Positions 1 through 64,000 of a stretch of DNA of 64,000 nucleotides are shown here, piece after piece. Location of the stretch: positions 124,001 through 188,000 of the forward strand of contig NZ_JAUFQB010000011.1 of the NCBI RefSeq assembly GCF_030409525.1. Direction: 5' to 3'. Source of the stretch: Kaistella yonginensis (GTDB lineage Bacteria > Bacteroidota > Bacteroidia > Flavobacteriales > Weeksellaceae). The first letter of the stretch is position 1. Each line of letters begins with the position of its first letter. Below the pieces are notes generated by a model, which worked only from the letters and a program-made list of their open reading frames with translations, was not told the origin of the DNA and did not search any database. The position numbers were made by a program, and so were the translations under genes.

Positions 1-584
1 GAAAGTTTTACAAGATGTTCTTTTTCCATTTGTTTTAAAACGCGGCTGGTTGCTTCTCTTGTAATGCCCAATTCATCGGCTAATTGCTGATGCGTAACCG
101 AAATTTCTTTGGATTGATAGAGTTGGGTTTTTTGTTTGATGAGGTGTAAAAGTCGGGTATCAATTTTTTGAAATGCCACAGAATTTACCACATCAAGCAA
201 TTCTTCAAAACGTTTTTGATAGAGATTAAAAATAAAGTCGGTCCAATCTGGATAATTTTTCACCCATTCTTTGGCTTTATCTGCGGGAATAAGCATCAGT
301 TCTGCATCTTCTTCTACAATTGCTTTTATTTTTGAGGTTTCATTTTTCATTCCTGCCAAAATCGAAACGATGCAACTTTCACCTGGAGTTAAATAATAGA
401 GTAGAATTTCTCGACCGTCTTCTTCGGTTCTGATCACCTTAATACTGCCCGACACAACGACCGGAATATTCTTAATATAAGAATCCATGTTGACGATAAC
501 TTCACCTGCAGCAAAATGTTTTAGGTTTCCGGACTCTTCAATTTCTTTTACTAAATCCGACTGGAAAATATCTTTTAAAATCAT
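1..584 (-). CDS. Crp/Fnr-family transcriptional regulator, 3' end cut by window edge
   Basis: Reading the minus strand from an ATG at 584 gives an open frame of 194 codons that runs off the window start. The N-terminal part looks like a cyclic-nucleotide-binding-type beta-barrel (GREILLYYLTPGESC, residues about 55-70). The C-terminal part is a winged helix of the Crp type (SVTHQQLADELGITREATSRVLKQ), whose recognition helix is visible just before the edge. The family binds DNA as a dimer and regulates redox or carbon responses; no Fnr-type N-terminal cysteine cluster is visible, so oxygen sensing through Fe-S is unlikely. Its target cannot be deduced. The AGCS symporter downstream lies in the same orientation about 100 nt inside the window. 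Family assignment is firm, role unknown. Confidence 0.85.
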   Translation of the reverse strand, partial: MILKDIFQSDLVKEIEESGNLKHFAAGEVIVNMDSYIKNIPVVVSGSIKVIRTEEDGREILLYYLTPGESCIVSILAGMKNETSKIKAIVEEDAELMLIPADKAKEWVKNYPDWTDFIFNLYQKRFEELLDVVNSVAFQKIDTRLLHLIKQKTQLYQSKEISVTHQQLADELGITREATSRVLKQMEKEHLVKL

Positions 585-687
585 GGGTTAAAGTTAATGA
601 GAATTAGTCTTCAATTTCAAATAATTGCGGTTGTTTTTCATTATTAAAAGATTAGAATTTGATTGATAACTCATTTCTAAATTATTC

Positions 688-2196
688 TTATTTATATTTT
701 TTTATTTCCCCACTTTTGAGTCTTCTCAAGTAGCTGGCAAGGTCTTTCCGAACTTCACCAGATAGGAAATACATACCGATAATATTTGGTACTGCCATGG
801 CGAGGATCATCATGTCTGAAAAATCCATTACAACACCTAAACTTGATGAAGCTCCGATGACGGTAAAAATCAGGAATAATATTTTATAGGTATTTTCCAT
901 AAACTTGTTATTCCCAAAAAGGTAAGTCCACGCTTTCATTCCATAATAAGACCAAGAAATCATGGTGGAAAAAGCAAAAAGAATGATTGCGACAAGTAAG
1001 ACATATCTAAACCAAGGAAGAACGCTGCTGAATGCTCTTGAGGTTAAGGCAGAACCTTCTAATCCATTTGTATCTTGGGCAAATCCTGTGAATATTAAAA
1101 CCAATGCCGTCATGGTACAGATAATCACTGTGTCGATAAATGGTTCTAGTAAAGCTACGAAACCTTCGGAAATTGGTTCGTCTGTTTTTACTGCCGAGTG
1201 GGCAATAGCAGCTGACCCAACACCAGCTTCATTGGAAAAGGCAGCCCTACGGAATCCCATAATTAGCACGCCCATAAATCCGCCCGCAATTCCATCTGGC
1301 GAGAACGCTCCATTCCAAATCTGCGCAAACGCAGACCCCAGGTTGTGAATCTCGGCACCGATAATGACTAGACATGAAACGACATAGATAACTACCATGA
1401 AAGGAACAATTTTATCCGTTACACTTGCAATTTTTTTAATTCCACCAATGATTACTGCTCCCACAAAAATAGCGATGACCATTCCATACCAAAATCCTTT
1501 CCCTTCAAATACGGGAAAAATATTGACCACCTGTGCAAAACTCTGATTGGCTTGAAACATATTTCCACCACCAAAAGAGCCGCCTACACAGAGCAGCGCA
1601 AATAAAATAGCTAAAACTTTTCCGCTATTCTTAAAACCTTTTCGTGCTAAGCCTTCTGATAGGTAGTACATCGGTCCACCGGAAACTTCTCCTTTCTCAT
1701 TAATTTTTCTATATTTAACACCAAGCGTACATTCCACAAACTTAGAAGACATTCCAATAATTCCAGCTACGATCATCCAAAACGTCGCACCAGCGCCGCC
1801 TAAACTTACCGCAACTGCAACGCCAGCAATATTCCCTAAGCCTACCGTTCCCGAGAGCGCAGTTACCAAGGCTTGAAAGTGGGAGACTTCTCCCGGTTCA
1901 TTGGGATCGTCATACTTTCCCCGGATTAATTCTAAAGCATGTTTGACTCCCGTGAAATTGATGAAGTTAAACCGAACGGTAAAGAATACCGCACCGATGA
2001 TGAGCCACAGCACAATAAAAGGCATCTCGAAACCAAGAAACGCAAAGGGTTCAAAGAAAATAATAATACTGAAAAAATTAACAATTGGCTCGAAAACCGC
2101 ATTGATTTTTTTATCGAGACTTTCAGTTTTGGTTTGTGCAGTAAGGTAAAATAATGGTAACATGAGAAATAGTACCGCGTAGAATTTTGATCGCAT
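688..2196 (-). CDS. Alanine/glycine:cation symporter (AGCS family)
   Basis: The 502-residue protein is a polytopic inner-membrane carrier of the AGCS (DAACS) family, which imports alanine or glycine with Na+. The family signature is near residues 115-135 (SGTVGLGNIAGVAVAVSLGG), followed by the conserved GGPMYYL segment near 170-180 and FSNEAGVGSAAIAHSA near 320. The first 20 residues look like a cleavable signal or an additional helix (FYAVLFLMLPLFYLTAQ); N-terminal extensions are common in the Bacteroidota members. The length is usual for the family. It is likely a single transcription unit, divergent from the APC permease at 2339. The substrate is inferred from the family only. Confidence 0.93.
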   Translation of the reverse strand: MRSKFYAVLFLMLPLFYLTAQTKTESLDKKINAVFEPIVNFFSIIIFFEPFAFLGFEMPFIVLWLIIGAVFFTVRFNFINFTGVKHALELIRGKYDDPNEPGEVSHFQALVTALSGTVGLGNIAGVAVAVSLGGAGATFWMIVAGIIGMSSKFVECTLGVKYRKINEKGEVSGGPMYYLSEGLARKGFKNSGKVLAILFALLCVGGSFGGGNMFQANQSFAQVVNIFPVFEGKGFWYGMVIAIFVGAVIIGGIKKIASVTDKIVPFMVVIYVVSCLVIIGAEIHNLGSAFAQIWNGAFSPDGIAGGFMGVLIMGFRRAAFSNEAGVGSAAIAHSAVKTDEPISEGFVALLEPFIDTVIICTMTALVLIFTGFAQDTNGLEGSALTSRAFSSVLPWFRYVLLVAIILFAFSTMISWSYYGMKAWTYLFGNNKFMENTYKILFLIFTVIGASSSLGVVMDFSDMMILAMAVPNIIGMYFLSGEVRKDLASYLRRLKSGEIKKYK

Positions 2197-2338
2197 AAAA
2201 AATTGTTATTTTTATAATATTCAGCAATATGCACAAAAAAAAATAAAAAGATGGTTTTTCAACATAATTTATTCTGAAATTTTATTACTTTCGTAGTCTT
2301 TTAACAGACTTTACAACATTAAAATCTAAACAAATAAA

Positions 2339-3817
2339 ATGTCAAATCTTTGGAAAACAAAATCTCTTAGCCAACTTTTGCAAAATGCAGATGATTCGGA
2401 AAAGGGACTTAAACGAACATTGAGTGCAACTTCGCTTGTGGCTTTAGGAATTGGAGCCATCATTGGAGCTGGTTTATTTTCATTAACGGGTATTGCTTCT
2501 GCAGAAAATGCTGGGCCTGCCGTAGTTTATTCTTTTATTCTTGCTGCCTTGGGTTGTGCTTTTGCGGGACTATGTTACGCGGAATTCGCATCGATGATTC
2601 CGGTGGCCGGGAGCGCCTATACTTACTCGTATGCAACAATGGGAGAATTTATGGCATGGATTATTGGTTGGGATTTGGTGCTTGAATATGCTCTGGGTGC
2701 TGCTACTGTTGCCTCTTCTTGGTCTCAATATGTTGCAAAGTTTATGTTGAGTTTTGGTATTACCTTACCAAATTCCTTATTGCATGGTCCTTGGGACGAA
2801 ACGTCAGGGTATGTAAATCTTCCCGCAATTTTAATTATCTGCTTACTTTCTTTATTATTAATAAAAGGGACTAAAGAATCAGCGCTGATCAATAATATAT
2901 TGGTTATTCTGAAGGTAACTGTTGTTTTAGTATTTATCGCGCTTGGATGGGGTTTCATTAATCCTGAAAATCACCAACCATTTATCCCAGTGAACGAAGG
3001 TGAGGTGTTGATGGGGCAAGGTAAAATGGGCTTTTTTGAATTCTTCCAGAGTGATTATTTTGGTCATTACGGATGGAGTGGAATTCTGAGAGGTGCCGGC
3101 GTTGTTTTCTTCGCTTTCATCGGATTTGATGCGGTAAGTACCGCTGCCCAAGAAGCGAAAAATCCACAAAAAGGAATGCCTATAGGAATCATTGGTTCAT
3201 TGATTATCTGTACCATATTGTATGTACTTTTTTCTTATGTATTAACAGGGCTGGAAAATTATGTAAACTTCAAAGGTGATGCTAGTCCAGTAACAACTGC
3301 ATTTGCGAAGACCGGTTATACTTTTCTAAACTCTGCCCTTACCATCGCAATTATTGCCGGATATACGTCGGTGATGTTGGTGATGTTGATGGGGCAAAGT
3401 CGTGTATTTTATAGCATGAGTGTTGATGGGTTGCTTCCTAAATTCTTCAGTGATGTACATCCCAAAACCAGCACGCCTTGGAAAACAAATATTATCTTCA
3501 TGATCTTTGTGAGTTTATTTGCAGGATTTGTTCCCGTGTCCGACTTGGGTCACATGGTCAGTATCGGAACTCTATTTGCCTTCTCGCTGGTATGTATCGG
3601 TGTGGTAGTGATGAGAAAGACGAATCCAGATGCGGTTCGTGGTTTCCGAGTTCCTTTAGTTCCCTTGGTGCCTATTTTAGGAGTGATTATATGTGTCGCT
3701 TTGATGGCAGGTTTACCGATTGAAAGTTGGGAGAGACTTGGGATCTGGTTAGCTTTAGGTTTGGTGATCTACTTTGTTTATGGAAAAAAACATTCTAAAA
3801 TAAATAATCAGCAATAA
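2339..3817 (+). CDS. APC-superfamily amino acid permease (CAT/YfnA-like)
   Basis: This 492-residue inner-membrane carrier has about twelve hydrophobic segments. It shows the APC helix-1 motif GIGAIIGAGLFSLTG (residues about 37-52) and the helix-6 segment FFAFIGFDAVSTAAQEAKNPQKGMP, both typical of the cationic amino acid transporter subgroup that includes Bacillus YfnA. Members catalyse proton-coupled uptake or exchange of amino acids. It stands alone, divergent from the AGCS symporter and followed by a terminator-like hairpin, so it is probably monocistronic. Substrate specificity (cationic, branched or aromatic amino acids) cannot be read from the sequence. Confidence 0.93.
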   Translation: MSNLWKTKSLSQLLQNADDSEKGLKRTLSATSLVALGIGAIIGAGLFSLTGIASAENAGPAVVYSFILAALGCAFAGLCYAEFASMIPVAGSAYTYSYATMGEFMAWIIGWDLVLEYALGAATVASSWSQYVAKFMLSFGITLPNSLLHGPWDETSGYVNLPAILIICLLSLLLIKGTKESALINNILVILKVTVVLVFIALGWGFINPENHQPFIPVNEGEVLMGQGKMGFFEFFQSDYFGHYGWSGILRGAGVVFFAFIGFDAVSTAAQEAKNPQKGMPIGIIGSLIICTILYVLFSYVLTGLENYVNFKGDASPVTTAFAKTGYTFLNSALTIAIIAGYTSVMLVMLMGQSRVFYSMSVDGLLPKFFSDVHPKTSTPWKTNIIFMIFVSLFAGFVPVSDLGHMVSIGTLFAFSLVCIGVVVMRKTNPDAVRGFRVPLVPLVPILGVIICVALMAGLPIESWERLGIWLALGLVIYFVYGKKHSKINNQQ

Positions 3818-3820
3818 AAT

Positions 3821-3847
3821 AAAATCCCGTATTTGAGGCGGTATTTT
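3821..3847 (+). terminator. Candidate intrinsic terminator of the APC permease gene
   Basis: AAAATCCCG and GCGGTATTTT pair with one mismatch around an 8-nt loop, and a short T-run follows, starting 4 nt after the permease stop codon. Confidence 0.55.
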
Positions 3848-3883
3848 TGTTGCGATCAATTTCTTATTATTAAAACAAATCAA

Positions 3884-3918
3884 TAAAAAGGGTATTGCAT
3901 TCTGTTCAATACCCTTTC
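3884..3918 (-). terminator. Intrinsic terminator of the polyketide cluster
   Basis: A perfect 11-bp stem (3887-3897 with 3907-3917, core AAAGGGTATTG) has a 9-nt loop and, on the minus strand, is followed by a T-run. It lies about 50 nt beyond the stop codon of the acyl carrier protein, the last gene of the minus-strand cluster. It may also help to insulate the convergent permease transcript. Confidence 0.7.
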
Positions 3919-3969
3919 TGTAGGAAAATATAGTGCTTAATTCAAAGGTGATTGCTGCTGCTTAAAATG

Positions 3970-4224
3970 CTATTTATTACTCAATTTGACGTTAATCACC
4001 GCCAATGCAGATTTTACATCACGCATTTTTTCCATGGATTCGGCATCGATTTCAATATCAAAAACTTCTTCCACATCAAGTATAACATCAACTAAATTAG
4101 CGGAGTTAATATTTAAATCATTGATGAAATCTGTGTTTTCATTGATGTTTTCTAACGCTTCCTCATTTCTGACATAAGGTTTTACGATTTCTTTGAGTTT
4201 TTTCAGAGCCTCTTCCTTGTTCAT
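3970..4224 (-). CDS. Acyl carrier protein dedicated to the lipid/polyketide cluster
   Basis: The 84-residue acidic, helical protein has the fold and spacing of an acyl carrier protein. The presumed phosphopantetheine-attachment serine is Ser41 in DLNINSANLVDVILDVEE, where the usual DSL triad is replaced by NSA. It would carry growing acyl chains as thioesters for the ketosynthase, dehydratase and reductase encoded just upstream in the same operon (18 nt from the ketosynthase stop). The departure from DSL suggests a specialised carrier rather than the housekeeping FAS II AcpP. It is the last gene before the terminator. Family assignment is firm; whether a dedicated phosphopantetheinyl transferase exists cannot be seen here. 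Confidence 0.9.
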   Translation of the reverse strand: MNKEEALKKLKEIVKPYVRNEEALENINENTDFINDLNINSANLVDVILDVEEVFDIEIDAESMEKMRDVKSALAVINVKLSNK

Positions 4225-4242
4225 ATTTTTGTTTTAAATTTA

Positions 4243-5514
4243 TTAAGAATATTTTTTAATGATAATACAACCATTCACATCGCCAAAACCAAAACTTACT
4301 TTTGCCGCAATATTTATTTCTTTATTTAACAATATTTGTGGAATACACTTAGCATCGATGATTGCGGTAATTTCTGGATTCAAATCTTCGCAATTCTTAT
4401 TGGGAGCTACAAAATTTTCAGTCAGTTGCAAGATGGTTGCAACCGTTTCGATACTTCCCGCTGCGGAAAGACAATGTCCAGTCAAAGCTTTAAGAGAATT
4501 GATGTATGGGAAATTTTTCGCCGAACGGTTTAAAGCTTCGGCTAAATTTTGAATTTCAGTAGCATCTTTTGAAGTTGCAGTTAAATGTCCGCTGATATAA
4601 TCAATATCTTTTGCTTCAATTCCAGCATCCAGAATTGCATCTTTCACACATTTTTGTACTGCAGTGGAATTGGGCGCAGTCATACTGCCACCACCACGTT
4701 GCCCGCCAGAATTAAGATTTCCACCCAGTATTTCGCAATATATTTTTGCATTTCTTGCTAAGGCAGATTCCAGATCTTCGATGACCAAAGCGCCGGCGCC
4801 ACTTCCAGGCACAAACCCTGCAGCAGAAGCACTCATCGGTCGGGAGGCTTTTTCTGGATCATTATTGAATTTGTAATTACATACTTTTATCGCATCAAAA
4901 CCCGCCCAAATATAAGGGCCAGAATCACTCGTGCTTCCGGCTAAAATACGTTTTGCTTTTCCAGATTTTATGCGGTCAAACGCCATTAAAATACTTTCTG
5001 TTCCGGTGGTGCAAGCGGACGAATTCGTGGTGACTTGGTTTCCCAAGCCTAATTTCCCGCCTAAGTAAGCAGAAATTCCACTATTCATGGTTTGTGAAAC
5101 GGCGGTGCTGCCCAATCGCCGAGTTTGCAGGGCATCGATTTTATAAATACTTTCACGGAATTTTTCAATCCCTGAAGTTCCTGTTCCGAATATCGTTCCG
5201 CTATCCCAATCAGGATTTTTACCTTCTGAAATTTGTAAACCAGCATCTTTCCAAGCTTCTAAACCCGCGATAACACCGTACATAATTCCGGTCGAATTGA
5301 AATTCCTTAATTCTAAATCGGTAAAATACTCGTCTACATTATTTTTGTCAATGGGCGGAGTCCCGGAAACCTGACAGGAAAATTTCAGGTCAGCTAATTG
5401 TTGATCAAACTGAATTCCAGAACGGCCTTCTTTTAAAGCTGATTTAAAATCTTCTAAACCAACTCCATTGGGAGCAACGACTCCTAATCCGGTGATGACA
5501 ACTCTTCTTTCCAT
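4243..5514 (-). CDS. Beta-ketoacyl-ACP synthase (KAS II/FabF-like)
   Basis: The 423-residue condensing enzyme extends acyl-ACP by decarboxylative Claisen condensation. The thiolase-fold triad is visible as Cys168 in NSSACTTGTES, His310 in ISGHLTATSKDATE and His347 in LKALTGHCLSAAGS, with Lys342 nearby. Start choice: a longer open frame begins at 5574, but ATG at 5514 begins the canonical MERRVVITGLGVVAPNG and lies 1 nt after the dehydratase stop, so the upstream 20 codons are discarded. The block after the first catalytic His (HLTATSKD) departs from the HGTGTxxxD common in FabF, which may mean unusual chain-length or substrate preference. It lies in a tight operon with a dedicated ACP and would feed the type III PKS or elongate a separate chain. 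Confidence 0.92.
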   Translation of the reverse strand: MERRVVITGLGVVAPNGVGLEDFKSALKEGRSGIQFDQQLADLKFSCQVSGTPPIDKNNVDEYFTDLELRNFNSTGIMYGVIAGLEAWKDAGLQISEGKNPDWDSGTIFGTGTSGIEKFRESIYKIDALQTRRLGSTAVSQTMNSGISAYLGGKLGLGNQVTTNSSACTTGTESILMAFDRIKSGKAKRILAGSTSDSGPYIWAGFDAIKVCNYKFNNDPEKASRPMSASAAGFVPGSGAGALVIEDLESALARNAKIYCEILGGNLNSGGQRGGGSMTAPNSTAVQKCVKDAILDAGIEAKDIDYISGHLTATSKDATEIQNLAEALNRSAKNFPYINSLKALTGHCLSAAGSIETVATILQLTENFVAPNKNCEDLNPEITAIIDAKCIPQILLNKEINIAAKVSFGFGDVNGCIIIKKYS

Positions 5515-5515
5515 T

Positions 5516-5950
5516 TTAATTAACTTTAATAATTCCAGCAATTGTTCCTTCACAAACGATTTCTGATTTTTCATTCATCATTTTTACTTTGCATTTCAGT
5601 TTATTAAATCGAAAATATATTTTTTCTGAAATCACCGTCACTTTTTCACCCGGAAAAACGGGTTTTATAAATTCAATGTCGGTTGAAGTTAAACCAATTT
5701 GGCTTTCTTCAGTCAAATCACTTCCAACCAGAAAAATTCCCAAACAAACCAAGCCGATTTGCGCCATTGTTTCGGTTAAAATAACTTCAGGAGTAATTGG
5801 ATTGTTGACAAAATGACCTTTGTAGAAATCTAAATCTTCTTTAAAAGTGAAAGTTCCGGTCACACCATTTTCGTCAACGCTCACCAAATCATCCACGAAT
5901 AAAAATGGAGTATTGTAAGGCAGATTTTTAATTATTTCTTCTATAATCAT
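5516..5950 (-). CDS. FabZ/FabA-like 3-hydroxyacyl-ACP dehydratase (hot-dog fold)
   Basis: The 144-residue protein matches the FabZ hot-dog family in length and in the active-site layout: His46 in YKGHFVNNPITP and Glu60 in EVILTETMAQIG, corresponding to the His/Glu dyad that removes water from 3-hydroxyacyl-ACP. The usual GHFP proline is replaced by Val. It sits between the reductase and the ketosynthase, 32 nt after the former and 1 nt before the latter, so it is likely translationally coupled. Dehydratase is the most probable activity; a thioesterase of the same fold is the alternative. Confidence 0.87.
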   Translation of the reverse strand: MIIEEIIKNLPYNTPFLFVDDLVSVDENGVTGTFTFKEDLDFYKGHFVNNPITPEVILTETMAQIGLVCLGIFLVGSDLTEESQIGLTSTDIEFIKPVFPGEKVTVISEKIYFRFNKLKCKVKMMNEKSEIVCEGTIAGIIKVN

Positions 5951-5982
5951 TGATTAGTTAAATGTAATTTAAAATTTAAAAT

Positions 5983-6780
5983 CTATCTCAAATGTTCACC
6001 ACCATCTACTGGTATTACACCACCATTAATCCAAGCGGCTTCATCTTGACAAAGTAAACCAACCACATTAGCTACCTCTTCCGGCGTGGTTAATCTTTTA
6101 AATGGATTTCTTTTTTTTGAATATTCTTTTATTTCTTCACTTCCGGGAATCATTTGCAGAGATCGTGTATCTGTCACTCCAGCCTGAATACAATTGGAAC
6201 GTAAACCAAAAGGAGCAAATTCCAAAGCGATACTTCTTGAGATGGCTTCCAATGAGGCCTTTGCAGCCGAAACTGCGGCGTAATTATCAATGGGTTTCTT
6301 ACTTCCTTCACTGGTAAAAGCAAGAATTCTGGCATCTTCAGCAAATAAATTTTCATTAAAAATTAATTTTGTCCAATCATATAAACTCGTCGACATGGCT
6401 TGCAAAGTAATGGAGAAGTCATCGGTGGAAAGACTTTCGTTTTCTGAGCCAATCATTGGTTTTAAATTTCCTTTGGCAATACTATGCAATAGACAACGGA
6501 TTTTTCCATCTGTTCCCAACGCTAATTTTATTTCTGCTAAAACATCCTTTTGATGTTGCAGATTTAAAACGTCTTTATTTAAACTTAAAAACTGAATATT
6601 TTGATTTTTAATTAAAGTAAATCCTTCATTGATACTTTCCATTTCTGCACGGGAATTACGGTGAATAATACAAATATTCATTCCTTCTAAAGCTAATTTT
6701 TTTGCAGAAGCTAATCCCAATCCTGAACTTCCGCCCAAGATTAAAGTCCAGTAATTTGTATTTTCAAATCTTCTTACCAT
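5983..6780 (-). CDS. SDR-family enoyl-ACP reductase-like protein
   Basis: The 265-residue protein has the Rossmann dinucleotide motif GGSSGLGLASAKKLA (residues 16-30), and the C-terminal WINGGVIPVDGG typical of short-chain dehydrogenases. The catalytic pair is Tyr167 and Lys174, spaced Y-x6-K (NYAAVSAAKAS). Classical ketoreductases such as FabG use Y-x3-K, whereas Y-x6-K is diagnostic of enoyl-ACP reductases FabI and FabL. The HSIA motif at 99-102 also resembles FabI. It is therefore more likely to reduce trans-2-enoyl-ACP than 3-ketoacyl-ACP. The start codon overlaps the PKS stop (ATGGTAA, 7 nt shared), so the two are translationally coupled. No FabG-type ketoreductase is present in the cluster and it would have to be borrowed from FAS II. 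Confidence 0.88.
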   Translation of the reverse strand: MVRRFENTNYWTLILGGSSGLGLASAKKLALEGMNICIIHRNSRAEMESINEGFTLIKNQNIQFLSLNKDVLNLQHQKDVLAEIKLALGTDGKIRCLLHSIAKGNLKPMIGSENESLSTDDFSITLQAMSTSLYDWTKLIFNENLFAEDARILAFTSEGSKKPIDNYAAVSAAKASLEAISRSIALEFAPFGLRSNCIQAGVTDTRSLQMIPGSEEIKEYSKKRNPFKRLTTPEEVANVVGLLCQDEAAWINGGVIPVDGGEHLR

Positions 6781-7826
6781 TGTAGTAAAACTCTTTGTGC
6801 AGAAAAGCCGGGCCCGAAACTGAGCATCAAACCTCTCTCATCTTTCTGCGGTTTTTGATTCATGATTTCTTCTAAAACATACAAAACGGTCGCACTCGAC
6901 ATATTTCCGTAGAGTCGCAAAACCTCTTTTGTCGTATCAATGTTTTTACCCAATTCTGAAAATAAACCTTCCACCATTTGGACGATTTTTTTTCCGCCCG
7001 GATGAAATATGAGGTGATCAATATCTTTAATTTCTAAATTTTGTTTCGCTAAAAACGGATGGATGATATTTGGGAAATGTGCTCCAATCGTGTCTGGGAC
7101 TTCAATATCCAGGATCATTTGTAAGCCAGAATTGGTGAGTTTGAAACCCATCATATGTTCATTATTATAAAAATGATACATTTCTTCCGCAAGAATCTCC
7201 GGACCTTCCGCATCTTCATCAGAAGAAAGTAGAACACAAGCCGCACCGTCACCAAAAATTGCGGCACTTACAATATTTGCTATAGAAAAATCTTCCAGTT
7301 GAAAAGTGGCGGTTGGACTTTCCACTGCAATGACAGCGGCGCGTTTACCCGGATTTGCTTGAAGAAAATTTTTCGCGTAAATAATTCCGGAAACGCCCGC
7401 CGCACAACCCATTTCGGTTACCGGCAAACGAACAATATCTTGGCGTAAATTTAATCGATTAATCAGATAGGCATCTAGAGACGGAATCATAATTCCAGTG
7501 CAACTTACGGTGATAATATAATCCAGAGATTGCGGTTTCCAATTGGCTTTTTTTAAAGCTTTGTCCAAAACTTGCTCGCCCAAAATAACGACTTCGCGGG
7601 CATAAATGTTATTTTTTTCTTCGAAAGAAGTGGCGGTAAAAACTTCTGCTGGATCCATAATTGAATATCTTTCATCCACTGCAGCGCCTTCAAATATTTT
7701 TTTGACTTTACGAATAAACCGACTTTCCTGACCTTCTAACCAGAGATCGAGGAAAGGCAAGACTTCGGAAGTTTTTCGGGAATATTTTGGGAGTTGCTTT
7801 GCAACGGTAACTATTTTTACACTCAT
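6774..7826 (-). CDS. Type III polyketide synthase (chalcone/stilbene synthase superfamily)
   Basis: This 350-residue homodimeric-type condensing enzyme carries the full Cys-His-Asn triad: Cys141 in TEMGCAAGVSG, His275 in LIFHPGGKK and Asn308 in RLYGNMSSATV. Such enzymes extend an acyl starter with malonyl-CoA and cyclise it to pyrones, resorcinols or phloroglucinols. Start choice: the open frame begins at 7856, but ATG at 7826 (MSVKIVTVAKQLP) fits the family N-terminus and the upstream 10 codons read into a dispersed repeat. It is followed by a coupled enoyl reductase-like gene and dedicated FAS-type enzymes, which suggests a long or unusual fatty starter. Product unknown; alkylresorcinol or alkylpyrone is an inference. 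Confidence 0.93.
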   Translation of the reverse strand: MSVKIVTVAKQLPKYSRKTSEVLPFLDLWLEGQESRFIRKVKKIFEGAAVDERYSIMDPAEVFTATSFEEKNNIYAREVVILGEQVLDKALKKANWKPQSLDYIITVSCTGIMIPSLDAYLINRLNLRQDIVRLPVTEMGCAAGVSGIIYAKNFLQANPGKRAAVIAVESPTATFQLEDFSIANIVSAAIFGDGAACVLLSSDEDAEGPEILAEEMYHFYNNEHMMGFKLTNSGLQMILDIEVPDTIGAHFPNIIHPFLAKQNLEIKDIDHLIFHPGGKKIVQMVEGLFSELGKNIDTTKEVLRLYGNMSSATVLYVLEEIMNQKPQKDERGLMLSFGPGFSAQRVLLQW

Positions 7827-7842
7827 TAATTGAATATTTTTT

Positions 7843-7990
7843 AACCACAAAGTCACAAAAGTTTTATTGAAAATATTTACTGTAAAAGTTCACATAAGTT
7901 AAAAATCTATAGATTTTTAGTTTCTTTTGTGGTTCATATTAATAATCTTCATTTTTTTTTTACAGTAAATCTTTGTGCCTTTTGTGGTTT
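7843..7990. repeat. 148-bp nested palindromic intergenic element
   Basis: This gap between the methyltransferase and PKS genes is almost wholly a nested inverted repeat. The outer arms are 7843-7861 (AACCACAAAGTCACAAAAG) and 7971-7990 (its imperfect complement, ending CTTTTGTGGTTT). A perfect 13-bp pair, ATTTACTGTAAAA and TTTTACAGTAAAT, lies at 7875-7887 and 7958-7970. The centre is an 18-bp palindrome at 7901-7918. The outer-arm sequence recurs at about 9893-9916 and 50951-51278. No coding potential is evident. It looks like a MITE/REP-type element and could form a large RNA hairpin within the operon transcript. Confidence 0.75.
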
Positions 7991-8013
7991 AATATTATTT
8001 TTTTATTTGCTGT

Positions 8014-8724
8014 TTATTTTTCAATAATCCATTGGTATCGGAAAGCCCATTTCCATTTGATGCTGTATTTCTTTAAACCTAAATCTTTTGAAAATTTTTC
8101 TAAATCTTTTCTTTTGAAACCTCTTAAAATAGAAATTAAGCCATCATTCGCGGTCATTTTTTCTAATCTGAAAATAAAGATAAGCATTTGGAACAAACGA
8201 TAAGCCAGTTTACTTCGCTGCAAATCATTAACAACGATTCCTTTTTTGATGATGTTATAGATCACCTTCATTATTTTGATGATTTCATCATTTTTAAAGT
8301 GATGTAAAGTGAGCGTTATCAGGGCAATATCAATATTATATTTTGAGAAATCGTAGAGAAAAATATCTTCAGCCAAATAGGTGATATTGTCAAAATCAGC
8401 GGAGCATTTTTCTGCATGTCGAATGGTGGCTTCGTTGGCATCGATTCCAATTAAAACAAATTTTAGATTATTTTCAGCTCCAAATTTTGAGAGCATTCGC
8501 AGCATGTCACCGCCTCCACAACCGAAATCCATAATCGTGATGCTCTGATCTTTTGGATAGTTTTTAATTAATTCTTTAACTCCATTTAATGTTACTGCAT
8601 TTCCGCCGAGCAACTGATTGATTCGAGCAATGTCATCCAAAGCGGTCACCAAATCATTGCTATCCATCGAAAAATCATCCATTGATTCTTCGAGATCTGT
8701 CCTGTACTTGGTATCTAAAGCCAT
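8014..8724 (-). CDS. SAM-dependent class I methyltransferase
   Basis: The 236-residue protein has the class I methyltransferase core: motif I IMDFGCGGGDMLRML (residues about 64-78), an acidic ribose-binding position in GIDANE, and motif post-I around LAEDIFLYDF. It resembles small-molecule methyltransferases found next to bacterial type III PKS genes and would O- or C-methylate a phenolic or pyrone product. Its ATG overlaps the stop of the FAD oxidoreductase (TAATG), so the pair is translationally coupled. A 188-nt palindromic gap separates it from the PKS gene. Substrate inferred from context only. Confidence 0.88.
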   Translation of the reverse strand: MALDTKYRTDLEESMDDFSMDSNDLVTALDDIARINQLLGGNAVTLNGVKELIKNYPKDQSITIMDFGCGGGDMLRMLSKFGAENNLKFVLIGIDANEATIRHAEKCSADFDNITYLAEDIFLYDFSKYNIDIALITLTLHHFKNDEIIKIMKVIYNIIKKGIVVNDLQRSKLAYRLFQMLIFIFRLEKMTANDGLISILRGFKRKDLEKFSKDLGLKKYSIKWKWAFRYQWIIEK

Positions 8725-9902
8725 TAATTTTGAGTCATTGTGATTTCTTTTCCGTGCGTTTTTTTAATGATAATCGGAAGTAGGAAAGGAAGATGGGTTG
8801 TTAAATTTGTCAGAACTTCTGAAAGTTTTGAATGTTCTAAAATCATGCCTAAAATTCGGCCATACCATAATCTTTGTTTGAAATTTTTATTCCAGTTTAA
8901 AGAATAATTCTTTTCCATTTCCTGACGGGAAGTTTGGTTTTTTAAAAAATCAATCGTTTGTTCCGAAGCCAGTTTTGCACTGTGAATTGCCATTGCCATT
9001 CCATTTCCACATAAAGGATGTATTAATCCTGCAGTGTCACCCATCATCAAAATATGATCTTCTACATTCTTTTTTTTCTCAAAACAAATCTGACTGATGG
9101 TCAAAGGTTTTTCAAAAACAGAAGTTGCATTTTCTAAAATATTTTTCAAATGTGGGTTTTGAGCGACAACTTTTTCCTGGAACTCTTCAATATTTTTATA
9201 TTTTTTAAAGGATTTAAAACTGGTTAAATAACAGACATTAAGAACATTACTTTCAACTTTCGATACACCGCAATAACCACCTTTAAAATTATGTAAACCC
9301 ACAACATCATCCGGAAAATTTCCTTTGTAATGAGATTTAACGGCTAACCAAGGAGATGTTTGTTCGATGAAACCACGCTTCATTTTCACATCTAAATTGG
9401 AGCGTTTTCCAAACCCACCTAAAACCACTTTCGAGGTCAAAGTTTTTCCGGAAGCCAGCTGAATTTTAAAGAGATCATCTTTAAAATGAACGTTATTGAC
9501 CTGATCTTCGATAATCACGCAATTTTGTGAAAGCGCTTTTAAAAAAAGTGCATGGTCCAAAGTGTACCGGCTGATCCCAAAACCACCGAGTGGAAGTTTG
9601 GTTTCAATGGTTCGTCCGGACTCTGATGAAAATTGTAAAGACTTAATATGAGTGGGTTTTAACTCTTCAATATCGACGTTAAGCCATTTGAAATAGGGTA
9701 GGACTTCATTGGAAATATATTCGCCGCAGACTTTATGTTTTGGGTAAGAATTCTTTTCAATAATAATTACTTTACAACCCTTTTTCGTGAGATGGATCGC
9801 ACTTGTTAAACCTGCCAAACCGCCGCCAATGATAAGAACTTCGGAATCATATTTTGAATCGTCCAATTTTTTATTTAAATGTAGTAATTTTTTAAACCAC
9901 AT
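8724..9902 (-). CDS. FAD-dependent oxidoreductase (geranylgeranyl reductase/hydroxylase type)
   Basis: The 392-residue flavoprotein has an N-terminal FAD-binding GxGxxG (LIIGGGLAGLTSAIHL, residues about 24-39), the HKVCGEYIS segment typical of geranylgeranyl-reductase-like enzymes, and the second FAD motif MMGDTAGLIHPLCGNGMAMA (about 287-306). Relatives hydroxylate aromatic rings or reduce prenyl or enoyl double bonds. As first gene of the cluster it may oxidise the polyketide ring (hydroxylation to a quinol/quinone) or reduce a double bond. The only available Met start (MWFKKLLHLNKK) lies inside a copy of the dispersed CACAAAAG repeat, so the N-terminal few residues are uncertain. Confidence 0.88.
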   Translation of the reverse strand: MWFKKLLHLNKKLDDSKYDSEVLIIGGGLAGLTSAIHLTKKGCKVIIIEKNSYPKHKVCGEYISNEVLPYFKWLNVDIEELKPTHIKSLQFSSESGRTIETKLPLGGFGISRYTLDHALFLKALSQNCVIIEDQVNNVHFKDDLFKIQLASGKTLTSKVVLGGFGKRSNLDVKMKRGFIEQTSPWLAVKSHYKGNFPDDVVGLHNFKGGYCGVSKVESNVLNVCYLTSFKSFKKYKNIEEFQEKVVAQNPHLKNILENATSVFEKPLTISQICFEKKKNVEDHILMMGDTAGLIHPLCGNGMAMAIHSAKLASEQTIDFLKNQTSRQEMEKNYSLNWNKNFKQRLWYGRILGMILEHSKLSEVLTNLTTHLPFLLPIIIKKTHGKEITMTQN

Positions 9903-9916
9903 AAGTCACAAAAGTT
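9893..9916. repeat. Short copy of the CCACA-TAAGTCACAAAAG dispersed repeat; rest of gap has no gene
   Basis: The sequence AAACCACATAAGTCACAAAAGTTTT surrounds the FAD gene start codon and matches the outer arm of the 148-bp element at 7843. The remainder of the gap up to 10125 is AT-rich; I see no supported gene there, and the short plus-strand open frame in it has no protein-like features. Confidence 0.6.
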
Positions 9917-10125
9917 TTATAATAATTCTTCTTTATTTTTAAACACATAAGTTTTAAGTGGAAGAGAGATGCGTGGAAAAGAGCACGTTTATTGTCAATT
10001 TCTCTGGGTAATCTTAATTATCTGAATTCCTTAACCAAAAACTTAATGGTAAATTTTTGCATCATTCTTTTGCAATCTTTTGAATTTCTAAATTTCCATC
10101 CACATTTCTTTTTTTTCTTTTGCGG

Positions 10126-10154
10126 TAAAAAAAACCTTACGTTCCCGCAAGGTT
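10126..10154 (-). terminator. Intrinsic terminator of acs
   Basis: On the minus strand AACCTTGC and GTAAGGTT form a stem around a 6-nt loop (10133-10154), followed by seven Ts (10126-10132). It lies about 60 nt past the acs stop. Confidence 0.8.
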
Positions 10155-10212
10155 CTATAATTAATTGTAAAATTGTAAACATCCATCTTCAGACATCCAT
10201 CATCCAACAATC

Positions 10213-12120
10213 TTAAATTTTCTCATTCTTAATCTCCTCCACAATCTCCGGATTCAAAAGGGTAGAAGTGTCGCCGAAATTTGCAAAATCACCTTCCGCA
10301 ATTTTTCTTAAAATACGTCGCATGATTTTCCCCGAACGGGTTTTTGGCAATGCGGACACAAACTGAATTTTATCCAGCTTCGCAATCGGTCCAATCGTAT
10401 CGGAAATCACATTATTGATTTCTTTTCTTAAATTGTCTCTATCACGATTTTCGCCACTGTCTTTCAACATGACAAAACCATACAGCGCACTTCCTTTCAC
10501 ATCGTGTGGATAACCAACAATCGCAGATTCTGCCACGGCTGGATGTAAATTCACGCTGTCTTCAATAGGTGCAGTTCCCAGATTATGTCCAGAAACAATG
10601 ATCACGTCATCAACCCGACCTGTAATTCTATAGTAGCCAACTTCATCTCTCAAAGCGCCATCTCCGGTGAAATATTTTCCAGGGAAAGCCGTGAAATAAG
10701 TTTCTTTATATCTTTGATGATCACCCCAAATTGTTCTTGCAATTCCAGGCCATGGAAAACGAATACATAGATTTCCATCGACTTGATTTCCGGTGATTTC
10801 ATTTCTTTTATCATCCATTAACACGGGCTGAATTCCCGGCAAAGGCAAAGTTGCGTAGGTCGGTTTCGTTGGGGTGATAAATGGCAATGGTGAAATCATA
10901 ATTCCTCCGGTTTCCGTTTGCCACCAAGTATCCACAATGGGGCATTTTTTCTTACCAACATGATCATTATACCAATGCCACGCTTCATCGTTGATCGGTT
11001 CACCTACGGACCCTATGACTCGTAAACTCGACAAATCATGTTTCTCTACCCATTCGTAAGATTCTTTTGCCAAGGCACGAATTGCAGTTGGAGCCGTGTA
11101 AAATTGAGTGACTTTATGTTTTTCAATCACTTCCCAAAAACGATCTGGTTCAGGATACGTTGGAACTCCTTCAAAAATGACGGTCGTTGCGCCATTCGCA
11201 AGTGGACCGTACAAAATATAAGAATGTCCTGTAATCCAGCCGATGTCTGCCGTACACCAGTAAATATCGTTCTCTTTATAATTAAAAACATTCTTAAAAG
11301 TATAAGCCGTAAACACCATGAAACCCGCAGTAGTATGCAACATTCCTTTCGGTTTTCCGGTAGAACCTGAGGTGTACAAAATAAACAGCGGATCCTCTGC
11401 ATCCATGATCACCGAAATAAAATCAGCGGGTGCTTTGTCATACAATGGAGCCAACCAAAGATCACGTCCTTCCTTCATTTTCACTTCGCCACCCGTTCTT
11501 TTCACCACCAAAACTTTTTCCACGGTCGGACATTTTTCAACGGCTTCATCAATGATTCCTTTTAGATCGATCGATTTTGTACCTCTGTAACTTCCATCAG
11601 AACAGATGATCATTTTTGCGCCACAATCGTTTACTCTTGACTCCACAGCGTTTGCAGAAAATCCTGCAAAGATCACCGAGTGAATTGCACCCAATCTTGC
11701 ACAAGCCAACATGGTAACTGCTAATTCCGGAATCATCGGCAGATAAATACAAACACGATCGCCTTTCTCTACGCCTAAATCACGCAGCACATTTGCCATT
11801 TTACAAACTTTTGCGTGCAAATCTCTGTAGGAAATATGTTGTGCCTCTTCTTTCGGATCATTCGGTTCAAAGATAATCGCCGTTTTGTCGCCACGTTCAT
11901 TCAAATGCCGATCGATACAGTTTTTGGTGATGTTAAGTTTGGCATTTTTAAACCATTCAATTTTTGCATTTTCCATATCGTAGGAAACCACTTTCGACCA
12001 TCGTTGATACCAGACGAAATTCTCATCGGCTACTTTATCCCAGAATTTTTTCGGGTTTTTAATCGATTTTTTGTACTGTTTAAAATAGTCCGGTAAATCG
12101 TCTATCACGTAATTTTTCAT
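10213..12120 (-). CDS. acs: Acetyl-CoA synthetase (AMP-forming)
   Basis: The 635-residue cytoplasmic ligase activates acetate with ATP and CoA to acetyl-CoA. It shows the N-terminal ACS domain, the phosphate-binding loop YTSGSTGKPKGML (about residues 250-265), the acetate-pocket stretch DTWWQTETGGIMI, TGDGALRDEVGYYRITGRVDDVI near 490, and the acetylatable lysine motif PKTRSGKIMRR near the C-terminus. The length is normal for Acs. It is the last gene of a minus-strand region with PrpE, a CrbS-like kinase, a transporter and a porin, and is separated from PrpE by about 400 nt of repeats. It is probably under the kinase's control, by analogy with the CrbSR acetate-switch systems. Confidence 0.95.
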   Translation of the reverse strand: MKNYVIDDLPDYFKQYKKSIKNPKKFWDKVADENFVWYQRWSKVVSYDMENAKIEWFKNAKLNITKNCIDRHLNERGDKTAIIFEPNDPKEEAQHISYRDLHAKVCKMANVLRDLGVEKGDRVCIYLPMIPELAVTMLACARLGAIHSVIFAGFSANAVESRVNDCGAKMIICSDGSYRGTKSIDLKGIIDEAVEKCPTVEKVLVVKRTGGEVKMKEGRDLWLAPLYDKAPADFISVIMDAEDPLFILYTSGSTGKPKGMLHTTAGFMVFTAYTFKNVFNYKENDIYWCTADIGWITGHSYILYGPLANGATTVIFEGVPTYPEPDRFWEVIEKHKVTQFYTAPTAIRALAKESYEWVEKHDLSSLRVIGSVGEPINDEAWHWYNDHVGKKKCPIVDTWWQTETGGIMISPLPFITPTKPTYATLPLPGIQPVLMDDKRNEITGNQVDGNLCIRFPWPGIARTIWGDHQRYKETYFTAFPGKYFTGDGALRDEVGYYRITGRVDDVIIVSGHNLGTAPIEDSVNLHPAVAESAIVGYPHDVKGSALYGFVMLKDSGENRDRDNLRKEINNVISDTIGPIAKLDKIQFVSALPKTRSGKIMRRILRKIAEGDFANFGDTSTLLNPEIVEEIKNEKI

Positions 12121-12149
12121 AATATTTAATTTTTTTTAATTCTAATTTT

Positions 12150-12250
12150 ATTTAGGAGCCAGGAACCTGCTATCCGCTCATACTCCTCACGCCAAGGTTT
12201 TTCCCAACGCTAGTTCCGGGGTAACCGCTTCTATCAGGGCTAGTTACGAC
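12150..12250. repeat. Dispersed hairpin-type repeat between prpE and acs
   Basis: This stretch is GC-richer than its surroundings and contains the words AGCCAGGAACCTGCTATCCGCT (split at 12157-12178) and CCGCTTCTATCAGGGCTAG (12211-12229) in opposed orientation. That is the layout of the AGCCCTGATAGAAGCGG...GCGGATAGC elements that are common between genes in flavobacteria. No open frame is credible. Assignment to that family is from memory, not from a search. Confidence 0.5.
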
Positions 12251-12300
12251 CCGTTTTATTTATTCCAATTTTGGTTTAAATGTAAATTTATTTTTTTATT

Positions 12301-12355
12301 CATAGATTCATAGGGCTACACCCTATGCTATTGATTTCGCCACTTCGTGGCTGAG
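12301..12355 (+). repeat. Two-hairpin repeat element, copy 1
   Basis: Two perfect hairpins lie 11 nt apart: CATAGGG-CTACA-CCCTATG (12309-12327) and GCCAC-TTC-GTGGC (12339-12351). An inverted copy with the same order, the same 11-nt spacing and compensating loop changes lies at 27771-27813. The rest of the 12120-12525 gap is AT-rich with no gene. Confidence 0.8.
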
Positions 12356-12524
12356 TTAAGAACTTTTAAACTTTGCTGAGTGAAATGCCTTTGCGTCAAT
12401 GTTTTATTTATTTATTTAAGGAATTGGCGAACCTTTCGGTTTGCGTCCGTAATTTTATGCAGTATTATTAATATATTCTTTGCGTCTTTGCGTTAAAAAA
12501 AGTTCCATTAAAAGACACAACAAT

Positions 12525-14426
12525 TTACAAATACTTCTTTTTATATTCATCCATTTTCAACTGCAATTCCTCCACAACACTTTCATCATCAATCGTCGAC
12601 GGCATCTGGTATTCCTTTCCATCCAACATCGTCCGAATTAGTTTTCGTAATATTTTCCCTGAACGCGTTTTTGGTAAACGATGCACCACCAAAGCATTTT
12701 TCATACACGCCACAGCGCCAATTTTTTCCCTTACCAACAAAACGAGGTCTTTTTCCAAAGTTTTTTCATCCACAGCCGAACCTGACTTCAGCACAGCGAT
12801 CGCAAACGGAATTTGACCTTTCAAATCATCATCAATTCCAACCACGCAACATTCTGCAACTTCTTTATGAGCCGCCACAACCTCTTCCATTTCCGCCGTA
12901 GAAAGTCGATGTCCTGCAACATTGATCACATCATCCACTCTGCCGGTCACGAAAACATAACCATCTTCATCCTTAATCGCACCATCACCGGAGAAATAAT
13001 ATCCAGGAAATTTCGCTAGATATCCAAATTTAAAACGCTCCGGATCACCCCAAATTCCCATCATCGCTCCTGGAGCTAAAGGAAGTTTGATGACCAAATA
13101 CCCTTCATGATGTGCTTCCAACTCATAACCTTCTTCACTGAAAATTTTAATATCATAACCCGGAATTGGTTTGCCGGCCGAAGCTCTTTTGATTTTTACG
13201 TCTTCAACTCCCGGCATTAAGCCCAACATTGGCCAACCTGATTCGGTTTGCCACCAGTGGTCGATGGCTGGAACTCCGACAAATTCTTCATACCAATCCA
13301 GCGTAGCAACGTCACATCTTTCACCAGCCAAAAATTGAGTCCTTAAAGAAGATATATCGTATTTTTTTACCAATTTCCCTTCTGGATCTTCTTTTTTAAT
13401 GGCACGAATTGCAGTTGGAGCAGTAAACATGGCGACCACCTTATGTTCTTCAATCACGCGCCAGAATGTTCCTGCATCTGGAGTTCCGATCGGTTTTCCT
13501 TCAAAAATAATCGTTGTATTTCTGTTAATTAATGGACCATAAACCGAATAACTGTGTCCAACTGCCCAACCAATATCGGATGCTGCCCAGAAGGTTTCTC
13601 CTTCGTTAATGCCGTAAATATTCTGCATGGAGAATCTCATCGCCACAGCATGACCACCATGATCTCGCACAACTCCTTTCGGTTTACCGGTCGTTCCAGA
13701 AGTGTACAAAATATACAAAGGATGGGTAGATTCGACAGAAACGCAATCGGTCGGCACTGACTCGGTCATTAACTTTTCAAAATCAACCAAGGAAGAATCG
13801 TTTTTAAAATCAACTCGATTTCCTAATAATTTTCTATCGAAAGCCACGATGTGTTCAGGTTGATGTGTAGACATCGAAACTGCTTCTTTCACAAAAGGCA
13901 AATACGGAATTCTTCTCGAAACTTCCATTCCGGAACTTGCGGTAATAATCGTTTTTGGGTTACAGTCATCAATTCTGATGGCCAATTCCTGTGGAGCAAA
14001 TCCACCAAAAACCACGGAATGCGTAACGCCTAATCTTGCACAAGCCAACATGGCGAAAACCGATTCGGGAATCATCGGCATATAAATAATAGCGGTATCT
14101 CCTTTTTCTAAACCTAACTTTTTTAGTCCACCAGCAAGTTTTGAAACGTGTTCTAAAACTTGACTGTAAGAATATTTAATGATTCTATTCGTGACTGGTG
14201 AATCGTAAATGATTGCTATTTGATCGCCAAAGCCGTCTTTGACATGTTTGTCAACCGCTAAGAAACAGGTGTTCAATTGGCCATCTGCAAACCAAGTTGG
14301 ATAATTTTCGCCGTCATCGGTCAATATTTTTACAGGCTTTTTAAACCAATCAATTTTATCTGCTTGTTCCGCCCAAAATTTCTCTTTGTGAGCAATACTT
14401 TCTTTAAAAATTTGATCTGCATTCAT
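12525..14426 (-). CDS. prpE: Propionyl-CoA synthetase-like acyl-CoA ligase
   Basis: The 633-residue AMP-forming ligase belongs to the Acs superfamily but carries PrpE/ACSS3-type signatures: YTSGTTGKPKGVVRDHGGHA near residue 240 and IDHWWQTESGWPMLG near 390, where Acs has TETGG. The acetylation-lysine motif PKTRSGKILRK is present near residue 590. It would activate propionate or other short-chain acids to acyl-CoA in the cytoplasm. It lies 86 nt downstream of the response regulator and is probably in the same transcript as the sensor kinase. Together with Acs the cell would have two activating enzymes for imported carboxylates. Propionate preference is inferred from the family. Confidence 0.9.
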   Translation of the reverse strand: MNADQIFKESIAHKEKFWAEQADKIDWFKKPVKILTDDGENYPTWFADGQLNTCFLAVDKHVKDGFGDQIAIIYDSPVTNRIIKYSYSQVLEHVSKLAGGLKKLGLEKGDTAIIYMPMIPESVFAMLACARLGVTHSVVFGGFAPQELAIRIDDCNPKTIITASSGMEVSRRIPYLPFVKEAVSMSTHQPEHIVAFDRKLLGNRVDFKNDSSLVDFEKLMTESVPTDCVSVESTHPLYILYTSGTTGKPKGVVRDHGGHAVAMRFSMQNIYGINEGETFWAASDIGWAVGHSYSVYGPLINRNTTIIFEGKPIGTPDAGTFWRVIEEHKVVAMFTAPTAIRAIKKEDPEGKLVKKYDISSLRTQFLAGERCDVATLDWYEEFVGVPAIDHWWQTESGWPMLGLMPGVEDVKIKRASAGKPIPGYDIKIFSEEGYELEAHHEGYLVIKLPLAPGAMMGIWGDPERFKFGYLAKFPGYYFSGDGAIKDEDGYVFVTGRVDDVINVAGHRLSTAEMEEVVAAHKEVAECCVVGIDDDLKGQIPFAIAVLKSGSAVDEKTLEKDLVLLVREKIGAVACMKNALVVHRLPKTRSGKILRKLIRTMLDGKEYQMPSTIDDESVVEELQLKMDEYKKKYL

Positions 14427-14511
14427 GATATTTAGGTTTTAGATAGTGGGTTTTAGGTCTAAAGTCTAAATTCCCAAAATTGAATTTTATTTATTGCTAG
14501 TTATTGAATAC

Positions 14512-14883
14512 TTATTGCTTGTCTGTCAAAAGTTCTTCAACTCTTTCCGTCAGTTTTTTAATGGAATAAGGTTTGGTCACATAGTCGTCGGCACCGAGTT
14601 CCATTCCTTTTTTTATATCTGCTTCGCCCGTTTTAGCGGAGAGTAAAATGACTTTAATGCCGCTCAGGTTTTTATCTTTTTTAATTTCAGCAAGCGTGGT
14701 ATAACCATCGATATTCGGCATCATAATATCGAGTAAAATCATATCGGGAATTTCGTTTTTTAACAGTTCTAAAACTTCAGAACCGTCGCGCGCAATAAAA
14801 ACCTCATAACCGGCCTTTTTAAAAGCGTACTCTAAAGTCATGATTATTTTGTGTTCGTCGTCTGCGATGAGTATCTTTTTCAT
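14512..14883 (-). CDS. Receiver-only response regulator
   Basis: The 123-residue protein is a single CheY-like receiver domain: acidic pair Asp8-Asp9, phosphoacceptor Asp52 in MILLDIMMP, the conserved Ser/Thr in LLSAKTG and the lysine in VTKPYS. There is no DNA-binding or enzymatic output domain, unlike CrbR of gammaproteobacteria, which carries a LuxR-type helix-turn-helix. It begins 14 nt after the SLC5-type sensor kinase, so the two are a pair. Its output must be through protein contact, for instance with a phosphotransfer partner or a target enzyme; this is inference. Confidence 0.92.
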   Translation of the reverse strand: MKKILIADDEHKIIMTLEYAFKKAGYEVFIARDGSEVLELLKNEIPDMILLDIMMPNIDGYTTLAEIKKDKNLSGIKVILLSAKTGEADIKKGMELGADDYVTKPYSIKKLTERVEELLTDKQ

Positions 14884-14897
14884 ATCTCTTTTATAAT

Positions 14898-17582
14898 CTA
14901 GTTTTCTGTAATTTTTACAGATTTGTTTTCATTAATCGGTAAATAAATCTCAAATGTTACCCCGATCTCTTTGTTTTTAACTTCGATATCGCCCTGCTGG
15001 GCAATCATTATTTTTTTACAAATGGCTAAACCAAGTCCGCTACCAACTGGTTTTCGGAGATTTTGATTTTTCGATTGATAAAATTTTTCGAATATAAATT
15101 CTAAATCTTCTTCTGGAATGGTCTTTCCGGTATTAAATATTGAGATTTTTAATTGATCGTCTTTCTGCTGAAATTTAATTTGAATCATTCCTTGGTCGTT
15201 GGTAAATTTCAAAGCATTTCCCAAGATATTTTGAAAAACCTGAATCATTCGCTGTTCGTCATATTCAAAGATTTCACGTTCTAAAAGGTGAACTTCAGAA
15301 TGGTGAAGATTTCTTTTTTCAAACAGATGACTTAACGGTTTTAAGGCTTTATGAAAGGTTTGCACAATATTATTTTCCTTGATATTTAATGAAATGGTAC
15401 CCGTTTCTAATTTATCCAAATACAGTATATCATTAATAATTTCCGATAATCGGTCGGACTCTGAAATGATATTTTCCAGAAAATCCTTTTTCAGTTCTGC
15501 CGGCATATCTTCATCATCAAGCAGGATTTCACCCGTGGCACGAATGGCCGTAAGTGGTGTGCGAAGTTCGTGGGCAACACTGTCTAGAAATTCATCTTTT
15601 TGCTGATCTTTTACAATTAAATGTTGGTTTGCGTTTTGAAGCTCATCAGATAACTTTAATAATTGATGAGACTGTTCGCTCAACTGTTTATTGATGGTAA
15701 TGTTTTCTTTGGATTCTTCTAAAATTTTCAAAACTTCTGGCAGCGAAATTTTATCTTCTTGAGCGACCCCTTCAATTAAAATTTTTGCTGATGCTGTACC
15801 GATTCGTCCGCTTAAAAGGTTTTCGGAAAATTTGATGAATCTAGAATCCGCTGTGTCACTATCATCGGTAATTTTGTATTTTAAATTAAAGATTTTAAGT
15901 GCTTGCTCGGTTTTTTTCTCTCCTAAAAAACGAACTAATATTTTTTGAATATCAGAAACATGGGCCGTACCTTTCCAAATGTAGGCATTCTCATGGTTTT
16001 GAATATAATCGTTGATGTCGACATAAATTTCCGCATAATTTCTCTCGCGATAATCAGACAAGGTATTCGTAGAAATGAGCGTAAACAAAAGCCCATTGAC
16101 GAAAATACTCCAGAAAAAAATCTGCGGGATTGGTGCTAGATAAGGGATATTAAAAAAGCTAAAATAACCGCTGTTGTAGAAATTGCTTTGCTGAAAACTG
16201 TCAGAAAAACTTGGTAAAACCAATCCCAAATAACAAATGAGTACGCCTGAAATAATCCCTATGACAGATCCCAAATAGGTGCCACGGCGCCAGAAAATAG
16301 CCCCGAAAAATGAAGGAGATAATTGCGCAATTAAGACAAAAGAAACCAAGCCAATGCTGTATAAACTTTTGCCCAAAATTAAATATTTATAGAAGATAAA
16401 ACTTGTTAGAATAAGCAAGAAAATATTTATTTTCCTAATATTCACAATGTTTTTAGTATTGTCTGTTTCTGAACTGAATTTGAATTTATCGAGCCAGCCA
16501 TAGGGAATGATGATATTATTTGAAAGCATAATAGACAATGAAATACTCGAAATAATAATCATCGAAATACTGGCACTTAAACCGCCGAAAAAAACCATGG
16601 CTGCAATCACTGTGTTTCCAAATTTCTGTGGAATTAAAATGGAGTAGAGCTCTGGGTTTACATTTTCGCCGAAGAATAAAATTTTCCCGCCCCAAGCAAT
16701 GGGGAAAACGAAGAGATTAAAAATTAAAAGGTATAGCGGAAAAAGCCAAATTGCCGTTTTGATGTGTTTTTCTTTACGATTTTCGATAATCGCAGTATGA
16801 AATTGCCGGGGTAAAAGAAAAATCGCTGACATTGAAAGCATCGAAAGCAGGAACCAATTGAAACCACCTTCTAATCCATTAAATGTATTTTTTGAGGCGA
16901 AATCAGGGAGTTTTTCTGCTTGGCTGTAAATATCATCAAAACCATTAAAAACGCCGTAAACCACGAATATGCCAAGGATGATAAAGAAGATTAATTTTAA
17001 AAAACTTTCAACTGCGACTGCAGAGATAATTCCTAATCTTTTTTCGGAGGCATCCACATATTTTGTGCCGTAATAAGAGGAGAATAAAGCGATGATCAAA
17101 ACAACATAAGTTGCCGAATCAAAAAATACATTGGCTGTTTGATCGGTTTCGGTAATCAGATGAAAAGTTTCTGAAATCGCCTTGATCTGCAAACCGATGT
17201 ATGGTATAATTGCAAACATACAAACCACTGCTATAAGTGCGCTAAGCGAACGGCTGTTGCCATAACGCAAGGAGATAAAATCTGCAATACTGCTGATTTT
17301 ATTGACCCGGGAAATTCGGATAATTTTTGTGTTAATATAAATCCATGCAGGAATAATAATAATGGGTCCGATATAGATTGTCATATATTCTAAACCTTGA
17401 TTTGCAGCTACGCCAATGCTACCGTAGTAGGTCCACGCTGAGCAATAAACTGCGAGTGAAAGTGCATAAACATAGGGATTGTTTACCCAGAAACTACTTT
17501 TTCGTTTCTCTGCGAAATAAGCAATGAAGAATAGAAGTCCCAGATAGACTATAACCAACGCAAAAAGTAAATAACTATTCAT
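14898..17582 (-). CDS. SLC5/SSS-STAC hybrid sensor histidine kinase (CrbS-like)
   Basis: The 894-residue membrane protein starts with a sodium:solute symporter domain of about 13 transmembrane segments (residues 1-505). A STAC-like domain follows (about 542-620, with FSENLLSGRIGTASAKIL), then a coiled-coil linker (627-662), and a DHp/ATPase core with the phosphoacceptor His671 in DSVAHELRTPLTAIR, an N box NILGNALKFTND and a G box GSGLGLAICKK. CrbS proteins have this architecture and govern acs in response to acetate in Vibrio and Pseudomonas. Start choice: ATG at 17582 (MNSYLLFALVIVYLG) rather than the longer frame from 17666, because it overlaps the stop of the upstream small protein (ATGAATAG). 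No PAS domain is evident. Confidence 0.92.
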   Translation of the reverse strand: MNSYLLFALVIVYLGLLFFIAYFAEKRKSSFWVNNPYVYALSLAVYCSAWTYYGSIGVAANQGLEYMTIYIGPIIIIPAWIYINTKIIRISRVNKISSIADFISLRYGNSRSLSALIAVVCMFAIIPYIGLQIKAISETFHLITETDQTANVFFDSATYVVLIIALFSSYYGTKYVDASEKRLGIISAVAVESFLKLIFFIILGIFVVYGVFNGFDDIYSQAEKLPDFASKNTFNGLEGGFNWFLLSMLSMSAIFLLPRQFHTAIIENRKEKHIKTAIWLFPLYLLIFNLFVFPIAWGGKILFFGENVNPELYSILIPQKFGNTVIAAMVFFGGLSASISMIIISSISLSIMLSNNIIIPYGWLDKFKFSSETDNTKNIVNIRKINIFLLILTSFIFYKYLILGKSLYSIGLVSFVLIAQLSPSFFGAIFWRRGTYLGSVIGIISGVLICYLGLVLPSFSDSFQQSNFYNSGYFSFFNIPYLAPIPQIFFWSIFVNGLLFTLISTNTLSDYRERNYAEIYVDINDYIQNHENAYIWKGTAHVSDIQKILVRFLGEKKTEQALKIFNLKYKITDDSDTADSRFIKFSENLLSGRIGTASAKILIEGVAQEDKISLPEVLKILEESKENITINKQLSEQSHQLLKLSDELQNANQHLIVKDQQKDEFLDSVAHELRTPLTAIRATGEILLDDEDMPAELKKDFLENIISESDRLSEIINDILYLDKLETGTISLNIKENNIVQTFHKALKPLSHLFEKRNLHHSEVHLLEREIFEYDEQRMIQVFQNILGNALKFTNDQGMIQIKFQQKDDQLKISIFNTGKTIPEEDLEFIFEKFYQSKNQNLRKPVGSGLGLAICKKIMIAQQGDIEVKNKEIGVTFEIYLPINENKSVKITEN

Positions 17583-17769
17583 CGAATTTTTTGAAAATAA
17601 TAAATGAAGTGATACACGATGCACCCCAAACGCCGAAGAGATAAACATAAATGACTGGCATCCCAATCAATATTTGCGAACTGTTAAACAACAGTAAAAT
17701 AGGTGCATTCAATAAGATAAACAATACAATGCTTAAAATAACCAGTTTTTGTTGATGTCTTTTTTTCAT
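17575..17769 (-). CDS. Small two-helix membrane protein coupled to the SLC5 kinase
   Basis: The 64-residue protein has two hydrophobic helices (about residues 9-28 and 36-58) separated by a short loop with MPVIYVYLFGVW. Its gene overlaps the start of the SLC5-type kinase by 8 nt. The pattern of a tiny two-helix partner with a conserved P-x-x-Y segment next to an SSS-family carrier is also seen in carrier pairs such as YhdT/PanF and YjcH/ActP, so it may be a small subunit of the kinase's transporter domain. No recognised domain name can be given with certainty. Confidence 0.75.
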   Translation of the reverse strand: MKKRHQQKLVILSIVLFILLNAPILLLFNSSQILIGMPVIYVYLFGVWGASCITSFIIFKKFDE

Positions 17770-17786
17770 AATCTAAATAATAGAAA

Positions 17787-17812
17787 ACAACGGGAAACGA
17801 ATTTCCCGTTGT
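17787..17812 (-). terminator. Intrinsic terminator separating transporter and kinase operons
   Basis: ACAACGGGAAA and TTTCCCGTTGT form a perfect 11-bp stem with a 4-nt loop; on the minus strand it is followed by TTTTC. It ends the MFS/small-protein transcript just before the kinase operon begins. Confidence 0.7.
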
Positions 17813-17832
17813 CTTTTCATCATCATTTGTCC

Positions 17833-18060
17833 TTACATTTTATCATCGGAATATTCTCCTGTAAAAGAATACCACCCGAAAATACCTAACCCACCGACAA
17901 TAATCGGCATGAGTACGGTGAGGATAATCCAACCGAAAACGTTGTCCTCTTGTTTGTCGGACATTACTTTGGGTATACCGAACATCGATAATCCGTAGTA
18001 AGCCACTACCACTGCCAGAAGAATCCAGACTACTCCTAATATTTTTTTTACTTGATCCAT
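17833..18060 (-). CDS. Small two-helix membrane protein linked to the MFS symporter
   Basis: The 75-residue protein has two predicted transmembrane helices (about 7-28 and 43-64), with a short charged loop between them and an acidic tail. It starts 57 nt after the MFS carrier stop and precedes a terminator, so it is probably co-transcribed with the carrier. Small proteins of this size next to MFS carriers in Bacteroidota have been given a DUF number (I believe DUF6814), but I cannot confirm it. A role as an accessory or stability subunit of the carrier is a guess. Confidence 0.75.
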   Translation of the reverse strand: MDQVKKILGVVWILLAVVVAYYGLSMFGIPKVMSDKQEDNVFGWIILTVLMPIIVGGLGIFGWYSFTGEYSDDKM

Positions 18061-18117
18061 TTTTTTGTTTTTTAAAGTTACTGAAAAATTTGAAAGAAAA
18101 TTGGGTTGAATTAAATT

Positions 18118-19746
18118 TTATACCACAGGGTTTTCAATCGGTGTTTCTACAAATTCATCTTCGGTTAAACTTTTGTTTTTTGTTTTTAAATAGAGGGTTC
18201 CGATAACCAAACAAACTCCGGCAACTACAATAGGATACCATAACCCTTCCAGGTACCACTCCGCATGACCTGCTTCTTTTCCAGAAGTTACAAGATAGGT
18301 AGCCACGGCAGGAAGCAGTCCTCCAAAAACACCATTTCCGATATGATAAGGCAATGACATGGAGGTGTAGCGGATTTTCAATGGGAACATTTCTACCAGG
18401 AAGGCGGCAATCGGTCCGTAAACCATCGTTACGAAAACAACCTGAATAAATACCAATAAAATCAATAACCATCTGGTGTCAGGATTTACGGTAATGGCTT
18501 GTTTGATTAACGGAGCTTCGGCTTTACCATTAACCATAATTGGTCCGGCTGCTGCCCAATGTACAATGCTGTCTTTTTTCATTAAAGTACCATCGGTAAA
18601 CATTTTTTCCTGATGGAAGGTGATAATACTGTCAGTTGGGTTTTTCTCATGAACTTTTACTGTTCTTTTTTCGGTTAAACCATTTTTAGCAATGACTTTA
18701 CTTTCAATGTTTACAGAGTTGTACATGACTTTGTATATTGGTCGATAGGCGATAATTGCCAGCAACATCCCGATCATCATAATGGGTTTACGACCCACCT
18801 TATCAGAAAGCCACCCGAAGAGAACGAATAGGGGAGTTGCCACGAAAAGTGCTAAAGCCATCATGGTATCTACTTGTGAGGATTCTATATTCATCACTTT
18901 CTGCATAAAGCTCATTGCATAAAACTGGCCAGTATACCAAATTACCCCTTGTCCCATTACGGCACCAAATAAAGCCAGCAAAACGAATTTGAAATTAAAC
19001 TTATTGCCGAAACTTTCTTTTAATGGATTTTTAGAGGTCTTTCCTTCTTTTTTTGCTTGCGCAAAAAGGGGAGATTCTGCCATATTTCTTCGGATAATGT
19101 ATGAAACACCGACCATTAAGATAGAAATCCAGAACGGAATCCTCCAACCCCAACTATCAAATTCTTCGGCAGAAAGTGAAGTTTTAGTAACGAGAATTAC
19201 AATCAGTGAAATAAATAAACCTGAAGTTGCCGTTGTTTGAATCCAGGAAGTCCAGTAGCCACGTCGATGAGGTTGCGAATACTCAGCGACATAGGTTGCG
19301 GCTCCACCATATTCTCCACCCAAAGCCAAACCTTGAAGAAGTCTTAGAATTAAAACCAAAATTGGTGCAGCGTATCCGATGGTTTCATATTCTGGCACGC
19401 AACCGATTAAGAAGGTTGAGAATCCCATGATGAGAAGCGTCACCAAGAACGTGTATTTTCTACCGATGATATCTCCTAATCTTCCGAAGAATAATGCACC
19501 AAATGGTCTAACCACAAATCCGGCAGCAAAAGTTGCCAAGGTAGATAAGAAGGCAGCAGTTGGGTTATCTGCTGGGAAAAACTTGGTGGCTAAAACCACG
19601 GCTAAACTTCCGAAAATATAGAAGTCATACCACTCAATCAAAGTTCCGAGTGAGGAGGCCATGATGACGCCCCAAATCGTTTTATTCTTTTTTTTCTCTG
19701 CAACATAAGCATCGTGCTCTTGCTGACTGTTAAATTTTCTGGCCAT
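18118..19746 (-). CDS. MFS metabolite:H+ symporter (MHS family) with periplasmic insert
   Basis: The 542-residue carrier has MFS signatures of the MHS/ProP group: FGRLGDIIGRKYTFLVT (loop 2-3), RLLQGLALGGEYGGAATYVAEY (helix 4) and GWLSDKVGRKPIMM (loop 8-9). Relatives import dicarboxylates, citrate, shikimate or betaines with protons. An unusual hydrophilic insert of about 84 residues (342-425) lies between helices 9 and 10, predicted to be periplasmic; this makes the protein about 100 residues longer than E. coli members. It lies between a porin and a small membrane protein, all on the minus strand beside acyl-CoA synthetases, which points to uptake of organic acids. Substrate not determined. 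Confidence 0.9.
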   Translation of the reverse strand: MARKFNSQQEHDAYVAEKKKNKTIWGVIMASSLGTLIEWYDFYIFGSLAVVLATKFFPADNPTAAFLSTLATFAAGFVVRPFGALFFGRLGDIIGRKYTFLVTLLIMGFSTFLIGCVPEYETIGYAAPILVLILRLLQGLALGGEYGGAATYVAEYSQPHRRGYWTSWIQTTATSGLFISLIVILVTKTSLSAEEFDSWGWRIPFWISILMVGVSYIIRRNMAESPLFAQAKKEGKTSKNPLKESFGNKFNFKFVLLALFGAVMGQGVIWYTGQFYAMSFMQKVMNIESSQVDTMMALALFVATPLFVLFGWLSDKVGRKPIMMIGMLLAIIAYRPIYKVMYNSVNIESKVIAKNGLTEKRTVKVHEKNPTDSIITFHQEKMFTDGTLMKKDSIVHWAAAGPIMVNGKAEAPLIKQAITVNPDTRWLLILLVFIQVVFVTMVYGPIAAFLVEMFPLKIRYTSMSLPYHIGNGVFGGLLPAVATYLVTSGKEAGHAEWYLEGLWYPIVVAGVCLVIGTLYLKTKNKSLTEDEFVETPIENPVV

Positions 19747-19802
19747 AATTTATCTGTTTTTGTTTTTTAAAAATTTAAAGATGTTATTTGCTATAATTTG
19801 AT

Positions 19803-21122
19803 TTAAAAAGAATACATTACCCTCACCATTCCGCGGAAATTCCCAACGTCTTTGAGGTTGTTTTCTGCTTTTCCTTTTGCATTCATATCACCCCATTTTG
19901 CTGCGGTATATTCGATTTCGGGAGAGATATTAAATTTATTCTGCTTAAAATCTACTCTGGCAGATGCACGCCAAACCGCATCCAAAACCCTCGCTCCAGA
20001 AGCTCCTCTGATGTAAAGATTTTTATATCCAGCCTCAACACCGGAATTTTTGGTATATCCAAAGAAAACTCCGGGAGCAACTTTCGGATTTGCACTTGCA
20101 ACATCTACCCAGAAAGCAGAAGTTTTAGTTGGTTTGTAAGATTCCTGACTGTTCGGTTCTGTGTAGCCAGCGAAACCTCCTAGCATAACCAAATGGTGAA
20201 GGTTTCCACCAGTGATTCCATATAATTTGGTGATGATTTTGTCGTTGGCATATTTAAAATAGCCGAAGTACATATCAGAATTTACCGTTTCATCTGAAAC
20301 TAATCCTACTGATTCAATAACCGGTTTCAAAGACTGATATTCTGCGCCAGCTCCTGCCGTTACTGTTTTTGTTTTATATTGTAATTGTCCGTGCAAAGTC
20401 GGAATAGAAGAATTGAATGTCGCACTGTTGACAGAAGCACCTATAGCATTTGCAGTTTGGAATTCCCGGTCTTTATAAGCGACAAGAGTTAAAGTTAGTT
20501 CAGGAGTTAGTTTTTGAGCAACTTTCACTTGACCTGCCCAACCAAATGGATTAAATATAATTCCTGAATTAAAGTTGGCAACACCTGGGAAAACATCTGC
20601 AACAACAGATGGATACCAAGTTTGTCCGAAAGTAACTGCAGTTTTTGGCCACGCTAAAGTAGCAGTTGCATGTCGAAGTCTCATTAAACCAATACTTCCA
20701 CTTCCGCCAGATGATTTATTGAGTTCCGTATTTCCAAAAAAATCGGCCTCAATATTTCCACTGGCTTTTGCGCCCCAAACATCTGGACCTTTAAATCGAA
20801 TTCCGACTCTGGAAGTGATTGCTAGAAAGTTACTTGCTCCAGCATCATTAATATCTTTTCCATTGGCATCTAATTTTTCATCCAGCGGATAAAGGTTCAA
20901 ATTATATTCTCGGGCATAGGCAGATTGCCTGCTATCGAAATTGTATTCCGTGCGAACCCAGCCATATAATGAGGCATCCCATTCTTTGGGTTTATTTTTC
21001 TCGGCTTCCAAGACTTCAATTCTTTTCAAAAGATCGGCAGTGGTGGGCGTATCCTGCGCCAAGGCAAAATGTGAAAAACACAGAGATGAAAGAATTCCTA
21101 ATGAAACAGTAAATTTCTTCAT
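19803..21122 (-). CDS. Outer-membrane porin-like beta-barrel protein
   Basis: The 439-residue protein has a signal peptide cleaved after ALAQ (residue about 22), then a short coiled coil (TADLLKRIEVLEAEK) like the N-terminal trimerisation segment of some porins. Alternating beta-strand sequence follows, ending in the aromatic C-terminus VRVMYSF that outer-membrane insertion requires. It is about the size of a 16-stranded barrel. The gene lies 56 nt upstream of the MFS carrier, suggesting that the two handle the same solute across the outer and inner membranes. Substrate unknown. Confidence 0.85.
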   Translation of the reverse strand: MKKFTVSLGILSSLCFSHFALAQDTPTTADLLKRIEVLEAEKNKPKEWDASLYGWVRTEYNFDSRQSAYAREYNLNLYPLDEKLDANGKDINDAGASNFLAITSRVGIRFKGPDVWGAKASGNIEADFFGNTELNKSSGGSGSIGLMRLRHATATLAWPKTAVTFGQTWYPSVVADVFPGVANFNSGIIFNPFGWAGQVKVAQKLTPELTLTLVAYKDREFQTANAIGASVNSATFNSSIPTLHGQLQYKTKTVTAGAGAEYQSLKPVIESVGLVSDETVNSDMYFGYFKYANDKIITKLYGITGGNLHHLVMLGGFAGYTEPNSQESYKPTKTSAFWVDVASANPKVAPGVFFGYTKNSGVEAGYKNLYIRGASGARVLDAVWRASARVDFKQNKFNISPEIEYTAAKWGDMNAKGKAENNLKDVGNFRGMVRVMYSF

Positions 21123-21261
21123 GGATTAATATTTTTTAGTTTGTTTTTTTGTCGAAACGAAATTGAAACTAAAAATTTAATTGAAGAAATTTAATATATA
21201 TCAATGTAATAAATGTAGGTAGTGAAAATTGTAATGATAAATTTGGAAAAATTGACCGAAA

Positions 21262-21678
21262 TTATTTTTTAAAACGTTCCCACTTTATCATCATGTATTT
21301 ATCGCCAAACTCAGTGATCACTAGGCCGGAACCTTTTAAGTTCTCTTCCTTTGACATGTATTCGATGAGTTCATTTTGCTTGAAAACTTTGTATACCGGA
21401 TGAAAATCTGAATGGGGCGGTCGTGTGATGTTGTATTTTTTAATCCAGGCACTTATTGAATTGTGCGAAACCCCAATGATTCTTTCGATCTCACGGTAAC
21501 TTAAACCTTCCAAGTAAAGTTGCAGCGCTTTGGTAACTACATAGTCGTCAATTTGTTTGCCTAATTTTTTTACGGTAAAATAGTATTTACAGTCTTTGCA
21601 TAAAAACCTTTGCCGTTCGTTGATGATACCACTCTTAATAACATTTTTCTGATTGCATTTGGGACAGGAATTCGGCAT
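21262..21678 (-). CDS. IS1/IS1595-type zinc-ribbon and HTH protein lacking a catalytic domain
   Basis: The 138-residue protein has an N-terminal zinc ribbon (CPKCNQKNVIKSG ... RFLCKDCKYYF) and a helix-turn-helix (LSYREIERIIGVSHNSISAWIKKY, about residues 54-77), the arrangement of InsA-like N-terminal parts of IS1 and IS1595 transposases. A 60-residue C-terminal tail carries no DDE residues, and there is no adjacent second open frame or terminal inverted repeat. It is therefore not an active insertion sequence. It may be a domesticated DNA-binding regulator. It is divergent from pyrB and convergent with nothing; it lies between the porin gene and the pyr operon. Function unknown. Confidence 0.8.
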   Translation of the reverse strand: MPNSCPKCNQKNVIKSGIINERQRFLCKDCKYYFTVKKLGKQIDDYVVTKALQLYLEGLSYREIERIIGVSHNSISAWIKKYNITRPPHSDFHPVYKVFKQNELIEYMSKEENLKGSGLVITEFGDKYMMIKWERFKK

Positions 21679-21752
21679 AACTATATCTTTTTAGCAAATA
21701 TATAATAAATTAGCAAAGTTGTAAAATTTTTTATGATAGTTTTCTTTAAATA

Positions 21753-21783
21753 TTGTGCCTTTTGAAATTAAATTATATCTTTG
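21753..21783 (+). promoter_or_regulatory. Flavobacterial-type promoter of the pyr operon
   Basis: TTG at 21753-21755, a 20-nt spacer and TATCTTTG at 21776-21783 match the flavobacterial consensus TTG-N17-23-TAnnTTTG. The expected start site is about 21788-21790, almost on the ATG of the leader frame. Confidence 0.7.
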
Positions 21784-21789
21784 CACCTA

Positions 21790-21858
21790 ATGAAAAGAAT
21801 ATTTCCATTAGACGATTTACACAAAGGCAGCAATGCCGATAATCACGATATTTATTAA
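21790..21858 (+). CDS. Candidate 22-residue leader peptide upstream of pyrB
   Basis: An open frame of 22 codons begins at ATG 21790, within a few nucleotides of the predicted transcription start, and ends with TAA at 21856-21858, one base before the stem of a strong terminator hairpin. The peptide starts [14 protein letters not shown] and ends in HDIY. It has no homology I recognise. Its position, ending where a ribosome at the stop codon would cover the 5' arm of the terminator, is that of an attenuator leader peptide like PyrL of enteric pyrBI. No ribosome-binding site is visible, as is normal in this phylum. Confidence 0.5.
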
Positions 21859-21859
21859 C

Positions 21860-21889
21860 AACGAAGTCATTTTGGCTTCGTTTTTTTTT
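21860..21889 (+). promoter_or_regulatory. Terminator-type attenuator in the pyrB leader
   Basis: AACGAAGTCA and TGGCTTCGTT form a 10-bp stem with one G-U pair around a 3-nt loop (21860-21882), directly followed by T21881-21889. This is a canonical intrinsic terminator, yet it lies 19 nt before the pyrB start codon and downstream of the operon promoter. Transcription of pyrB-carA-carB must therefore read through it. Confidence 0.75.
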
Positions 21890-21907
21890 GATTTAAAAAC
21901 TAAAGTT

Positions 21908-22804
21908 ATGCTAAAAACATCCGATTTATCCATTGAAAAAATCAACAATTTACTACAAGACGCTGATGATTTTTCAAAAGGTAAAGTACTAAAGGCCAAA
22001 GACGAAGTCTATGTGGCCAACCTGTTTTTTGAAGACAGCACCCGGACCAAAACAAGCTTCGACGTGGCTGAAAGAAAGTTGGGTTTAAAGGTAGTTCCAT
22101 TTGATATTTCCGTAAGTTCTGTAAATAAAGGAGAATCTTTATATGATACTGTAAAAACGTTGAAAAGTTTAGGAATTGACCTTTGTGTCATTCGGCACAA
22201 AAAAGAAAAATTCTATGATGAGTTCAAAGGAATAGACATCGCAGTTATTAATGGTGGTGATGGAACGGGAAATCATCCCTCACAAAATATATTAGATTTA
22301 ATGACTATTCAGCAGGAATTCGGAAAATTTGAAGGATTGAAAATAGGAATTGTTGGCGATGTAAAACACAGCCGAGTTGCCAATTCGAACGCTGAAGTTT
22401 TAAGGAAGTTGGGTGCAAAAGTATATTTTTCCGGTCCTGAACAATGGTTTGATGAAGGAACTATTATTAACGGAACATATGTATCCATTGATGATTTGGT
22501 AAAAGAAGTCGATGTTTTAATGTTGTTGAGGATTCAACATGAACGACACGAAAATGACGAAAAAATGAAACTTTCTGCAGAAAAATATCACCGACAATTT
22601 GGTTTAACCAAAGAGCGCGAAAAGACCATGAAGAAAAATGCCATCATCATGCATCCTGCGCCAATAAATAGAGGGGTTGAGATTGCTGATGAATTGGTAG
22701 AATGCAAACGCTCCCGAATTTTCAAACAAATGGAAAACGGTGTTTTTGCCAGAATGGCAATTCTAAAAACGGCGTTGGAAGAGCGAGGTTTTGAGTTTAT
22801 GTAG
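21908..22804 (+). CDS. pyrB: Aspartate carbamoyltransferase catalytic subunit
   Basis: The 298-residue enzyme transfers the carbamoyl group from carbamoyl phosphate to aspartate, the first committed step of pyrimidine synthesis. The carbamoyl-phosphate loop DSTRTKTSF (residues about 47-55), [12 protein letters not shown] (about 132-143), RIQHERH and [11 protein letters not shown] are all present. Start choice: a longer frame from 21833 would place 25 residues across the terminator hairpin; ATG at 21908 begins [12 protein letters not shown] as expected. No pyrI regulatory chain or pyrR follows. It leads an operon with carA and carB that supply carbamoyl phosphate. Confidence 0.95.
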
Positions 22805-22920
22805 AATGTAAAGTTGTACATAGTATTACGTATAATGTACCAAAATAAAGCAGAATTTAATTTAAATAAGAATAAAATACATTGTACTTTTTACACAGTA
22901 CATCGTACAAAAAAGAATAA
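22805..22920. repeat. Degenerate GTACAT/TACATTG repeats between pyrB and carA
   Basis: The spacer carries TTGTACAT, ATGTACCAA, TACATTGTAC, AGTACATC and CGTACAA words in both orientations within 110 nt, enough for alternative weak hairpins. Related TACATTG, TTACATTG and GATACATCG words recur before carB (24470-24515). No gene is present. Confidence 0.45.
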
Positions 22921-24003
22921 ATGAAAAAGAAATTAATATTGGAATCCGGCGAAGTGTTCCACGGCAAAGGTTTTGGAGCCAATCAGGATATTGATGGTGA
23001 AGTTGTTTTCAATACCAGTATGACAGGTTACCAGGAACTTATTTCCGATCCTTCTTATTGCGGACAAATTGTTTGCATGACGTATCCACTGATTGGAAAT
23101 TACGGAATTAATCGCGATGATTTTGAAAGTATCGAACCTGCAATTAAAGGTTTAATCGTCAAAGAAGTTTGTGATTATCCCTCGAATTTTAGAAATCAAA
23201 TGACTTTAAATGAATTTTTCGAAAAAAGAAACCTATCTGGAATTTCTGGAATTGATACACGAAGGTTAACCAGAGTTCTTAGAAATTCAGGCGTCGTGAA
23301 AGGAAAAATCGTGAATGCGGAGGCAGATGAAAACTCAGTAATCATCACATTAAAATCAACGAAATTACCCACCAATCAGGTTGCTCAGGTTTCTACCAAA
23401 ACCTCATATGCCAATCCGGGAAGAGGTTTGAAAGTGGTTCTGGTAGATTACGGGTCGAAACTCGGTATTTTGCGCGAATTGGCACAAAGAGATTGCGATG
23501 TCATTGTTGTTTCTCATGATACAACAGCAGAGGAAATACTATTGATCAATCCAGATGGCGTCATGCTTTCCAACGGTCCCGGCGATCCTGTAGACGTAAA
23601 AGGAGCCACCGAAATGATTCAAAAATTATTAGGGAAAATTCCAATTTTTGGGATTTGTCTTGGTCATCAATTGATTGGAATTGCTTGTGGCGCAAAAACT
23701 TTTAAATTAAAATTTGGACATCGTGGTGGAAATCATCCTGTTTTAGATTTAAAGAAAAATAAAGTTGCCATTACTTCCCAAAATCACGGTTACGCTGTAG
23801 ATCAAGAATCTATAAAAAGTACCGATTTAGAAGAAACACACATCGCTTTGAATGACAAAACGAATGAAGGTTTGAAACACAAAATCCATCCTTGTTTTTC
23901 TGTACAATATCATCCAGAAGCAAGTCCTGGACCAGAAGATGCAAATTACTTGTTTGATGAGTTTATTGGTCTAATGTACCAATTTAAAAATGTAACAGTG
24001 TAA
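22921..24003 (+). CDS. carA: Carbamoyl-phosphate synthase small (glutaminase) subunit
   Basis: The 360-residue subunit hydrolyses glutamine and passes ammonia to CarB. The N-terminal CPSase_sm domain contains LILESGEVFHGKGFG and FNTSMTGYQELISDPSY. The class I amidotransferase domain has the nucleophile in GICLGHQLIGIACG (about residues 244-257) and the His-Glu pair in SVQYHPEASPGP. Length is typical. It lies 116 nt after pyrB and upstream of carB, from which it is separated by an inserted four-helix-bundle gene. Confidence 0.96.
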   Translation: MKKKLILESGEVFHGKGFGANQDIDGEVVFNTSMTGYQELISDPSYCGQIVCMTYPLIGNYGINRDDFESIEPAIKGLIVKEVCDYPSNFRNQMTLNEFFEKRNLSGISGIDTRRLTRVLRNSGVVKGKIVNAEADENSVIITLKSTKLPTNQVAQVSTKTSYANPGRGLKVVLVDYGSKLGILRELAQRDCDVIVVSHDTTAEEILLINPDGVMLSNGPGDPVDVKGATEMIQKLLGKIPIFGICLGHQLIGIACGAKTFKLKFGHRGGNHPVLDLKKNKVAITSQNHGYAVDQESIKSTDLEETHIALNDKTNEGLKHKIHPCFSVQYHPEASPGPEDANYLFDEFIGLMYQFKNVTV

Positions 24004-24060
24004 CAATTAATTAGTCTAGAAATTTAACAATAGAAAAAAATAACTTTATATAAATTTAAT

Positions 24061-24432
24061 ATGATAAATTTTGAAGGGAATCCATTAATTGAAAAAACAG
24101 TTAAATTTTCATTAGACATTATTGATTTTTGTGAACTTTTAGAAGAAAAAAGAAAATATGTAGTTGCAAGACAATTATTACGTTGCGGTACTAGCATTGG
24201 CGCAAACTCTTTTGAGGCGCAAAATCCAGCAACTAAAAAGGATTTTATTAATAAAATAAAAATTGCAGCGAAGGAACTCGAAGAAACAAAATATTGGCTT
24301 TTTCTCTGCAAGCATTCAAAATCATACCCATTTGATGAAGAGTTAGAAGAACAGATTATCGTAATTGGAAAAATTATTTATAAAATATTATCAACCAGTT
24401 TAGTCAAAGAAAATCCAACCCCAGAATTATAA
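24061..24432 (+). CDS. Four-helix-bundle (23S rRNA intervening-sequence-like) protein
   Basis: The 123-residue, all-helical protein has the family hallmark RQLLRCGTSIGANSFEAQNPATKKDFINKIKIAAKELEETKYWL (residues about 38-81, given here as landmarks RQLLR, GTSIGAN, KKDF and ETKYWL). The family is named after proteins encoded in intervening sequences of 23S rRNA genes, but in Bacteroidota copies are scattered between ordinary genes. It is inserted between carA and carB, 57 nt after the first and 92 nt before the second. It is probably cotranscribed with them, but no link to pyrimidine synthesis is known. A remnant of another family member lies at 49141-49251. Confidence 0.85.
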   Translation: MINFEGNPLIEKTVKFSLDIIDFCELLEEKRKYVVARQLLRCGTSIGANSFEAQNPATKKDFINKIKIAAKELEETKYWLFLCKHSKSYPFDEELEEQIIVIGKIIYKILSTSLVKENPTPEL

Positions 24433-24524
24433 TTTAGCAATAAGAACTGCCATTTAAATCGGCAAATTTTTACATTGTTAAATTGGTAAACTGCTACATT
24501 GATACATCGTTACATTTAAAACTT

Positions 24525-27500
24525 ATGAAAAGAACTGACATAAAAACAATTTTAGTAATCGGCTCCGGTCCAATAATCATCGGACAAGCCGCAGAATTTG
24601 ATTACGCGGGAACTCAAGCGTGTTTGGCTTTGAGAGAAGAAGGTTATAGCGTGATCCTCATCAATTCCAATCCGGCAACAATAATGACCGATGTAGAAAT
24701 TGCAGACAAAGTTTACATTGAACCAATTTCTCTCGAATTCGTAAGTCATATCATCAGAAAAGAACGTCCAGATGCGCTTTTGCCAACTTTGGGTGGGCAA
24801 ACGGGATTGAATATGGCGGTAGAATTGCAAAATTCTGGAATTCTCGAAGAATGTAAAGTGGAGGTTTTAGGAACCAAACTTTCAGCCATCAATCAAGCAG
24901 AAGATCGGGATTTGTTCCGAAATTTAATGAACGAATTAAACGAACCTGTTCCAGATTCCGACATCGTGAATACCGTACAAGCCGCTTTAGAATTCGCTCA
25001 CAATATCGGTTATCCCGTGATTGTTCGTCCCGCTTTTACAATGGGTGGAACTGGCGGTGGAATTGCCAATAACGACGATGAACTCAAGGAAATTACCAGT
25101 TTTGGGTTAAAATACAGCCCGGTTCGCCAATGTTTAATTGAACGTTCCATTGCAGGTTATAAAGAAATTGAGTACGAAGTAATGCGCGACAAAAATGACA
25201 ACGCGATTGTGGTTTGCAATATGGAAAACATCGATGCAGTTGGAGTTCACACCGGAGATTCGATTGTTGTGGCACCTTCGCAAACACTTTCGGACAGAGA
25301 ATATCAAATGTTGAGAAATTCATCATTAAAAATTATTCGCGCTTTAGGAATTGAAGGTGGTTGTAATGTTCAACTGGCTTTGGATCCGCATTCTTTTAAT
25401 TATTATATCATCGAAGTGAATCCAAGAGTTTCGCGTTCATCGGCTTTGGCGAGTAAAGCAACGGGTTATCCGATTGCGAAAATTGCAGCAAAAATTGCAG
25501 TCGGTTTGACTTTAGATGAAATTATGAATCCCGTAACTGGAACTTCTTACGCTTGTTTTGAACCGGCATTGGATTATGTGGTAACCAAATTTCCACGTTT
25601 CCCTTTTGATAAATTTGAAACTGCAGACAGAAGACTTTCAACCCAAATGAAAGCAACTGGAGAAGTGATGGCGATCGGTAGAAATTTTGAGGAATCTTTG
25701 CAAAAAGCGATTCGTTCTTTGGAAACTGGTTTAAGACATATTGGTTTAAAATCGAAAGATGCTGCAGCATTAACCGACGAGGAAATTGAAAGAAGAATAA
25801 AAGTTTGTGATGATGAACGATTATTCATTATTGGTGATGCTTTGCGAAGAGGTTACGATTGGGAAAAAATTGTAGAATGGAGCAAGATCGATAAATTTTT
25901 CATCTGGAAAATCAAGAAACTGGTTGATTTTGAAAAGACAATCTCTGAAAATAAATTTAATAAAGAAATTCTTCTTGACGCCAAAAGACTTGGTTTTTCT
26001 GATATGAATATTGGTCATCTTTGGGGAATTTCTCAACATGAAGTTTTCAATTTTAGAAAAGAAAACAACGTGATGCCAGTTTACAAAATGGTCGATACTT
26101 GCGCCGCCGAATTTGAAAGTGAAACACCATATTTCTACGGAACTTATGAAGAAGAAAACGAAAGTATTCCTTCCAATAAAGAGAAAATCGTCGTTCTTGG
26201 TTCTGGACCAATCAGAATTGGACAAGGTGTTGAGTTCGATTACGCCACAGTTCATTCAGTTTGGGCGATTAAAGAATTGGGTTACGAAGCGATTATCATT
26301 AATAATAATCCTGAAACAGTTTCCACAGATTTTTCAATTTCGGATAAATTGTATTTCGAACCTTTAACGGAGGAAGATGTGATGAACATTATCGAATTGG
26401 AAAAACCAAAAGGTGTTGTTGTGCAGTTTGGAGGACAAACCGCCATCAATTTAGCCGATAAATTAGAAGCACACGGCGTAAAAATTTTGGGAACAACGCT
26501 TGAAGATCTAGACCGCGCCGAAAATAGAAATAAATTCGAAGCCGCTTTGCAAGAAATGGGAATTCCACAACCTTTGGGAAAAACCTGTTTTACGAAAGAA
26601 GAAGCATTGGTTATCGCGAATGAGATCGGTTTCCCGGTTTTGGTTCGTCCGAGTTATGTTTTGGGAGGAAGAGCGATGGAAATCGTTTATGACGATGCGG
26701 AACTCGCTCATTATATGACGAATGCGGTGAAAGAAAACTCTGAACATCCGATTTTAATTGACAGATATTTAACCGGAAAAGAAGTAGAAGTTGATGCCAT
26801 TTCTGATGGTGAAACCGTTGTAATTCCAGGAATTATGGAACATATCGAAAGAGCCGGAGTTCATTCTGGAGATTCTATCGCGGTTTATCCACCTCAAAAT
26901 ATTACCGAAAAACAAATCGCGACTTTGGTAGATTACACCGAAAGATTGGCGAAAGGGTTGAACATCATTGGTTTAATGAATATTCAATACGTATTATTTG
27001 AAGGTGAAGTTTATGTGATTGAAGTGAATCCAAGATCAAGTAGAACCGTTCCTTTTTTATCTAAAATTACAGAAATTCCGATGGCAAAATTGGCTACGAA
27101 AGCCATTCTTGGTAAAAAATTAAAAGATTTAGGTTACAAAAACGGTTTGGCTCCCGTGAAAGAAGGCGTTTTCGTGAAAGTTCCTGTGTTCTCTTTTTCA
27201 AAATTAACCAGAGTGGATATTTCTCTCGGGCCAGAAATGAAATCCACTGGAGAAGTAATGGGGAAAGATTCTACCCTGGAAAAAGCGCTGTACAAAGGTT
27301 TAATCGGATCTGGTAGAAAAGTTCCGCTTCATGGTTCAATCCTTTTCACAGTCGCAGATAAACACAAACCTGAAGCGTGCGAATTGGCAAGAAGATTTCA
27401 AGAAATTGGTTTTCAAATTTGGGCAACAGAAGGAACTTCAAAATATTTTGAAGAAAATGGAGTTCGCACCAAAATCGGTTACAAAATTGAAGAAAATCCA

Positions 27501-27707
27501 GAAATTAATTTAATAGATTTAATTCAAACTGGAAAAGTCCAATACATTGTAAACACCATGACCAAAGGAAAACAATCTGAAAGAGACGGTTTCCAAATCC
27601 GCCGAACTTCCGTAGAAAATGGCGTTCCTTGTTTAACATCGATGGATACAGTGGAAGCAATTTTGAAAGTGATTGAAAGCATGAGTTTTAAGATGGAGCA
27701 AATGTAG
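24525..27707 (+). CDS. carB: Carbamoyl-phosphate synthase large subunit
   Basis: The 1060-residue subunit makes carbamoyl phosphate from bicarbonate, ammonia and two ATP. It has two homologous ATP-grasp halves, each starting with a GSGPIxIGQ motif ([18 protein letters not shown] near residue 12, [18 protein letters not shown] near 560). An oligomerisation segment lies between them, and a C-terminal MGS-like allosteric domain begins near residue 930 ([19 protein letters not shown]). Start choice: ATG at 24525 ([16 protein letters not shown]) rather than the 14-residue longer frame. It closes the pyr operon before a strong terminator. Confidence 0.97.
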
Positions 27708-27770
27708 AAATAGATATGAGACGGATAGATGTGAGATTATAGACATTTCCTTTTTTTATTTGCTGAAATT

Positions 27771-27852
27771 GCCACAGAGTGGCAAAATCATTAACATAGG
27801 GTGAAGCCCTATGAATAAATGAAAAGTATATAATGCAAAGCCCTGAAAGGGC
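27771..27852 (-). repeat. Two-hairpin repeat element, copy 2 (with a third hairpin)
   Basis: GCCAC-AGA-GTGGC (27771-27783) and CATAGGG-TGAAG-CCCTATG (27795-27813) are 11 nt apart. This is the reverse complement order and spacing of the element at 12309-12351. A further hairpin GCCCT-GAA-AGGGC follows at 27840-27852. Stem sequences are conserved while loops differ, as expected for a structured element. Confidence 0.8.
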
Positions 27853-27897
27853 GAAATCTATCAAGATTAACTTAAAAGTAAAAAGGTAATATATTGA

Positions 27898-27927
27898 AAA
27901 CGAGGGAAAAATTTCTCTCGTTTTTTT
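27898..27927 (+). terminator. Intrinsic terminator of the pyr operon
   Basis: AAACGAGGGAAA and TTTCTCTCGTTT form a 12-bp stem (one G-U pair) around a 2-nt loop and run into a T-tract at 27921-27927. It lies about 190 nt past carB. Confidence 0.75.
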
Positions 27928-27938
27928 GTTGAAAAAGT

Positions 27939-28634
27939 TTACAATATTTTTTTAGGAGAAATAGTATCATTTTCAATGCAAAGATATTCTTGTGTAGTTT
28001 TTAAAACATCAATAAAGATGATGTTATTTTGAAAAGTTATGTAAGGTTTTTTGCTATGTCCAATTACGTGTACCACCTTTTCCAATGCGTCTTTTTGCAA
28101 ACTTTCTGGGCGAACCCAAATTGGAGATTGGTAGATATTATTCCCGTTGGATTTGGAATCTTTTAATTGACGGAATTCAAAAACTTGAGGATTTTCGTAC
28201 AACAAATTGTTGATATTTTCTACTAAATTATCATCATTTTCAAGACCAATATTTTCCAACCAAGTTTTGGTAATTCCGGCGTGGCTGAAAAGGTAATGCT
28301 CGTATTGAAAGCACATTTGAAACAATTTTTCGTCCATCGCCAATTCTACAACTTCATCGATAAGGGTGTGAAAATCAAAATTATATCTGCTGTACTTTTG
28401 TTTTGTGGAATTCAAATAGTGAAAATCATGGTTGCCGAAAAGCAAGATCACTTTCTCTGGAAATTTCTTTTTGAAATTGATGATTTTGTTGAAATTAGCA
28501 ATCTCTTCTTCAGCAGAAATGTCTTCATAAGGATCAAAATAATCGCCGATAAATATAAAATAATCAAAATTTTCAGTAGAAATTTTCTCCCAAGTATTTC
28601 TTCCGTGAATATCTCCGATGGCAATCACTTTCAT
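27939..28634 (-). CDS. Calcineurin-like metallophosphoesterase
   Basis: The 231-residue cytoplasmic protein has every block of the metal-dependent phosphoesterase fold: GDIHG (residues 7-11), GDYFDP (about 30-35), GNHD (about 66-69), SHAG (about 117-120) and GHSKK (about 192). Metal-binding Asp, His and Asn residues are in place, so the enzyme should be active. It resembles serine/threonine phosphatase or Ap4A-hydrolase-like members, but the substrate cannot be told. It is convergent with carB and stands alone. Confidence 0.9.
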   Translation of the reverse strand: MKVIAIGDIHGRNTWEKISTENFDYFIFIGDYFDPYEDISAEEEIANFNKIINFKKKFPEKVILLFGNHDFHYLNSTKQKYSRYNFDFHTLIDEVVELAMDEKLFQMCFQYEHYLFSHAGITKTWLENIGLENDDNLVENINNLLYENPQVFEFRQLKDSKSNGNNIYQSPIWVRPESLQKDALEKVVHVIGHSKKPYITFQNNIIFIDVLKTTQEYLCIENDTISPKKIL

Positions 28635-28710
28635 GCTTCTAAACTTTATGTAAAGTTAAAATAAACGCATTACAATATATCATATTTGTGACATCAAGAA
28701 GTTGAAAATT

Positions 28711-28739
28711 AAAAAAAGCGAAGAAAAATCCTCGCTTTT
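28711..28739 (-). terminator. Intrinsic terminator of the sigma/anti-sigma operon
   Basis: On the minus strand AAAAGCGAGG and CTTCGCTTTT form a 10-bp stem with one G-U pair and a 6-nt loop, and a T-run follows. It lies 12 nt past the anti-sigma stop. Confidence 0.8.
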
Positions 28740-28750
28740 AAATTTATTTT

Positions 28751-29527
28751 CTAAATAGGTCCCATTACATACATTTCCTCCATCGTTGGCGTAGGACTTC
28801 CACCTTCTTTTTCCAAGGTTATTGCAAAAGCTTGAGGTTTCGAAACCGTTTTCATTTCTTGAACCAATGATTTGTTATTAGGATCATACATTCCCATATC
28901 TACAGGTTTTCCGTCGACAATCGCCCAAAGTTGATATTGCTTTCCTGTTGGAGCTGCAGGTAAGTTTTTCGGGTTAAGAAATACTTGATTATTTTCATTC
29001 CAAAACACTTCTGCAAGGAGATTGGGATGTTTTTCCACGCCTTTTAGTTCTATTTTTTTCGAATTCATTAAAACGGAATTCATACGTTCTAACGACGTGA
29101 TTTTTGTAGAAAGCGTTGTGTTATTTTCAGCGAATTTTTCAATCTGCGCACTTTTTGAACCCACTTCATAGATCAAATATCCTAATCCAAATAAAACAGC
29201 TACAGAAGCGGCTTTCATCCAAACAGGAATGGTTAGGTTGGTGTCTTTTTCAGAATTGTTGATATTCAAAGGAATAATTTTTCCAGAAGTTTTCTCTGGA
29301 TTTCCAAATTCTATTTTCTTCAGAATACCCGCTTTCAAATGAGAAGGAGGTTCTATGGCTTGTGCGGTTGCGAGATTTTCAAAAGTTTGTTGCATTTCTA
29401 AAACGGCGGCCTGTACTTCCGCATTATTTTTCATCACACATTCCAAGATTGAAGATTCTTCGCTGGAAAGATTTCCCAACGCATATGCTTCAATGACGCC
29501 TGATGATATGTAGGTTTTTATATCCAC
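28751..29527 (-). CDS. RskA-type anti-sigma factor
   Basis: The 258-residue membrane protein has an N-terminal anti-sigma segment (SGVIEAYALGNLSSEESSILE), a single transmembrane helix near residues 100-122, a periplasmic coiled coil (KFAENNTTLSTKITSLERM) and a C-terminal RskA domain (QYQLWAIVDGKPVDMGMYD, FAITLEKEGGSPTPT). It would hold the ECF sigma factor encoded 2 nt upstream at the membrane and release it after regulated proteolysis. The zinc-binding HxxxCxxC motif of ZAS anti-sigma factors is absent, as usual for SigK/RskA-type pairs. Confidence 0.9.
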   Translation of the reverse strand: MDIKTYISSGVIEAYALGNLSSEESSILECVMKNNAEVQAAVLEMQQTFENLATAQAIEPPSHLKAGILKKIEFGNPEKTSGKIIPLNINNSEKDTNLTIPVWMKAASVAVLFGLGYLIYEVGSKSAQIEKFAENNTTLSTKITSLERMNSVLMNSKKIELKGVEKHPNLLAEVFWNENNQVFLNPKNLPAAPTGKQYQLWAIVDGKPVDMGMYDPNNKSLVQEMKTVSKPQAFAITLEKEGGSPTPTMEEMYVMGPI

Positions 29528-29529
29528 TT

Positions 29530-30105
29530 TTATTTAAATAAAAAAAATAAAATAATAAATTTAAATTCTTTTAAAATTTCTCTTAATTCTATTAATGCAG
29601 CTCTTGTTCTGGTTTTTACCGTACCGAGCGGAATTTGTAATTCTTCGGCTATTTCTTCTTGGGTGAGTCCTCCGAAATAGGCTTTGTTAATCACTATTTT
29701 GTAATCGTCTCGTAATTTATTAACCTGTTGCTGAACTTCATTAAATTCATGGGATTGTTCTGTAGAAAGTCCCATACCCTCACTTACGAAATCGGGAATG
29801 CTTTGGTTTTGTAAATCGTTTTGAAATGATTTAGATTTTAGTCGGTCGATGGCAGAATTTCTTGCGATATTCAGCATCCACGTATATAATGAAGCTTTAG
29901 TTGCATCGAAACTTTTTACAGAATTCCAGATTTTCACAAAAACATCTTGTAAAACTTCATTGGCTTCTTCTTCATAGCGAACAATCCGAATAATCACTCC
30001 ATATAAAGCACCCGAATAATTATCGTAGAGATAATTAAAACCCTTTTCATCTCTACTTAATAGCAAAGATAAAATTTGATCTGGAGTAAGGGTTTCTTTT
30101 GCCAA
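29530..30105 (-). CDS. ECF-family RNA polymerase sigma factor (SigK/RskA-partner type)
   Basis: The 191-residue protein has sigma region 2 (FNYLYDNYSGALYGVIIRIV, EVLQDVFVKIWNSVKSFD, YTWMLNIARNSAIDRLRS-like stretch, residues about 22-95) and region 4 (GLTQEEIAEELQIPLGTVKTRTRAALIELRE, about 146-176). It is encoded 2 nt before the RskA-type anti-sigma gene, a typical pair. The C-terminal FKFIILFFLFK tail is unusually hydrophobic. It is divergent from msrB, so the 92-nt gap at 30106-30197 probably holds its own and the msrB promoters. Confidence 0.92.
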   Translation of the reverse strand: MAKETLTPDQILSLLLSRDEKGFNYLYDNYSGALYGVIIRIVRYEEEANEVLQDVFVKIWNSVKSFDATKASLYTWMLNIARNSAIDRLKSKSFQNDLQNQSIPDFVSEGMGLSTEQSHEFNEVQQQVNKLRDDYKIVINKAYFGGLTQEEIAEELQIPLGTVKTRTRAALIELREILKEFKFIILFFLFK

Positions 30106-30197
30106 TTTTTTTATTCGTGTTCAAAAGTAGTTTTTTTATTTAAGATACAAAACCAAATCTGCAAGTTTTACGTATATGAGTTTATAATCACCATTAC

Positions 30198-30734
30198 ATG
30201 CAAAATCTATTTAAAATAGCTGCCATCTTATTATTAGGAACCTGCAGTGTCCAAAATATGAAGGCCCAAAAAATTCAAAAACTCAACGGCAAAAATGTCA
30301 TCAATCCGTACTACTCCCGAACAGATACTAAGGTTTTAAAAATCCCAAATTCTGCCTGGAAAAAGGTTCTCAACACCAATCTTTATTTGGTTTCTCGGTT
30401 GAATGAAACAGAAATGGCCAACACCGGCAAGTACAATACATTTGATGGAATAGGAACCTACTATTGCGCTGCCTGCGGAAATGCACTCTTTAGATCTGAT
30501 ACAAAATTCGCCAGTTCTTGTGGATGGCCAAGTTTTTTTGAAACCATTCGTCCAAAATCGGTCATTTATAAAAGAGATGAGTCTTATAATATGGTCAGAA
30601 CTGAAGTTCGTTGTGGCAGATGCGATGCACACTTAGGTCATTTGTTTGATGATGGACCTACCGCCAATAAAAAAAGATATTGCATGAATTCCATCTCGCT
30701 TGAATTTGAGCCCATTATAAAAAAATCAAAATAA
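30198..30734 (+). CDS. msrB: Exported peptide-methionine (R)-S-oxide reductase
   Basis: The 178-residue protein has a signal peptide (cleavage likely after MKAQ, residue 24) and a full MsrB domain. Zinc is held by Cys90/Cys93 (YYCAACG) and Cys139/Cys142 (VRCGRCD). The catalytic cysteine is Cys162 in RYCMNSIS, and the CGWPSF motif is present with Cys108 as a possible resolving residue. It would repair oxidised methionine in periplasmic or surface proteins. It is divergent from an ECF sigma/anti-sigma pair and followed by a fasciclin protein, which suggests an envelope oxidative-stress regulon. Confidence 0.92.
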   Translation: MQNLFKIAAILLLGTCSVQNMKAQKIQKLNGKNVINPYYSRTDTKVLKIPNSAWKKVLNTNLYLVSRLNETEMANTGKYNTFDGIGTYYCAACGNALFRSDTKFASSCGWPSFFETIRPKSVIYKRDESYNMVRTEVRCGRCDAHLGHLFDDGPTANKKRYCMNSISLEFEPIIKKSK

Positions 30735-30820
30735 TTTATTAAAAATAAATCCAAACCTAATCGCATCTCGTAACTGATACTAACACAAACTATAATATAT
30801 CACCTTAAAAAATTATCAAA

Positions 30821-31396
30821 ATGAACATTTTAAAAATCACAACAGCAGCTTTAGCGCTAATGATGACTTTATCCCTCGGAAACAATGCCAACGCGCAAAA
30901 AATCGCAATGAAAGAAAAAACAGTAATGGTTGGTGGAGCGCCCATGTATCCTTCTAAAAATATCGTAGAAAATGCAGTAAATTCAAAAGACCATACAACT
31001 TTAGTTGCCGCTGTAAAAGCCGCTGACTTGGTTGAAACTTTATCAGGCAAAGGACCATTCACCGTTTTTGCACCAACCAATGCAGCGTTTGCCAAATTAC
31101 CTGCCGGTACTGTAGAAACTTTAGTCATGCCGGAAAATAAAGAAATGCTAAAAACAATTTTAACCTATCATGTAGTTCCTGGAAAAATTTCTGCCAAAGA
31201 GTTAATGACTTGGATCAAGAAAAATGACGGAAAATACATGGCCAAAACAGTTCAGGGTGAACAATTAACATTCTGGGTCAAAGCGCAAAAATTATATGTA
31301 ACAGATGCAAAGAATAATTCAGCCCAAATTACCATTGCAGATGTTAACCAGTCAAATGGCGTAATTCATGTGATCGACACGGTCTTAATGCCATAG
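30821..31396 (+). CDS. Secreted fasciclin (FAS1) domain protein
   Basis: The 191-residue protein has a signal peptide (ALALMMTLSLGNNANAQ) and one FAS1 domain with both conserved boxes: FTVFAPTNAAFAKLPAGTVETL (about residues 80-101) and the C-terminal NGVIHVIDTVLMP (about 179-191). FAS1 domains mediate adhesion or ligand binding. The gene is 86 nt after msrB and ends at a strong terminator. A FAS1 protein beside a SigK/RskA-type pair recalls the mycobacterial sigK-rskA and mpt70/mpt83 regulon. Confidence 0.93.
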   Translation: MNILKITTAALALMMTLSLGNNANAQKIAMKEKTVMVGGAPMYPSKNIVENAVNSKDHTTLVAAVKAADLVETLSGKGPFTVFAPTNAAFAKLPAGTVETLVMPENKEMLKTILTYHVVPGKISAKELMTWIKKNDGKYMAKTVQGEQLTFWVKAQKLYVTDAKNNSAQITIADVNQSNGVIHVIDTVLMP

Positions 31397-31421
31397 TTTC
31401 ATAGTTTTATTTTTAATGGTG

Positions 31422-31452
31422 CCACTTAGATTTCGGTCTAAGTGGTTTTTTT
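31422..31452 (+). terminator. Intrinsic terminator of msrB-fasciclin
   Basis: CCACTTAGA and TCTAAGTGG form a perfect 9-bp stem with a 6-nt loop followed by seven Ts. Confidence 0.9.
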
Positions 31453-31541
31453 AATTCATTTCAATCATCAAAATAACTCCCAAATTTTCATATCTTTAAT
31501 CCTTATTAAATCCAATCTATTAAACCTAAATTTCAGCTTCT

Positions 31542-32141
31542 ATGAAAAAACTAATCGTTACCGTATTTTTATCATTTTCTTTGTGGGGATTTTCGCAATA
31601 TAGTATTCCTACTGCAAGTCCTCGGCAGAAAGTAGAACAACAATTCTCCATGACCAAAATCTCGGTAGACTACGGGCGACCTGGCGTGAAAGGGCGAACC
31701 GTTTTTGGCGACCTCGTTCCTTATGGAAAAATTTGGCGCGCCGGTGCAAATTCTGCAACCAAAATTACCTTTGAACAAAATGTTAATTTCGGAGGCAAAG
31801 AAGTGAAGGCAGGTTCTTACGCCCTTTTTATAATTCCGTCGGAAAATCAGTGGAAAGTATATTTAAATAAAGATGCCAACCAATGGGGAGCTTATGCCTA
31901 TGATGAAAAACTCAATATCGTAGAAATTACGCTCCCTGTTCAGAAATTAGCTGAAAAACAAGAGTGGTTTGACATCGCCGTCAATCCTGTTGACGTTCAT
32001 TCGGCAGAGATTATCATCAAGTGGGATCTAACCAAAGTGGTCATTCCGGTAAAAGAAGCTAAACCAGAAACGGTAGCGAAAATAATCGATAAACTCAATG
32101 AAATTAAGCAAATCGAAAAAGAAGCTGCTCCTAAAAAATAA
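31542..32141 (+). CDS. Exported DUF2911 protein
   Basis: The 199-residue protein has a signal peptide (residues 1-18, ending WGFSQ) and a DUF2911 domain, recognised by SPRQKVEQQFSMTKISVDYGRPGVKGR, LVPYGKIWRAGANSATKITF and the later WGAYAYDEK. The fold resembles a beta-sandwich and no biochemical role is established. A charged, lysine-rich tail ends the protein. It is a single gene with TATCTTTA 37 nt upstream and a UUCG-capped terminator behind it. Family recognition is good, function unknown. Confidence 0.88.
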   Translation: MKKLIVTVFLSFSLWGFSQYSIPTASPRQKVEQQFSMTKISVDYGRPGVKGRTVFGDLVPYGKIWRAGANSATKITFEQNVNFGGKEVKAGSYALFIIPSENQWKVYLNKDANQWGAYAYDEKLNIVEITLPVQKLAEKQEWFDIAVNPVDVHSAEIIIKWDLTKVVIPVKEAKPETVAKIIDKLNEIKQIEKEAAPKK

Positions 32142-32144
32142 CTC

Positions 32145-32170
32145 AAAGTGAACTTCGGTTCACTTTTTTT
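32145..32170 (+). terminator. Terminator with a cUUCGg tetraloop
   Basis: AAAGTGAAC and GTTCACTTT form a perfect 9-bp stem closed by TTCG (a C-UUCG-G extra-stable loop), then four or more Ts. It lies 4 nt past the DUF2911 stop. Confidence 0.9.
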
Positions 32171-32190
32171 GTGTTCTGTTCATTTTAATT

Positions 32191-32290
32191 TGGGCGTCAT
32201 TATCCGTCTTCCATTCCCGCTTTTTTATAGCGCTGGCTTCGGCTTCGCTCAACCACCACTATAAAAAGAGCTTCATTCAAGCCGGGACGC
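32191..32290 (+). repeat. CCCGCTTTTTT...GCCGGG dispersed repeat, copy 1
   Basis: The element starts TGGGC and contains TCCGTCTTCC-ATTCCCGCTTTTTT and, after a 30-nt variable loop with opposed GCTGGCTTCGG words, AAAAAGAGCTTCATTCAAGCCGGG. The second copy at 36019-36097 has the same arms with a shorter, different loop. The remaining gap to 32366 is non-coding, with no feature that I can support. Confidence 0.8.
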
Positions 32291-32366
32291 GAGATTCGTA
32301 CCCGCAAGAAATTGTCGGTAGTCGAAGCGAGTCCTCCACTTAAAAAAATAGTTGTCGATTTTCCGG

Positions 32367-32397
32367 TTGTCAGTCACTTTAAATTCAAATAAATTTG
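32367..32397 (+). promoter_or_regulatory. Promoter of ada
   Basis: TTG (32367-32369), a 20-nt spacer and TAAATTTG (32390-32397) match the flavobacterial consensus, 15 nt before the ada start codon. No E. coli-like Ada box is obvious. Confidence 0.6.
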
Positions 32398-32412
32398 CTT
32401 TAAATTTACGAA

Positions 32413-33456
32413 ATGGAACTCACCAATGAAATTATGTACCAAGCCTCTTTTACTAAAAACCCAGAGTTCGAAGGCGTTTTTTGGATGGGCGTAAAAACTA
32501 CCGGAATATTTTGCAGACCAACCTGTACCGCCAGAAAACCAAAACCAGAAAACGTGGAATTTTTTAGCAATACCAAAGATGCTATTCTGAGCGGCTATCG
32601 CCCGTGTAAAGTGTGCAAACCCCTTGAAAATCCTGCAGAAACACCCGACTATATTCAAAAAATTTTAGAAGAGTTACGGGAAGATCCAACTTTGAAATTT
32701 AAAGATTACGATTTGGTTAAAAGAGGAATAGAACCCGCAACCGTCCGAAGATGGTTTCAAAAAAATCATGGAATGACTTTTCATGCATTTCAAAGAATGT
32801 TTCGGTTGAATACGGCATTCAAAAAAATTCAGCAAGGTGAAAATGTTATCGAAACTGCTTATGAAAGCGGTTTCGAGAGTTTGAGCGGTTTTACTGAAAG
32901 TTTCAAAACCATCTTTGGCGTTTCCCCAAAAAACTCGAAAACCCAACGAATAATCGACCTAAAGAGAATCGAAACTCCCATCGGAACAATGTACGCCGCC
33001 GCTGTGGAAGAGGGGATTTGTATGCTCGAATTTACCGATCGTAAAATGCTCGAAACCGAATTCAAAGATTTAGCAAAATCACTAAATGCAACGATTGTTC
33101 AAGGTGAAAATCCGCATTTTAAAACTTTAGAAAAAGAGCTTTCAGAATATTTTCAGGGCAACAGAAAAACATTCACCATTCCACTTTCTCCTGTTGGTAC
33201 AGCATTTCAGAAAAGTGTCTGGAAGGTTTTAGAGAAAATTCCCTACGGCGAAACCTGGACGTATCGCCAACAGTCAGAAATCTTGGGTGATGCTAAAAAA
33301 GTGCGGGCAGTAGCCAATGCAAATGGGATGAATAAAATCTCAATCCTCATTCCTTGTCATCGCGTGATCGGCAGCAACGGAACACTAACTGGCTACGGTG
33401 GCGGTATTTGGCGCAAACAAAAACTATTAGCGTTAGAAAAAGCGATTCTTTTTTAA
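32413..33456 (+). CDS. ada: Ada: methylphosphotriester/O6-methylguanine-DNA methyltransferase and activator
   Basis: The 347-residue protein has the three-part layout of E. coli Ada. The N-terminal zinc domain has Cys34, Cys38, Cys65 and Cys68 (FCRPTC, CKVC); Cys34 is the predicted methyl acceptor from DNA phosphotriesters. An AraC-type helix-turn-helix follows (VKRGIEPATVRRWFQKNHGMTFHAFQRM, about residues 102-185). The C-terminal MGMT domain has the acceptor Cys315 in IPCHRVIG. It repairs alkylated DNA and, once methylated, activates its own regulon. No alkB or alkA follows directly; the next gene is a GNAT acetyltransferase. Confidence 0.95.
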   Translation: MELTNEIMYQASFTKNPEFEGVFWMGVKTTGIFCRPTCTARKPKPENVEFFSNTKDAILSGYRPCKVCKPLENPAETPDYIQKILEELREDPTLKFKDYDLVKRGIEPATVRRWFQKNHGMTFHAFQRMFRLNTAFKKIQQGENVIETAYESGFESLSGFTESFKTIFGVSPKNSKTQRIIDLKRIETPIGTMYAAAVEEGICMLEFTDRKMLETEFKDLAKSLNATIVQGENPHFKTLEKELSEYFQGNRKTFTIPLSPVGTAFQKSVWKVLEKIPYGETWTYRQQSEILGDAKKVRAVANANGMNKISILIPCHRVIGSNGTLTGYGGGIWRKQKLLALEKAILF

Positions 33457-33494
33457 AATCAATTTTTTTGATATTGATCGGTGTTATTTTTTTC

Positions 33495-33520
33495 TTGATG
33501 GGAACTTATTTTTATCTTTG
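33495..33520 (+). promoter_or_regulatory. Promoter of the GNAT gene
   Basis: TATCTTTG (33513-33520) with TTG at 33495-33497; the 15-nt spacer is a little short. It lies 14 nt before the start codon. Confidence 0.5.
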
Positions 33521-33534
33521 AAAAAACATCATCT

Positions 33535-34080
33535 ATGAAATTCTCCATTCAACCCAAGTTAGAGAACGATTCTTTGCAATTGCTGCCCTTAGCAGAAAGT
33601 GATTTTGAGCGATTATTCAATGTGGCTTCTGACCCCGAAGTGTGGGCCATGCATCCCAACAAAGAAAGATATAAGAGAGACATTTTTCAAAATTTTTTCA
33701 AAGGTGCATTACAAAGTAAAGGTGCTTTTTTAATTATTGATAAAGAAACAACAGCGGTTTTAGGAAGCACCCGATTTTACGATTATGATGAAAACGATGA
33801 AAGCATTTTAATTGGTTATACTTTTTACGGAACCAAATTCTGGGGAAAAAACATCAATGCAAGCGTAAAGAAAATGATGCTGGATTATATTTTTCAATTT
33901 GTTGAAAAAGTAATTTTTCATGTGGGAAAAGACAATATTCGCTCCATAAAAGCAATGACCAAACTTGGCGCAGAAAATCTTGGCGAAACAGAAGTTGCGT
34001 ATTTCGGGGAAACTCCAAAAATCAATGTTGTTTTTCAAATCAAAAAGGACGAGTGGCAAAGAAAGCAGAATATTCCTTGA
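33535..34080 (+). CDS. GNAT-family N-acetyltransferase (RimJ/RimL type)
   Basis: The 181-residue protein has the RimJ/RimL-like GNAT layout: LQLLPLAESDFERLFNVASDPEVWAMHP at the N-terminus, the acetyl-CoA region around ILIGYTFYGTKFWGKNINASVKKMM, and the late HVGKDNIRSIKAMTKLGAENLGE. It would transfer acetyl from acetyl-CoA to an amino group of a protein, peptide or small molecule. It has its own promoter and ends 2 nt before the convergent small membrane protein gene. Substrate unknown. Confidence 0.88.
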   Translation: MKFSIQPKLENDSLQLLPLAESDFERLFNVASDPEVWAMHPNKERYKRDIFQNFFKGALQSKGAFLIIDKETTAVLGSTRFYDYDENDESILIGYTFYGTKFWGKNINASVKKMMLDYIFQFVEKVIFHVGKDNIRSIKAMTKLGAENLGETEVAYFGETPKINVVFQIKKDEWQRKQNIP

Positions 34081-34082
34081 AA

Positions 34083-34241
34083 TCATTTTGCGCTGCAATC
34101 CTGAAATAATTCTGCACCAAAATAAAAGATAAAAAGCCAGGCAATTCCTTTCACGGTGAAAAAGATGAGCCCACCAATTCCAACACGCTTAAACCATTTT
34201 TTGAATTTTGAATTGTTACCTTCAGGTTGTAAATTTTCCAT
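34083..34241 (-). CDS. Small single-helix membrane protein
   Basis: An ATG at 34241 on the minus strand opens a 52-residue frame ending at 34083. It has a short charged N-terminus (MENLQPEGNNSKFKKWFKRV) and one hydrophobic segment (about residues 21-44, GIGGLIFFTVKGIAWLFIFYFG), then a hydrophilic tail ending DCSAK. Codon use and the neat fit between the GNAT stop and the promoter region of the next gene suggest a real gene. Similar tiny membrane proteins occur across the Weeksellaceae; no function is known. Confidence 0.6.
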   Translation of the reverse strand: MENLQPEGNNSKFKKWFKRVGIGGLIFFTVKGIAWLFIFYFGAELFQDCSAK

Positions 34242-34453
34242 GGAGAACTTTTTTCAAAATTAAGACTATAATTTCAATTCGGAAAATTTCTGGTTAAAAT
34301 TTCTGCCTCTAAATCGGGAAATATTATATTGCCCATCGTACTTGCAGTATTGTTTCCGAATTCCCAAAATCCTTTAAAATTTAATAAAACTACCGTAAAA
34401 CTTTTCTGATTTCAGTAATTTTTCTATCTTTAAGGACAATTCAAAATAAAATT

Positions 34454-36004
34454 ATGTCCCATACAAATCAGGATTTTGGAATCGAAAAATCCCTTTCTAA
34501 TTTAGGTATTAAAAAAGACAATAAAGGTGTTTCGTCCGGCGGCAGTTACTTTGCCCACGGCAAGCTTATCGAAAGTTTCTCTCCTACTGATGGAAAACTT
34601 ATCGCAAGAGTAACCATGGCCAACGACAGCGATTACGATCAAGTGATCAATACCGCGAAAAAAGCATTTCTCGAATTTCGGCAGATTCCAGCACCCAAAA
34701 GAGGAGAGTTGGTTCGGCAATTCGGCTTAAAATTAAGAGCATATAAAGACGATCTAGGAAAACTCGTTTCCTATGAAATGGGAAAATCTTTGCAGGAAGG
34801 TTTGGGTGAAGTACAGGAAATGATCGACATCTGTGATTTCGCCGTAGGATTATCACGCCAACTGCACGGTTATACCATGCATTCCGAAAGACCCGGACAC
34901 CGAATGTACGAGCAATATCATCCACTGGGAGTGGTTGGGATTATTTCAGCCTTTAACTTCCCAGTAGCCGTTTGGTCTTGGAATACCGCACTCGCCTGGA
35001 TTTGTGGCAATGTAACCATTTGGAAACCTTCCGAAAAGGCACCACTTTGTGGGATTGCCTGTCAAAATATTATCTCCGAAGTCTTAAAAGAAAACAATCT
35101 CCCCGAAGGAATTTCTACCATGATTGTGGGTGACCACACCATTGGAGATCGCATGGTCAATGACAAAAATGTGGCTTTAATTTCATTTACGGGCTCAACT
35201 AAAGTAGGCAGGCTCGTCGGAACCAACGTCGCGCAAAGATTCGGTAAATCAATTCTGGAATTGGGGGGCAATAACGCTATTATTTTTACAGAAAATGCCG
35301 ATTTAAATATGTCGATTATCGGAGCAGTATTTGGCGCCGTAGGAACCGCCGGGCAAAGATGTACGTCTACCAGAAGATTAATTATTCACGAATCGATTTT
35401 CGACGACGTGAAAAACCGTTTGGTAAAAGCCTACGAGCAATTAAAAATCGGAAACCCATTGGATGAAAATAACCACGTTGGCCCGTTAATCGACCAGCAA
35501 GCCGTTCAGCAATATCTGGATTCCATTGAAAAATGTAAAAAAGAAGGCGGCAAATTTGTTGTCGAAGGTGGCGTTTTGTCTGGCAAAAACTACGAATCCG
35601 GCTGTTATGTGAAACCATGTATCGCTGAGGTCGAAAATTCTTATGCCATTGTTCAGCATGAAACATTTGCACCCATTTTGTATATTATGAAATACCAAAC
35701 CTTAGACGAAGCCATCGCAATGCAGAACGATGTTCCACAAGGTTTAAGCTCCGCCATTATGACGACCGATATGCGTCAGGCAGAATTATTTTTATCGCAA
35801 CTAGGCTCAGATTGTGGGATTGCCAATGTGAATATCGGAACTTCCGGGGCAGAAATCGGCGGTGCTTTTGGAGGCGAAAAAGAAACCGGCGGCGGTCGAG
35901 AATCCGGCTCCGATGTCTGGAAATATTACATGAGAAGACAAACCAATACCATTAATTATACCGACAGTTTACCACTCGCACAGGGAATTAAATTCGATTT
36001 GTAA
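34454..36004 (+). CDS. Alpha-aminoadipate-semialdehyde (P6C) dehydrogenase, ALDH7 family
   Basis: The 516-residue NAD-dependent dehydrogenase belongs to the antiquitin/AmaB branch: [20 protein letters not shown], the NAD-binding FTGSTKVGR, the catalytic Glu in LELGGNNAI (about residue 270) and nucleophilic Cys in [12 protein letters not shown] (about residue 300), and the C-terminal [29 protein letters not shown]. It oxidises L-2-aminoadipate 6-semialdehyde, in equilibrium with piperideine-6-carboxylate, to aminoadipate. The lysine 6-aminotransferase that makes this substrate is encoded next, after a 200-nt gap with a repeat, so this is a lysine-catabolism pair. Substrate is inferred from the neighbour and the family. 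Confidence 0.92.
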
Positions 36005-36018
36005 GGAAAATATTTATT

Positions 36019-36097
36019 TGGGCAACTGATCCGTCCTCCGTTCCCGCTTTTTTGTTCCGCTGCGCTGCACAAAAAGAGCTCCACTCAGGCCGGGTTG
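36019..36097 (+). repeat. CCCGCTTTTTT...GCCGGG dispersed repeat, copy 2
   Basis: TGGGC, ATCCGTCCTCCGTTCCCGCTTTTTT and AAAAAGAGCTCCACTCAGGCCGGG match copy 1 (32191-32290) with only transitions in the arms. The loop here is TGCGCTGCGC-like and short. It lies between the two lysine-catabolism genes, 15 nt after the dehydrogenase stop. Nothing else is seen up to 36208. Confidence 0.8.
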
Positions 36098-36208
36098 CAA
36101 AAATGGCTACCCAACAAAAATTTTTTAAACGATTAAATAGCGTAATAATTTTTAACCTTGAACCTTTAACTTCCAACAACTAACATCTAACTTCCAACTT
36201 CAAAAAAT

Positions 36209-37543
36209 ATGAACAACGCAATAGCATCTCACCCAGAACCAACCAATACCGTAAAGCAAACACTGTCCAGGCATATGCTAGCCGATGGTTTCGATTTCGT
36301 AATGGATTTTGAAAAATCCCAAGGTTCTTGGATTCATGACCGACTTTCTGGCAAAAAATTCCTCGATATGTTCTCGATGTTTGCCTCGGCCTCGATCGGT
36401 TATAATCACCCTTATTTGATGGAGAAATCTGCTTGGTTAGGGAAAATGGCCGTCAATAAACCAACCTTAGCCGATGTTTATTCCCAGGAATTTGCCGATT
36501 TTATGACTGTTTTCGAGCGGGTCGCCATTCCCAAAGAATTGCAATATTGCTTCTTCATCGAAGGTGGAACAATGGGTGTTGAAAACGCAATGAAGGCTTG
36601 TTTCGATTGGAAAACACGTAAGAATTTTGAAAAAGGACTTAATCTGGAAGCGGGAGTATGTATACATTTCAAACAGGCTTTCCATGGTAGAAGTGGTTAT
36701 ACGCTAAGTTTAACCAATACTTCTGATCCTAGAAAATACCAATATTTCCCGAAATTTGATTGGCCAAGAATCCTCAATCCACATTTGAATTTCCCAATTA
36801 CCGACGACAATTTAGAAGAAACCATTAAAAACGAAAATCTTGCCCTCCTTAATATTGAAGAAGCGATTCTCTCTAATCCAAATAAAGTGGCGTGTATCAT
36901 CATCGAACCGATTCAAGCGGAAGGCGGCGACAACCATTTCCGAAACGAATTTTTTATTGGATTAAGGGAACTTTGTGACCAAAATGAAGTTTTACTGATT
37001 TTTGATGAAGTGCAAACAGGAATTGGCCTTACCGGAAAAATGTGGGCATTTGAACATTTTAGCGCAAAACCAGATATTATTTCATTTGGTAAAAAAGCGC
37101 AGGTTTGCGGGGTTTTAGCCAATAAAGAAAAGTTTGATGAAATTCCTAATAATGTCTTCCGCGAAAGCTCCAGAATCAACTCTACTTTTGGGGGAAACTT
37201 TATCGATATTCTGCGATTTCAACTAATTTTAGAAGTGATTGAAAAAGAAAATTTGGTAGAAAATGCTAGAGTTGTGGGGGAATTTCTGCTTCAAGGTTTA
37301 CAGAACTTGGCTCAAAAATATCCAACTAAAATTTCAAATCCTAGAGGAAGAGGGCTCATGTGTGCGATGGATTTGCCAAGCGGTACAGAACGCGATCAGT
37401 TGCAATCTTTACTGTATGATGAGCAGGTGATTATTTTGTCTTGCGGCAATCAGTCGATTCGTTTTCGCCCGCACTTAAACGTAAGCACCGACGAAATTCA
37501 GCAGGCTTTAGATAAAATTGAAGTTTGTCTCGCTAAAATGTAA
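36209..37543 (+). CDS. lat: L-lysine 6-aminotransferase
   Basis: The 444-residue PLP enzyme is a class III aminotransferase with the lysine-6-aminotransferase hallmarks: FLDMFSMFASASIGYNHPYL at the N-terminus, FFIEGGTMGVENAMKACFDWK, HFKQAFHGRSGYTLSLTNT, the PLP Asp in LLIFDEVQTGIGLTG and the Schiff-base lysine in ISFGKKAQVCG. It removes the epsilon-amino group of lysine to 2-oxoglutarate, giving aminoadipate semialdehyde, which the enzyme encoded upstream oxidises. Length is typical. A 30-nt hairpin follows the stop. Confidence 0.93.
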   Translation: MNNAIASHPEPTNTVKQTLSRHMLADGFDFVMDFEKSQGSWIHDRLSGKKFLDMFSMFASASIGYNHPYLMEKSAWLGKMAVNKPTLADVYSQEFADFMTVFERVAIPKELQYCFFIEGGTMGVENAMKACFDWKTRKNFEKGLNLEAGVCIHFKQAFHGRSGYTLSLTNTSDPRKYQYFPKFDWPRILNPHLNFPITDDNLEETIKNENLALLNIEEAILSNPNKVACIIIEPIQAEGGDNHFRNEFFIGLRELCDQNEVLLIFDEVQTGIGLTGKMWAFEHFSAKPDIISFGKKAQVCGVLANKEKFDEIPNNVFRESSRINSTFGGNFIDILRFQLILEVIEKENLVENARVVGEFLLQGLQNLAQKYPTKISNPRGRGLMCAMDLPSGTERDQLQSLLYDEQVIILSCGNQSIRFRPHLNVSTDEIQQALDKIEVCLAKM

Positions 37544-37557
37544 TTATAAAAGAAAAT

Positions 37558-37587
37558 TCAGGCGGTTTTCCCCGGAGAATCGCTTGA
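37558..37587 (+). terminator. Long G-U-rich hairpin after lat
   Basis: A 13-bp stem with four G-U pairs and a CCCG loop spans 37558-37587, 15 nt past the lat stop. No T-run follows, so it is a weak terminator or an mRNA 3' stabiliser. Confidence 0.5.
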
Positions 37588-37666
37588 TAATTGAATGTAT
37601 TTTATGTTTTAATGAATAAAATACAATTATTTTTTGTACCTTCAACTTTCAAAATTGAAATGAATT

Positions 37667-37909
37667 ATGGAAAGAGAAACAAGAGTAGCCGTATTTGAAA
37701 GTGAAAAACCAGCGGAAATTCAATTGGTAAAATCAAAATTAGAAGCAGAAAGTATCTCGACTTTTTTGAATGATAAGTACATGTCTTTTACAACAACACC
37801 AACGGCCAGTACGGTACGATTGATGGTTAATTTAAGAGAAGAAAAAAAAGCTTTGGAAATCATCGATAAGATGCTCAAGGAAACAGAATTTAATCCACTA
37901 AACAACTAA
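37667..37909 (+). CDS. DUF2007-type small protein
   Basis: The 80-residue soluble protein resembles DUF2007, a ferredoxin-like fold of putative signal-transduction function: VFESEKPAEIQLVKSKLEAESISTFLNDKY and VRLMVNLREEKKALEIIDKML. It begins 123 nt after lat and has its own terminator (37946). No partner is evident. Family assignment is by pattern only. Confidence 0.75.
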   Translation: MERETRVAVFESEKPAEIQLVKSKLEAESISTFLNDKYMSFTTTPTASTVRLMVNLREEKKALEIIDKMLKETEFNPLNN

Positions 37910-37945
37910 AACGATCTCATATTTTTAAATTTTACGTTTTTACAG

Positions 37946-37980
37946 AAGTCGAAATCTTTACGAAAGGTTTCGACTTTTTT
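37946..37980 (+). terminator. Intrinsic terminator of the DUF2007 gene
   Basis: AAGTCGAAA and TTTCGACTT form a perfect 9-bp stem with a 13-nt loop followed by TTTT. Confidence 0.85.
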
Positions 37981-38053
37981 ATGGGCGTGCTTTTTTACAA
38001 ATGAGGGAAAGATACGCTTCGAAATCTTTAAAAAAAAGAGGATTGCCAGCTTT

Positions 38054-39775
38054 TTACATATTATCTTTCAACATTTTGATAAATACAGATGGTTTTAAAT
38101 CGAATTTCCTGCGGAAATGATCTGAAAAATTTTCAGTATTTGAAAATCCTGCAATCGCAGCCAGTTCTTTTACATCCTTATTGATGTATTTTACATCATT
38201 TTTAAGATGATCGATGATGTAATCCAAACGCAAATCACTGATATAAAGTACGAAATTTTTCCCTTTGTAAGTATTGATAATTTTTGAGAAATAAGTAGAG
38301 TTGGTTCCTAAATCTTCACTAAGCGATTTTTGGGAAACCTGTGGATCTAGAAATTTGTTTTCATGCTCAAAAATTGCCAATTGGTTCAAGATGTTTTCTA
38401 CAAAAATAGGATTAAGGCCTGGTATTTTATTATAAAAATCATAATCAAATTTTTGCTGCCCTTCATATTGAGCAGAATCGCCACTTAATTTTTCTGTGGA
38501 ACTTAATTTATTTTGTTGTGCAATAATTTCTTCAAATCTCTTTTTATACGTTTGTTTTTCTTTGTGAATGCGGAAACCAAAATATAAAAAACCACCGAGG
38601 AACAAAATAAACAAGACAATAAAAAATACTCTTTGGGTTTTCAGGGTATATTCAATTCTATTTTTTTCGGCTATTAGTTTTTTGGTATCGTATTCCTTTA
38701 CAATCCTTCCATAAAGATATTTGTAGTTTTTTTCATACGATCGGTCTAAAACCATCAGCTTGTTAATATATTCTAATTGTTTTTCGGTGTTGCCGGTCGA
38801 ATTATAATATTTAATGAGGATTTCATATGCAGATCGAAATTGTGGATCTAGTTTTTTTGTTTTCTCATAATGTTTATCAATTTCCTCCAGGTATTTTATG
38901 GCTAATTTTTTTTTACCAACATGCCAGTAAGAAAGACCTAAATAGAAAATTTCCGTATTGTGCTGCCATTGATCATTATACAATCGTATGGCTTCCGAAA
39001 GTTTAGAAATTGCGGTCTCATAATCTTTGGCGTAATAGGCGTTGGTTCCTTCCGACGAAATAAAGTAGGGAATATATTGTTGGAGTTTATTTTCTTCCAG
39101 ATAGTTGAACGCTTCTTTTAAAAGTATTTTGTTTTCATTGAACTTGCTGAGCTTTGTTTGAGAATCAATAAGACTCATGAGGGAATAAATATAATATACT
39201 TCATAATTTTTACCCAGCGGAGTTTTGTTTTGTAAATTATCTTTAAAAAAATTCAAGCAAATTCGAAGCTCTTTTGCAGCATCTTCGTATTGTCCGAGAT
39301 AAATTTTATTTTGTGCGATATAATAAATCGTTTTATTAAAAATATAATCATTGCCAGCTTCCTGTGAGAGTTTGTTTGCAACCAAAATATCATCAAGTGC
39401 TTTTTGGTAAAACTCTTCGGCCATATTGATATTGCCTCTATTAAGGTAGGCATCGAGTACGATTTTTTTAATCTTCGATTTTTTTGCTGTCACCAATGCA
39501 CTATCTGCATATTTTATATTTAGAGGATATTTACTGGTTATACTGGCGTAGCGGTAAGCATAAAACAACGCTTCATTATCAAAGTTTTTTTTTGATTTTT
39601 GAATGTAAAAATTAATGAGTTTCCACATTTTTATTGGATTGTTACTGTTCTCATCTATTTTTTTTTCAATTTGTTCATTACTTAAATTCGAATCATAAGT
39701 GGTTTGAGCATGAATTTTTAAAGAAATGACGATAAAAAATAAAACGACATAAGAAAAAATGGATTTCAATTGCAT
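38054..39775 (-). CDS. Membrane TPR-AraC transcriptional regulator
   Basis: The 573-residue protein has a signal-anchor/signal peptide (to HAQ, residue 24), a long periplasmic region of TPR-like helix pairs (about 30-375), one transmembrane helix (about 386-404), a short linker with coiled coil, and a C-terminal AraC helix-turn-helix (SQKSLSEDLGTNSTYFSKIIN and VKELAAIAGFSNTENFSDHFRRKFDLKPS, about 455-570). Bacteroidota carry many such one-component regulators that sense peptides or envelope signals and activate neighbouring genes. It is divergent from a 74-residue lipoprotein (39961), the likely target or ligand. Confidence 0.9.
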   Translation of the reverse strand: MQLKSIFSYVVLFFIVISLKIHAQTTYDSNLSNEQIEKKIDENSNNPIKMWKLINFYIQKSKKNFDNEALFYAYRYASITSKYPLNIKYADSALVTAKKSKIKKIVLDAYLNRGNINMAEEFYQKALDDILVANKLSQEAGNDYIFNKTIYYIAQNKIYLGQYEDAAKELRICLNFFKDNLQNKTPLGKNYEVYYIYSLMSLIDSQTKLSKFNENKILLKEAFNYLEENKLQQYIPYFISSEGTNAYYAKDYETAISKLSEAIRLYNDQWQHNTEIFYLGLSYWHVGKKKLAIKYLEEIDKHYEKTKKLDPQFRSAYEILIKYYNSTGNTEKQLEYINKLMVLDRSYEKNYKYLYGRIVKEYDTKKLIAEKNRIEYTLKTQRVFFIVLFILFLGGFLYFGFRIHKEKQTYKKRFEEIIAQQNKLSSTEKLSGDSAQYEGQQKFDYDFYNKIPGLNPIFVENILNQLAIFEHENKFLDPQVSQKSLSEDLGTNSTYFSKIINTYKGKNFVLYISDLRLDYIIDHLKNDVKYINKDVKELAAIAGFSNTENFSDHFRRKFDLKPSVFIKMLKDNM

Positions 39776-39914
39776 GATATTATAACAACTTGATTATTAG
39801 TTATATAAATTATTTTTTATTTATGGGTTTACAATAATACTGTAATTTTTTTTAAAAAACCACACATTATTTATAATAATCTTGTGATTTTTTATAAACT
39901 AACGGTTGTCTTTT

Positions 39915-39946
39915 TTGCACGTTTAATGGCTAAGGCAATATATTTG
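39915..39946 (+). promoter_or_regulatory. Promoter of the small lipoprotein gene
   Basis: TTG (39915-39917), a 21-nt spacer and TATATTTG (39939-39946) fit the flavobacterial consensus; the start codon follows 14 nt later. Confidence 0.6.
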
Positions 39947-39960
39947 TAAAAATTAAAAGC

Positions 39961-40185
39961 ATGAAAAAATTAGCACTTATCGCCGCCGTAGTTTTTACTA
40001 CCCTTACTTTAAATTCTTGTAGACAATCAGACGATGTATTATCACCAGAAGAATATGAAACTTTAAAAAGAGCACAAGATTCCTCTACGGTAATATTAGA
40101 TAATAATGCTACTGTGAATCCGGAACAAGGGGACAATCCTGTTTCAGCTATTGATGGAGAGATTGTACCACCTCCTAAAAAATAA
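39961..40185 (+). CDS. Small lipoprotein divergent from the TPR-AraC regulator
   Basis: The 74-residue protein has a lipoprotein signal peptide with lipobox LNSC (lipidated Cys20) and a short acidic, proline-ended mature part (RQSDDVLSPEEYETLK ... IVPPPKK). No domain is recognised. It shares a 185-nt intergenic region with a membrane-bound TPR-AraC regulator and has its own promoter and terminator. Small lipoproteins with this CRQSDD start beside TPR-AraC regulators are a recurring pattern in Chryseobacterium-like genomes as far as I recall, and could be ligands or stress markers. Function unknown. Confidence 0.8.
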   Translation: MKKLALIAAVVFTTLTLNSCRQSDDVLSPEEYETLKRAQDSSTVILDNNATVNPEQGDNPVSAIDGEIVPPPKK

Positions 40186-40224
40186 CCTAATTTAAAATAT
40201 TTTTTTTTTCATCATTTGTGTTGG

Positions 40225-40260
40225 TTCTTCCGCGGATTTATTCGCGGAAGAATCTTTTTT
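40225..40260 (+). terminator. Intrinsic terminator of the lipoprotein gene
   Basis: TTCTTCCGCG and CGCGGAAGAA form a perfect 10-bp stem with an 8-nt loop followed by TCTTTTTT. Confidence 0.9.
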
Positions 40261-40384
40261 GGGCAACCTTAAATATTTGGATTAATATTATGTTTGAGCT
40301 CTATAAAAGATTGGTAGTTTACTTTTGACTTGCCCTAAAATAGGTAGTTTATTGATCTGTACAGTCACCCATTTAAAGAGTAAA

Positions 40385-40666
40385 ATGGAAGTTGAACTGT
40401 GTTTGAAAAAAGCCAATCAGTCGTTGAATATGATGGAACTTGCTTTTTGCTTAGCGCATCCTGCGATGTTACGAAGAATGATGCTTACAGTGGCAGAATT
40501 AGAAGGTTGGTCAGACTATGCTTACGCTTACGGGATCGCGACCAGTGCTTCCTACAGAGGAGATTTATACGTAGATAAAATTTTCAGCAGAGAAGTTCCC
40601 AATGCTCAAGCCGTAGCTTGGGTAATCCAACAATTGAAGAATTTCGGCGTAAAAATAATGAGTTAA
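40385..40666 (+). CDS. Uncharacterised small protein
   Basis: An open frame from 40325 codes for 113 residues; I prefer the internal ATG at 40385 (MEVELCLKKANQ), giving 93 residues, because the first 20 codons look unlike protein and contain a 9-nt direct repeat. The C-terminal half (ELEGWSDYAYAYGIATSASYRGDL, YVDKIFSREVPNAQAVAWVIQQLKNFGVKIMS) has normal composition and amphipathic helices. I do not recognise the family. It could be a truncated larger protein, since no promoter is seen. Confidence 0.5.
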   Translation: MEVELCLKKANQSLNMMELAFCLAHPAMLRRMMLTVAELEGWSDYAYAYGIATSASYRGDLYVDKIFSREVPNAQAVAWVIQQLKNFGVKIMS

Positions 40667-40686
40667 TGGTTTAAAAATATATTACA

Positions 40687-40827
40687 ATGCCACAAAAAAT
40701 AACCCCACAACAGAACCAAGCCAACACGCAAAATCCCAATAAAGGAAAGAATGGCGTTAATCAGCAAAATGCGAAAGCAAACGGAAATCGAGGTAAACCA
40801 CTGAACCCAAACCAAAAAAAGAAATAA
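40687..40827 (+). CDS. Small Asn/Gln/Lys-rich protein
   Basis: ATG at 40687 opens a 46-residue frame, 20 nt after the preceding gene, ending in TAA at 40827 just before a perfect terminator. The peptide is made almost only of N, Q, K, P, G and A (MPQKITPQQNQANTQ ... LNPNQKKK) and must be disordered and basic. Such short Asn/Lys-rich proteins are widespread in Weeksellaceae without known function. The terminator placement supports a real transcript. Confidence 0.55.
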   Translation: MPQKITPQQNQANTQNPNKGKNGVNQQNAKANGNRGKPLNPNQKKK

Positions 40828-40838
40828 ATAAATAGTTT

Positions 40839-40868
40839 ATCCTCAGGTTAGCACTGGGGATTTTTTTT
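40839..40868 (+). terminator. Intrinsic terminator after the small Asn/Lys-rich gene
   Basis: ATCCTCAG and CTGGGGAT form an 8-bp stem (one G-U) around a 7-nt loop, directly followed by eight Ts. Confidence 0.85.
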
Positions 40869-40998
40869 AGGTCTTCAATTATCCCATTTTTCTAAAGATA
40901 AAAGGGCAGTCCATTGTTCCAGCCTTGCAATCTGGAGCTTTAGTTTATAAATAAAAAACGAGGCTTTATCGAGGGAATCATATCTTAGAAAAAATTTC

Positions 40999-41006
40999 TA
41001 CCTTTG
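40999..41006 (+). promoter_or_regulatory. -7 element of the serine hydrolase gene
   Basis: TACCTTTG matches TAnnTTTG, 17 nt before the start codon; no clear -33 TTG is seen. Confidence 0.45.
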
Positions 41007-41023
41007 AAAAAACAGTTGTCCCT

Positions 41024-42577
41024 ATGAAAATTAAAAGCACTATTCTCTTTATTCTTCTTTCCTTAACGCCACTTTTTGGGCAGATCGAAGAAAAAAAACT
41101 CGATGTTCTGATTCAAAATACCTTAAAAACATTTGATGTGCCGGGCATTTCGGTGGGGATCATTAAAGATGGAAAAGTAGTGTACTCCAAAGGTTTTGGT
41201 CTCAGTTCCCTAACAACGAAGCAAAAAATGACGGATGAAACCTTGGTTGGCATCGCCTCAAACTCCAAGGGTTTTACCGGAACTGCCCTGGCCATGTTGG
41301 TTGATGAAGGTAAGCTGAAGTTTGATGATAAAGTGAGCCAGTATATTCCCGAATTTAAAATGAACGATGCATATGTTTCGCAGGAAGTGACCATCAAAGA
41401 TTTAATCACCCACCGCGCCGGACTCGGTTTAGGGCAGGGAGACCTAATGTTTTTTCCAGAGGGCGGCCCACTTACGGTCAACGACATCATCCATAATGTG
41501 CGTTATTTAAAACCAGAAAACCCCTTCCGAACTACTTTAGATTATAACAACATCATGTTCATCGTCGCCGGTGAGGTGATTCACCGTGTTTCCGGGCTTT
41601 CTTGGGCAGAATTTATTGAACAAAGAATTTTGAAGCCAGTGGGCATGACCTCCAGCTACGGCAGTTACAGCCGAGCAAAAGCCGCCAATGTTTTCAATAT
41701 CATCGATGCGCATGCACCCGTGGATGGCAAAGTGATCCAGGTGCCACACGATTGGAATGAGACGGCCAATGCGGCGGGTGGTATTATGAGTACGGTTAAA
41801 GATATGAATCTGTGGGCACAGTTTTTAATTAATGGTTTTACAACCAAAGACGGTAAAAAATTGGTGTCGGATAAGCAAATTCAACAGTTGTGGAATTTAC
41901 AGATTTCAACGCCAGTACCCTTAAAAAATACGTATAACTCTAATTTCGGGGGCTATGGTTTGGGTTGGTTTTTAACCGATGTAAAAGGACATAAACAAGT
42001 CTATCACACGGGAGGCTTAATTGGAACCGTCACCCAGTTCACGCTGATTCCTGAGTTGAACCTCGGTATTGTGGTGCTAACCAATCAACAGAGTGGGGCG
42101 GCCTTTAGTGCTATTACCAATTCGATCAAAGATTCCTACTTGGGGATGCCTGAAAAAGATTGGGTAAAAGCGTATGGAGATCGCATGCTGACCATCAACG
42201 CTGAATATGCCAAAGGGAAAAAAGAAGTTTTTGAAAAATCAGAAAACTTTAGAAAAGATAAAAACAGCCAGCTCAAAACAGAGCAGATCGCAGGGACTTA
42301 TACCGATCCTTGGTTTGGCGACGTGGTCATTTCGGCTGACGGAAAAGGATTCCGTATTTTCTGTAAAAATTCACCACGCTTAAAAGGCGAGCTTTTGCCG
42401 TACTCGCCCAATGTGATGATTGCCAAATGGGACGACCGCAGTTATGATGCCGATGCGTTTGTCAATTTTGATTTGGATGAAAATGGGAAAGCACAAGGGA
42501 TGAAACTCAAACCGATTTCAGAAATTACTGATTTTAGTTTCGATTTTGAAGACTTGGATTTGAAGAAAAAGAAATAG
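41024..42577 (+). CDS. Exported serine hydrolase (class C beta-lactamase/DD-peptidase fold) with C-terminal DUF3471
   Basis: The 517-residue protein has a signal peptide (to FGQ, residue 20), then a beta-lactamase-type domain with the SxxK tetrad Ser79-Asn-Ser-Lys82 (IASNSKGFTG), the YxN motif in LDYNNIMF (about residue 174) and HTGG in VYHTGGLIG (about 328). The last 110 residues (TGTYTDPWFGDVVISADGKGF-like start) resemble the DUF3471/AmpH-associated C-terminal module. Relatives are D-alanyl-D-alanine carboxypeptidases, esterases or aminohydrolases; penicillin resistance cannot be assumed. It stands alone with its own promoter. Confidence 0.9.
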   Translation: MKIKSTILFILLSLTPLFGQIEEKKLDVLIQNTLKTFDVPGISVGIIKDGKVVYSKGFGLSSLTTKQKMTDETLVGIASNSKGFTGTALAMLVDEGKLKFDDKVSQYIPEFKMNDAYVSQEVTIKDLITHRAGLGLGQGDLMFFPEGGPLTVNDIIHNVRYLKPENPFRTTLDYNNIMFIVAGEVIHRVSGLSWAEFIEQRILKPVGMTSSYGSYSRAKAANVFNIIDAHAPVDGKVIQVPHDWNETANAAGGIMSTVKDMNLWAQFLINGFTTKDGKKLVSDKQIQQLWNLQISTPVPLKNTYNSNFGGYGLGWFLTDVKGHKQVYHTGGLIGTVTQFTLIPELNLGIVVLTNQQSGAAFSAITNSIKDSYLGMPEKDWVKAYGDRMLTINAEYAKGKKEVFEKSENFRKDKNSQLKTEQIAGTYTDPWFGDVVISADGKGFRIFCKNSPRLKGELLPYSPNVMIAKWDDRSYDADAFVNFDLDENGKAQGMKLKPISEITDFSFDFEDLDLKKKK

Positions 42578-42654
42578 TTGTTTTTGGGAGCTCATGCACA
42601 CCAATACCTAGCGCCATCATTTTTTGTGACGGTGCGGTTTTAAAATAAAATATT

Positions 42655-43131
42655 TTAAATAGTCTTGGGTTCATAAAAGAAGACCAATTTTTTCTTGGCA
42701 TCATGGAAGTCAGTCCAGGTCTCACAGTCGATTTCAAAACCAGCGACGCCGCAGGTGGGGAACATAAATACATCTTCAGACATGCTGTTGGCAAAGTTAG
42801 AAATGCCGTTGTTATGAGAAAACATGGCCACGTGGGTTAGGCCATCATCTAACCCGAGGGTAATATTTTCGAAATGGGTATCAGAGGCATTGTACAGCTT
42901 TTGAATGGTTTCAATTTCGATCTGGTATTCTTTATTGAAAATTTCACACGTAGCAAAGGCGCGCAAGGCGGGGCTTGAAAAAAACTTCTCGATGGCGTGG
43001 TGGTTTGACTTTAAAAAGTGAGCCATCTTTTCAGCATCGTGGATGCCCTTTTCGGCAAGAGGCCGGTTGAAATCATCGGTGTTTTCTGGCCAATCACTTT
43101 TTGCGTGTCTTACGAGAATTAATGTTTTCAT
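42655..43131 (-). CDS. Histidine phosphatase SixA-like
   Basis: The 158-residue protein starts MKTLILVRHAKSDWPENTDDFNRPLAEKG, with the phosphoacceptor His9 in RHAKS, and later FFSSPALRAFATCEIF and a second His in HVAMFSHNN. SixA-type enzymes dephosphorylate the HPt domain of ArcB in E. coli; in Bacteroidota the substrate is unknown. The gene is convergent with the serine hydrolase and divergent from ruvX. Confidence 0.9.
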   Translation of the reverse strand: MKTLILVRHAKSDWPENTDDFNRPLAEKGIHDAEKMAHFLKSNHHAIEKFFSSPALRAFATCEIFNKEYQIEIETIQKLYNASDTHFENITLGLDDGLTHVAMFSHNNGISNFANSMSEDVFMFPTCGVAGFEIDCETWTDFHDAKKKLVFFYEPKTI

Positions 43132-43229
43132 GCGTAACTTTTTTGAAACATTAAAATTATAAATTATTTTGGTAAGAACTTGAAAAAAAGAATTTAAACC
43201 TGCACAAAATCATTTCAACAAAATTTTAT

Positions 43230-43237
43230 TAAATTTG
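43230..43237 (+). promoter_or_regulatory. -7 element giving a near-leaderless ruvX transcript
   Basis: TAAATTTG ends 6 nt before the ATG at 43244. The predicted start site is within a few bases of the start codon, so the upstream in-frame ATG at 43235 would not be transcribed. Confidence 0.5.
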
Positions 43238-43243
43238 CACACG

Positions 43244-43660
43244 ATGTCACAAATACTAGCGATTGATTATGGAAAAGCCCGGTGCGGAATTGCCGTTACC
43301 GATGAAATGCAAATCATTGCAAGTGGTTTAGAGACCGTTCCCACCAAAGAAATATTTGTATTTTTAAAAAAGTATTTCAGTGAAAACACGGTGGATCAAA
43401 TTGTGGTTGGTTTGCCAACGGATTTAAAAGGGAATGTAAATGACATTGAAACTGATATTTTGAAGTTTTTAGAAAAGTTCAAATTGCAGTTTCCAATCGT
43501 AGGAGTGGCAAGATTTGATGAACGTTTTACCTCGAAGATGGCCTCTTTTTTTATCTCCCAAAGTGGAAAGACAAAGAAAAAGCGAGAAGAAAAAGGATTA
43601 ATTGATAAGGTGAGTGCAACCCTTATTTTGCAAAATTATTTAGAGCAAATACAGAAATGA
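43244..43660 (+). CDS. ruvX: Putative Holliday junction resolvase RuvX/YqgF
   Basis: The 138-residue protein has the RNase H-like fold of YqgF: LAIDYGKARCGIAVTD (residues about 4-19), DQIVVGLPTDLKGNV and DERFTSKMASFF with the catalytic acidic residues, and SATLILQNYL. It is thought to resolve Holliday junctions or mature 16S rRNA. Start choice: ATG at 43244, because the longer frame starts inside the promoter. Its stop overlaps the def start by 4 nt (ATGA), so the genes are co-translated. Confidence 0.9.
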   Translation: MSQILAIDYGKARCGIAVTDEMQIIASGLETVPTKEIFVFLKKYFSENTVDQIVVGLPTDLKGNVNDIETDILKFLEKFKLQFPIVGVARFDERFTSKMASFFISQSGKTKKKREEKGLIDKVSATLILQNYLEQIQK

Positions 43661-44229
43661 TATTACCGATTAGAGCATTTGGAGATGCCGTCTTAAGAAA
43701 ACACTGCCATGAAATTAACCCAGATTACCCTGAGTTAAAATCCTTGGTTGAAAATATGTTCGAAACCATGCACAGCGCAAACGGTATCGGTTTGGCAGCG
43801 CCGCAAATTGGCCTGGATATTCGACTATTTATCGTAGATGTTTCTCCGCTGGCAGAAGATGAAGATTATGAAGATATTGCCCACGAGCTGAAAGATTTTA
43901 AGAAAGTCTTCATCAATGCAAAAATTCTGGAGGAGACTGGCGAAGAATGGAAATTCAATGAAGGTTGCCTCTCTATTCCCGATGTACGCGAAGATGTGAA
44001 AAGAAAAGAAACCATCCTGATCGAATATTATGATGAAAATTTCGTAAAGCATACCGACACGTTTTCAGACATGAGAGCGCGTGTTATTCAGCATGAATAC
44101 GATCACATCGAAGGGATTTTGTTTACAGATCACCTCAGTTCTTTAAAGAAAAAATTAGTCAAAGGAAAGCTTATGAAAATTTCGCAAGGCGATGTATCTG
44201 TGACCTACAAAATGAGATTTCCGAAATAA
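43657..44229 (+). CDS. def: Peptide deformylase
   Basis: The 190-residue enzyme removes the formyl group from new proteins. Its three motifs are intact: GIGLAAPQIG (residues about 47-56), EGCLSIPDV with the metal-binding Cys (about 106-114) and QHEYDHIEG with the two metal His and catalytic Glu (about 146-154). It overlaps ruvX by 4 nt and is followed by the DUF5606 gene, all in one operon ending at 44936. Confidence 0.96.
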   Translation: MILPIRAFGDAVLRKHCHEINPDYPELKSLVENMFETMHSANGIGLAAPQIGLDIRLFIVDVSPLAEDEDYEDIAHELKDFKKVFINAKILEETGEEWKFNEGCLSIPDVREDVKRKETILIEYYDENFVKHTDTFSDMRARVIQHEYDHIEGILFTDHLSSLKKKLVKGKLMKISQGDVSVTYKMRFPK

Positions 44230-44275
44230 AGGAAAATATCCTATTAAAAATTAAATTCAAACAAATAATATAAAA

Positions 44276-44827
44276 ATGAAGTTAGAAAAAATTATATCAA
44301 TTTCGGGAAAGCCAGGGCTTTATAAATTGATTTCGCAGTTGAAAAACGGGTTCATCGTAGAAGATGTATTGACCAAGAAAAAAGCCAGTATATCTAATTC
44401 TTCACAGGTTAGTTTGCTTGATAATATCGCGATGTTTACTTTTGATAAAGAAGTTCCTTTGTTCGATGTTTTCGAAAATGTGGCTAAAAACTTTGAGTAC
44501 AAAGAAACCATTTCTCACAAATCCACCGACGCAGAATTGAGAACATTCATGACGCAGTCTTTACCTGAATACGATCATGACCGCGTGTATGTATCTGATA
44601 TCAAGAAATTGGCGCAATGGTACAATATTCTACACAAAGCAGGCTATATCACGCCAGACAGTTTTGTAAAATCGGAAGAAACCACGGAAGAAGAGCCGGC
44701 CATCGCAGAAAAAAAAGACACAAAAAAAGCGGCTCCAAAAACTGAAAAAGCTTCGACTCCCAAAGCGAAAGCGTCAACTTCCTCTGCAAAAGGAGCTCCA
44801 AAGAGTACGCATAGAAAAATGGGTTAA
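44276..44827 (+). CDS. DUF5606 protein
   Basis: The 183-residue protein has a conserved N-terminal domain (MKLEKIISISGKPGLYKLISQLKNGFIVEDV, then VPLFDVFENVAKN and DVYVSDIKKLAQWYN-like segment), which matches DUF5606, and a low-complexity Lys/Ala/Thr/Ser-rich tail from about residue 135 that is probably disordered and may bind RNA. It lies 46 nt after def in the same operon. The pairing of def with this family is common in flavobacteria. Its function is unknown. Confidence 0.8.
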   Translation: MKLEKIISISGKPGLYKLISQLKNGFIVEDVLTKKKASISNSSQVSLLDNIAMFTFDKEVPLFDVFENVAKNFEYKETISHKSTDAELRTFMTQSLPEYDHDRVYVSDIKKLAQWYNILHKAGYITPDSFVKSEETTEEEPAIAEKKDTKKAAPKTEKASTPKAKASTSSAKGAPKSTHRKMG

Positions 44828-44901
44828 GCAATAAATAGTTCATAAAAAGCAATAGCTAATCAATCATGATCTACACTTGCTTTTCTTACTAAATCCATCG
44901 A

Positions 44902-44936
44902 CTTCGGCAAAGAGTTTTATTTTTGCCGAAGTTTTT
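44902..44936 (+). terminator. Intrinsic terminator of the ruvX-def-DUF5606 operon
   Basis: CTTCGGCAAA and TTTGCCGAAG form a perfect 10-bp stem with a 10-nt loop followed by TTTTT. The rest of the gap before 45027 is unremarkable AT-rich DNA. Confidence 0.9.
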
Positions 44937-45026
44937 ATTTAAAGTAAATTTGAGCGAGATAGAAGCTCGAATTTAGAAATTACAAATAGAAGCGAGAAAT
45001 AACCACCCAACACCCAACACTCACAC

Positions 45027-45794
45027 ATGAATTCCAGACAAGAACAGCTCGAGGCTTTTAGCCGACTTTTAGATATTATGGATGATCTGCGGGAGAAATG
45101 TCCCTGGGATCAGAAACAAACCCTGCAAACGCTTAGGCATTTGACTTTGGAGGAGGTTTATGAGCTTTCTGATGCGTTGCTGGAAGAAGATTTACCGGAA
45201 ATCAAAAAAGAGCTTGGCGATGTTTTGCTGCATTTGGTTTTTTATGCAAAAATTGCCTCCGAGAAAGGAAGTTTTGACATCGCCGATGTGATTACTTCTT
45301 TGAATGAAAAATTGATTTTCCGGCATCCTCATATTTATGGGGATGTGGAGGTTAAAGATGAAGAAGAGGTGAAGCACAATTGGGAAAAACTGAAGCTGAA
45401 AGAGGGGAACAAGTCGGTACTTTCTGGGGTAACCAAAGGTACGCCGAGTATGGTAAAAGCCTACCGAATTCAGGACAAAGTAAAAGGGATCGGGTTTGAA
45501 TTTGCCAATGCGGAAGATGCCTGGCAAAAGGTGGAGGAAGAGTTGAAAGAGTTTCATGCCGAGACTGATCCGGCAAAGAGAGAACAAGAATTGGGCGATG
45601 TCTTTTTTTCGCTTATTAATTATGCAAGAATTTCGGGAATTAATCCAGACTCCGCTTTAGAAAGAACAAATAGTAAATTTATCAAGCGATTTCAACACAT
45701 GGAGACGCTCGCCGCTGCTGAAAATATGAAGGTGGCAGATTTAAGTTTAAGCCAAATGGATGCGCTTTGGGAAGAAGCCAAGAAAAATGAATAA
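45027..45794 (+). CDS. mazG: Nucleoside triphosphate pyrophosphohydrolase MazG
   Basis: The 255-residue protein has two tandem MazG helical domains. The first has CPWDQKQTLQTLRHLTLEEVYELSDAL (residues about 24-50) and EIKKELGDVLLHLVFYAKIA; the second has EEELKEFHAETDPAKREQELGDVFFSLINYARISGI (about 168-203). The acidic ExxE and ExxD pairs that bind Mg are present. It hydrolyses nucleoside triphosphates to monophosphates and pyrophosphate, cleaning the pool. Length is as in E. coli MazG. Confidence 0.95.
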   Translation: MNSRQEQLEAFSRLLDIMDDLREKCPWDQKQTLQTLRHLTLEEVYELSDALLEEDLPEIKKELGDVLLHLVFYAKIASEKGSFDIADVITSLNEKLIFRHPHIYGDVEVKDEEEVKHNWEKLKLKEGNKSVLSGVTKGTPSMVKAYRIQDKVKGIGFEFANAEDAWQKVEEELKEFHAETDPAKREQELGDVFFSLINYARISGINPDSALERTNSKFIKRFQHMETLAAAENMKVADLSLSQMDALWEEAKKNE

Positions 45795-45818
45795 ACCTTC
45801 AGTTGAGCTGAAGGTTTA
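45792..45818 (+). terminator. Bidirectional hairpin between mazG and the His-rich lipoprotein gene
   Basis: TAAACCTTCAG and CTGAAGGTTTA form a perfect 11-bp stem with a 5-nt loop, starting at the mazG stop codon. The convergent gene ends at 45848. T-runs are short in both directions. Confidence 0.65.
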
Positions 45819-45847
45819 AGGATAAGTTGAGGTTAATAAATGATTGC

Positions 45848-46336
45848 TTAGTTGAAAAACTCGTGGTATTTTACAATTGATTCTTTCAGTTCTCCCACAA
45901 TTTTATTGCCATCTTCTTTATTGTCTGCTTTTTTTAATTTGTCGATTTCTTCCATGTGTGGCAGCAACCAAGCATGTAAAACATCGTGAGGTGTTCCTTT
46001 GATGGTACAGCTTTTTAGGAGGTTATCATTGGTTGCGCTGAGGTTTTGTCCTAAAGTTTTATAGTCATCAGTCTCTGGTTTAAAGGCATTAAGCTGCGTT
46101 TCCATTTCATTGATGAAAGGTTTCATTTCTGCGTTCATGGTCCATTTTTCGCCATTGTTGAGTTCTAATTTTACATTCTCATCGTGTTCGTCGGTTGTTG
46201 CATGTTCGTCATGAGAGGCGTGATCGTCTGTGGCTGTTTGCTCTGTAGTCATGTGTTCTGCATGTTCATCGGTTTTTTTCTCACAAGAGATTACGACTGC
46301 TAAGCCTAACAAGGCTGATAAAATAATTTTCTTCAT
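45848..46336 (-). CDS. Histidine-rich lipoprotein
   Basis: The 162-residue protein has a lipoprotein signal peptide with lipobox VVISC (lipidated Cys18). A His/Asp/Glu-rich segment follows (about residues 24-55, HAEHMT, DDHASHDEHATTDEHDEN), then a helical domain that keeps paired His residues (KGTPHDVLHAWLLPHMEEID). The layout suggests metal binding, probably copper or zinc, at the periplasmic or outer-membrane face. Its start overlaps the upstream membrane-protein stop (46333-46336), so the genes are coupled. No named family is recognised. Confidence 0.8.
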   Translation of the reverse strand: MKKIILSALLGLAVVISCEKKTDEHAEHMTTEQTATDDHASHDEHATTDEHDENVKLELNNGEKWTMNAEMKPFINEMETQLNAFKPETDDYKTLGQNLSATNDNLLKSCTIKGTPHDVLHAWLLPHMEEIDKLKKADNKEDGNKIVGELKESIVKYHEFFN

Positions 46337-46704
46337 TTTTTAAATAATTTAGTAGTTATAAATAATAGTATTGCTGTAATTCCCAGTCGGAAAGCCATGG
46401 CTCCTACGGTTTTTGTTTCGTATAATCCGCCATTATTAATATGAATAAATAAGCCGACGTAGGCAAGAATTAAAATAAGGAGCGCTATGGTAAGCGGAAA
46501 CCTGACCCAAATTTGATTTCGGATAATTCCGTACGCAGCGATTAAATAAAGAAGGCTGCAAATTAAATTTGCCCAGACGATACCGCCTACGTAATTCCCT
46601 TCTTTTTCCCTAATCCCAAACCAGTCGAAAATGACCGAGCTGCTCATGAATAAAGTCACAACTCCAATTAGAAGAAGAGAACCAAGAACCAGTGTTTTTT
46701 TCAT
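46333..46704 (-). CDS. Four-helix inner-membrane protein
   Basis: The 123-residue protein has four hydrophobic segments (about residues 5-25, 42-62, 69-89, 103-121), with short charged loops. I do not recognise the family. It overlaps the start of the His-rich lipoprotein gene by 4 nt, so the two probably act together, perhaps in metal handling or envelope sensing; that is an inference from coupling only. Confidence 0.7.
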   Translation of the reverse strand: MKKTLVLGSLLLIGVVTLFMSSSVIFDWFGIREKEGNYVGGIVWANLICSLLYLIAAYGIIRNQIWVRFPLTIALLILILAYVGLFIHINNGGLYETKTVGAMAFRLGITAILLFITTKLFKK

Positions 46705-46802
46705 AATGGTAAAAATTAGATTTTAAATATAGAGTTTATTAAGGAACTTTCGTATGATTTAAGTCAGATGAAAAAGTTTTTACCATGGTTTAAATGGACG
46801 GA

Positions 46803-47927
46803 CTAGTTTGTTTTCTGATAGCGTAAAACCGCCCACGTATTAACCACTATTCCCAAGCCTATAATGAACCCAAAGTGCGGCAGCAAATCCATAAAACCGC
46901 TGTCTTTCAACATAATCAACCGAACGCCGTCTACGCCGTATGTTACCGGATTTACGTAGGCGATGTATTTTGCCCACTCGGTCATGCTTTCAGTCGGTGT
47001 GAAAAGTCCGCTCATTAAGATGAAAATCATCATGAAGAAAAAGACCATAAACATCGATTGCTGTTGTGTATCACTATAAACCGAAGCCAGAAGTCCCATT
47101 CCCAAAATGGTCACGAGGTAGACTGAAATGAAGGCATACAACAGTAAAAAACTGCCCTGCATTTGAATTCCATACACAAAAATGGTGACTATCAATCCGA
47201 TGCTGAAGGCTAACATCGATAAGATCCAGAAGGGAATCAGTTTTCCCAAGATGAAATCACTTTTTTTAATCGGCGACACGTTGATTTGCTCGATGGTTCC
47301 GATTTCTTTTTCTTCTACAATATTCAAAGCGGTTAAATAACCCCCAATTAAGGTGACCAAAAAGGCCAGAATTCCGGGAACTAAAGCCAGACGGTAATTA
47401 TAAGTTTCATTAAACCAGAACTTCGGTACGATATTCAACCCAGAAATTTTCTTGGCACTTTCTAATTCGGGGCTTATTTCTAATTGAACCTGCTGATTGT
47501 AATCCTGTAAGATTTGGGCGATATAAGAGCCAGAAAGGCCAGCTTTTGTTCCGTTGATCGCATTGATGGCGAGCAGCACTTTTTCATTACGGTCACGTAG
47601 TAAATTCTTTTCGAAGTTATTGGGGATTTCTAATATTAAATCGATCCTGTCCATCTCAACTTCGTGATAAGCTTCCTTGTAATTCTCGCCGTAGTCTAGG
47701 ATTTTAAAATATCCAGAAGCGGTAATTTTCCGAATAAGTTCACGTGATTCAGTTGATTTATCATGGTCGATCACTGCGATTTTAATATCCTTAATCTCGT
47801 AGCTTGCCGCCAAAGGAAGAACGACCAACTGAATAACGGGCATTACAAAAATAATGGCTAAGATCGACTTGTTCCTGAATATTTGCAGGAATTCTTTTTT
47901 GATTAATATGCCTAAAGTTCTGAACAT
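46803..47927 (-). CDS. ABC-2 type exporter permease (YbhR/YhhJ-like)
   Basis: The 374-residue permease has an N-terminal membrane helix (residues about 18-38), a large periplasmic domain of about 130 residues, and five or six C-terminal membrane helices with the ABC-2 landmark GTIEQINVSPIKKSDFILGKLIPFWILSM. It is the second of two adjacent permeases that would form a heterodimer with the two ATPases encoded upstream. The set resembles E. coli YbhFSR, a multidrug or lipid-type exporter. It is the last gene of the operon. Confidence 0.93.
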   Translation of the reverse strand: MFRTLGILIKKEFLQIFRNKSILAIIFVMPVIQLVVLPLAASYEIKDIKIAVIDHDKSTESRELIRKITASGYFKILDYGENYKEAYHEVEMDRIDLILEIPNNFEKNLLRDRNEKVLLAINAINGTKAGLSGSYIAQILQDYNQQVQLEISPELESAKKISGLNIVPKFWFNETYNYRLALVPGILAFLVTLIGGYLTALNIVEEKEIGTIEQINVSPIKKSDFILGKLIPFWILSMLAFSIGLIVTIFVYGIQMQGSFLLLYAFISVYLVTILGMGLLASVYSDTQQQSMFMVFFFMMIFILMSGLFTPTESMTEWAKYIAYVNPVTYGVDGVRLIMLKDSGFMDLLPHFGFIIGLGIVVNTWAVLRYQKTN

Positions 47928-47982
47928 TTTTTTGTACTATGTATAATATATGATGTAAAATTTCTAATTGCTAAAGTTTTCT

Positions 47983-49083
47983 CTATTCTAAGCGGATTTT
48001 AAATCTTTTAACGGCAATCGCAAAAAGAACCAGCATCATTCCGATGAGAACTAAAACGTGTTTCCAGACTACTTCTAGGCCGGTTCCTTTGATCATGATG
48101 TTTTTTACGATTTCATAATACCATTTTGCGGGGATTGCATTGCCCACCACTTGTAAAGGAACAGGCATGTTTTCTACGGGAAACATAAAACCACTCAGCA
48201 TCAAGGTTGGGAGCATGGTGCCAACTAACGCGATTAGCATAGCGGTTTGTTGACTATCGGTGACGATCGAAATAACAATTCCGAAGAGCAGATTGGTGAT
48301 GATGAAGATGATGCTTATTCCAAAGAGTAATGGCATGCTGCCTTTGATCGGCAGATCGAGCACGGTGACACTTAAAATAAGAATCGAAACCAAAATAATC
48401 ATCGACAAAATAAAGTAAGGGATGGCTTTTGCCAAAATAATAATATAGGGTTTCATGGGTGAAACAAGCAGTATTTCCATGGTACCGGTTTCTTTTTCGC
48501 GCACGATCGCGATGGCGGTCATCAACACACAAATAATGAGCAGGATTAAAGCCATTACTCCGGGTACAAAATTGGGTGCGCCTTTGAGTTGGGGATTATA
48601 GAGCATTCTGATTTCGGGCTGAACACCAGAACTTTGTTGCAGAGTTTGTTGGCCATAAAAATCCAGAATAATATTCGACATGAAATTATAGATTTGGTTC
48701 GCCATGTTAATGTCGGTTCCATCGGTGATGAGCTGTAATTGCGCTTTCTTACCACTGGTCAGATTTTGGGTAAACTGGGCAGGAATCACCAAAATCATTT
48801 TTATTTTTCCACCCTTGAATGCGTCTTCAGCCTGGTTGATGGATTTTAAATCTTGTTGTATATCAAAATATTGATTGGCCGCAATTTTTGCAACCAAGTC
48901 TATTGAGCTCTGTGATTTTTCCTGATCCAAAATCCCAATTCGCGTATCTTTAACTTCAGTACTCAAGGCGAAACCAAAGAGCAGAACTTGTACAACGGGC
49001 ATCCCGAAAAGAACCAATAGCGTTCTTTTGTCACGCAGTACGTGCCAGAATTCTTTTTTTACAAAGGTGATTAATTGTTTCAT
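47983..49083 (-). CDS. ABC-2 type exporter permease (YbhS-like)
   Basis: The 366-residue protein shares the layout of its neighbour at 46803: an N-terminal helix, a long periplasmic domain, and C-terminal helices with KETGTMEILLVSPMKPYIIILAKAIPYFILSM. The two proteins are clear paralogues (both start with a KKEF box and GMPVVQ or VMPVIQ). It lies 55 nt upstream of the second permease and 170 nt after the ATPase, a gap that holds a four-helix-bundle gene remnant. Confidence 0.93.
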   Translation of the reverse strand: MKQLITFVKKEFWHVLRDKRTLLVLFGMPVVQVLLFGFALSTEVKDTRIGILDQEKSQSSIDLVAKIAANQYFDIQQDLKSINQAEDAFKGGKIKMILVIPAQFTQNLTSGKKAQLQLITDGTDINMANQIYNFMSNIILDFYGQQTLQQSSGVQPEIRMLYNPQLKGAPNFVPGVMALILLIICVLMTAIAIVREKETGTMEILLVSPMKPYIIILAKAIPYFILSMIILVSILILSVTVLDLPIKGSMPLLFGISIIFIITNLLFGIVISIVTDSQQTAMLIALVGTMLPTLMLSGFMFPVENMPVPLQVVGNAIPAKWYYEIVKNIMIKGTGLEVVWKHVLVLIGMMLVLFAIAVKRFKIRLE

Positions 49084-49140
49084 TTTTTTAGTAGATAGCG
49101 GATCGTTGACAATTGATAGTTTAAAATAATAAACTGATCG

Positions 49141-49251
49141 TTATTTTCTTCCGAGATTTTCTTTAGTTGTTTTTACCATTTTTAGGCGTATATTTAATAT
49201 TTCGATGCAGTCTGAAATAATGGATGGTTCTTCTTTTTTGTTGAGGTAATC
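49141..49251 (-). pseudogene. Remnant of a four-helix-bundle protein gene
   Basis: In the gap between ATPase and permease the minus strand reads DYLNKKEEPSIISDCIEILN then IRLKMVKTTKENLGRK and a TAA stop (49143-49141), with no start codon. This matches the C-terminal helix style of 23S-intervening-sequence-like four-helix proteins (DCxEI...IKTTKEN). The reading frame is intact for 36 codons, so the loss of the 5' part is recent or the piece was captured during insertion. An intact relative lies at 24061-24432. Confidence 0.5.
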
Positions 49252-49252
49252 G

Positions 49253-50005
49253 CTATTCAACTCTTTTCGCTCCTCTCGCTAATTCATAAAAAACATCGTC
49301 CATATTTTTTGCCTTAAATTGTTTCTTCAAATTTGCGGGAGTATCCAAAGCTGCAATTTTCCCATCTACCATAATGGAAACACGGTCGCAATATTCGGCT
49401 TCATCCATATAATGGGTGGTGACAAAAATGGTAATTCCACGATCGGACGCTTCATAAATCATATTCCAAAACTGTCGCCGAGTGACCGGATCTACGCCGC
49501 CGGTGGGTTCATCCAAAAAGACAATTTGAGGCTCATGAAAAATAGCGACCGAGAAGGCCAATTTCTGTTTCCAACCCAAAGGGAGTTGCGAAACCAATTT
49601 GTTTTTTTCATTTTCAAGACCCAGTTCCGTGATGAGTTGATTGCGCTTCATTCTTAATTCTTTCCTTGGTATTTCGTAAATTCCTCCGAAGAAGTTCAGG
49701 TTTTCTTTGACGGTTAAATTTCCGTACAAAGAAAATTTCTGACTCATATACCCGATGTTCTTTTTAATTTTTTCAGTCTCAGTGTATACATCATAACCGG
49801 CAACCGTAGCATTTCCAGAACTCGGAATGGAGAGGCCACTAAACATTCGCATCGCGGTTGTTTTTCCAGCTCCATTTGCACCGAGAAAACCAAAAATCTC
49901 TCCTTTTTTTACCTCAAAATTAAGGTGGTCTACGGCCGTAAAGTCGCCAAAAACTTTGGTGAGGTTTTCGGATTTAATGGCGATATTGTTATTTTCAGTC
50001 ATCAT
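49253..50005 (-). CDS. ABC exporter ATP-binding protein (YbhF C-half-like)
   Basis: The 250-residue ATPase has Walker A GANGAGKTTAM (residues about 42-52), Walker B IVFLDEPTGGVDP (about 160-172) and the H-loop His in TTHYMDEAEYCD. Its signature motif is the unusual LPLGWKQKLA in place of LSGGxxQ, a variant typical of the second ATPase of YbhF/YhiH-type exporters; the partner ATPase has the normal LSGGMKQ. So the pair is asymmetric and only one composite site may be fully active. It is encoded 1 nt after the partner. Confidence 0.95.
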   Translation of the reverse strand: MMTENNNIAIKSENLTKVFGDFTAVDHLNFEVKKGEIFGFLGANGAGKTTAMRMFSGLSIPSSGNATVAGYDVYTETEKIKKNIGYMSQKFSLYGNLTVKENLNFFGGIYEIPRKELRMKRNQLITELGLENEKNKLVSQLPLGWKQKLAFSVAIFHEPQIVFLDEPTGGVDPVTRRQFWNMIYEASDRGITIFVTTHYMDEAEYCDRVSIMVDGKIAALDTPANLKKQFKAKNMDDVFYELARGAKRVE

Positions 50006-50006
50006 T

Positions 50007-50930
50007 TTAATGAGATAATAAACGGATAAAACTGTCTTCGATACTGGCCGTCACCGGATAGATTTCGATGTTTTCACATCCTTCTTTTTGTAAATAATCT
50101 TTAATAATTGAAGGGTCAAAGTCGTCTTCTTTGTCAATGGTTAAATGCACAAATTCACCGTAGGCGTAGACATTTTTCTTTTGGTCAAAATTCTCCAAAG
50201 CGCCTAAAACAGTGGAAGTTCTACCGGCTTTTACTTCAAAGAGCAGGTCAGGAAAAGAATTACTCACATTTTCTGGCGTATCTATGGAGAGGATTTTCCC
50301 GTGGTTCATTAAGGCAATTCTGTCGCAAAGCGCCGCTTCATCCATATATGGTGTCGCCACGACCATGGTAATACCCTGTAGTTTTAACCGTTGAAGCATT
50401 TCCCAAAATTCTTTTCTGGAAACGGGATCTACTCCCGTGGTGGGCTCATCTAAAAAAAGAACTTTTGGTTTGTGAATTAAAGCACAGGATAATGCCAGTT
50501 TTTGCTTCATTCCGCCTGATAATTTACCAGCGCGCCGGTTTTTAAAAGGTTCAATTTGAATATAAATATCTTTTATTAAATCATAATTTTCGGCAATGGT
50601 CGTATTAAAAACACTCGCAAAAAATTCCAGGTTTTCCTCAATGGTCAAATCTTGATAGAGTGAAAATCTTCCCGGCATGTAGCCAAGAATCTTTCGGATT
50701 TCTTTATAATCTTTTACCATATCTAGGTTTTCAATGGTTGCAGAACCGGAGTCGGGGAGAAGAACGGTGGTCAACATTCGGAAAATAGAGGTTTTTCCGG
50801 CACCATCGGGACCGATTAAGCCAAAGATTTCTCCAGGTTTTACTTCAAAACTCACATCGTCAACTGCAAGAACTTTGTCGTTTTTCTTGCCATAGGTTTT
50901 GGTGAGATTTTGAACGGTAATTGATTTCAT
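50007..50930 (-). CDS. ABC exporter ATP-binding protein (YbhF N-half-like)
   Basis: The 307-residue ATPase has Walker A GPDGAGKTSIF, signature LSGGMKQKLALS, Walker B KVLFLDEPTTGVDP and the switch region in ATPYMDEA, where Tyr stands in place of the usual His (THxMDEA). A C-terminal extension of about 75 residues is rich in beta structure and may regulate. It pairs with the 49253 ATPase. A repeat element lies directly in front of its start codon (50950). Confidence 0.95.
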   Translation of the reverse strand: MKSITVQNLTKTYGKKNDKVLAVDDVSFEVKPGEIFGLIGPDGAGKTSIFRMLTTVLLPDSGSATIENLDMVKDYKEIRKILGYMPGRFSLYQDLTIEENLEFFASVFNTTIAENYDLIKDIYIQIEPFKNRRAGKLSGGMKQKLALSCALIHKPKVLFLDEPTTGVDPVSRKEFWEMLQRLKLQGITMVVATPYMDEAALCDRIALMNHGKILSIDTPENVSNSFPDLLFEVKAGRTSTVLGALENFDQKKNVYAYGEFVHLTIDKEDDFDPSIIKDYLQKEGCENIEIYPVTASIEDSFIRLLSH

Positions 50931-50949
50931 TGTTATGTTTGATGGGTTT

Positions 50950-51278
50950 CACCACAAAAGTCAAAAAAGTTTTCTTTTTAAAGTGGGAACTTATTAAGTT
51001 TTAAAGTTCAAAAAAGGTGTGCTTTTTTCTTATTGTGGATTTTAATGCTTTATTATTAATCTTTAATGCTTTATTATTAATCTTTTATGGCATTTATCTT
51101 TTGTGACTTTTTTGGTCAATTTAGTTTTTTGTTTAATCACGAGTCACAAAAGATTTTTCTTTTTAAAGATAAAACGTATTAGACTTTAAAGTTCAAAAAA
51201 GAGAACTTCGAAACTATTTTGTGAACTTTAATGCTTTATTATTAATCTTTTTAAGACATTCATCTTTTGTGACTAACT
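50950..51278. repeat. Tandemly duplicated ~185-bp intergenic element
   Basis: Two tandem copies lie between the HlyD and ATPase genes. Both contain (A)CACAAAAG near the left (50953 and 51145), CTTTTTAAAG (50974 and 51159), TTAAAGTTCAAAAAA (51001 and 51186), a 21-bp unit TTTAATGCTTTATTATTAAT+C (51041-51061, doubled at 51062-51082; third copy 51227-51247), and ATCTTTTGTGAC at the right end (about 51099 and 51262). The copies are offset by 185 bp. The ends are inverted repeats of each other. No protein is encoded. The outer words match the 148-bp element at 7843. Confidence 0.85.
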
Positions 51279-52250
51279 CTAAAATTTCACGTCGCCATAC
51301 ATTCCGATTTTCAAATAGCCATCATTTTTTACGTGAATTTTTACGGCATAAACCAGGTTAGCTCTTTCATTTTTTGTTTGAATGGTTTTTGGGGTGAACT
51401 CGGCTTTAGAACTGATCCAGTAGATATTTCCGTCGAGTTCTTTGGTAGTACCTTCACCAGCATCGATTAAAACCTTTACTTTTTGACCAATTTTCACCTG
51501 TGGCAATTGATCACCCGTGATGAATGTTTTTAAGGTCATCATCTGGAGTGCTGCCATTTTGAAAATAGGTTTCCCAACCACCGCAAATTCGCCCTCATTT
51601 AAATATTTGGTTAAGACCATTCCTGAAATCGGACTTTCAATCGAGTTGTTTTTTAATTGTTCATCGATCTGGTCAACTTTTTTCTGTGTAGGTTTTCTCT
51701 CGCTTAAAATGGCTCTGTTTTGAATCGATACATTTTCTTTGGTGGTTGAAATTTGTTGTTGCAAAACATTTAATTGACTTTGCGCTGCCGCAATTTGCCT
51801 CTGAATTACTTTGATCTGCCCATTGGCATCATCGAGTTGCTTTTTTGTCGCAGCATCTTTTGCCACTAGATTTGCAGTTCGATTTCTTTCACGGACTGCA
51901 TTTTGAAGTTGCTCCTGCAGAATGGAAACATTGGCAGTTTGTCCCGAGATTTGGGATTGCAAGACCTGAATTTGTGGCAGTGCCGAATTTGTTTTTTGCT
52001 CAAGTGCATCCATGCTTGCCAGAACCTGTTCTTTTTGCAGTTCTACATTTTTAGGATCGATTTCGCCTACTTTTTCATTCGCAGAAAGTTCTTGTCCTTC
52101 TTCCAAATTTAATTGTAAAATGGTTCCATTTGCTTTTGCGGTAACAATGAGTTCATCTGCTTCGAAAGTTCCGGAAGCATCGTAATCTTCATCAGAATTG
52201 GTACAGGAGAAAAGGGCAAAAATGGTGAGAAGGAAGATGTATTTTTTCAT
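51279..52250 (-). CDS. Periplasmic adaptor (HlyD/YbhG-type), lipid-anchored
   Basis: The 323-residue membrane-fusion protein has a lipoprotein signal peptide with lipobox LFSC (lipidated Cys16), not a transmembrane helix. A barrel-sandwich segment (GTFEADELIVTAKANGTILQ) follows, a long coiled-coil hairpin (about residues 80-200, KEQVLASMDALEQK ... LNVLQQQISTTKENV), and the returning lipoyl half ISGMVLTKYLNEGEFAVVGKPIFKMA. It connects inner-membrane permeases to the TolC-type protein encoded upstream. The operon order TolC-HlyD-ATPase-ATPase-permease-permease indicates a tripartite exporter. Confidence 0.93.
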   Translation of the reverse strand: MKKYIFLLTIFALFSCTNSDEDYDASGTFEADELIVTAKANGTILQLNLEEGQELSANEKVGEIDPKNVELQKEQVLASMDALEQKTNSALPQIQVLQSQISGQTANVSILQEQLQNAVRERNRTANLVAKDAATKKQLDDANGQIKVIQRQIAAAQSQLNVLQQQISTTKENVSIQNRAILSERKPTQKKVDQIDEQLKNNSIESPISGMVLTKYLNEGEFAVVGKPIFKMAALQMMTLKTFITGDQLPQVKIGQKVKVLIDAGEGTTKELDGNIYWISSKAEFTPKTIQTKNERANLVYAVKIHVKNDGYLKIGMYGDVKF

Positions 52251-52322
52251 CGGATTATTTTATTTTAAAGGAAATAGATTTTAATAGTTAGAAATTTGGT
52301 ATGCAAACACTCAAAGACTCAA

Positions 52323-53570
52323 TCACTGATTTAGTTGTGCTTTCAGGTTATATTGGGTTAAAAGATATTGGATCTCATGCGTTATTTTTTGGTTTTTAGC
52401 GCGGTCGAGTTCGTTAACTTCGCGCAAATAATCGCTGGTCGTGATGATTCCGTTTTCTAATTGGGCAAAAGATGATGCTTTTATACTTTCGCGTAAAACG
52501 ATCAGCTCATTATCTTTGGTGAGTAGTTGCTGGATCTTCTCAAGTTCACTGTTCTTCTGAATGGTTTGAAACTGTTGATTAAATAAGAAGTTTTCTTTCT
52601 GAACCTCAATTTCCTTTTGTTGGATGCTGACGAGTGCTAAATCATTTTTCTTGGTGTAGAAGCCAGAGATCGGAATGTTTAAGCGTACGCCGCCGATATA
52701 AAAGAGGTCGAATTCATTTTTCAACATGTTAAATCCTGGCTTTCCATAACCGCCTTGGAAAAAAGCACCAATTTTCGGGGTGTTTTTAGAGGTGATATTC
52801 GATTTTTGCTGCTCCAAAGCTTGTTTCTGTAAATCGAAAAGTTGCAGTTCAGCCCGTTTATTTTCGTCTAAAATTAGAATTTTTTCAGGTTTTTCGAGGG
52901 TTGTGGATTCATCCAAATTTCTTTGAATAAAGAGGGAAAGCATTTGGATAAAACCAATTCTTATCGCCCGCAGTTCCATTTGTTTTTGGTCGATATTTAC
53001 CAATTGTGCCTTCAACACGTCTACATTGCTACGGAAGATGACCCCATTTTGCAATTGAGCTTCGGCTTTTTTTAGTCCATTGGTAATATCTGATTTGGTG
53101 AGTTCTGTTTGTTTAAGTTGTTCATCAGTTTGCAAAATTCCAAAATATATTTGGTTGATTCTCATTTCCAATTGATCGGTTTCGACTTCGGTTTTTTGCA
53201 ATTCTATTTCAGCATTGATGGTCGCCATTTTCTTTTGGTTGGCAATCATTCCGCCATCGTAAATATTCTGTTGAATATCTGCAAAAACTTTATATTGGTC
53301 TTTAGTAACGGGCTCAACAGTCATGTTTGGAATCTGAATTGGTAGTTGCGTGACCTCATTTTGGTAGGTTGCCTGTCCGATGACTTGAATTTGAGGAAGC
53401 CAACCTTTCGCGGCATTTTGCAAATTATATTCCTTGGTTTTGGCAATTAAATCGTGTCTTTTGATGAGCGGATAATTGTGCTTCGCCAGATCATAACATT
53501 CTTCTAAAGTCAATGTTTGTGCGGTGACAGTAGAGATAAGAAAGATAAAAAGATATTTTAAATGTTTCAT
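52323..53570 (-). CDS. TolC-family outer-membrane efflux protein
   Basis: The 415-residue protein has a signal peptide (to TAQ, residue 18) and the OEP repeat pattern: LTLEECYDLAKHNYPLI at the start, ALVSIQQKEIEVQKENF in the middle and a long helical barrel (QTEVETDQLEMRINQIYFGILQTDEQLKQ). It forms the outer-membrane channel for the exporter. It is the first structural gene after the TetR regulator (67 nt) and is followed by the adaptor. Confidence 0.93.
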   Translation of the reverse strand: MKHLKYLFIFLISTVTAQTLTLEECYDLAKHNYPLIKRHDLIAKTKEYNLQNAAKGWLPQIQVIGQATYQNEVTQLPIQIPNMTVEPVTKDQYKVFADIQQNIYDGGMIANQKKMATINAEIELQKTEVETDQLEMRINQIYFGILQTDEQLKQTELTKSDITNGLKKAEAQLQNGVIFRSNVDVLKAQLVNIDQKQMELRAIRIGFIQMLSLFIQRNLDESTTLEKPEKILILDENKRAELQLFDLQKQALEQQKSNITSKNTPKIGAFFQGGYGKPGFNMLKNEFDLFYIGGVRLNIPISGFYTKKNDLALVSIQQKEIEVQKENFLFNQQFQTIQKNSELEKIQQLLTKDNELIVLRESIKASSFAQLENGIITTSDYLREVNELDRAKNQKITHEIQYLLTQYNLKAQLNQ

Positions 53571-53636
53571 TAGAGCGCTTTTAGATGATCGACATTAGAT
53601 GTTAATTATTAGATATTAAAAATGTGTTGATTACAA

Positions 53637-54233
53637 TTAATTATTCAACATCATTTTAATCCACATGGGAACCAAAGTTTTTCTTTCCGTAGCAAATTTT
53701 TGAAATTCATCATCGTCCATTAAGTCGAAAGATTGTAAAATAGGTTTGCCTAAAAAGGGAAAAACAGTCATGCTTAAATAGTTCAGTAGAAAGTGAAAAG
53801 GGTTTTGGTCTGGTTGCTTTTCTCTAATCTGTTGCATTAAAAAAGAATTATTTAAAACTTTTTCAAAAGGCAAAATTGATTTTACATCAGAAGTTTTCTT
53901 TTGAATTTCACTTAAGACGAAAATCGGGAGGTTGGGATTTTTTGTTAAAATATCGAAGTATTTTACACTTGCCAAATCAATTTTCTCCTCTAATGTGGTT
54001 TTTTCGTTGGTGACGATAGGAATGATTTGACCGAATAATAAAACGATTTTCACTTTCATGACCTGTTCAAACAGTTTTTCTTTGGTTCGGAAATAATAAT
54101 TCAGCAAGGCCAGATTAATACCAGCTTCTTCTGCAATATCGCGGGTTCGTGTACCGGAAAACCCTTTTTCGGTAAAAACCTTGGAAGCGGCGAGTAAGAT
54201 TTTATCTTCGGTTGAAAGTTCGGTTGTTGCCAT
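53637..54233 (-). CDS. TetR/AcrR-family repressor of the exporter operon
   Basis: The 198-residue protein has the TetR DNA-binding domain (TEDKILLAASKVFTEKGFSGTRTRDIAEEAGINLALLNYYFRTKEKLF, residues about 7-55) and an all-helical ligand domain. It is the first gene of the exporter operon and, like CecR next to E. coli ybhGFSR, should repress it until a toxic ligand binds. The promoter with a candidate operator is at 54253-54285. Confidence 0.93.
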   Translation of the reverse strand: MATTELSTEDKILLAASKVFTEKGFSGTRTRDIAEEAGINLALLNYYFRTKEKLFEQVMKVKIVLLFGQIIPIVTNEKTTLEEKIDLASVKYFDILTKNPNLPIFVLSEIQKKTSDVKSILPFEKVLNNSFLMQQIREKQPDQNPFHFLLNYLSMTVFPFLGKPILQSFDLMDDDEFQKFATERKTLVPMWIKMMLNN

Positions 54234-54252
54234 TTTTAAATTAATTCTTCTG

Positions 54253-54285
54253 CAAATATAGAATTAATTTTTTGATTTAAACAAA
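54253..54285 (-). promoter_or_regulatory. Promoter and candidate operator of the TetR-exporter operon
   Basis: On the minus strand TTG (54284-54282), a 21-nt spacer and TATATTTG (54260-54253) match the flavobacterial promoter. The inverted repeat TTTG-ATTTAAA-CAAA (54271-54285) overlaps the -33 element, a good place for TetR-type repression. Confidence 0.5.
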
Positions 54286-54328
54286 TGAATTAATTAAATG
54301 ATTAAATCAACTGGGCTTGTGGTCTAAA

Positions 54329-54364
54329 AAAATGCCACCTCGATTTATATTCGGGTGGCATTTT
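54329..54364 (-). terminator. Intrinsic terminator of the T9SS cargo gene
   Basis: AAAATGCCACC and GGTGGCATTTT form a perfect 11-bp stem, extended by TCGA/TTCG-like pairing, and run into Ts on the minus strand. Confidence 0.9.
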
Positions 54365-54380
54365 GTAAACTAGTGAACGG

Positions 54381-55340
54381 TTATTTTTTGAGAAACTGGA
54401 TCGATTCCACAGTTCCATTTATATCGGTTAATTTTAAAATATACTGACCCGCAGGAAGATAAACTATATTCAATGGTGTCTTTCCGGAGGTTTTTTCTGA
54501 AACAACCATTTGGCCCGTCATCGTATAAACCGTATAAAAAGTAAATTCTTTGTCAGATTTAACATATAGCTCGTCTTTTACAGGATTGGGATAAACGGTC
54601 GGCCTTTGGTTTATTTTCACTGAACTTACACCCAAAGGACCATCTGCTGTAATTTCTACATAGATGAAGTTGCCTTGTAAAACGTTTCCAGTAGATTGCC
54701 AAAGTGCAGAAAACAGCGTGCCATAGCCTGTAGAAGTTGTGGGAGCTGCTTGAACGGATCTGGAAGAAATTCCGGTACCGCTGTGTCTTATTTCAATCAA
54801 TAGATTGCCGCCGGTATATTGCCAGGCACTGCTGAAAGTGATTTTAAAGCTAAAATTATTTGGGTTAGACCCGACTGTTAAAGCTCCTGCAGGAATCACT
54901 AAACTGCCTGTTCTTACTTTAGTTTGGGGACCTACAACATTGGCTGTAAAATCGAGTTGCCGATCAGCTGGTTCAACACTATCACTCAAATAGATATCAA
55001 ATGCAGACATGGTCAAAGCGTTTGCAGGCCAGCTATCGACTGTACTTGCTGGCAATCGAAATGAAATTGACGTAAGGTTTTTTCCTACCAAAGAGGTGAG
55101 TAAGCTATCATCGATAATAAATTGTAATTTTCTTGCGGCGTTTCCGAAAGGTCCAATAAACGAGCTACCCTCATTGCTGTTAGGAAGCACTAATGTTGTT
55201 TGTGCCTTGGTTGTGGTATTGTAGCCAAACATCATGATTAGTCCGATTAGTGCAGAAAAAAGTCTTTTCTTTATCTTCCGCCCGGAATGGGATTTTGGAA
55301 AAATATTTGGATTTTTGTAAAAAGTAATTTTTGTTTTCAT
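54381..55340 (-). CDS. T9SS-secreted protein with type A C-terminal sorting domain
   Basis: The 319-residue protein has a long N-terminal segment ending in a signal peptide (KKRLFSALIGLIMMFGYNTTTKAQ). A beta-sandwich-like central part follows (about residues 50-225), and a type A sorting domain of about 70 residues starts at PTVYPNPVKDELYVKSD and ends GTVESIQFLKK. Such a tail directs proteins through the type IX secretion system to the surface. Start choice: ATG at 55340 (MKTKITFYKNPN) rather than the longer frame from 55412. The central part resembles no enzyme I know; it may be an adhesin. Confidence 0.85.
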   Translation of the reverse strand: MKTKITFYKNPNIFPKSHSGRKIKKRLFSALIGLIMMFGYNTTTKAQTTLVLPNSNEGSSFIGPFGNAARKLQFIIDDSLLTSLVGKNLTSISFRLPASTVDSWPANALTMSAFDIYLSDSVEPADRQLDFTANVVGPQTKVRTGSLVIPAGALTVGSNPNNFSFKITFSSAWQYTGGNLLIEIRHSGTGISSRSVQAAPTTSTGYGTLFSALWQSTGNVLQGNFIYVEITADGPLGVSSVKINQRPTVYPNPVKDELYVKSDKEFTFYTVYTMTGQMVVSEKTSGKTPLNIVYLPAGQYILKLTDINGTVESIQFLKK

Positions 55341-55481
55341 AGTCAATAATTTTTTTTGGTTTAAAACAAATTTAGGTAAAATTATAATGAGGTTTTCATG
55401 ACTTTTGATCAATCATATTCAAAAAAAATGAAGTTAATATAATGCTGATTTTTTAGGCAGTTTTCATAAAAAAAAGAAAGT

Positions 55482-55547
55482 GTCTCAATACTCGAAATCA
55501 GCCTCTGAGATTCTAATATTCGAGACCCAGACTCTGACAGGAGTCTG
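55482..55547. repeat. Paired GTCTC/GAGTCTG hairpins after nuoN
   Basis: Two hairpins sit side by side: GTCTCAATA with TATTCGAGAC (55482-55490 and 55517-55526, one bulged C), and CAGACTC-TGACAG-GAGTCTG (55528-55547). The stretch has no gene and is rich in CTCGA/GAGAC words. It looks like another intergenic hairpin family. Confidence 0.55.
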
Positions 55548-55560
55548 TGATAAAAGCATA

Positions 55561-55595
55561 AAAAAAGCCGTTTCATACAGTTATGAGACGGCTTC
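55561..55595 (-). terminator. Intrinsic terminator of the nuo operon
   Basis: AAGCCGTTTCATA and TATGAGACGGCTT form a 13-bp stem (one G-U) with a 4-nt loop, followed by seven Ts on the minus strand. Confidence 0.9.
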
Positions 55596-55612
55596 TTCTA
55601 TTTTTTTTTTAG

Positions 55613-56992
55613 TTATAATCCAAACTGCTTCGCAAACAAATCTGGGAAAACTCCCATCGCTACTAGAGCGAAGATAATGAAAACCGCTACAATATTGTAC
55701 GTTAAAGAAACTCTTTCTGAGGTTTTGAAACTGCTTTCTTTCGGGAAGAACATCGCCATAATCAAACGCAGATAATAGGCAATTGAGAGTGCAGAACCTA
55801 AAACCGCAACCAATACTAAAAATGGGGCAGAATCAATAGCCTGCGCGAAGATTGCAAATTTCCCCATAAAACCTGCAGTTATAGGAATCCCCGCCATTGA
55901 CAACAAAGAAACTGTAGCCGTGACCGCCAAGATGGGTTCGGTATGCGCTAATCCTTTGAAAGCGTTGTAAGAAGTTTCTCTTTTTAATTTTTCAACCCAG
56001 ATCAAGCACATCATTACGCCAACGGTTGCTAAAGAATAAGCGAAGAGATAGAACGCCAAGTTATAACTTGACAAACTATTCATTCCGTAGAAGATTAAAG
56101 ATAAATAACCCACGTGCGACACGGAAGAGTAGGCCAACATTCGTTTGGCATTACTTTGCGCCAGACCCATAACATTCGCCAAGAATAAAGTGATAATAAT
56201 TAAAACGCCTAAGATGGTAATCCATTCGCCCGTAATTCCGATAAAACCAATCGTCATTAATTTAAATAAAGCAAAGAAGGCAGCGATCTTCACCACCGAC
56301 ATCATAAAGGCGGTAATTAGTGCTGGTGATCCTTGATAGACATCTGGACTCCACATATGGAACGGTGCTAAGGAAACCTTGAAAGCCAAAGCAACCAGCA
56401 TGAGGATTGCGCCTAAGTTGAACATTAAATCCTTTGGATGGTCCACCGCAAACTTATGGATGGTGTACAAGTCAAAACTTCCGCTGCTGCCGTAAATTAG
56501 CGCCACGCCAAATAGAAGAAATCCTGTGGCGAAAGCACCCATTAAGAAATATTTAATCGAAGCTTCGTTTGATCGCAAGTCGGTTTTATTACTTCCTGCG
56601 AGTACGTATAAAGGAATAGATAGGATTTCGATTCCTAAAAATAAAGTCACCAAGTTTTGGAAACCAAATAAAATAACCCCACCAATTAAGGAAAATAACA
56701 TGAGGGTGTATAATTCTGATTGGTGATTTCGATGATTGCTGAATGAAAAACCGCCCAAGAAAAATAATAAGATGGTAATGACAATCGATATTTTGGTAAA
56801 TAAAGCGGCATTTGCCCCAAATTCATACATGTGTTGGTATTGGTGGAAGAACGATAGCTCTGGTAAGAAACTGACGTAAAAAGCAATCATCAAGCCCAGA
56901 ATACCAATGTATCTGGAGAATTTTCCTTGTTCAAAAACACCTGCAAATAAAGCAGCTACTGCGGTAAGGAATATAATTATTAAAACGCTCAT
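55613..56992 (-). CDS. nuoN: NADH-quinone oxidoreductase subunit N
   Basis: The 459-residue, 14-helix antiporter-like subunit forms part of the proton-pumping arm of complex I. It has ILSIPLYVLAGSNKTDLRSNEASIKYFLMGAFATGFLLFG and VSLAPFHMWSPDVYQGSPALITAFMMSVVKIAAF, with the conserved Lys in helix 7/8, and LAYSSVSHVGYLSLIFYG. It is the last gene of the nuo operon, 87 nt after nuoM, and is followed by a strong terminator. Confidence 0.97.
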   Translation of the reverse strand: MSVLIIIFLTAVAALFAGVFEQGKFSRYIGILGLMIAFYVSFLPELSFFHQYQHMYEFGANAALFTKISIVITILLFFLGGFSFSNHRNHQSELYTLMLFSLIGGVILFGFQNLVTLFLGIEILSIPLYVLAGSNKTDLRSNEASIKYFLMGAFATGFLLFGVALIYGSSGSFDLYTIHKFAVDHPKDLMFNLGAILMLVALAFKVSLAPFHMWSPDVYQGSPALITAFMMSVVKIAAFFALFKLMTIGFIGITGEWITILGVLIIITLFLANVMGLAQSNAKRMLAYSSVSHVGYLSLIFYGMNSLSSYNLAFYLFAYSLATVGVMMCLIWVEKLKRETSYNAFKGLAHTEPILAVTATVSLLSMAGIPITAGFMGKFAIFAQAIDSAPFLVLVAVLGSALSIAYYLRLIMAMFFPKESSFKTSERVSLTYNIVAVFIIFALVAMGVFPDLFAKQFGL

Positions 56993-57078
56993 TGAGTATA
57001 GATTTGAGATTTATAGATTTGAGATTTTAGATTTTCATCGGGATCTCGATCTCTTTATTTCTTAATTATTAATTTTTC

Positions 57079-58572
57079 TTAATTCATCATTGAAGTAAAA
57101 ATAAACTTCAAAGAACTGTTGACCATATCGAGCATTGGTTGCGGATATACTCCCAATACAATTACAAATACAACCAAACTTGCCAACACGGTAAATTCTA
57201 CGCCAGTGACGTCTTCTACATTTGCAAGTACTTCTTCATCCCCTTCTCCAAACATGGCTTTGCCATAAAATCTGAAAAGATACACCGAAGAAAAAATCAT
57301 CGTTGTACCAGCAATGACCGCTGCAAGAATATTATAATCGAAAATAGATTTAATTAAAATAAATTCTCCGATAAAGCCGTTGGTCAATGGGAGTGCAATT
57401 GATCCCAATAAAATTACCATAAATAAAACGGCAAACTTTGGAGCTACTTTCGCTAAACCACCCATTTGTCTAATATCTCTAGTTTTAAATCTTTTGTAAA
57501 GAATATCGGCACAATAAAACAGACCAACCACGTTGATACCGTGGGCAAAGGCTTGTACTAAAGCTCCTTCGCCACCTTCAATCATTAATGTTCCTTTCAT
57601 CGTTAAGATTGCAGAAGCCATAATCCCGGCTGTCATCAAACCAACGTGAGATAAAGAAGAGTAGGCTATTAATCGTTTGGAGTCATTTTGAATAATCGCA
57701 ATTAAAGCACCATGTACAATTCCGATAATCGCCAGTACCAGTACAATCTGTCCGGAAATTCCTAAAATCGGTTCTGGTGTGATGGGTAATAACCATCTTA
57801 ATAAACCGAATACGGCCATTTTCAACATAATTCCAGAGAGTAACATAGACCCTTGGGTTGGTGAATAGGTGTAGGTATCTGGCTGCCAGGAATGGAATGG
57901 GAAAATTGGTAACTTCACTGCGAAAGCAAAGAAGATAAACCAGAAAATCACCGTTTGTGCGCCTGAAGTTAAATCTGCGTTGTATAAATCAGTGAGAGCA
58001 AATGATGCGGAGTGGTTGTACACGTATATTAAACCGATCAACATGAATAGGGAACCTACAAAAGTATAAACAAAGAATCGTGTAGTAAATTCTACTTTCT
58101 TGTTTTCTTGACCCCAAATTCCCGCGATTAACCAAATTGGAATTAGCGTTACTTCCCAGAAAATATAGAATAATAATCCGTCTAAAGAAGTGAAAACACC
58201 GATTAAACCAAACTGCATTAGCAGGATTAAGCCGTAGAATGTATTTCGGTACCCCGGTTTTTCATTAAAGGACGAAAGAATAATTAGCGGTGTTAAGATA
58301 TTGGTGAGCAATAACATCAACATGCTCATTCCATCAATACCGAAATGCAGATTGCTCTTGATATAATTGGACCAAGGATAATTAATTTCATATTGCAAAA
58401 CTCCATCAACGGTCGGTTTGAAATCAAAACCCGACAGCATATAAAAGGTCAAAAACATTTGTGCAAATGCAATTCCTAATGCTAGATATTTACTGGCGGG
58501 ATTTTTCCACGCGAACACCAAAACTGAACCTAAAAGTGGTAAAAGCAGTAATGTTAATAATAGGTACGACAT
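57079..58572 (-). CDS. nuoM: NADH-quinone oxidoreductase subunit M
   Basis: The 497-residue subunit has the NuoM hallmarks FGIDGMSMLMLLLTNILTPLIIL, FFIFFAFAVKLPIFPFHSWQPDTYTYSPTQGSMLLSGIMLKM and LIAYSSLSHVGLMTAGI. The key Lys in KLPIFPFH and the Glu of the proton path are present. It pumps protons as a Mrp-type antiporter subunit. It follows nuoL by 4 nt. Confidence 0.97.
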   Translation of the reverse strand: MSYLLLTLLLLPLLGSVLVFAWKNPASKYLALGIAFAQMFLTFYMLSGFDFKPTVDGVLQYEINYPWSNYIKSNLHFGIDGMSMLMLLLTNILTPLIILSSFNEKPGYRNTFYGLILLMQFGLIGVFTSLDGLLFYIFWEVTLIPIWLIAGIWGQENKKVEFTTRFFVYTFVGSLFMLIGLIYVYNHSASFALTDLYNADLTSGAQTVIFWFIFFAFAVKLPIFPFHSWQPDTYTYSPTQGSMLLSGIMLKMAVFGLLRWLLPITPEPILGISGQIVLVLAIIGIVHGALIAIIQNDSKRLIAYSSLSHVGLMTAGIMASAILTMKGTLMIEGGEGALVQAFAHGINVVGLFYCADILYKRFKTRDIRQMGGLAKVAPKFAVLFMVILLGSIALPLTNGFIGEFILIKSIFDYNILAAVIAGTTMIFSSVYLFRFYGKAMFGEGDEEVLANVEDVTGVEFTVLASLVVFVIVLGVYPQPMLDMVNSSLKFIFTSMMN

Positions 58573-58575
58573 TTA

Positions 58576-60471
58576 CTATTGTAATATAAAGTTAACAATT
58601 AATATAATTCCGATTGCTAAAGACATGATGAGAACATAATTCTCTACATTTCCGTTCTGTAGCTTTTTTGCGGCAATTCCTGAATCCTGTGCTCCGGTAC
58701 CGATATAATCAACAAATCTTTTAAGAACGCCTTTGTCAAACATATTTCCACCGACGCCAAGTCCTTCGATAAATTTCACGAAAGTCGCGTTATTCAATTC
58801 ATCGATGTATAATTTCTTGTTAGAAAGTTTTTCCCATCCGGTATAATTTTCATCAGGTAAAGCCATTTTTTTCTTGTTGATGTAAATGATTTTAACAAGG
58901 AACCACACTACGAAGAACATTAAAACAGTTAAACCTAGAAGGATCATTTCAGTCATCAGAGGAACTTCTGCAAGCTCTAAATCATACATATAAAGGTTTT
59001 GCAACCATTTGTCTAAGTGGGCATAATTACCGTGACCAATAAAATGTGGCAGGTTAATGAAACCCCCAATAATTGAAAGTACTGCCAACACGATTAAAGG
59101 CAGAGTCATGGTTAAAGGACTTTCATGCAGATGATTTTTCTGTTCCTCGGTTCCTCTAAATTCCCCGTGGAAGGTTAAGTAATATGCTCTGAACATATAA
59201 ATTGCCGTCATTGCTGCGATGATGAACAGAATCGCCCACAAATAAGGACTTCTTCCGTAAACATTTGCTAAAATTTCATCTTTTGAAATCATTCCCGACA
59301 GGAATGGGAATCCTGAAATTGCCAATGTTCCGATGAAGAAAGTAATATGCGTAATTGGAATTTTTTTCTTTAATCCGCCCATGAATCTCATGTCCTGTTC
59401 ACCACTCATCGCGTGAATTACAGAACCAGAACCCAAGAACAGCAACGCTTTGAAAAAAGCATGCGTCATTAAATGGAACATGGCAACGGTATAAGCTCCT
59501 ACACCAACTGCAACAAACATAAAGCCCAATTGCGACACGGTAGAGTAGGCCAACACTTTTTTAATATCATTTTGTCTAAGGCCGATAAAGGCTGCAACCA
59601 AAGCGGTTAATAAACCGATGAACAGAATTGCATCCATGGTGGTTGGTGCCAAAGAGAATAAAAAATTTGATCGCACCACCAAATAAATACCAGCCGTAAC
59701 CATGGTCGCCGCGTGGATTAAGGCAGAAACTGGCGTTGGGCCAGCCATTGCATCAGGCAGCCAGGTAAATAATGGGATCTGGGCAGATTTGCCGATCGCT
59801 CCAATAAATAAACTGGCAGTGATAAAAATAATAATGCCTGAATCCAATTCGAATTTGCCAGAATTTTGTGCAACTGAAAGATAATCGATTGCATTGGTTT
59901 GAAAGGCAATCATCAGAATTCCAATAATCATTCCCAAGTCACCAATTCGGTTCATGATGAACGCTTTTCTTGCTGCTGCACCGTACTCTTTATTTTTATA
60001 CCAGAAACCAATGAGTAAATAGGAACACAAGCCAACCCCTTCCCATCCGATGAAAAGAATCAGGTAATTGCTACCCATTACTAAAAGTAACATCATGAAT
60101 ATAAATAAATTCAGGTAGGAAAAGAAGCGGTGGAAACCTTTGTCGGTACTCATATACCCAATTGAGTAGAGGTGAATCAGAGAGCCAATCCCGGTGATAA
60201 TCATCACCATCATTAATGACAGTTGGTCGATTTGAAAACCGAAATTCACTTGAACTCCATTAATTCGGAACCATTCAAAGGCTCGTACAATTACGGGTTG
60301 TGAATTTGCATCGAACTTAAAGAATAAACTCAAAGCAATAATGAATGAGGCAAATACAACCGCAGTTGCCAAGGTTCCTACCAACATTTTCGGAAGTTTT
60401 TTTCCGAATAAACCGTTGATTAGAAATCCGGCAAAGGGCAATAGTATAATTGCGTAAACTAAATTTTCCAT
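58576..60471 (-). CDS. nuoL: NADH-quinone oxidoreductase subunit L
   Basis: The 631-residue subunit has the antiporter core: GWEGVGLCSYLLIGFW, GKSAQIPLFTWLPDAMAGPTPVSALIHAATMVTAGIYLVVR and LAYSTVSQLGFMF. A C-terminal long lateral helix tethers the pump units, followed by a last membrane helix (YVLIMSLAIGIILIVNF). The length is typical. It begins 7 nt after nuoK. Confidence 0.97.
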   Translation of the reverse strand: MENLVYAIILLPFAGFLINGLFGKKLPKMLVGTLATAVVFASFIIALSLFFKFDANSQPVIVRAFEWFRINGVQVNFGFQIDQLSLMMVMIITGIGSLIHLYSIGYMSTDKGFHRFFSYLNLFIFMMLLLVMGSNYLILFIGWEGVGLCSYLLIGFWYKNKEYGAAARKAFIMNRIGDLGMIIGILMIAFQTNAIDYLSVAQNSGKFELDSGIIIFITASLFIGAIGKSAQIPLFTWLPDAMAGPTPVSALIHAATMVTAGIYLVVRSNFLFSLAPTTMDAILFIGLLTALVAAFIGLRQNDIKKVLAYSTVSQLGFMFVAVGVGAYTVAMFHLMTHAFFKALLFLGSGSVIHAMSGEQDMRFMGGLKKKIPITHITFFIGTLAISGFPFLSGMISKDEILANVYGRSPYLWAILFIIAAMTAIYMFRAYYLTFHGEFRGTEEQKNHLHESPLTMTLPLIVLAVLSIIGGFINLPHFIGHGNYAHLDKWLQNLYMYDLELAEVPLMTEMILLGLTVLMFFVVWFLVKIIYINKKKMALPDENYTGWEKLSNKKLYIDELNNATFVKFIEGLGVGGNMFDKGVLKRFVDYIGTGAQDSGIAAKKLQNGNVENYVLIMSLAIGIILIVNFILQ

Positions 60472-60477
60472 TCTATA

Positions 60478-60807
60478 TTATCCTCTTAATTTATTAAAAA
60501 TACTAATGTCTACCGATTTGGTATTTCTGTACAACATGGCGATGATTGCTAATCCTACGGCAACTTCTGCAGCGGCAACCACCATGATGAAGAAGACCAA
60601 AATTTGTCCGTTTCCGTCGCCTTTATACGATGAGAAAGCGGCCAGTAGAAGGTTAACAGAATTCAGCATCAATTCTACACATCCCAAAATAATGATGGCA
60701 TTTTTACGGATTAATACCCCCAAAACACCCAGACTAAACAAAACAGAACTTAGAATAATAAAATACTCCAGTGGCACTACCTGTATAAATGAATTTACTT
60801 CTCCCAT
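60478..60807 (-). CDS. nuoK: NADH-quinone oxidoreductase subunit K
   Basis: The 109-residue, three-helix subunit has PLEYFIILSSVLFSLGVLGVLIRKNAIIILGCVELMLNSVNLLL, with the conserved Glu in helix 2 (CVELMLN), and AAEVAVGLAIIAMLYRN with the second Glu. Start choice: ATG at 60807 (MGEVNSFIQVVPLEYF); a longer frame from 60831 would need a TTG start and overlap nuoJ. Confidence 0.95.
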   Translation of the reverse strand: MGEVNSFIQVVPLEYFIILSSVLFSLGVLGVLIRKNAIIILGCVELMLNSVNLLLAAFSSYKGDGNGQILVFFIMVVAAAEVAVGLAIIAMLYRNTKSVDISIFNKLRG

Positions 60808-60811
60808 AATT

Positions 60812-61306
60812 CTATAAATCTTTTTTACCAATTAAAACCGCTCCTACAATTCCCGCAAGAATTAAGATTGAAGCCAACTCGAAAGGCAAAACATATTCGT
60901 TAAACAATAATCTCCCAAGATTTTTGGTAAGACCCACCGACATATCTACATCACCTGCAAAAGTTTTTTGATTTAAACCTTTAAATGCACCTAAAATGCC
61001 CACCAATAATAATCCTGCGGAAAATACACCGATGAATTTAGAGAGGTTCTTCTTTTTACTTTCATCTTCTTTATTCAGATTCAACATCATTAATATGTAA
61101 AGAAATAAAACCATGATTGCACCGGCATACACAATGATTTGTACAATACCGAGGAACTGCGCATTCAATAAAATATAAAGCGCTGCAATTGAAAAGAAGG
61201 TAACGATCAGCGACAAGATAGCATACATGGCATTTCTGGCAAAAACAAAATAGAATGCACTGGCCAACGCTAAAAATGACACAAAGAAAAATATGATTTG
61301 TTCCAT
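60812..61306 (-). CDS. nuoJ: NADH-quinone oxidoreductase subunit J
   Basis: The 164-residue, five-helix subunit has RNAMYAILSLIVTFFSIAALYILLNAQFLGIVQIIVYAGAIMVLFLYILMMLNL, the pi-bulge helix of the quinone/proton link. It lies 1 nt after nuoI. Confidence 0.95.
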   Translation of the reverse strand: MEQIIFFFVSFLALASAFYFVFARNAMYAILSLIVTFFSIAALYILLNAQFLGIVQIIVYAGAIMVLFLYILMMLNLNKEDESKKKNLSKFIGVFSAGLLLVGILGAFKGLNQKTFAGDVDMSVGLTKNLGRLLFNEYVLPFELASILILAGIVGAVLIGKKDL

Positions 61307-61307
61307 A

Positions 61308-61856
61308 CTATTTTACTGATTTTTTTTGCAATTCACTCTGACGGTCAGAAATATCAATTCTTGCATTAATTTTCTCAACCAACTTATCTTTCCCATAAAT
61401 AAAACTTCCGCGATTGGTTTCTACATCTACCAAACGGTCGGTTAAATAAATTGCTGATTTGGGGCAAGCTTCTTCACAAAGGCCACAGAAAATACATCGC
61501 AACATATTGATTTCATACACAGAGGCATATTTTTCTTCACGATAGAGTTCTTTCTCGTCTTTGGTTCTTTCAGCAGCGGTCATGGTGATCGCTTCAGCCG
61601 GGCATGCAACGGCACAAAGCCCACAAGCGGTACATCGTTCGCGACCTTCTTCATCAATTTTTAAAACATGAAGTCCGCGCCATACTTTTGCTCTAGGCTT
61701 TACCACTTCAGGATAAGCAAATACTTTTCCTTTTGGTCCTTCGATGGCGTGTCTTAACGTAATAGCCATTCCCTTGAAAATTTCTGGGAGGTATAATTTT
61801 TCCATAAAAGTCATCTCTTTATTCGAGACTACTTTTGATCTGTTTGTCAGTTTCAT
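61308..61856 (-). CDS. nuoI: NADH-quinone oxidoreductase subunit I
   Basis: The 182-residue ferredoxin-like subunit carries clusters N6a and N6b through two CxxCxxCxxxCP motifs: CTACGLCAVACPAEAITM and CIFCGLCEEACPKSAIYL. It passes electrons to the quinone site. Start choice: ATG at 61856 (MKLTNRSKVVSNKEM); the long frame from 61877 starts with GTG and an ATG at 61862 is also possible. Confidence 0.95.
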   Translation of the reverse strand: MKLTNRSKVVSNKEMTFMEKLYLPEIFKGMAITLRHAIEGPKGKVFAYPEVVKPRAKVWRGLHVLKIDEEGRERCTACGLCAVACPAEAITMTAAERTKDEKELYREEKYASVYEINMLRCIFCGLCEEACPKSAIYLTDRLVDVETNRGSFIYGKDKLVEKINARIDISDRQSELQKKSVK

Positions 61857-61908
61857 ATTCATGGGTTTTAGCGCCACTTTTCAGTGTTGCATTAAAACTT
61901 CTATTTAA

Positions 61909-62973
61909 TTAATTCGCGAAGAAAACAATAACTGCGGCAGTGATTACTAAATTCGCTAATGCTAATGGGATCAAGGTTTTCCAACCTAAATGCATCAATT
62001 GGTCATATCTAAATCTTGGGATCGTCCATCGGATCCACATAAAGATTAAAATTCCTAATATGGTTTTCGCTAACATGGCGAAAATACTTAATGTTCCGGC
62101 CACGTTTTCTCCCCAGTTCTGAGAAACCCACTCAATCCCCGGAAAATTAAATCCTCCGAAAAATAAAGTTACGATTAATGCATTAGAAATGAACATGTTT
62201 ACATACTCGCCGAACATATATTGACCATAGTTCATCGAAGAGTATTCGGTCATATAACCATTGACCAATTCTGATTCGCACTCGGGTAAATCAAACGGAT
62301 GACGGTTGGTTTCAGCCATCGCTGCTACAAAGAAGATAATAAAAGCCAAAGGTTGGTAGAAGATATTCCAGTTCATTCCGTCTGCAGGAATGAATCCCCA
62401 GATTTTTCCTGTTCCCTGTGAGCTGGTGATAAAGTGCAAATCTAAACTTCCGGACATTAAAATAATCGAAAGAAGAGATAGACCCATGGCTAATTCATAA
62501 GAAATCATTTGCGATGACGCACGAATTGCACCGATTAAGGAATATTTATTATTGGAAGCCCAACCACCGATCATCATTCCATACACTCCTATGGAAACCA
62601 TTGCAATCAGATATAAAACGCCTACATCGATATTGGCGACCTGTACGTTAAATGATTCTCCCCCAATGTTCAACGATTTCCCCCAAGGAATCACCGCGCC
62701 CGTAATTAGGGAAATAAACATGGTTAAAGCAGGACCCACATAGAATAAAAATCGATCTGCACCTTGTGGAACAAATCCTTCTTTAAAGAATAATTTACCA
62801 CCATCGGCTAAAGGCTGCAAAATCCCAAAAGGACCGGCCCTGTTAGGACCAATTCTATCTTGAAGGATGGCTGCTACTTTTCTTTCGCCCCATGTTGAAT
62901 AGGCAGCAATACCCAAGGATACCGCAAAAAGGGTAACAACTAATATAATTTTAAAAGTAATTAAATCCATCAT
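61909..62973 (-). CDS. nuoH: NADH-quinone oxidoreductase subunit H
   Basis: The 354-residue membrane subunit holds the quinone tunnel: GERKVAAILQDRIGPNRAGPFGILQPLADGGKLFFKEGF, FFVAAMAETNRHPFDLPECESELVNGYMTEYSSM and the late RWTIPRFRYDQLMHLGWKTLIPLAL. Its ATG overlaps the nuoG stop by 1 nt (TAATG). Confidence 0.97.
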   Translation of the reverse strand: MMDLITFKIILVVTLFAVSLGIAAYSTWGERKVAAILQDRIGPNRAGPFGILQPLADGGKLFFKEGFVPQGADRFLFYVGPALTMFISLITGAVIPWGKSLNIGGESFNVQVANIDVGVLYLIAMVSIGVYGMMIGGWASNNKYSLIGAIRASSQMISYELAMGLSLLSIILMSGSLDLHFITSSQGTGKIWGFIPADGMNWNIFYQPLAFIIFFVAAMAETNRHPFDLPECESELVNGYMTEYSSMNYGQYMFGEYVNMFISNALIVTLFFGGFNFPGIEWVSQNWGENVAGTLSIFAMLAKTILGILIFMWIRWTIPRFRYDQLMHLGWKTLIPLALANLVITAAVIVFFAN

Positions 62974-63971
62974 TATTTCTCGTCTTTTTCGCTCAGTTCT
63001 TTTGCATCTGGATTATCCAAAAGACTAATCATGTTCTTAGGTTTTTCGTAATGGTTCAAAGAAATTACGGAATGGCGGTCGATATGTCTTGGGCCTTCAA
63101 TGGTCCATAATTTTACATCTTTTTTGTGGAATCTACAATCATCACAAATCCAATCCTGCACTTCATCGTATTGGTCTTTTCTGGCGGTTACCCGAATGAC
63201 TTCTTCACCTTTCATCCACACCACTGCTTTACCAGCACACTTCGTACATTCACAGGTTGCGTTCAATGGTTTTGTAAACCAAACCCTACTGGCAAATCGC
63301 GCAGTTCTGTCTGTCAAAGCACCAACAGGACAAACATCAATAACATTTCCGATAAAATCACTCGTTAAAGCTTTGTTTAAATTGGTTGAAATTTCGGCAT
63401 GTTCCCCGCGGAACAAAATGCCATGTTCTCTACCTTCTGTTAATTGATTTGCCACCAAAACGCATCTTGCACATAAGATGCAACGGTTCATGTTTAACTT
63501 AATATTCGGACCGATATCTTCTGGTTCAAAAGTTCTTCTTTCAAATTCGGTTCTTGTTTTTTCTAACCCGTGTTCATAACTTAAATCTTGTAAATGACAT
63601 TCGCCCGCTTGATCACAGATTGGGCAATCGAGTGGGTGATTGATCAACAAAAACTCTGTTACAGCATGCCTTGCTTCCTGTGTTTTTTCTGAGGTAAGGT
63701 TTTTTACTTCCATACCATCCATTACACTGGTTCTGCAGCTTGCTACCAATTTAGGCATTGGTCGGGTGTCGGCATCAGAACCTTTTGATACTTCTACCAA
63801 ACACGTTCTGCATCTTCCACCGCTGGATTCCAGGGGTTTATAATAACACATTGCCGGGGGAACTAATTTACCACCGATTTGTCTTGCAGCTTCTAAAATA
63901 GAAGTACCAGGCAAAACTTCGGTCGTCTGTCCGTCGATGGTTATCTTGAATTTTTTAATTTCTTCGCTCAT
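62973..63971 (-). CDS. nuoG: NADH-quinone oxidoreductase subunit G, short form
   Basis: The 332-residue protein keeps the N-terminal Fe-S part of NuoG: [2Fe-2S] N1b (Cys42, 54, 57, 79), N5 (His112, Cys116, 119, 125) and N4 (Cys164, 167, 170, 214). The large molybdopterin-oxidoreductase-like domain is missing, so it is a third of the E. coli length. A further Cys set (Cys240, 242, 245 and 276, 279) lies where the N7 site of the long form would be and could bind another cluster or zinc. Start choice: ATG at 63971 (MSEEIKKFKITIDG) over the frame from 63986. It is followed by nuoH; nuoF and earlier genes are beyond the window. Confidence 0.93.
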   Translation of the reverse strand: MSEEIKKFKITIDGQTTEVLPGTSILEAARQIGGKLVPPAMCYYKPLESSGGRCRTCLVEVSKGSDADTRPMPKLVASCRTSVMDGMEVKNLTSEKTQEARHAVTEFLLINHPLDCPICDQAGECHLQDLSYEHGLEKTRTEFERRTFEPEDIGPNIKLNMNRCILCARCVLVANQLTEGREHGILFRGEHAEISTNLNKALTSDFIGNVIDVCPVGALTDRTARFASRVWFTKPLNATCECTKCAGKAVVWMKGEEVIRVTARKDQYDEVQDWICDDCRFHKKDVKLWTIEGPRHIDRHSVISLNHYEKPKNMISLLDNPDAKELSEKDEK

Positions 63972-64000
63972 TATAGATGAATTCAAAAATGAATTAATTA

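Follow-up and report, generated by a model that had tools for sequence, protein, structure and literature searches.

Seven neighbouring minus-strand genes centred on a type III polyketide synthase (T3PKS) were analyzed within a 64,000-nt stretch of DNA (hereafter the window). Judged from sequence comparisons and structure models, they probably form (with a probability of about 0.6) a conserved biosynthetic operon that would make a ring-headed lipid or small polyketide through its own discrete acyl-ACP supply. The seven genes stay together in many environmental flavobacteria, and their arrangement exceeds chance: a five-gene core consisting of FAD oxidoreductase, methyltransferase (MT), T3PKS, dehydratase (DH) and ketosynthase (KS) recurs in the same order in all 80 named loci.

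Organization of the Operon

All seven open reading frames reported in the preliminary description are present without internal stops (Table 1), and every one of the seven proteins exceeds its Pfam gathering score, the ACP barely. The T3PKS start was placed at ATG 7826, where orthologue matches begin, and the KS start at ATG 5514, both differing from the longest ORF. With these corrected starts, the FAD and MT genes overlap by 1 nt and the PKS and SDR genes by 7 nt, and the gaps are 187 nt (MT-PKS), 32 nt (SDR-DH), 1 nt (DH-KS) and 18 nt (KS-ACP). This spacing matches that given earlier (overlaps of 1-7 nt, gaps of 1-32 nt and one repeat gap of 188 nt) to within one nucleotide of the repeat gap. 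The MT-PKS gap is occupied by a dispersed repeat, within which the alternative T3PKS start GTG 7856 falls. Another copy of the repeat (9886-9920) contains ATG 9902 of the FAD gene; most aligned FAD orthologues begin about 12 residues downstream, where the window has TTG 9866, and comparison with the orthologues makes TTG 9866 the likelier start.

The terminator at the end of the operon is genuine: the hairpin has a folding energy of -15.2 kcal/mol (z -4.1) and is followed by U's. It has a 9-nt loop and is therefore unlisted in our consensus terminator scan, which allowed loops of 3-8 only. No ketoreductase (KR) gene was found within the cluster, again as described before. Membership of the upstream acetyl-CoA synthetase-like gene in the operon is putative and unproven.

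Table 1. Features of the T3PKS operon, in window coordinates.
Feature	Position	Strand	Remarks
Operon, seven genes	3884..9902	-	no internal stops
Acetyl-CoA synthetase-like gene (putative label), upstream	10213..12120	-	same strand; adjoins 51/93 loci
FAD-dependent monooxygenase/oxidoreductase-like gene	8724..9902	-	Pfam FAD_binding_3; TTG 9866 likelier start
Class I SAM methyltransferase (MT)	8014..8724	-	Pfam Methyltransf_25 44.7 bits, cut-off 27
Intergenic stretch, 187 nt, repeat-bearing	7827..8013	.	repeat copy 7833-7867; inverted arms 7833-7873 / 7959-7999
Type III polyketide synthase (T3PKS)	6774..7826	-	Chal_sti_synt_N + _C; Cys141-His275-Asn308, Phe228
SDR, enoyl-ACP reductase-like, optional member	5983..6780	-	adh_short_C2 142.8 bits; Tyr167-x6-Lys174
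FabZ-like hot-dog dehydratase (DH)	5516..5950	-	Pfam FabA; His46, Glu60
FabF-like ketosynthase (KS)	4243..5514	-	Pfam; Cys168-His310-Lys342-His347
Acyl carrier protein (ACP)	3970..4224	-	PF00550 21.7 bits, cut-off 20.8; Ser41 in INSAN
Intrinsic terminator hairpin, then U's	3885..3919	-	

Gene Order in Related Genomes

The named loci are the best 80 of 463 confirmed stretches, the remainder of which may include other T3PKS clades. In these 80 the core lies on one strand throughout; in two of them the contig end truncates a gene (the KS in L059 and the FAD gene in L073). Synteny of this kind was what the preliminary description had proposed to look for. The ACP gene is present in 78/80 named loci, and the other two stop at contig edges, while the SDR gene is present in 14/80 and missing in 66/80. 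The MT and FAD oxidoreductase genes adjoin the T3PKS gene in 93/93 parsed loci, and in 74/93 an ORF of the phosphopantetheinyl transferase (PPTase) family lies just downstream of the ACP gene; three of these 74 were scanned (L133, L080 and L113) and exceed the PF01648 cut-off. Neither the window's locus nor any of the 14 named loci with an SDR has a PPTase gene; one PPTase was found in the window's genome, on another contig.

Genomes with seven different family codes (f1, f2, f3, f6, f29, f41 and f68) share the core order, while most other neighbour genes vary from locus to locus. A Flavobacterium johnsoniae strain is among the carriers (L062). Two loci have the malonyl-CoA supply genes fabH and accC (matches over cut-off) upstream of the operon, at a distance of 1.8 kb in L163 and 3.4 kb in L167. 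A gene resembling OYE is found between SDR and DH in 4/93 loci (L011, L012, L014 and L019). It lies there on the opposite strand, and the two copies scanned (L011 and L012) match N-ethylmaleimide reductase below cut-off; it was therefore rejected as a pathway member.

Catalytic Residues and Tailoring Enzymes

Every row checked retains the catalytic residues of each enzyme: the Cys-His-Asn triad of the T3PKS in 94/94 rows, all four residues of the KS in 94/94, His and Glu of the DH in 92/92, and the Tyr and Lys of the SDR in 24/24. The phosphopantetheine Ser of the ACP is kept in 79/79 rows, flanked by N and A (NSA), so that the lack of a DSL motif noticed at first holds across the aligned ACPs. 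Tyr-x6-Lys is the mark of FabI/FabL-type enoyl-ACP reductases, and the best NCBIfam match of the SDR is FabL (136 bits, under the equivalog cut-off of 328). The putative enoyl reductase previously assigned to the supply line is present in the window, but its absence from most named loci shows that it is not essential.

The AF2 model of the FAD protein (pLDDT 82.8) best matches PltA (Z 37.1), with PHBH-type hydroxylases at Z about 32, and fits a halogenase or aromatic hydroxylase fold. Flavin-dependent halogenases carry the motif W-x-W-x-I-P. Although the top fold matches are halogenases, this motif is missing from the FAD protein, where residues of the type GGYCGVSK-V align with the WVWQIP stretch of Mpy16, and a halogenase role was rejected. 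The best NCBIfam match is the geranylgeranyl reductase family TIGR02032 (102.4 bits, under the cut-off of 158.8), and by this sub-cut-off match the protein may reduce rather than oxidise.

Proposed Pathway

In the preferred pathway, the ACP would first receive its phosphopantetheine arm, through the linked PPTase in most relatives and probably through the one PPTase found elsewhere in the window's genome. The KS would then extend an acyl starter on this private ACP with malonyl units, housekeeping FabG would supply the missing keto reduction, the DH would dehydrate and the SDR, where present, would saturate. The T3PKS would take the chain from the private ACP, add malonyl-CoA units and close the ring, which the MT and the FAD enzyme would methylate and oxidise. 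We infer that the chain passes directly from ACP to PKS, that FabG is borrowed, that the FAD enzyme oxidises and that tailoring follows this order. What speaks for the pathway are direct observations, namely the gene set and its order, the intact catalytic residues, the co-occurrence of synthase and KS (see below) and the PPTase linkage in relatives, along with the fold of the FAD model, the proximity of fabH and accC in two loci and the precedents of Azotobacter arsABCD and of the starter proposed for HidC (see below). Against it stand the missing KR, the absence of the SDR from most named loci, the lack of a PPTase gene at the window's locus, the reductase-family match of the FAD protein and the occurrence of the cassette without this T3PKS.

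The Type III PKS and Its Proposed Ring Product

The chalcone/stilbene synthase Pfam domains over cut-off and the triad assign the enzyme to the T3PKS family (structure model mean pLDDT 75.4). It falls in a clade of its own (clade A, support 100/99), apart from an 18-row clade of Bacteroidia T3PKSs of the type found in trios with MT and FAD genes, in an unrooted tree with long branches flagged that left out HidC, SrsA and PkqA. The S. griseus operon compared below is SrsABC. Phe228 sits at the position of ArsB W281 and CHS G256, as mapped via Pks11 with ArsB itself outside the alignment. All 104 clade-A rows have Phe there, whereas 25/25 other Bacteroidia T3PKSs examined have Trp. At the same site Pks11 has Trp and CylI, a resorcinol former, has Leu. 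The weak match C15, considered as a possible further T3PKS of the genome, was discarded; in our reading it looks FabH-like.

According to the accessible parts of PMC5916927 and PMC9927152, Trp at this site is essential for resorcinol formation in ArsB, while Gly goes with a pyrone in ArsC and Tyr with a triketide pyrone in MMAR_2470. Because clade A has Phe instead of Trp, the alkylresorcinol analogy is weakened, and the separation from trio-type enzymes together with Phe228 leaves the ring open between resorcinol and pyrone. The residue does not by itself decide the ring type.

An alkyl alpha-pyrone product is a tentative alternative: fed by the same supply line, the T3PKS would form a tri- or tetraketide pyrone, the MT would O-methylate it and the FAD enzyme would act on chain or ring. 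This alternative concerns the product and is otherwise compatible with the preferred pathway. It is in line with the residue pattern and with the closest solved relative by sequence, Mycobacterium tuberculosis Pks11 (4jao, 180 bits), whose structure is filed as an alpha-pyrone enzyme. However, Pks11 is counted among resorcinol formers in the part of PMC5916927 available and differs from clade A in its Trp, the Leu of CylI shows a resorcinol former without Trp, and the structural closeness of the FAD protein model to phenol hydroxylases would better suit a phenol.

Comparison With Known Systems

The arrangement of MT, FAD and T3PKS genes is known from hierridin, planctomycete and polyketide-quinone operons (PMC10896814, PMC8086630, PMC9927152). 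In hierridin hidABC and the planctomycete operons, T3PKS, methyltransferase and oxidoreductase genes stand side by side, as they do here, and an acyl-ACP starter has already been proposed for HidC (PMC8086630). Unlike the present operon, the accessible text lists no KS, DH, ACP or PPTase gene among their core genes. The pkqABC and S. griseus operons share the three-gene logic of PKS, methyltransferase and hydroxylase/oxidoreductase, but have Trp at the ArsB-281 site and are drawn with CoA starters, and the excerpted text mentions no fatty acid synthase cassette (PMC9927152).

A doubtful alternative is an ordinary operon of this kind, in which the T3PKS turns common fatty acyl-CoA or acyl-ACP into an alkylresorcinol, methylation and hydroxylation follow, and the FAS-like genes are a minor side branch. 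In cyanobacteria and planctomycetes, alkylresorcinol products are known from such trios (PMC10896814, PMC8086630). Among 76 class genomes with a T3PKS, 16 carry clade A; of the 60 with others, the surroundings of 25 were fetched, and MT and FAD homologues flank the T3PKS in 16/25, with DH and ACP matches absent there. Against this reading, clade A is separate from the trio-type enzymes, with Phe for Trp throughout (HidC lying outside the tree), and the cassette KS is missing from none of the sampled clade-A genomes.

The Azotobacter arsABCD operon combines its own fatty acid synthase, a PPTase and type III PKSs (PMC4824345). Its synthase is one protein, ArsA, which the title of ref. 15 in PMC13291983 assigns to type I. 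The operon described here differs in having discrete type II proteins (KS, DH and ACP) without KR, and MT and FAD genes in addition, with no multidomain type I FAS; the PPTase counterpart is found at the loci of most relatives and not in the window. The DAR/flexirubin pathway (darAB) is likewise a Bacteroidota phenolic lipid pathway. Its ring is not known to be made by a T3PKS, and the possibility raised at the outset, that this might be a described DAR/flexirubin locus, was rejected, as the genome has no DarB match over the cut-off of 550 (best 43.7 bits).

One cluster of Aequorivita sp., a member of the Flavobacteriaceae, is labelled T3pks-arylpolyene by antiSMASH, the available part of PMC6139392 giving no gene list or product; its T3PKS is 69% identical to that of Zobellia galactanivorans (PMC6139392), which falls in the range seen between clade-A members. 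That cluster may be an operon of the present type. The Bacteroidota papers among PMC10752948, PMC12766979, PMC7440613, PMC9323603, PMC12565237, PMC11225308 and PMC9100364 give, in the text available, antiSMASH labels and T3PKS cluster counts. Clade-A T3PKSs are common in the window's genus (21/36 sampled genomes), yet the partly accessible CC-licensed literature, with subscription papers outside the search, yielded no product and no description of the gene set.

Distribution of the ACP-KS-DH Cassette

Clade-A T3PKSs occur in 24/246 sampled genomes of the window's family and 31/345 of the phylum sample, a patchy distribution (222/246 family genomes lack them). The cassette KS forms a clade apart from FabF-type KSs (support 100/100). 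It is found in 16/16 and 31/31 genomes with a clade-A T3PKS and in 5/279 and 4/314 genomes without one, in two samples whose overlap, together with shared descent, inflates the co-occurrence. In the 31 genomes, T3PKS and cassette KS share a contig and are no more than about 3 kb apart. In the window's genome, two FabF-type KSs (the other one 32% identical) and two ACPs were found, so the operon is the one secondary line seen. Delivery of the chain from ACP to PKS does not follow from co-occurrence by itself. The earlier proposal that a dedicated line feeds the PKS, with the ring then methylated and oxidised, is partly supported by the tie of ACP, KS and DH to the T3PKS, the PPTase in most relatives, the known MT/FAD/T3PKS arrangement and the aromatic-hydroxylase-like FAD fold; its analogy with trio-type T3PKSs is weakened.

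Eight genomes in both samples together hold the cassette without a clade-A T3PKS, three of which (G329, G353 and G393, phylum level) were tested for T3PKS at E 1e-60 only; another such genome, G114, carries an isolated T3PKS of a different kind at another site. The cassette chemistry therefore need not serve a ring-forming client. In cassette-only loci, an ENR-like SDR is linked in 5/9, and the candidate clients are KASIII in L197, glycan-like loci in L198 and L201 and glycosyltransferase-like loci in L202-L204. In L200, darB lies on the other strand, about 1.7 kb from the end of the cassette. Plasmid spread of the operon was rejected: a search with the T3PKS matched 100 plasmid records, all below 60% identity (top 33.4% among 15 of the 100), and of two records opened, one carries no annotation and the other has an isoprenylcysteine-type methyltransferase gene beside its T3PKS and no annotated cassette gene.

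The coronafacic acid Cfa1-3 and cispentacin Amc enzymes condense and cyclise. That the KR-less ACP, KS and DH do likewise and give a small-ring starter is quite improbable: the clusters lack a KR, and the KS and DH weakly match AmcF (103.5 bits, cut-off 325) and AmcE (28.4 bits, cut-off 140), respectively, which would agree, but FabF (276.9 bits) and FabZ (61.5 bits) score higher, though also under cut-off, and ENR-like SDRs are linked both in the 14 named loci and in cassette-only loci. That shared descent keeps the genes side by side without a joint pathway is very improbable, since the core order persists across seven family codes while most other neighbours differ, even though the acetyl-CoA synthetase-like neighbour shows that an inherited neighbourhood exists here.

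Implications

Returning to the preferred acyl-ACP-fed pathway, we suggest with reservation a broader and rather unlikely extension of it: KS, DH, optional ENR, ACP and optional PPTase might constitute a portable Bacteroidota acyl-ACP cassette that borrows KR from the housekeeping FAS and is plugged into different clients, among them the T3PKS clade described here, the DAR/flexirubin locus and the KASIII, glycan-like and glycosyltransferase-like loci. With the Phe-gated T3PKS clade, the chain might pass straight from a discrete type II ACP to the T3PKS, and the ring product might be neither hierridin nor polyketide quinone. Whether a discrete type II ACP feeds a type III PKS can be tested cleanly in two parts with this operon. 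Phe versus Trp is a single residue separating clade A from the other Bacteroidia T3PKSs examined, and its exchange would probe the choice of ring. Judging by the cassette-only loci, several lipid and glycan pathways may have come to use one small acyl-supply unit.

Operon Structure and Conservation

In the window genome (3.24 Mb in 63 contigs), ORF calls, Pfam matches and a strong terminator closing the run confirmed the seven minus-strand genes and end terminator of the preliminary description. The successive gaps from the FAD gene to the ACP gene are -1, 187, -7, 32, 1 and 18 nt, which agrees with the overlaps of 1-7 nt and gaps of 1-32 nt described before, while the gap holding the repeat is 187 nt and not 188 nt. 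Comparison with orthologues places the start of the PKS at 7826 and that of the KS at 5514. The ATG of the FAD gene (9902) lies inside a copy of a dispersed repeat, whose 23-nt core was found at four genomic sites when up to three mismatches were allowed. A TTG at 9866 agrees better with the orthologues as the start of this gene, and the original start may have been displaced by the repeat. Upstream of the operon lie two acetyl-CoA synthetase-like genes, the first of which is also a neighbour in 51 of the 93 parsed loci, those of Kaistella and Flavobacterium among them.

Features of the operon, its neighbours and related loci (L-numbers, loci in other genomes)
Feature	Location	Strand	Remark
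FAD oxidoreductase (FAD), methyltransferase (MT), type III polyketide synthase (T3PKS or PKS), SDR, FabZ-like dehydratase (DH), FabF-like ketosynthase (KS), ACP, in this order	window 9902 to 3970	minus	ORFs and Pfam
Repeat copy over annotated FAD start	window 9886-9920		
Repeat copy in front of PKS	window 7833-7867		within 187-nt gap
Acetyl-CoA synthetase-like gene	window 10213-12120	minus	upstream of operon
Second acetyl-CoA synthetase-like gene	window 12525-14426		after the first
SDR-bearing named loci	L003-L014, L016, L019		
Old-yellow-enzyme-like genes	L011:11888-12973, L012:11887-12969, L014:11937-13019, L019:11915-12997	opposite to operon	L011 and L012 scanned
fabH-accB-accC	L163:2217-5168, L167:891-3833		
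ACP-SDR-DH-KS-PPTase	L196, L199		standing alone
Cassette with KASIII between KS and DH	L197		KASIII-like gene 1529-2524
DH-KS-ACP-PPTase	L198		next to NeuD-like acetyltransferase (142.4 bits, cut-off 160.8) and genes read as glycan
KS-ACP-PPTase	L201		setting like L198, at contig end
SDR-DH-KS-ACP-PPTase	L200		about 1.7 kb from darB, near darH; dar genes on opposite strand
DH-KS-ACP, 378- to 416-residue protein, glycosyltransferase-like protein	L202, L204, L203		L203 also SDR
Cassette ACPs outside the class	L202:8724-8984, L204:9811-10071, L203:8597-8863		
BioF/Kbl/serine-palmitoyltransferase-type gene	L203:3351-4577		about 4 kb from cassette

Among species genomes, 463 related stretches were confirmed, and the best 80 served as named loci. 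In these 80, the proposed synteny search bore out the core: FAD, MT, PKS, DH and KS stand in this order on one strand in 80/80 (contig ends cut the KS of L059 and the FAD of L073), and the ACP is present in 78/80, both misses (L032 and L059) ending at a contig edge. The SDR did not follow, being in place in only 14/80 (Kaistella, Halpernia, Frigoriflavimonas, Chryseobacterium sp. R2A-55 and two MAGs) and absent from the other 66. In four loci, the SDR and DH genes are separated by an old-yellow-enzyme-like gene.

The parsed set (n = 93; 79 named loci and 14 further, L116 duplicating L031) required a strong T3PKS match and a KS match, and only L059 was dropped by the KS condition. The order FAD-MT-PKS-KS was found in 93/93, KS presence being a selection condition. 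A same-strand ORF of the phosphopantetheinyl transferase (PPTase) family follows the operon in 74/93, beginning, at the median, 3 nt short of where the last called gene ends. The other 19, which lack it, comprise the 14 SDR-bearing named loci, L138-L141, and L032, where the contig ends. Seven of eight PPTases scanned with PF01648 exceeded the cut-off, and that of L200 fell just under (24.9 vs 25). The single PF01648 match of the window genome is on a contig other than that of the operon. In another ten loci, drawn from nine genus codes (L172 duplicating L015), core and ACP were present in 10/10, SDR in 7/10 and PPTase in 6/10. On a PKS+KS+DH tree of 41 rows, built by a quick method, SDR required four changes and PPTase three. 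In two other genera, fabH-accB-accC adjoins the operon (1.8 and 3.4 kb from it, the operon lying downstream), so that malonyl-CoA supply genes are its neighbours there.

The residues which we take to be catalytic or functional are kept throughout: Cys141, His275 and Asn308 of the T3PKS (94/94 rows), Cys168, His310, Lys342 and His347 of the KS (94/94), His46 and Glu60 of the DH (92/92), Tyr167 and Lys174 of the SDR (24/24) and Ser41 of the ACP (79/79). This serine is always preceded by N and followed by A, so the missing DSL of the first description is NSA in all 79 aligned ACPs.

The Type III PKS Clade and the FAD Protein

The nearest relatives of the window T3PKS in the tree are those of Kaistella. 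Its clade (clade A) forms a single group of 31 rows (100/99), apart from the other Bacteroidia T3PKSs linked to MT and FAD, in a tree with flagged long branches and no inferred root. Among 25 other Bacteroidia T3PKS loci, 16 had both MT and FAD, one had one partner and eight had neither; DH or ACP matches were found in 0/25. In three of them (L148-L150) a KS lies some 5 to 6 kb from the T3PKS, but it is FabF-type in the tree; weak SDR matches (25 to 29%) were given by L120, L125 and L148-L150. A third Bacteroidia clade (L142-L147 and L118), 31-36% identical to the query, had no MT, FAD or cassette matches within the fetched stretches.

At the position of ArsB W281 (CHS G256), mapped through Pks11 with ArsB itself outside the alignment, Phe was found in 104/104 clade-A rows (two known repeats included), Trp in 25/25 other Bacteroidia T3PKSs and in Pks11, Leu in CylI and Tyr in 1u0m. 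In published work, Pks11 is listed with Trp here (PMC9927152, PMC5916927), Trp281 of ArsB is reported to be essential for resorcinol (PMC5916927), MMAR_2470 with Tyr makes triketide pyrones (PMC5916927) and the pyrone-forming ArsC has Gly (PMC9927152).

The structural model of the FAD protein, built from 31 sequences (pLDDT 82.8), is closest in fold to PltA (Z 37.1, 360 residues, 2.9 A), and PHBH-type hydroxylases match at Z 32 to 33. Because a motif check found the halogenase motif absent and the best NCBIfam match, the geranylgeranyl reductase family, is under its cut-off, the oxidising role of this protein is putative.

Occurrence of the Proposed Acyl-Supply Cassette

The KS-DH-ACP genes, with or without SDR and PPTase, are called the cassette here. 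Two FabF-type KSs (the non-operon copy 32% identical) and two PF00550 ACPs were found in the window genome, and the other KS and ACP sit together on contig C12. In a class sample of 295 genomes, a KS of the cluster type (matched at E 1e-75 or better) was present in 16/16 genomes with a clade-A T3PKS and in 5/279 without it; in a phylum sample of 345, the counts were 31/31 and 4/314. Kinship inflates these counts, and the two samples overlap (G114 departs from the pattern in each).

Nine cassette loci (L196-L204) were recovered from the eight genomes in which this KS occurs without a clade-A T3PKS. The KSs of six of them (L196-L201) share a clade with the T3PKS-linked KSs, apart from the FabF-type KSs (100/100). 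In L200, darB scored 634.8 bits (cut-off 550) and darH 453.7 (cut-off 300). The KASIII-like protein of L197, which scored 187.4 bits against beta-ketoacyl-ACP synthase 3 (cut-off 249), could prime the cassette. The 378- to 416-residue protein matched no NCBIfam family in the L202 copy scanned. Not every cassette ACP bears the NSA signature: the motif is a normal DSF in L202 and L204 and NSM in L203. The BioF/Kbl/serine-palmitoyltransferase-type neighbour in L203, under all its cut-offs, hints at a sphingolipid-type client.

Proposed Product and Relation to Known Systems

From the observed parts of the operon and their linkage, we think that its product is a ring-headed lipid. We infer that the chain would be built or trimmed on the private ACP, with housekeeping FabG lent to the supply line, and would then be transferred from this ACP to the distinct type III PKS. 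In keeping with the preliminary description, which knew of no characterised product, none was found for this operon in searches of openly licensed literature. A T3PKS-arylpolyene cluster of Aequorivita, mentioned in passages of PMC6139392 that give no details, may well be the same operon type; its T3PKS shares 69% identity with the Zobellia galactanivorans enzyme.

ACP-to-T3PKS transfer is not a new idea, having been proposed for HidC (PMC8086630) and stated for the type I FAS of Azotobacter, by the title of a paper cited in PMC13291983. What is new is a discrete, PPTase-linked cassette without a ketoreductase, joined to a separate T3PKS clade.
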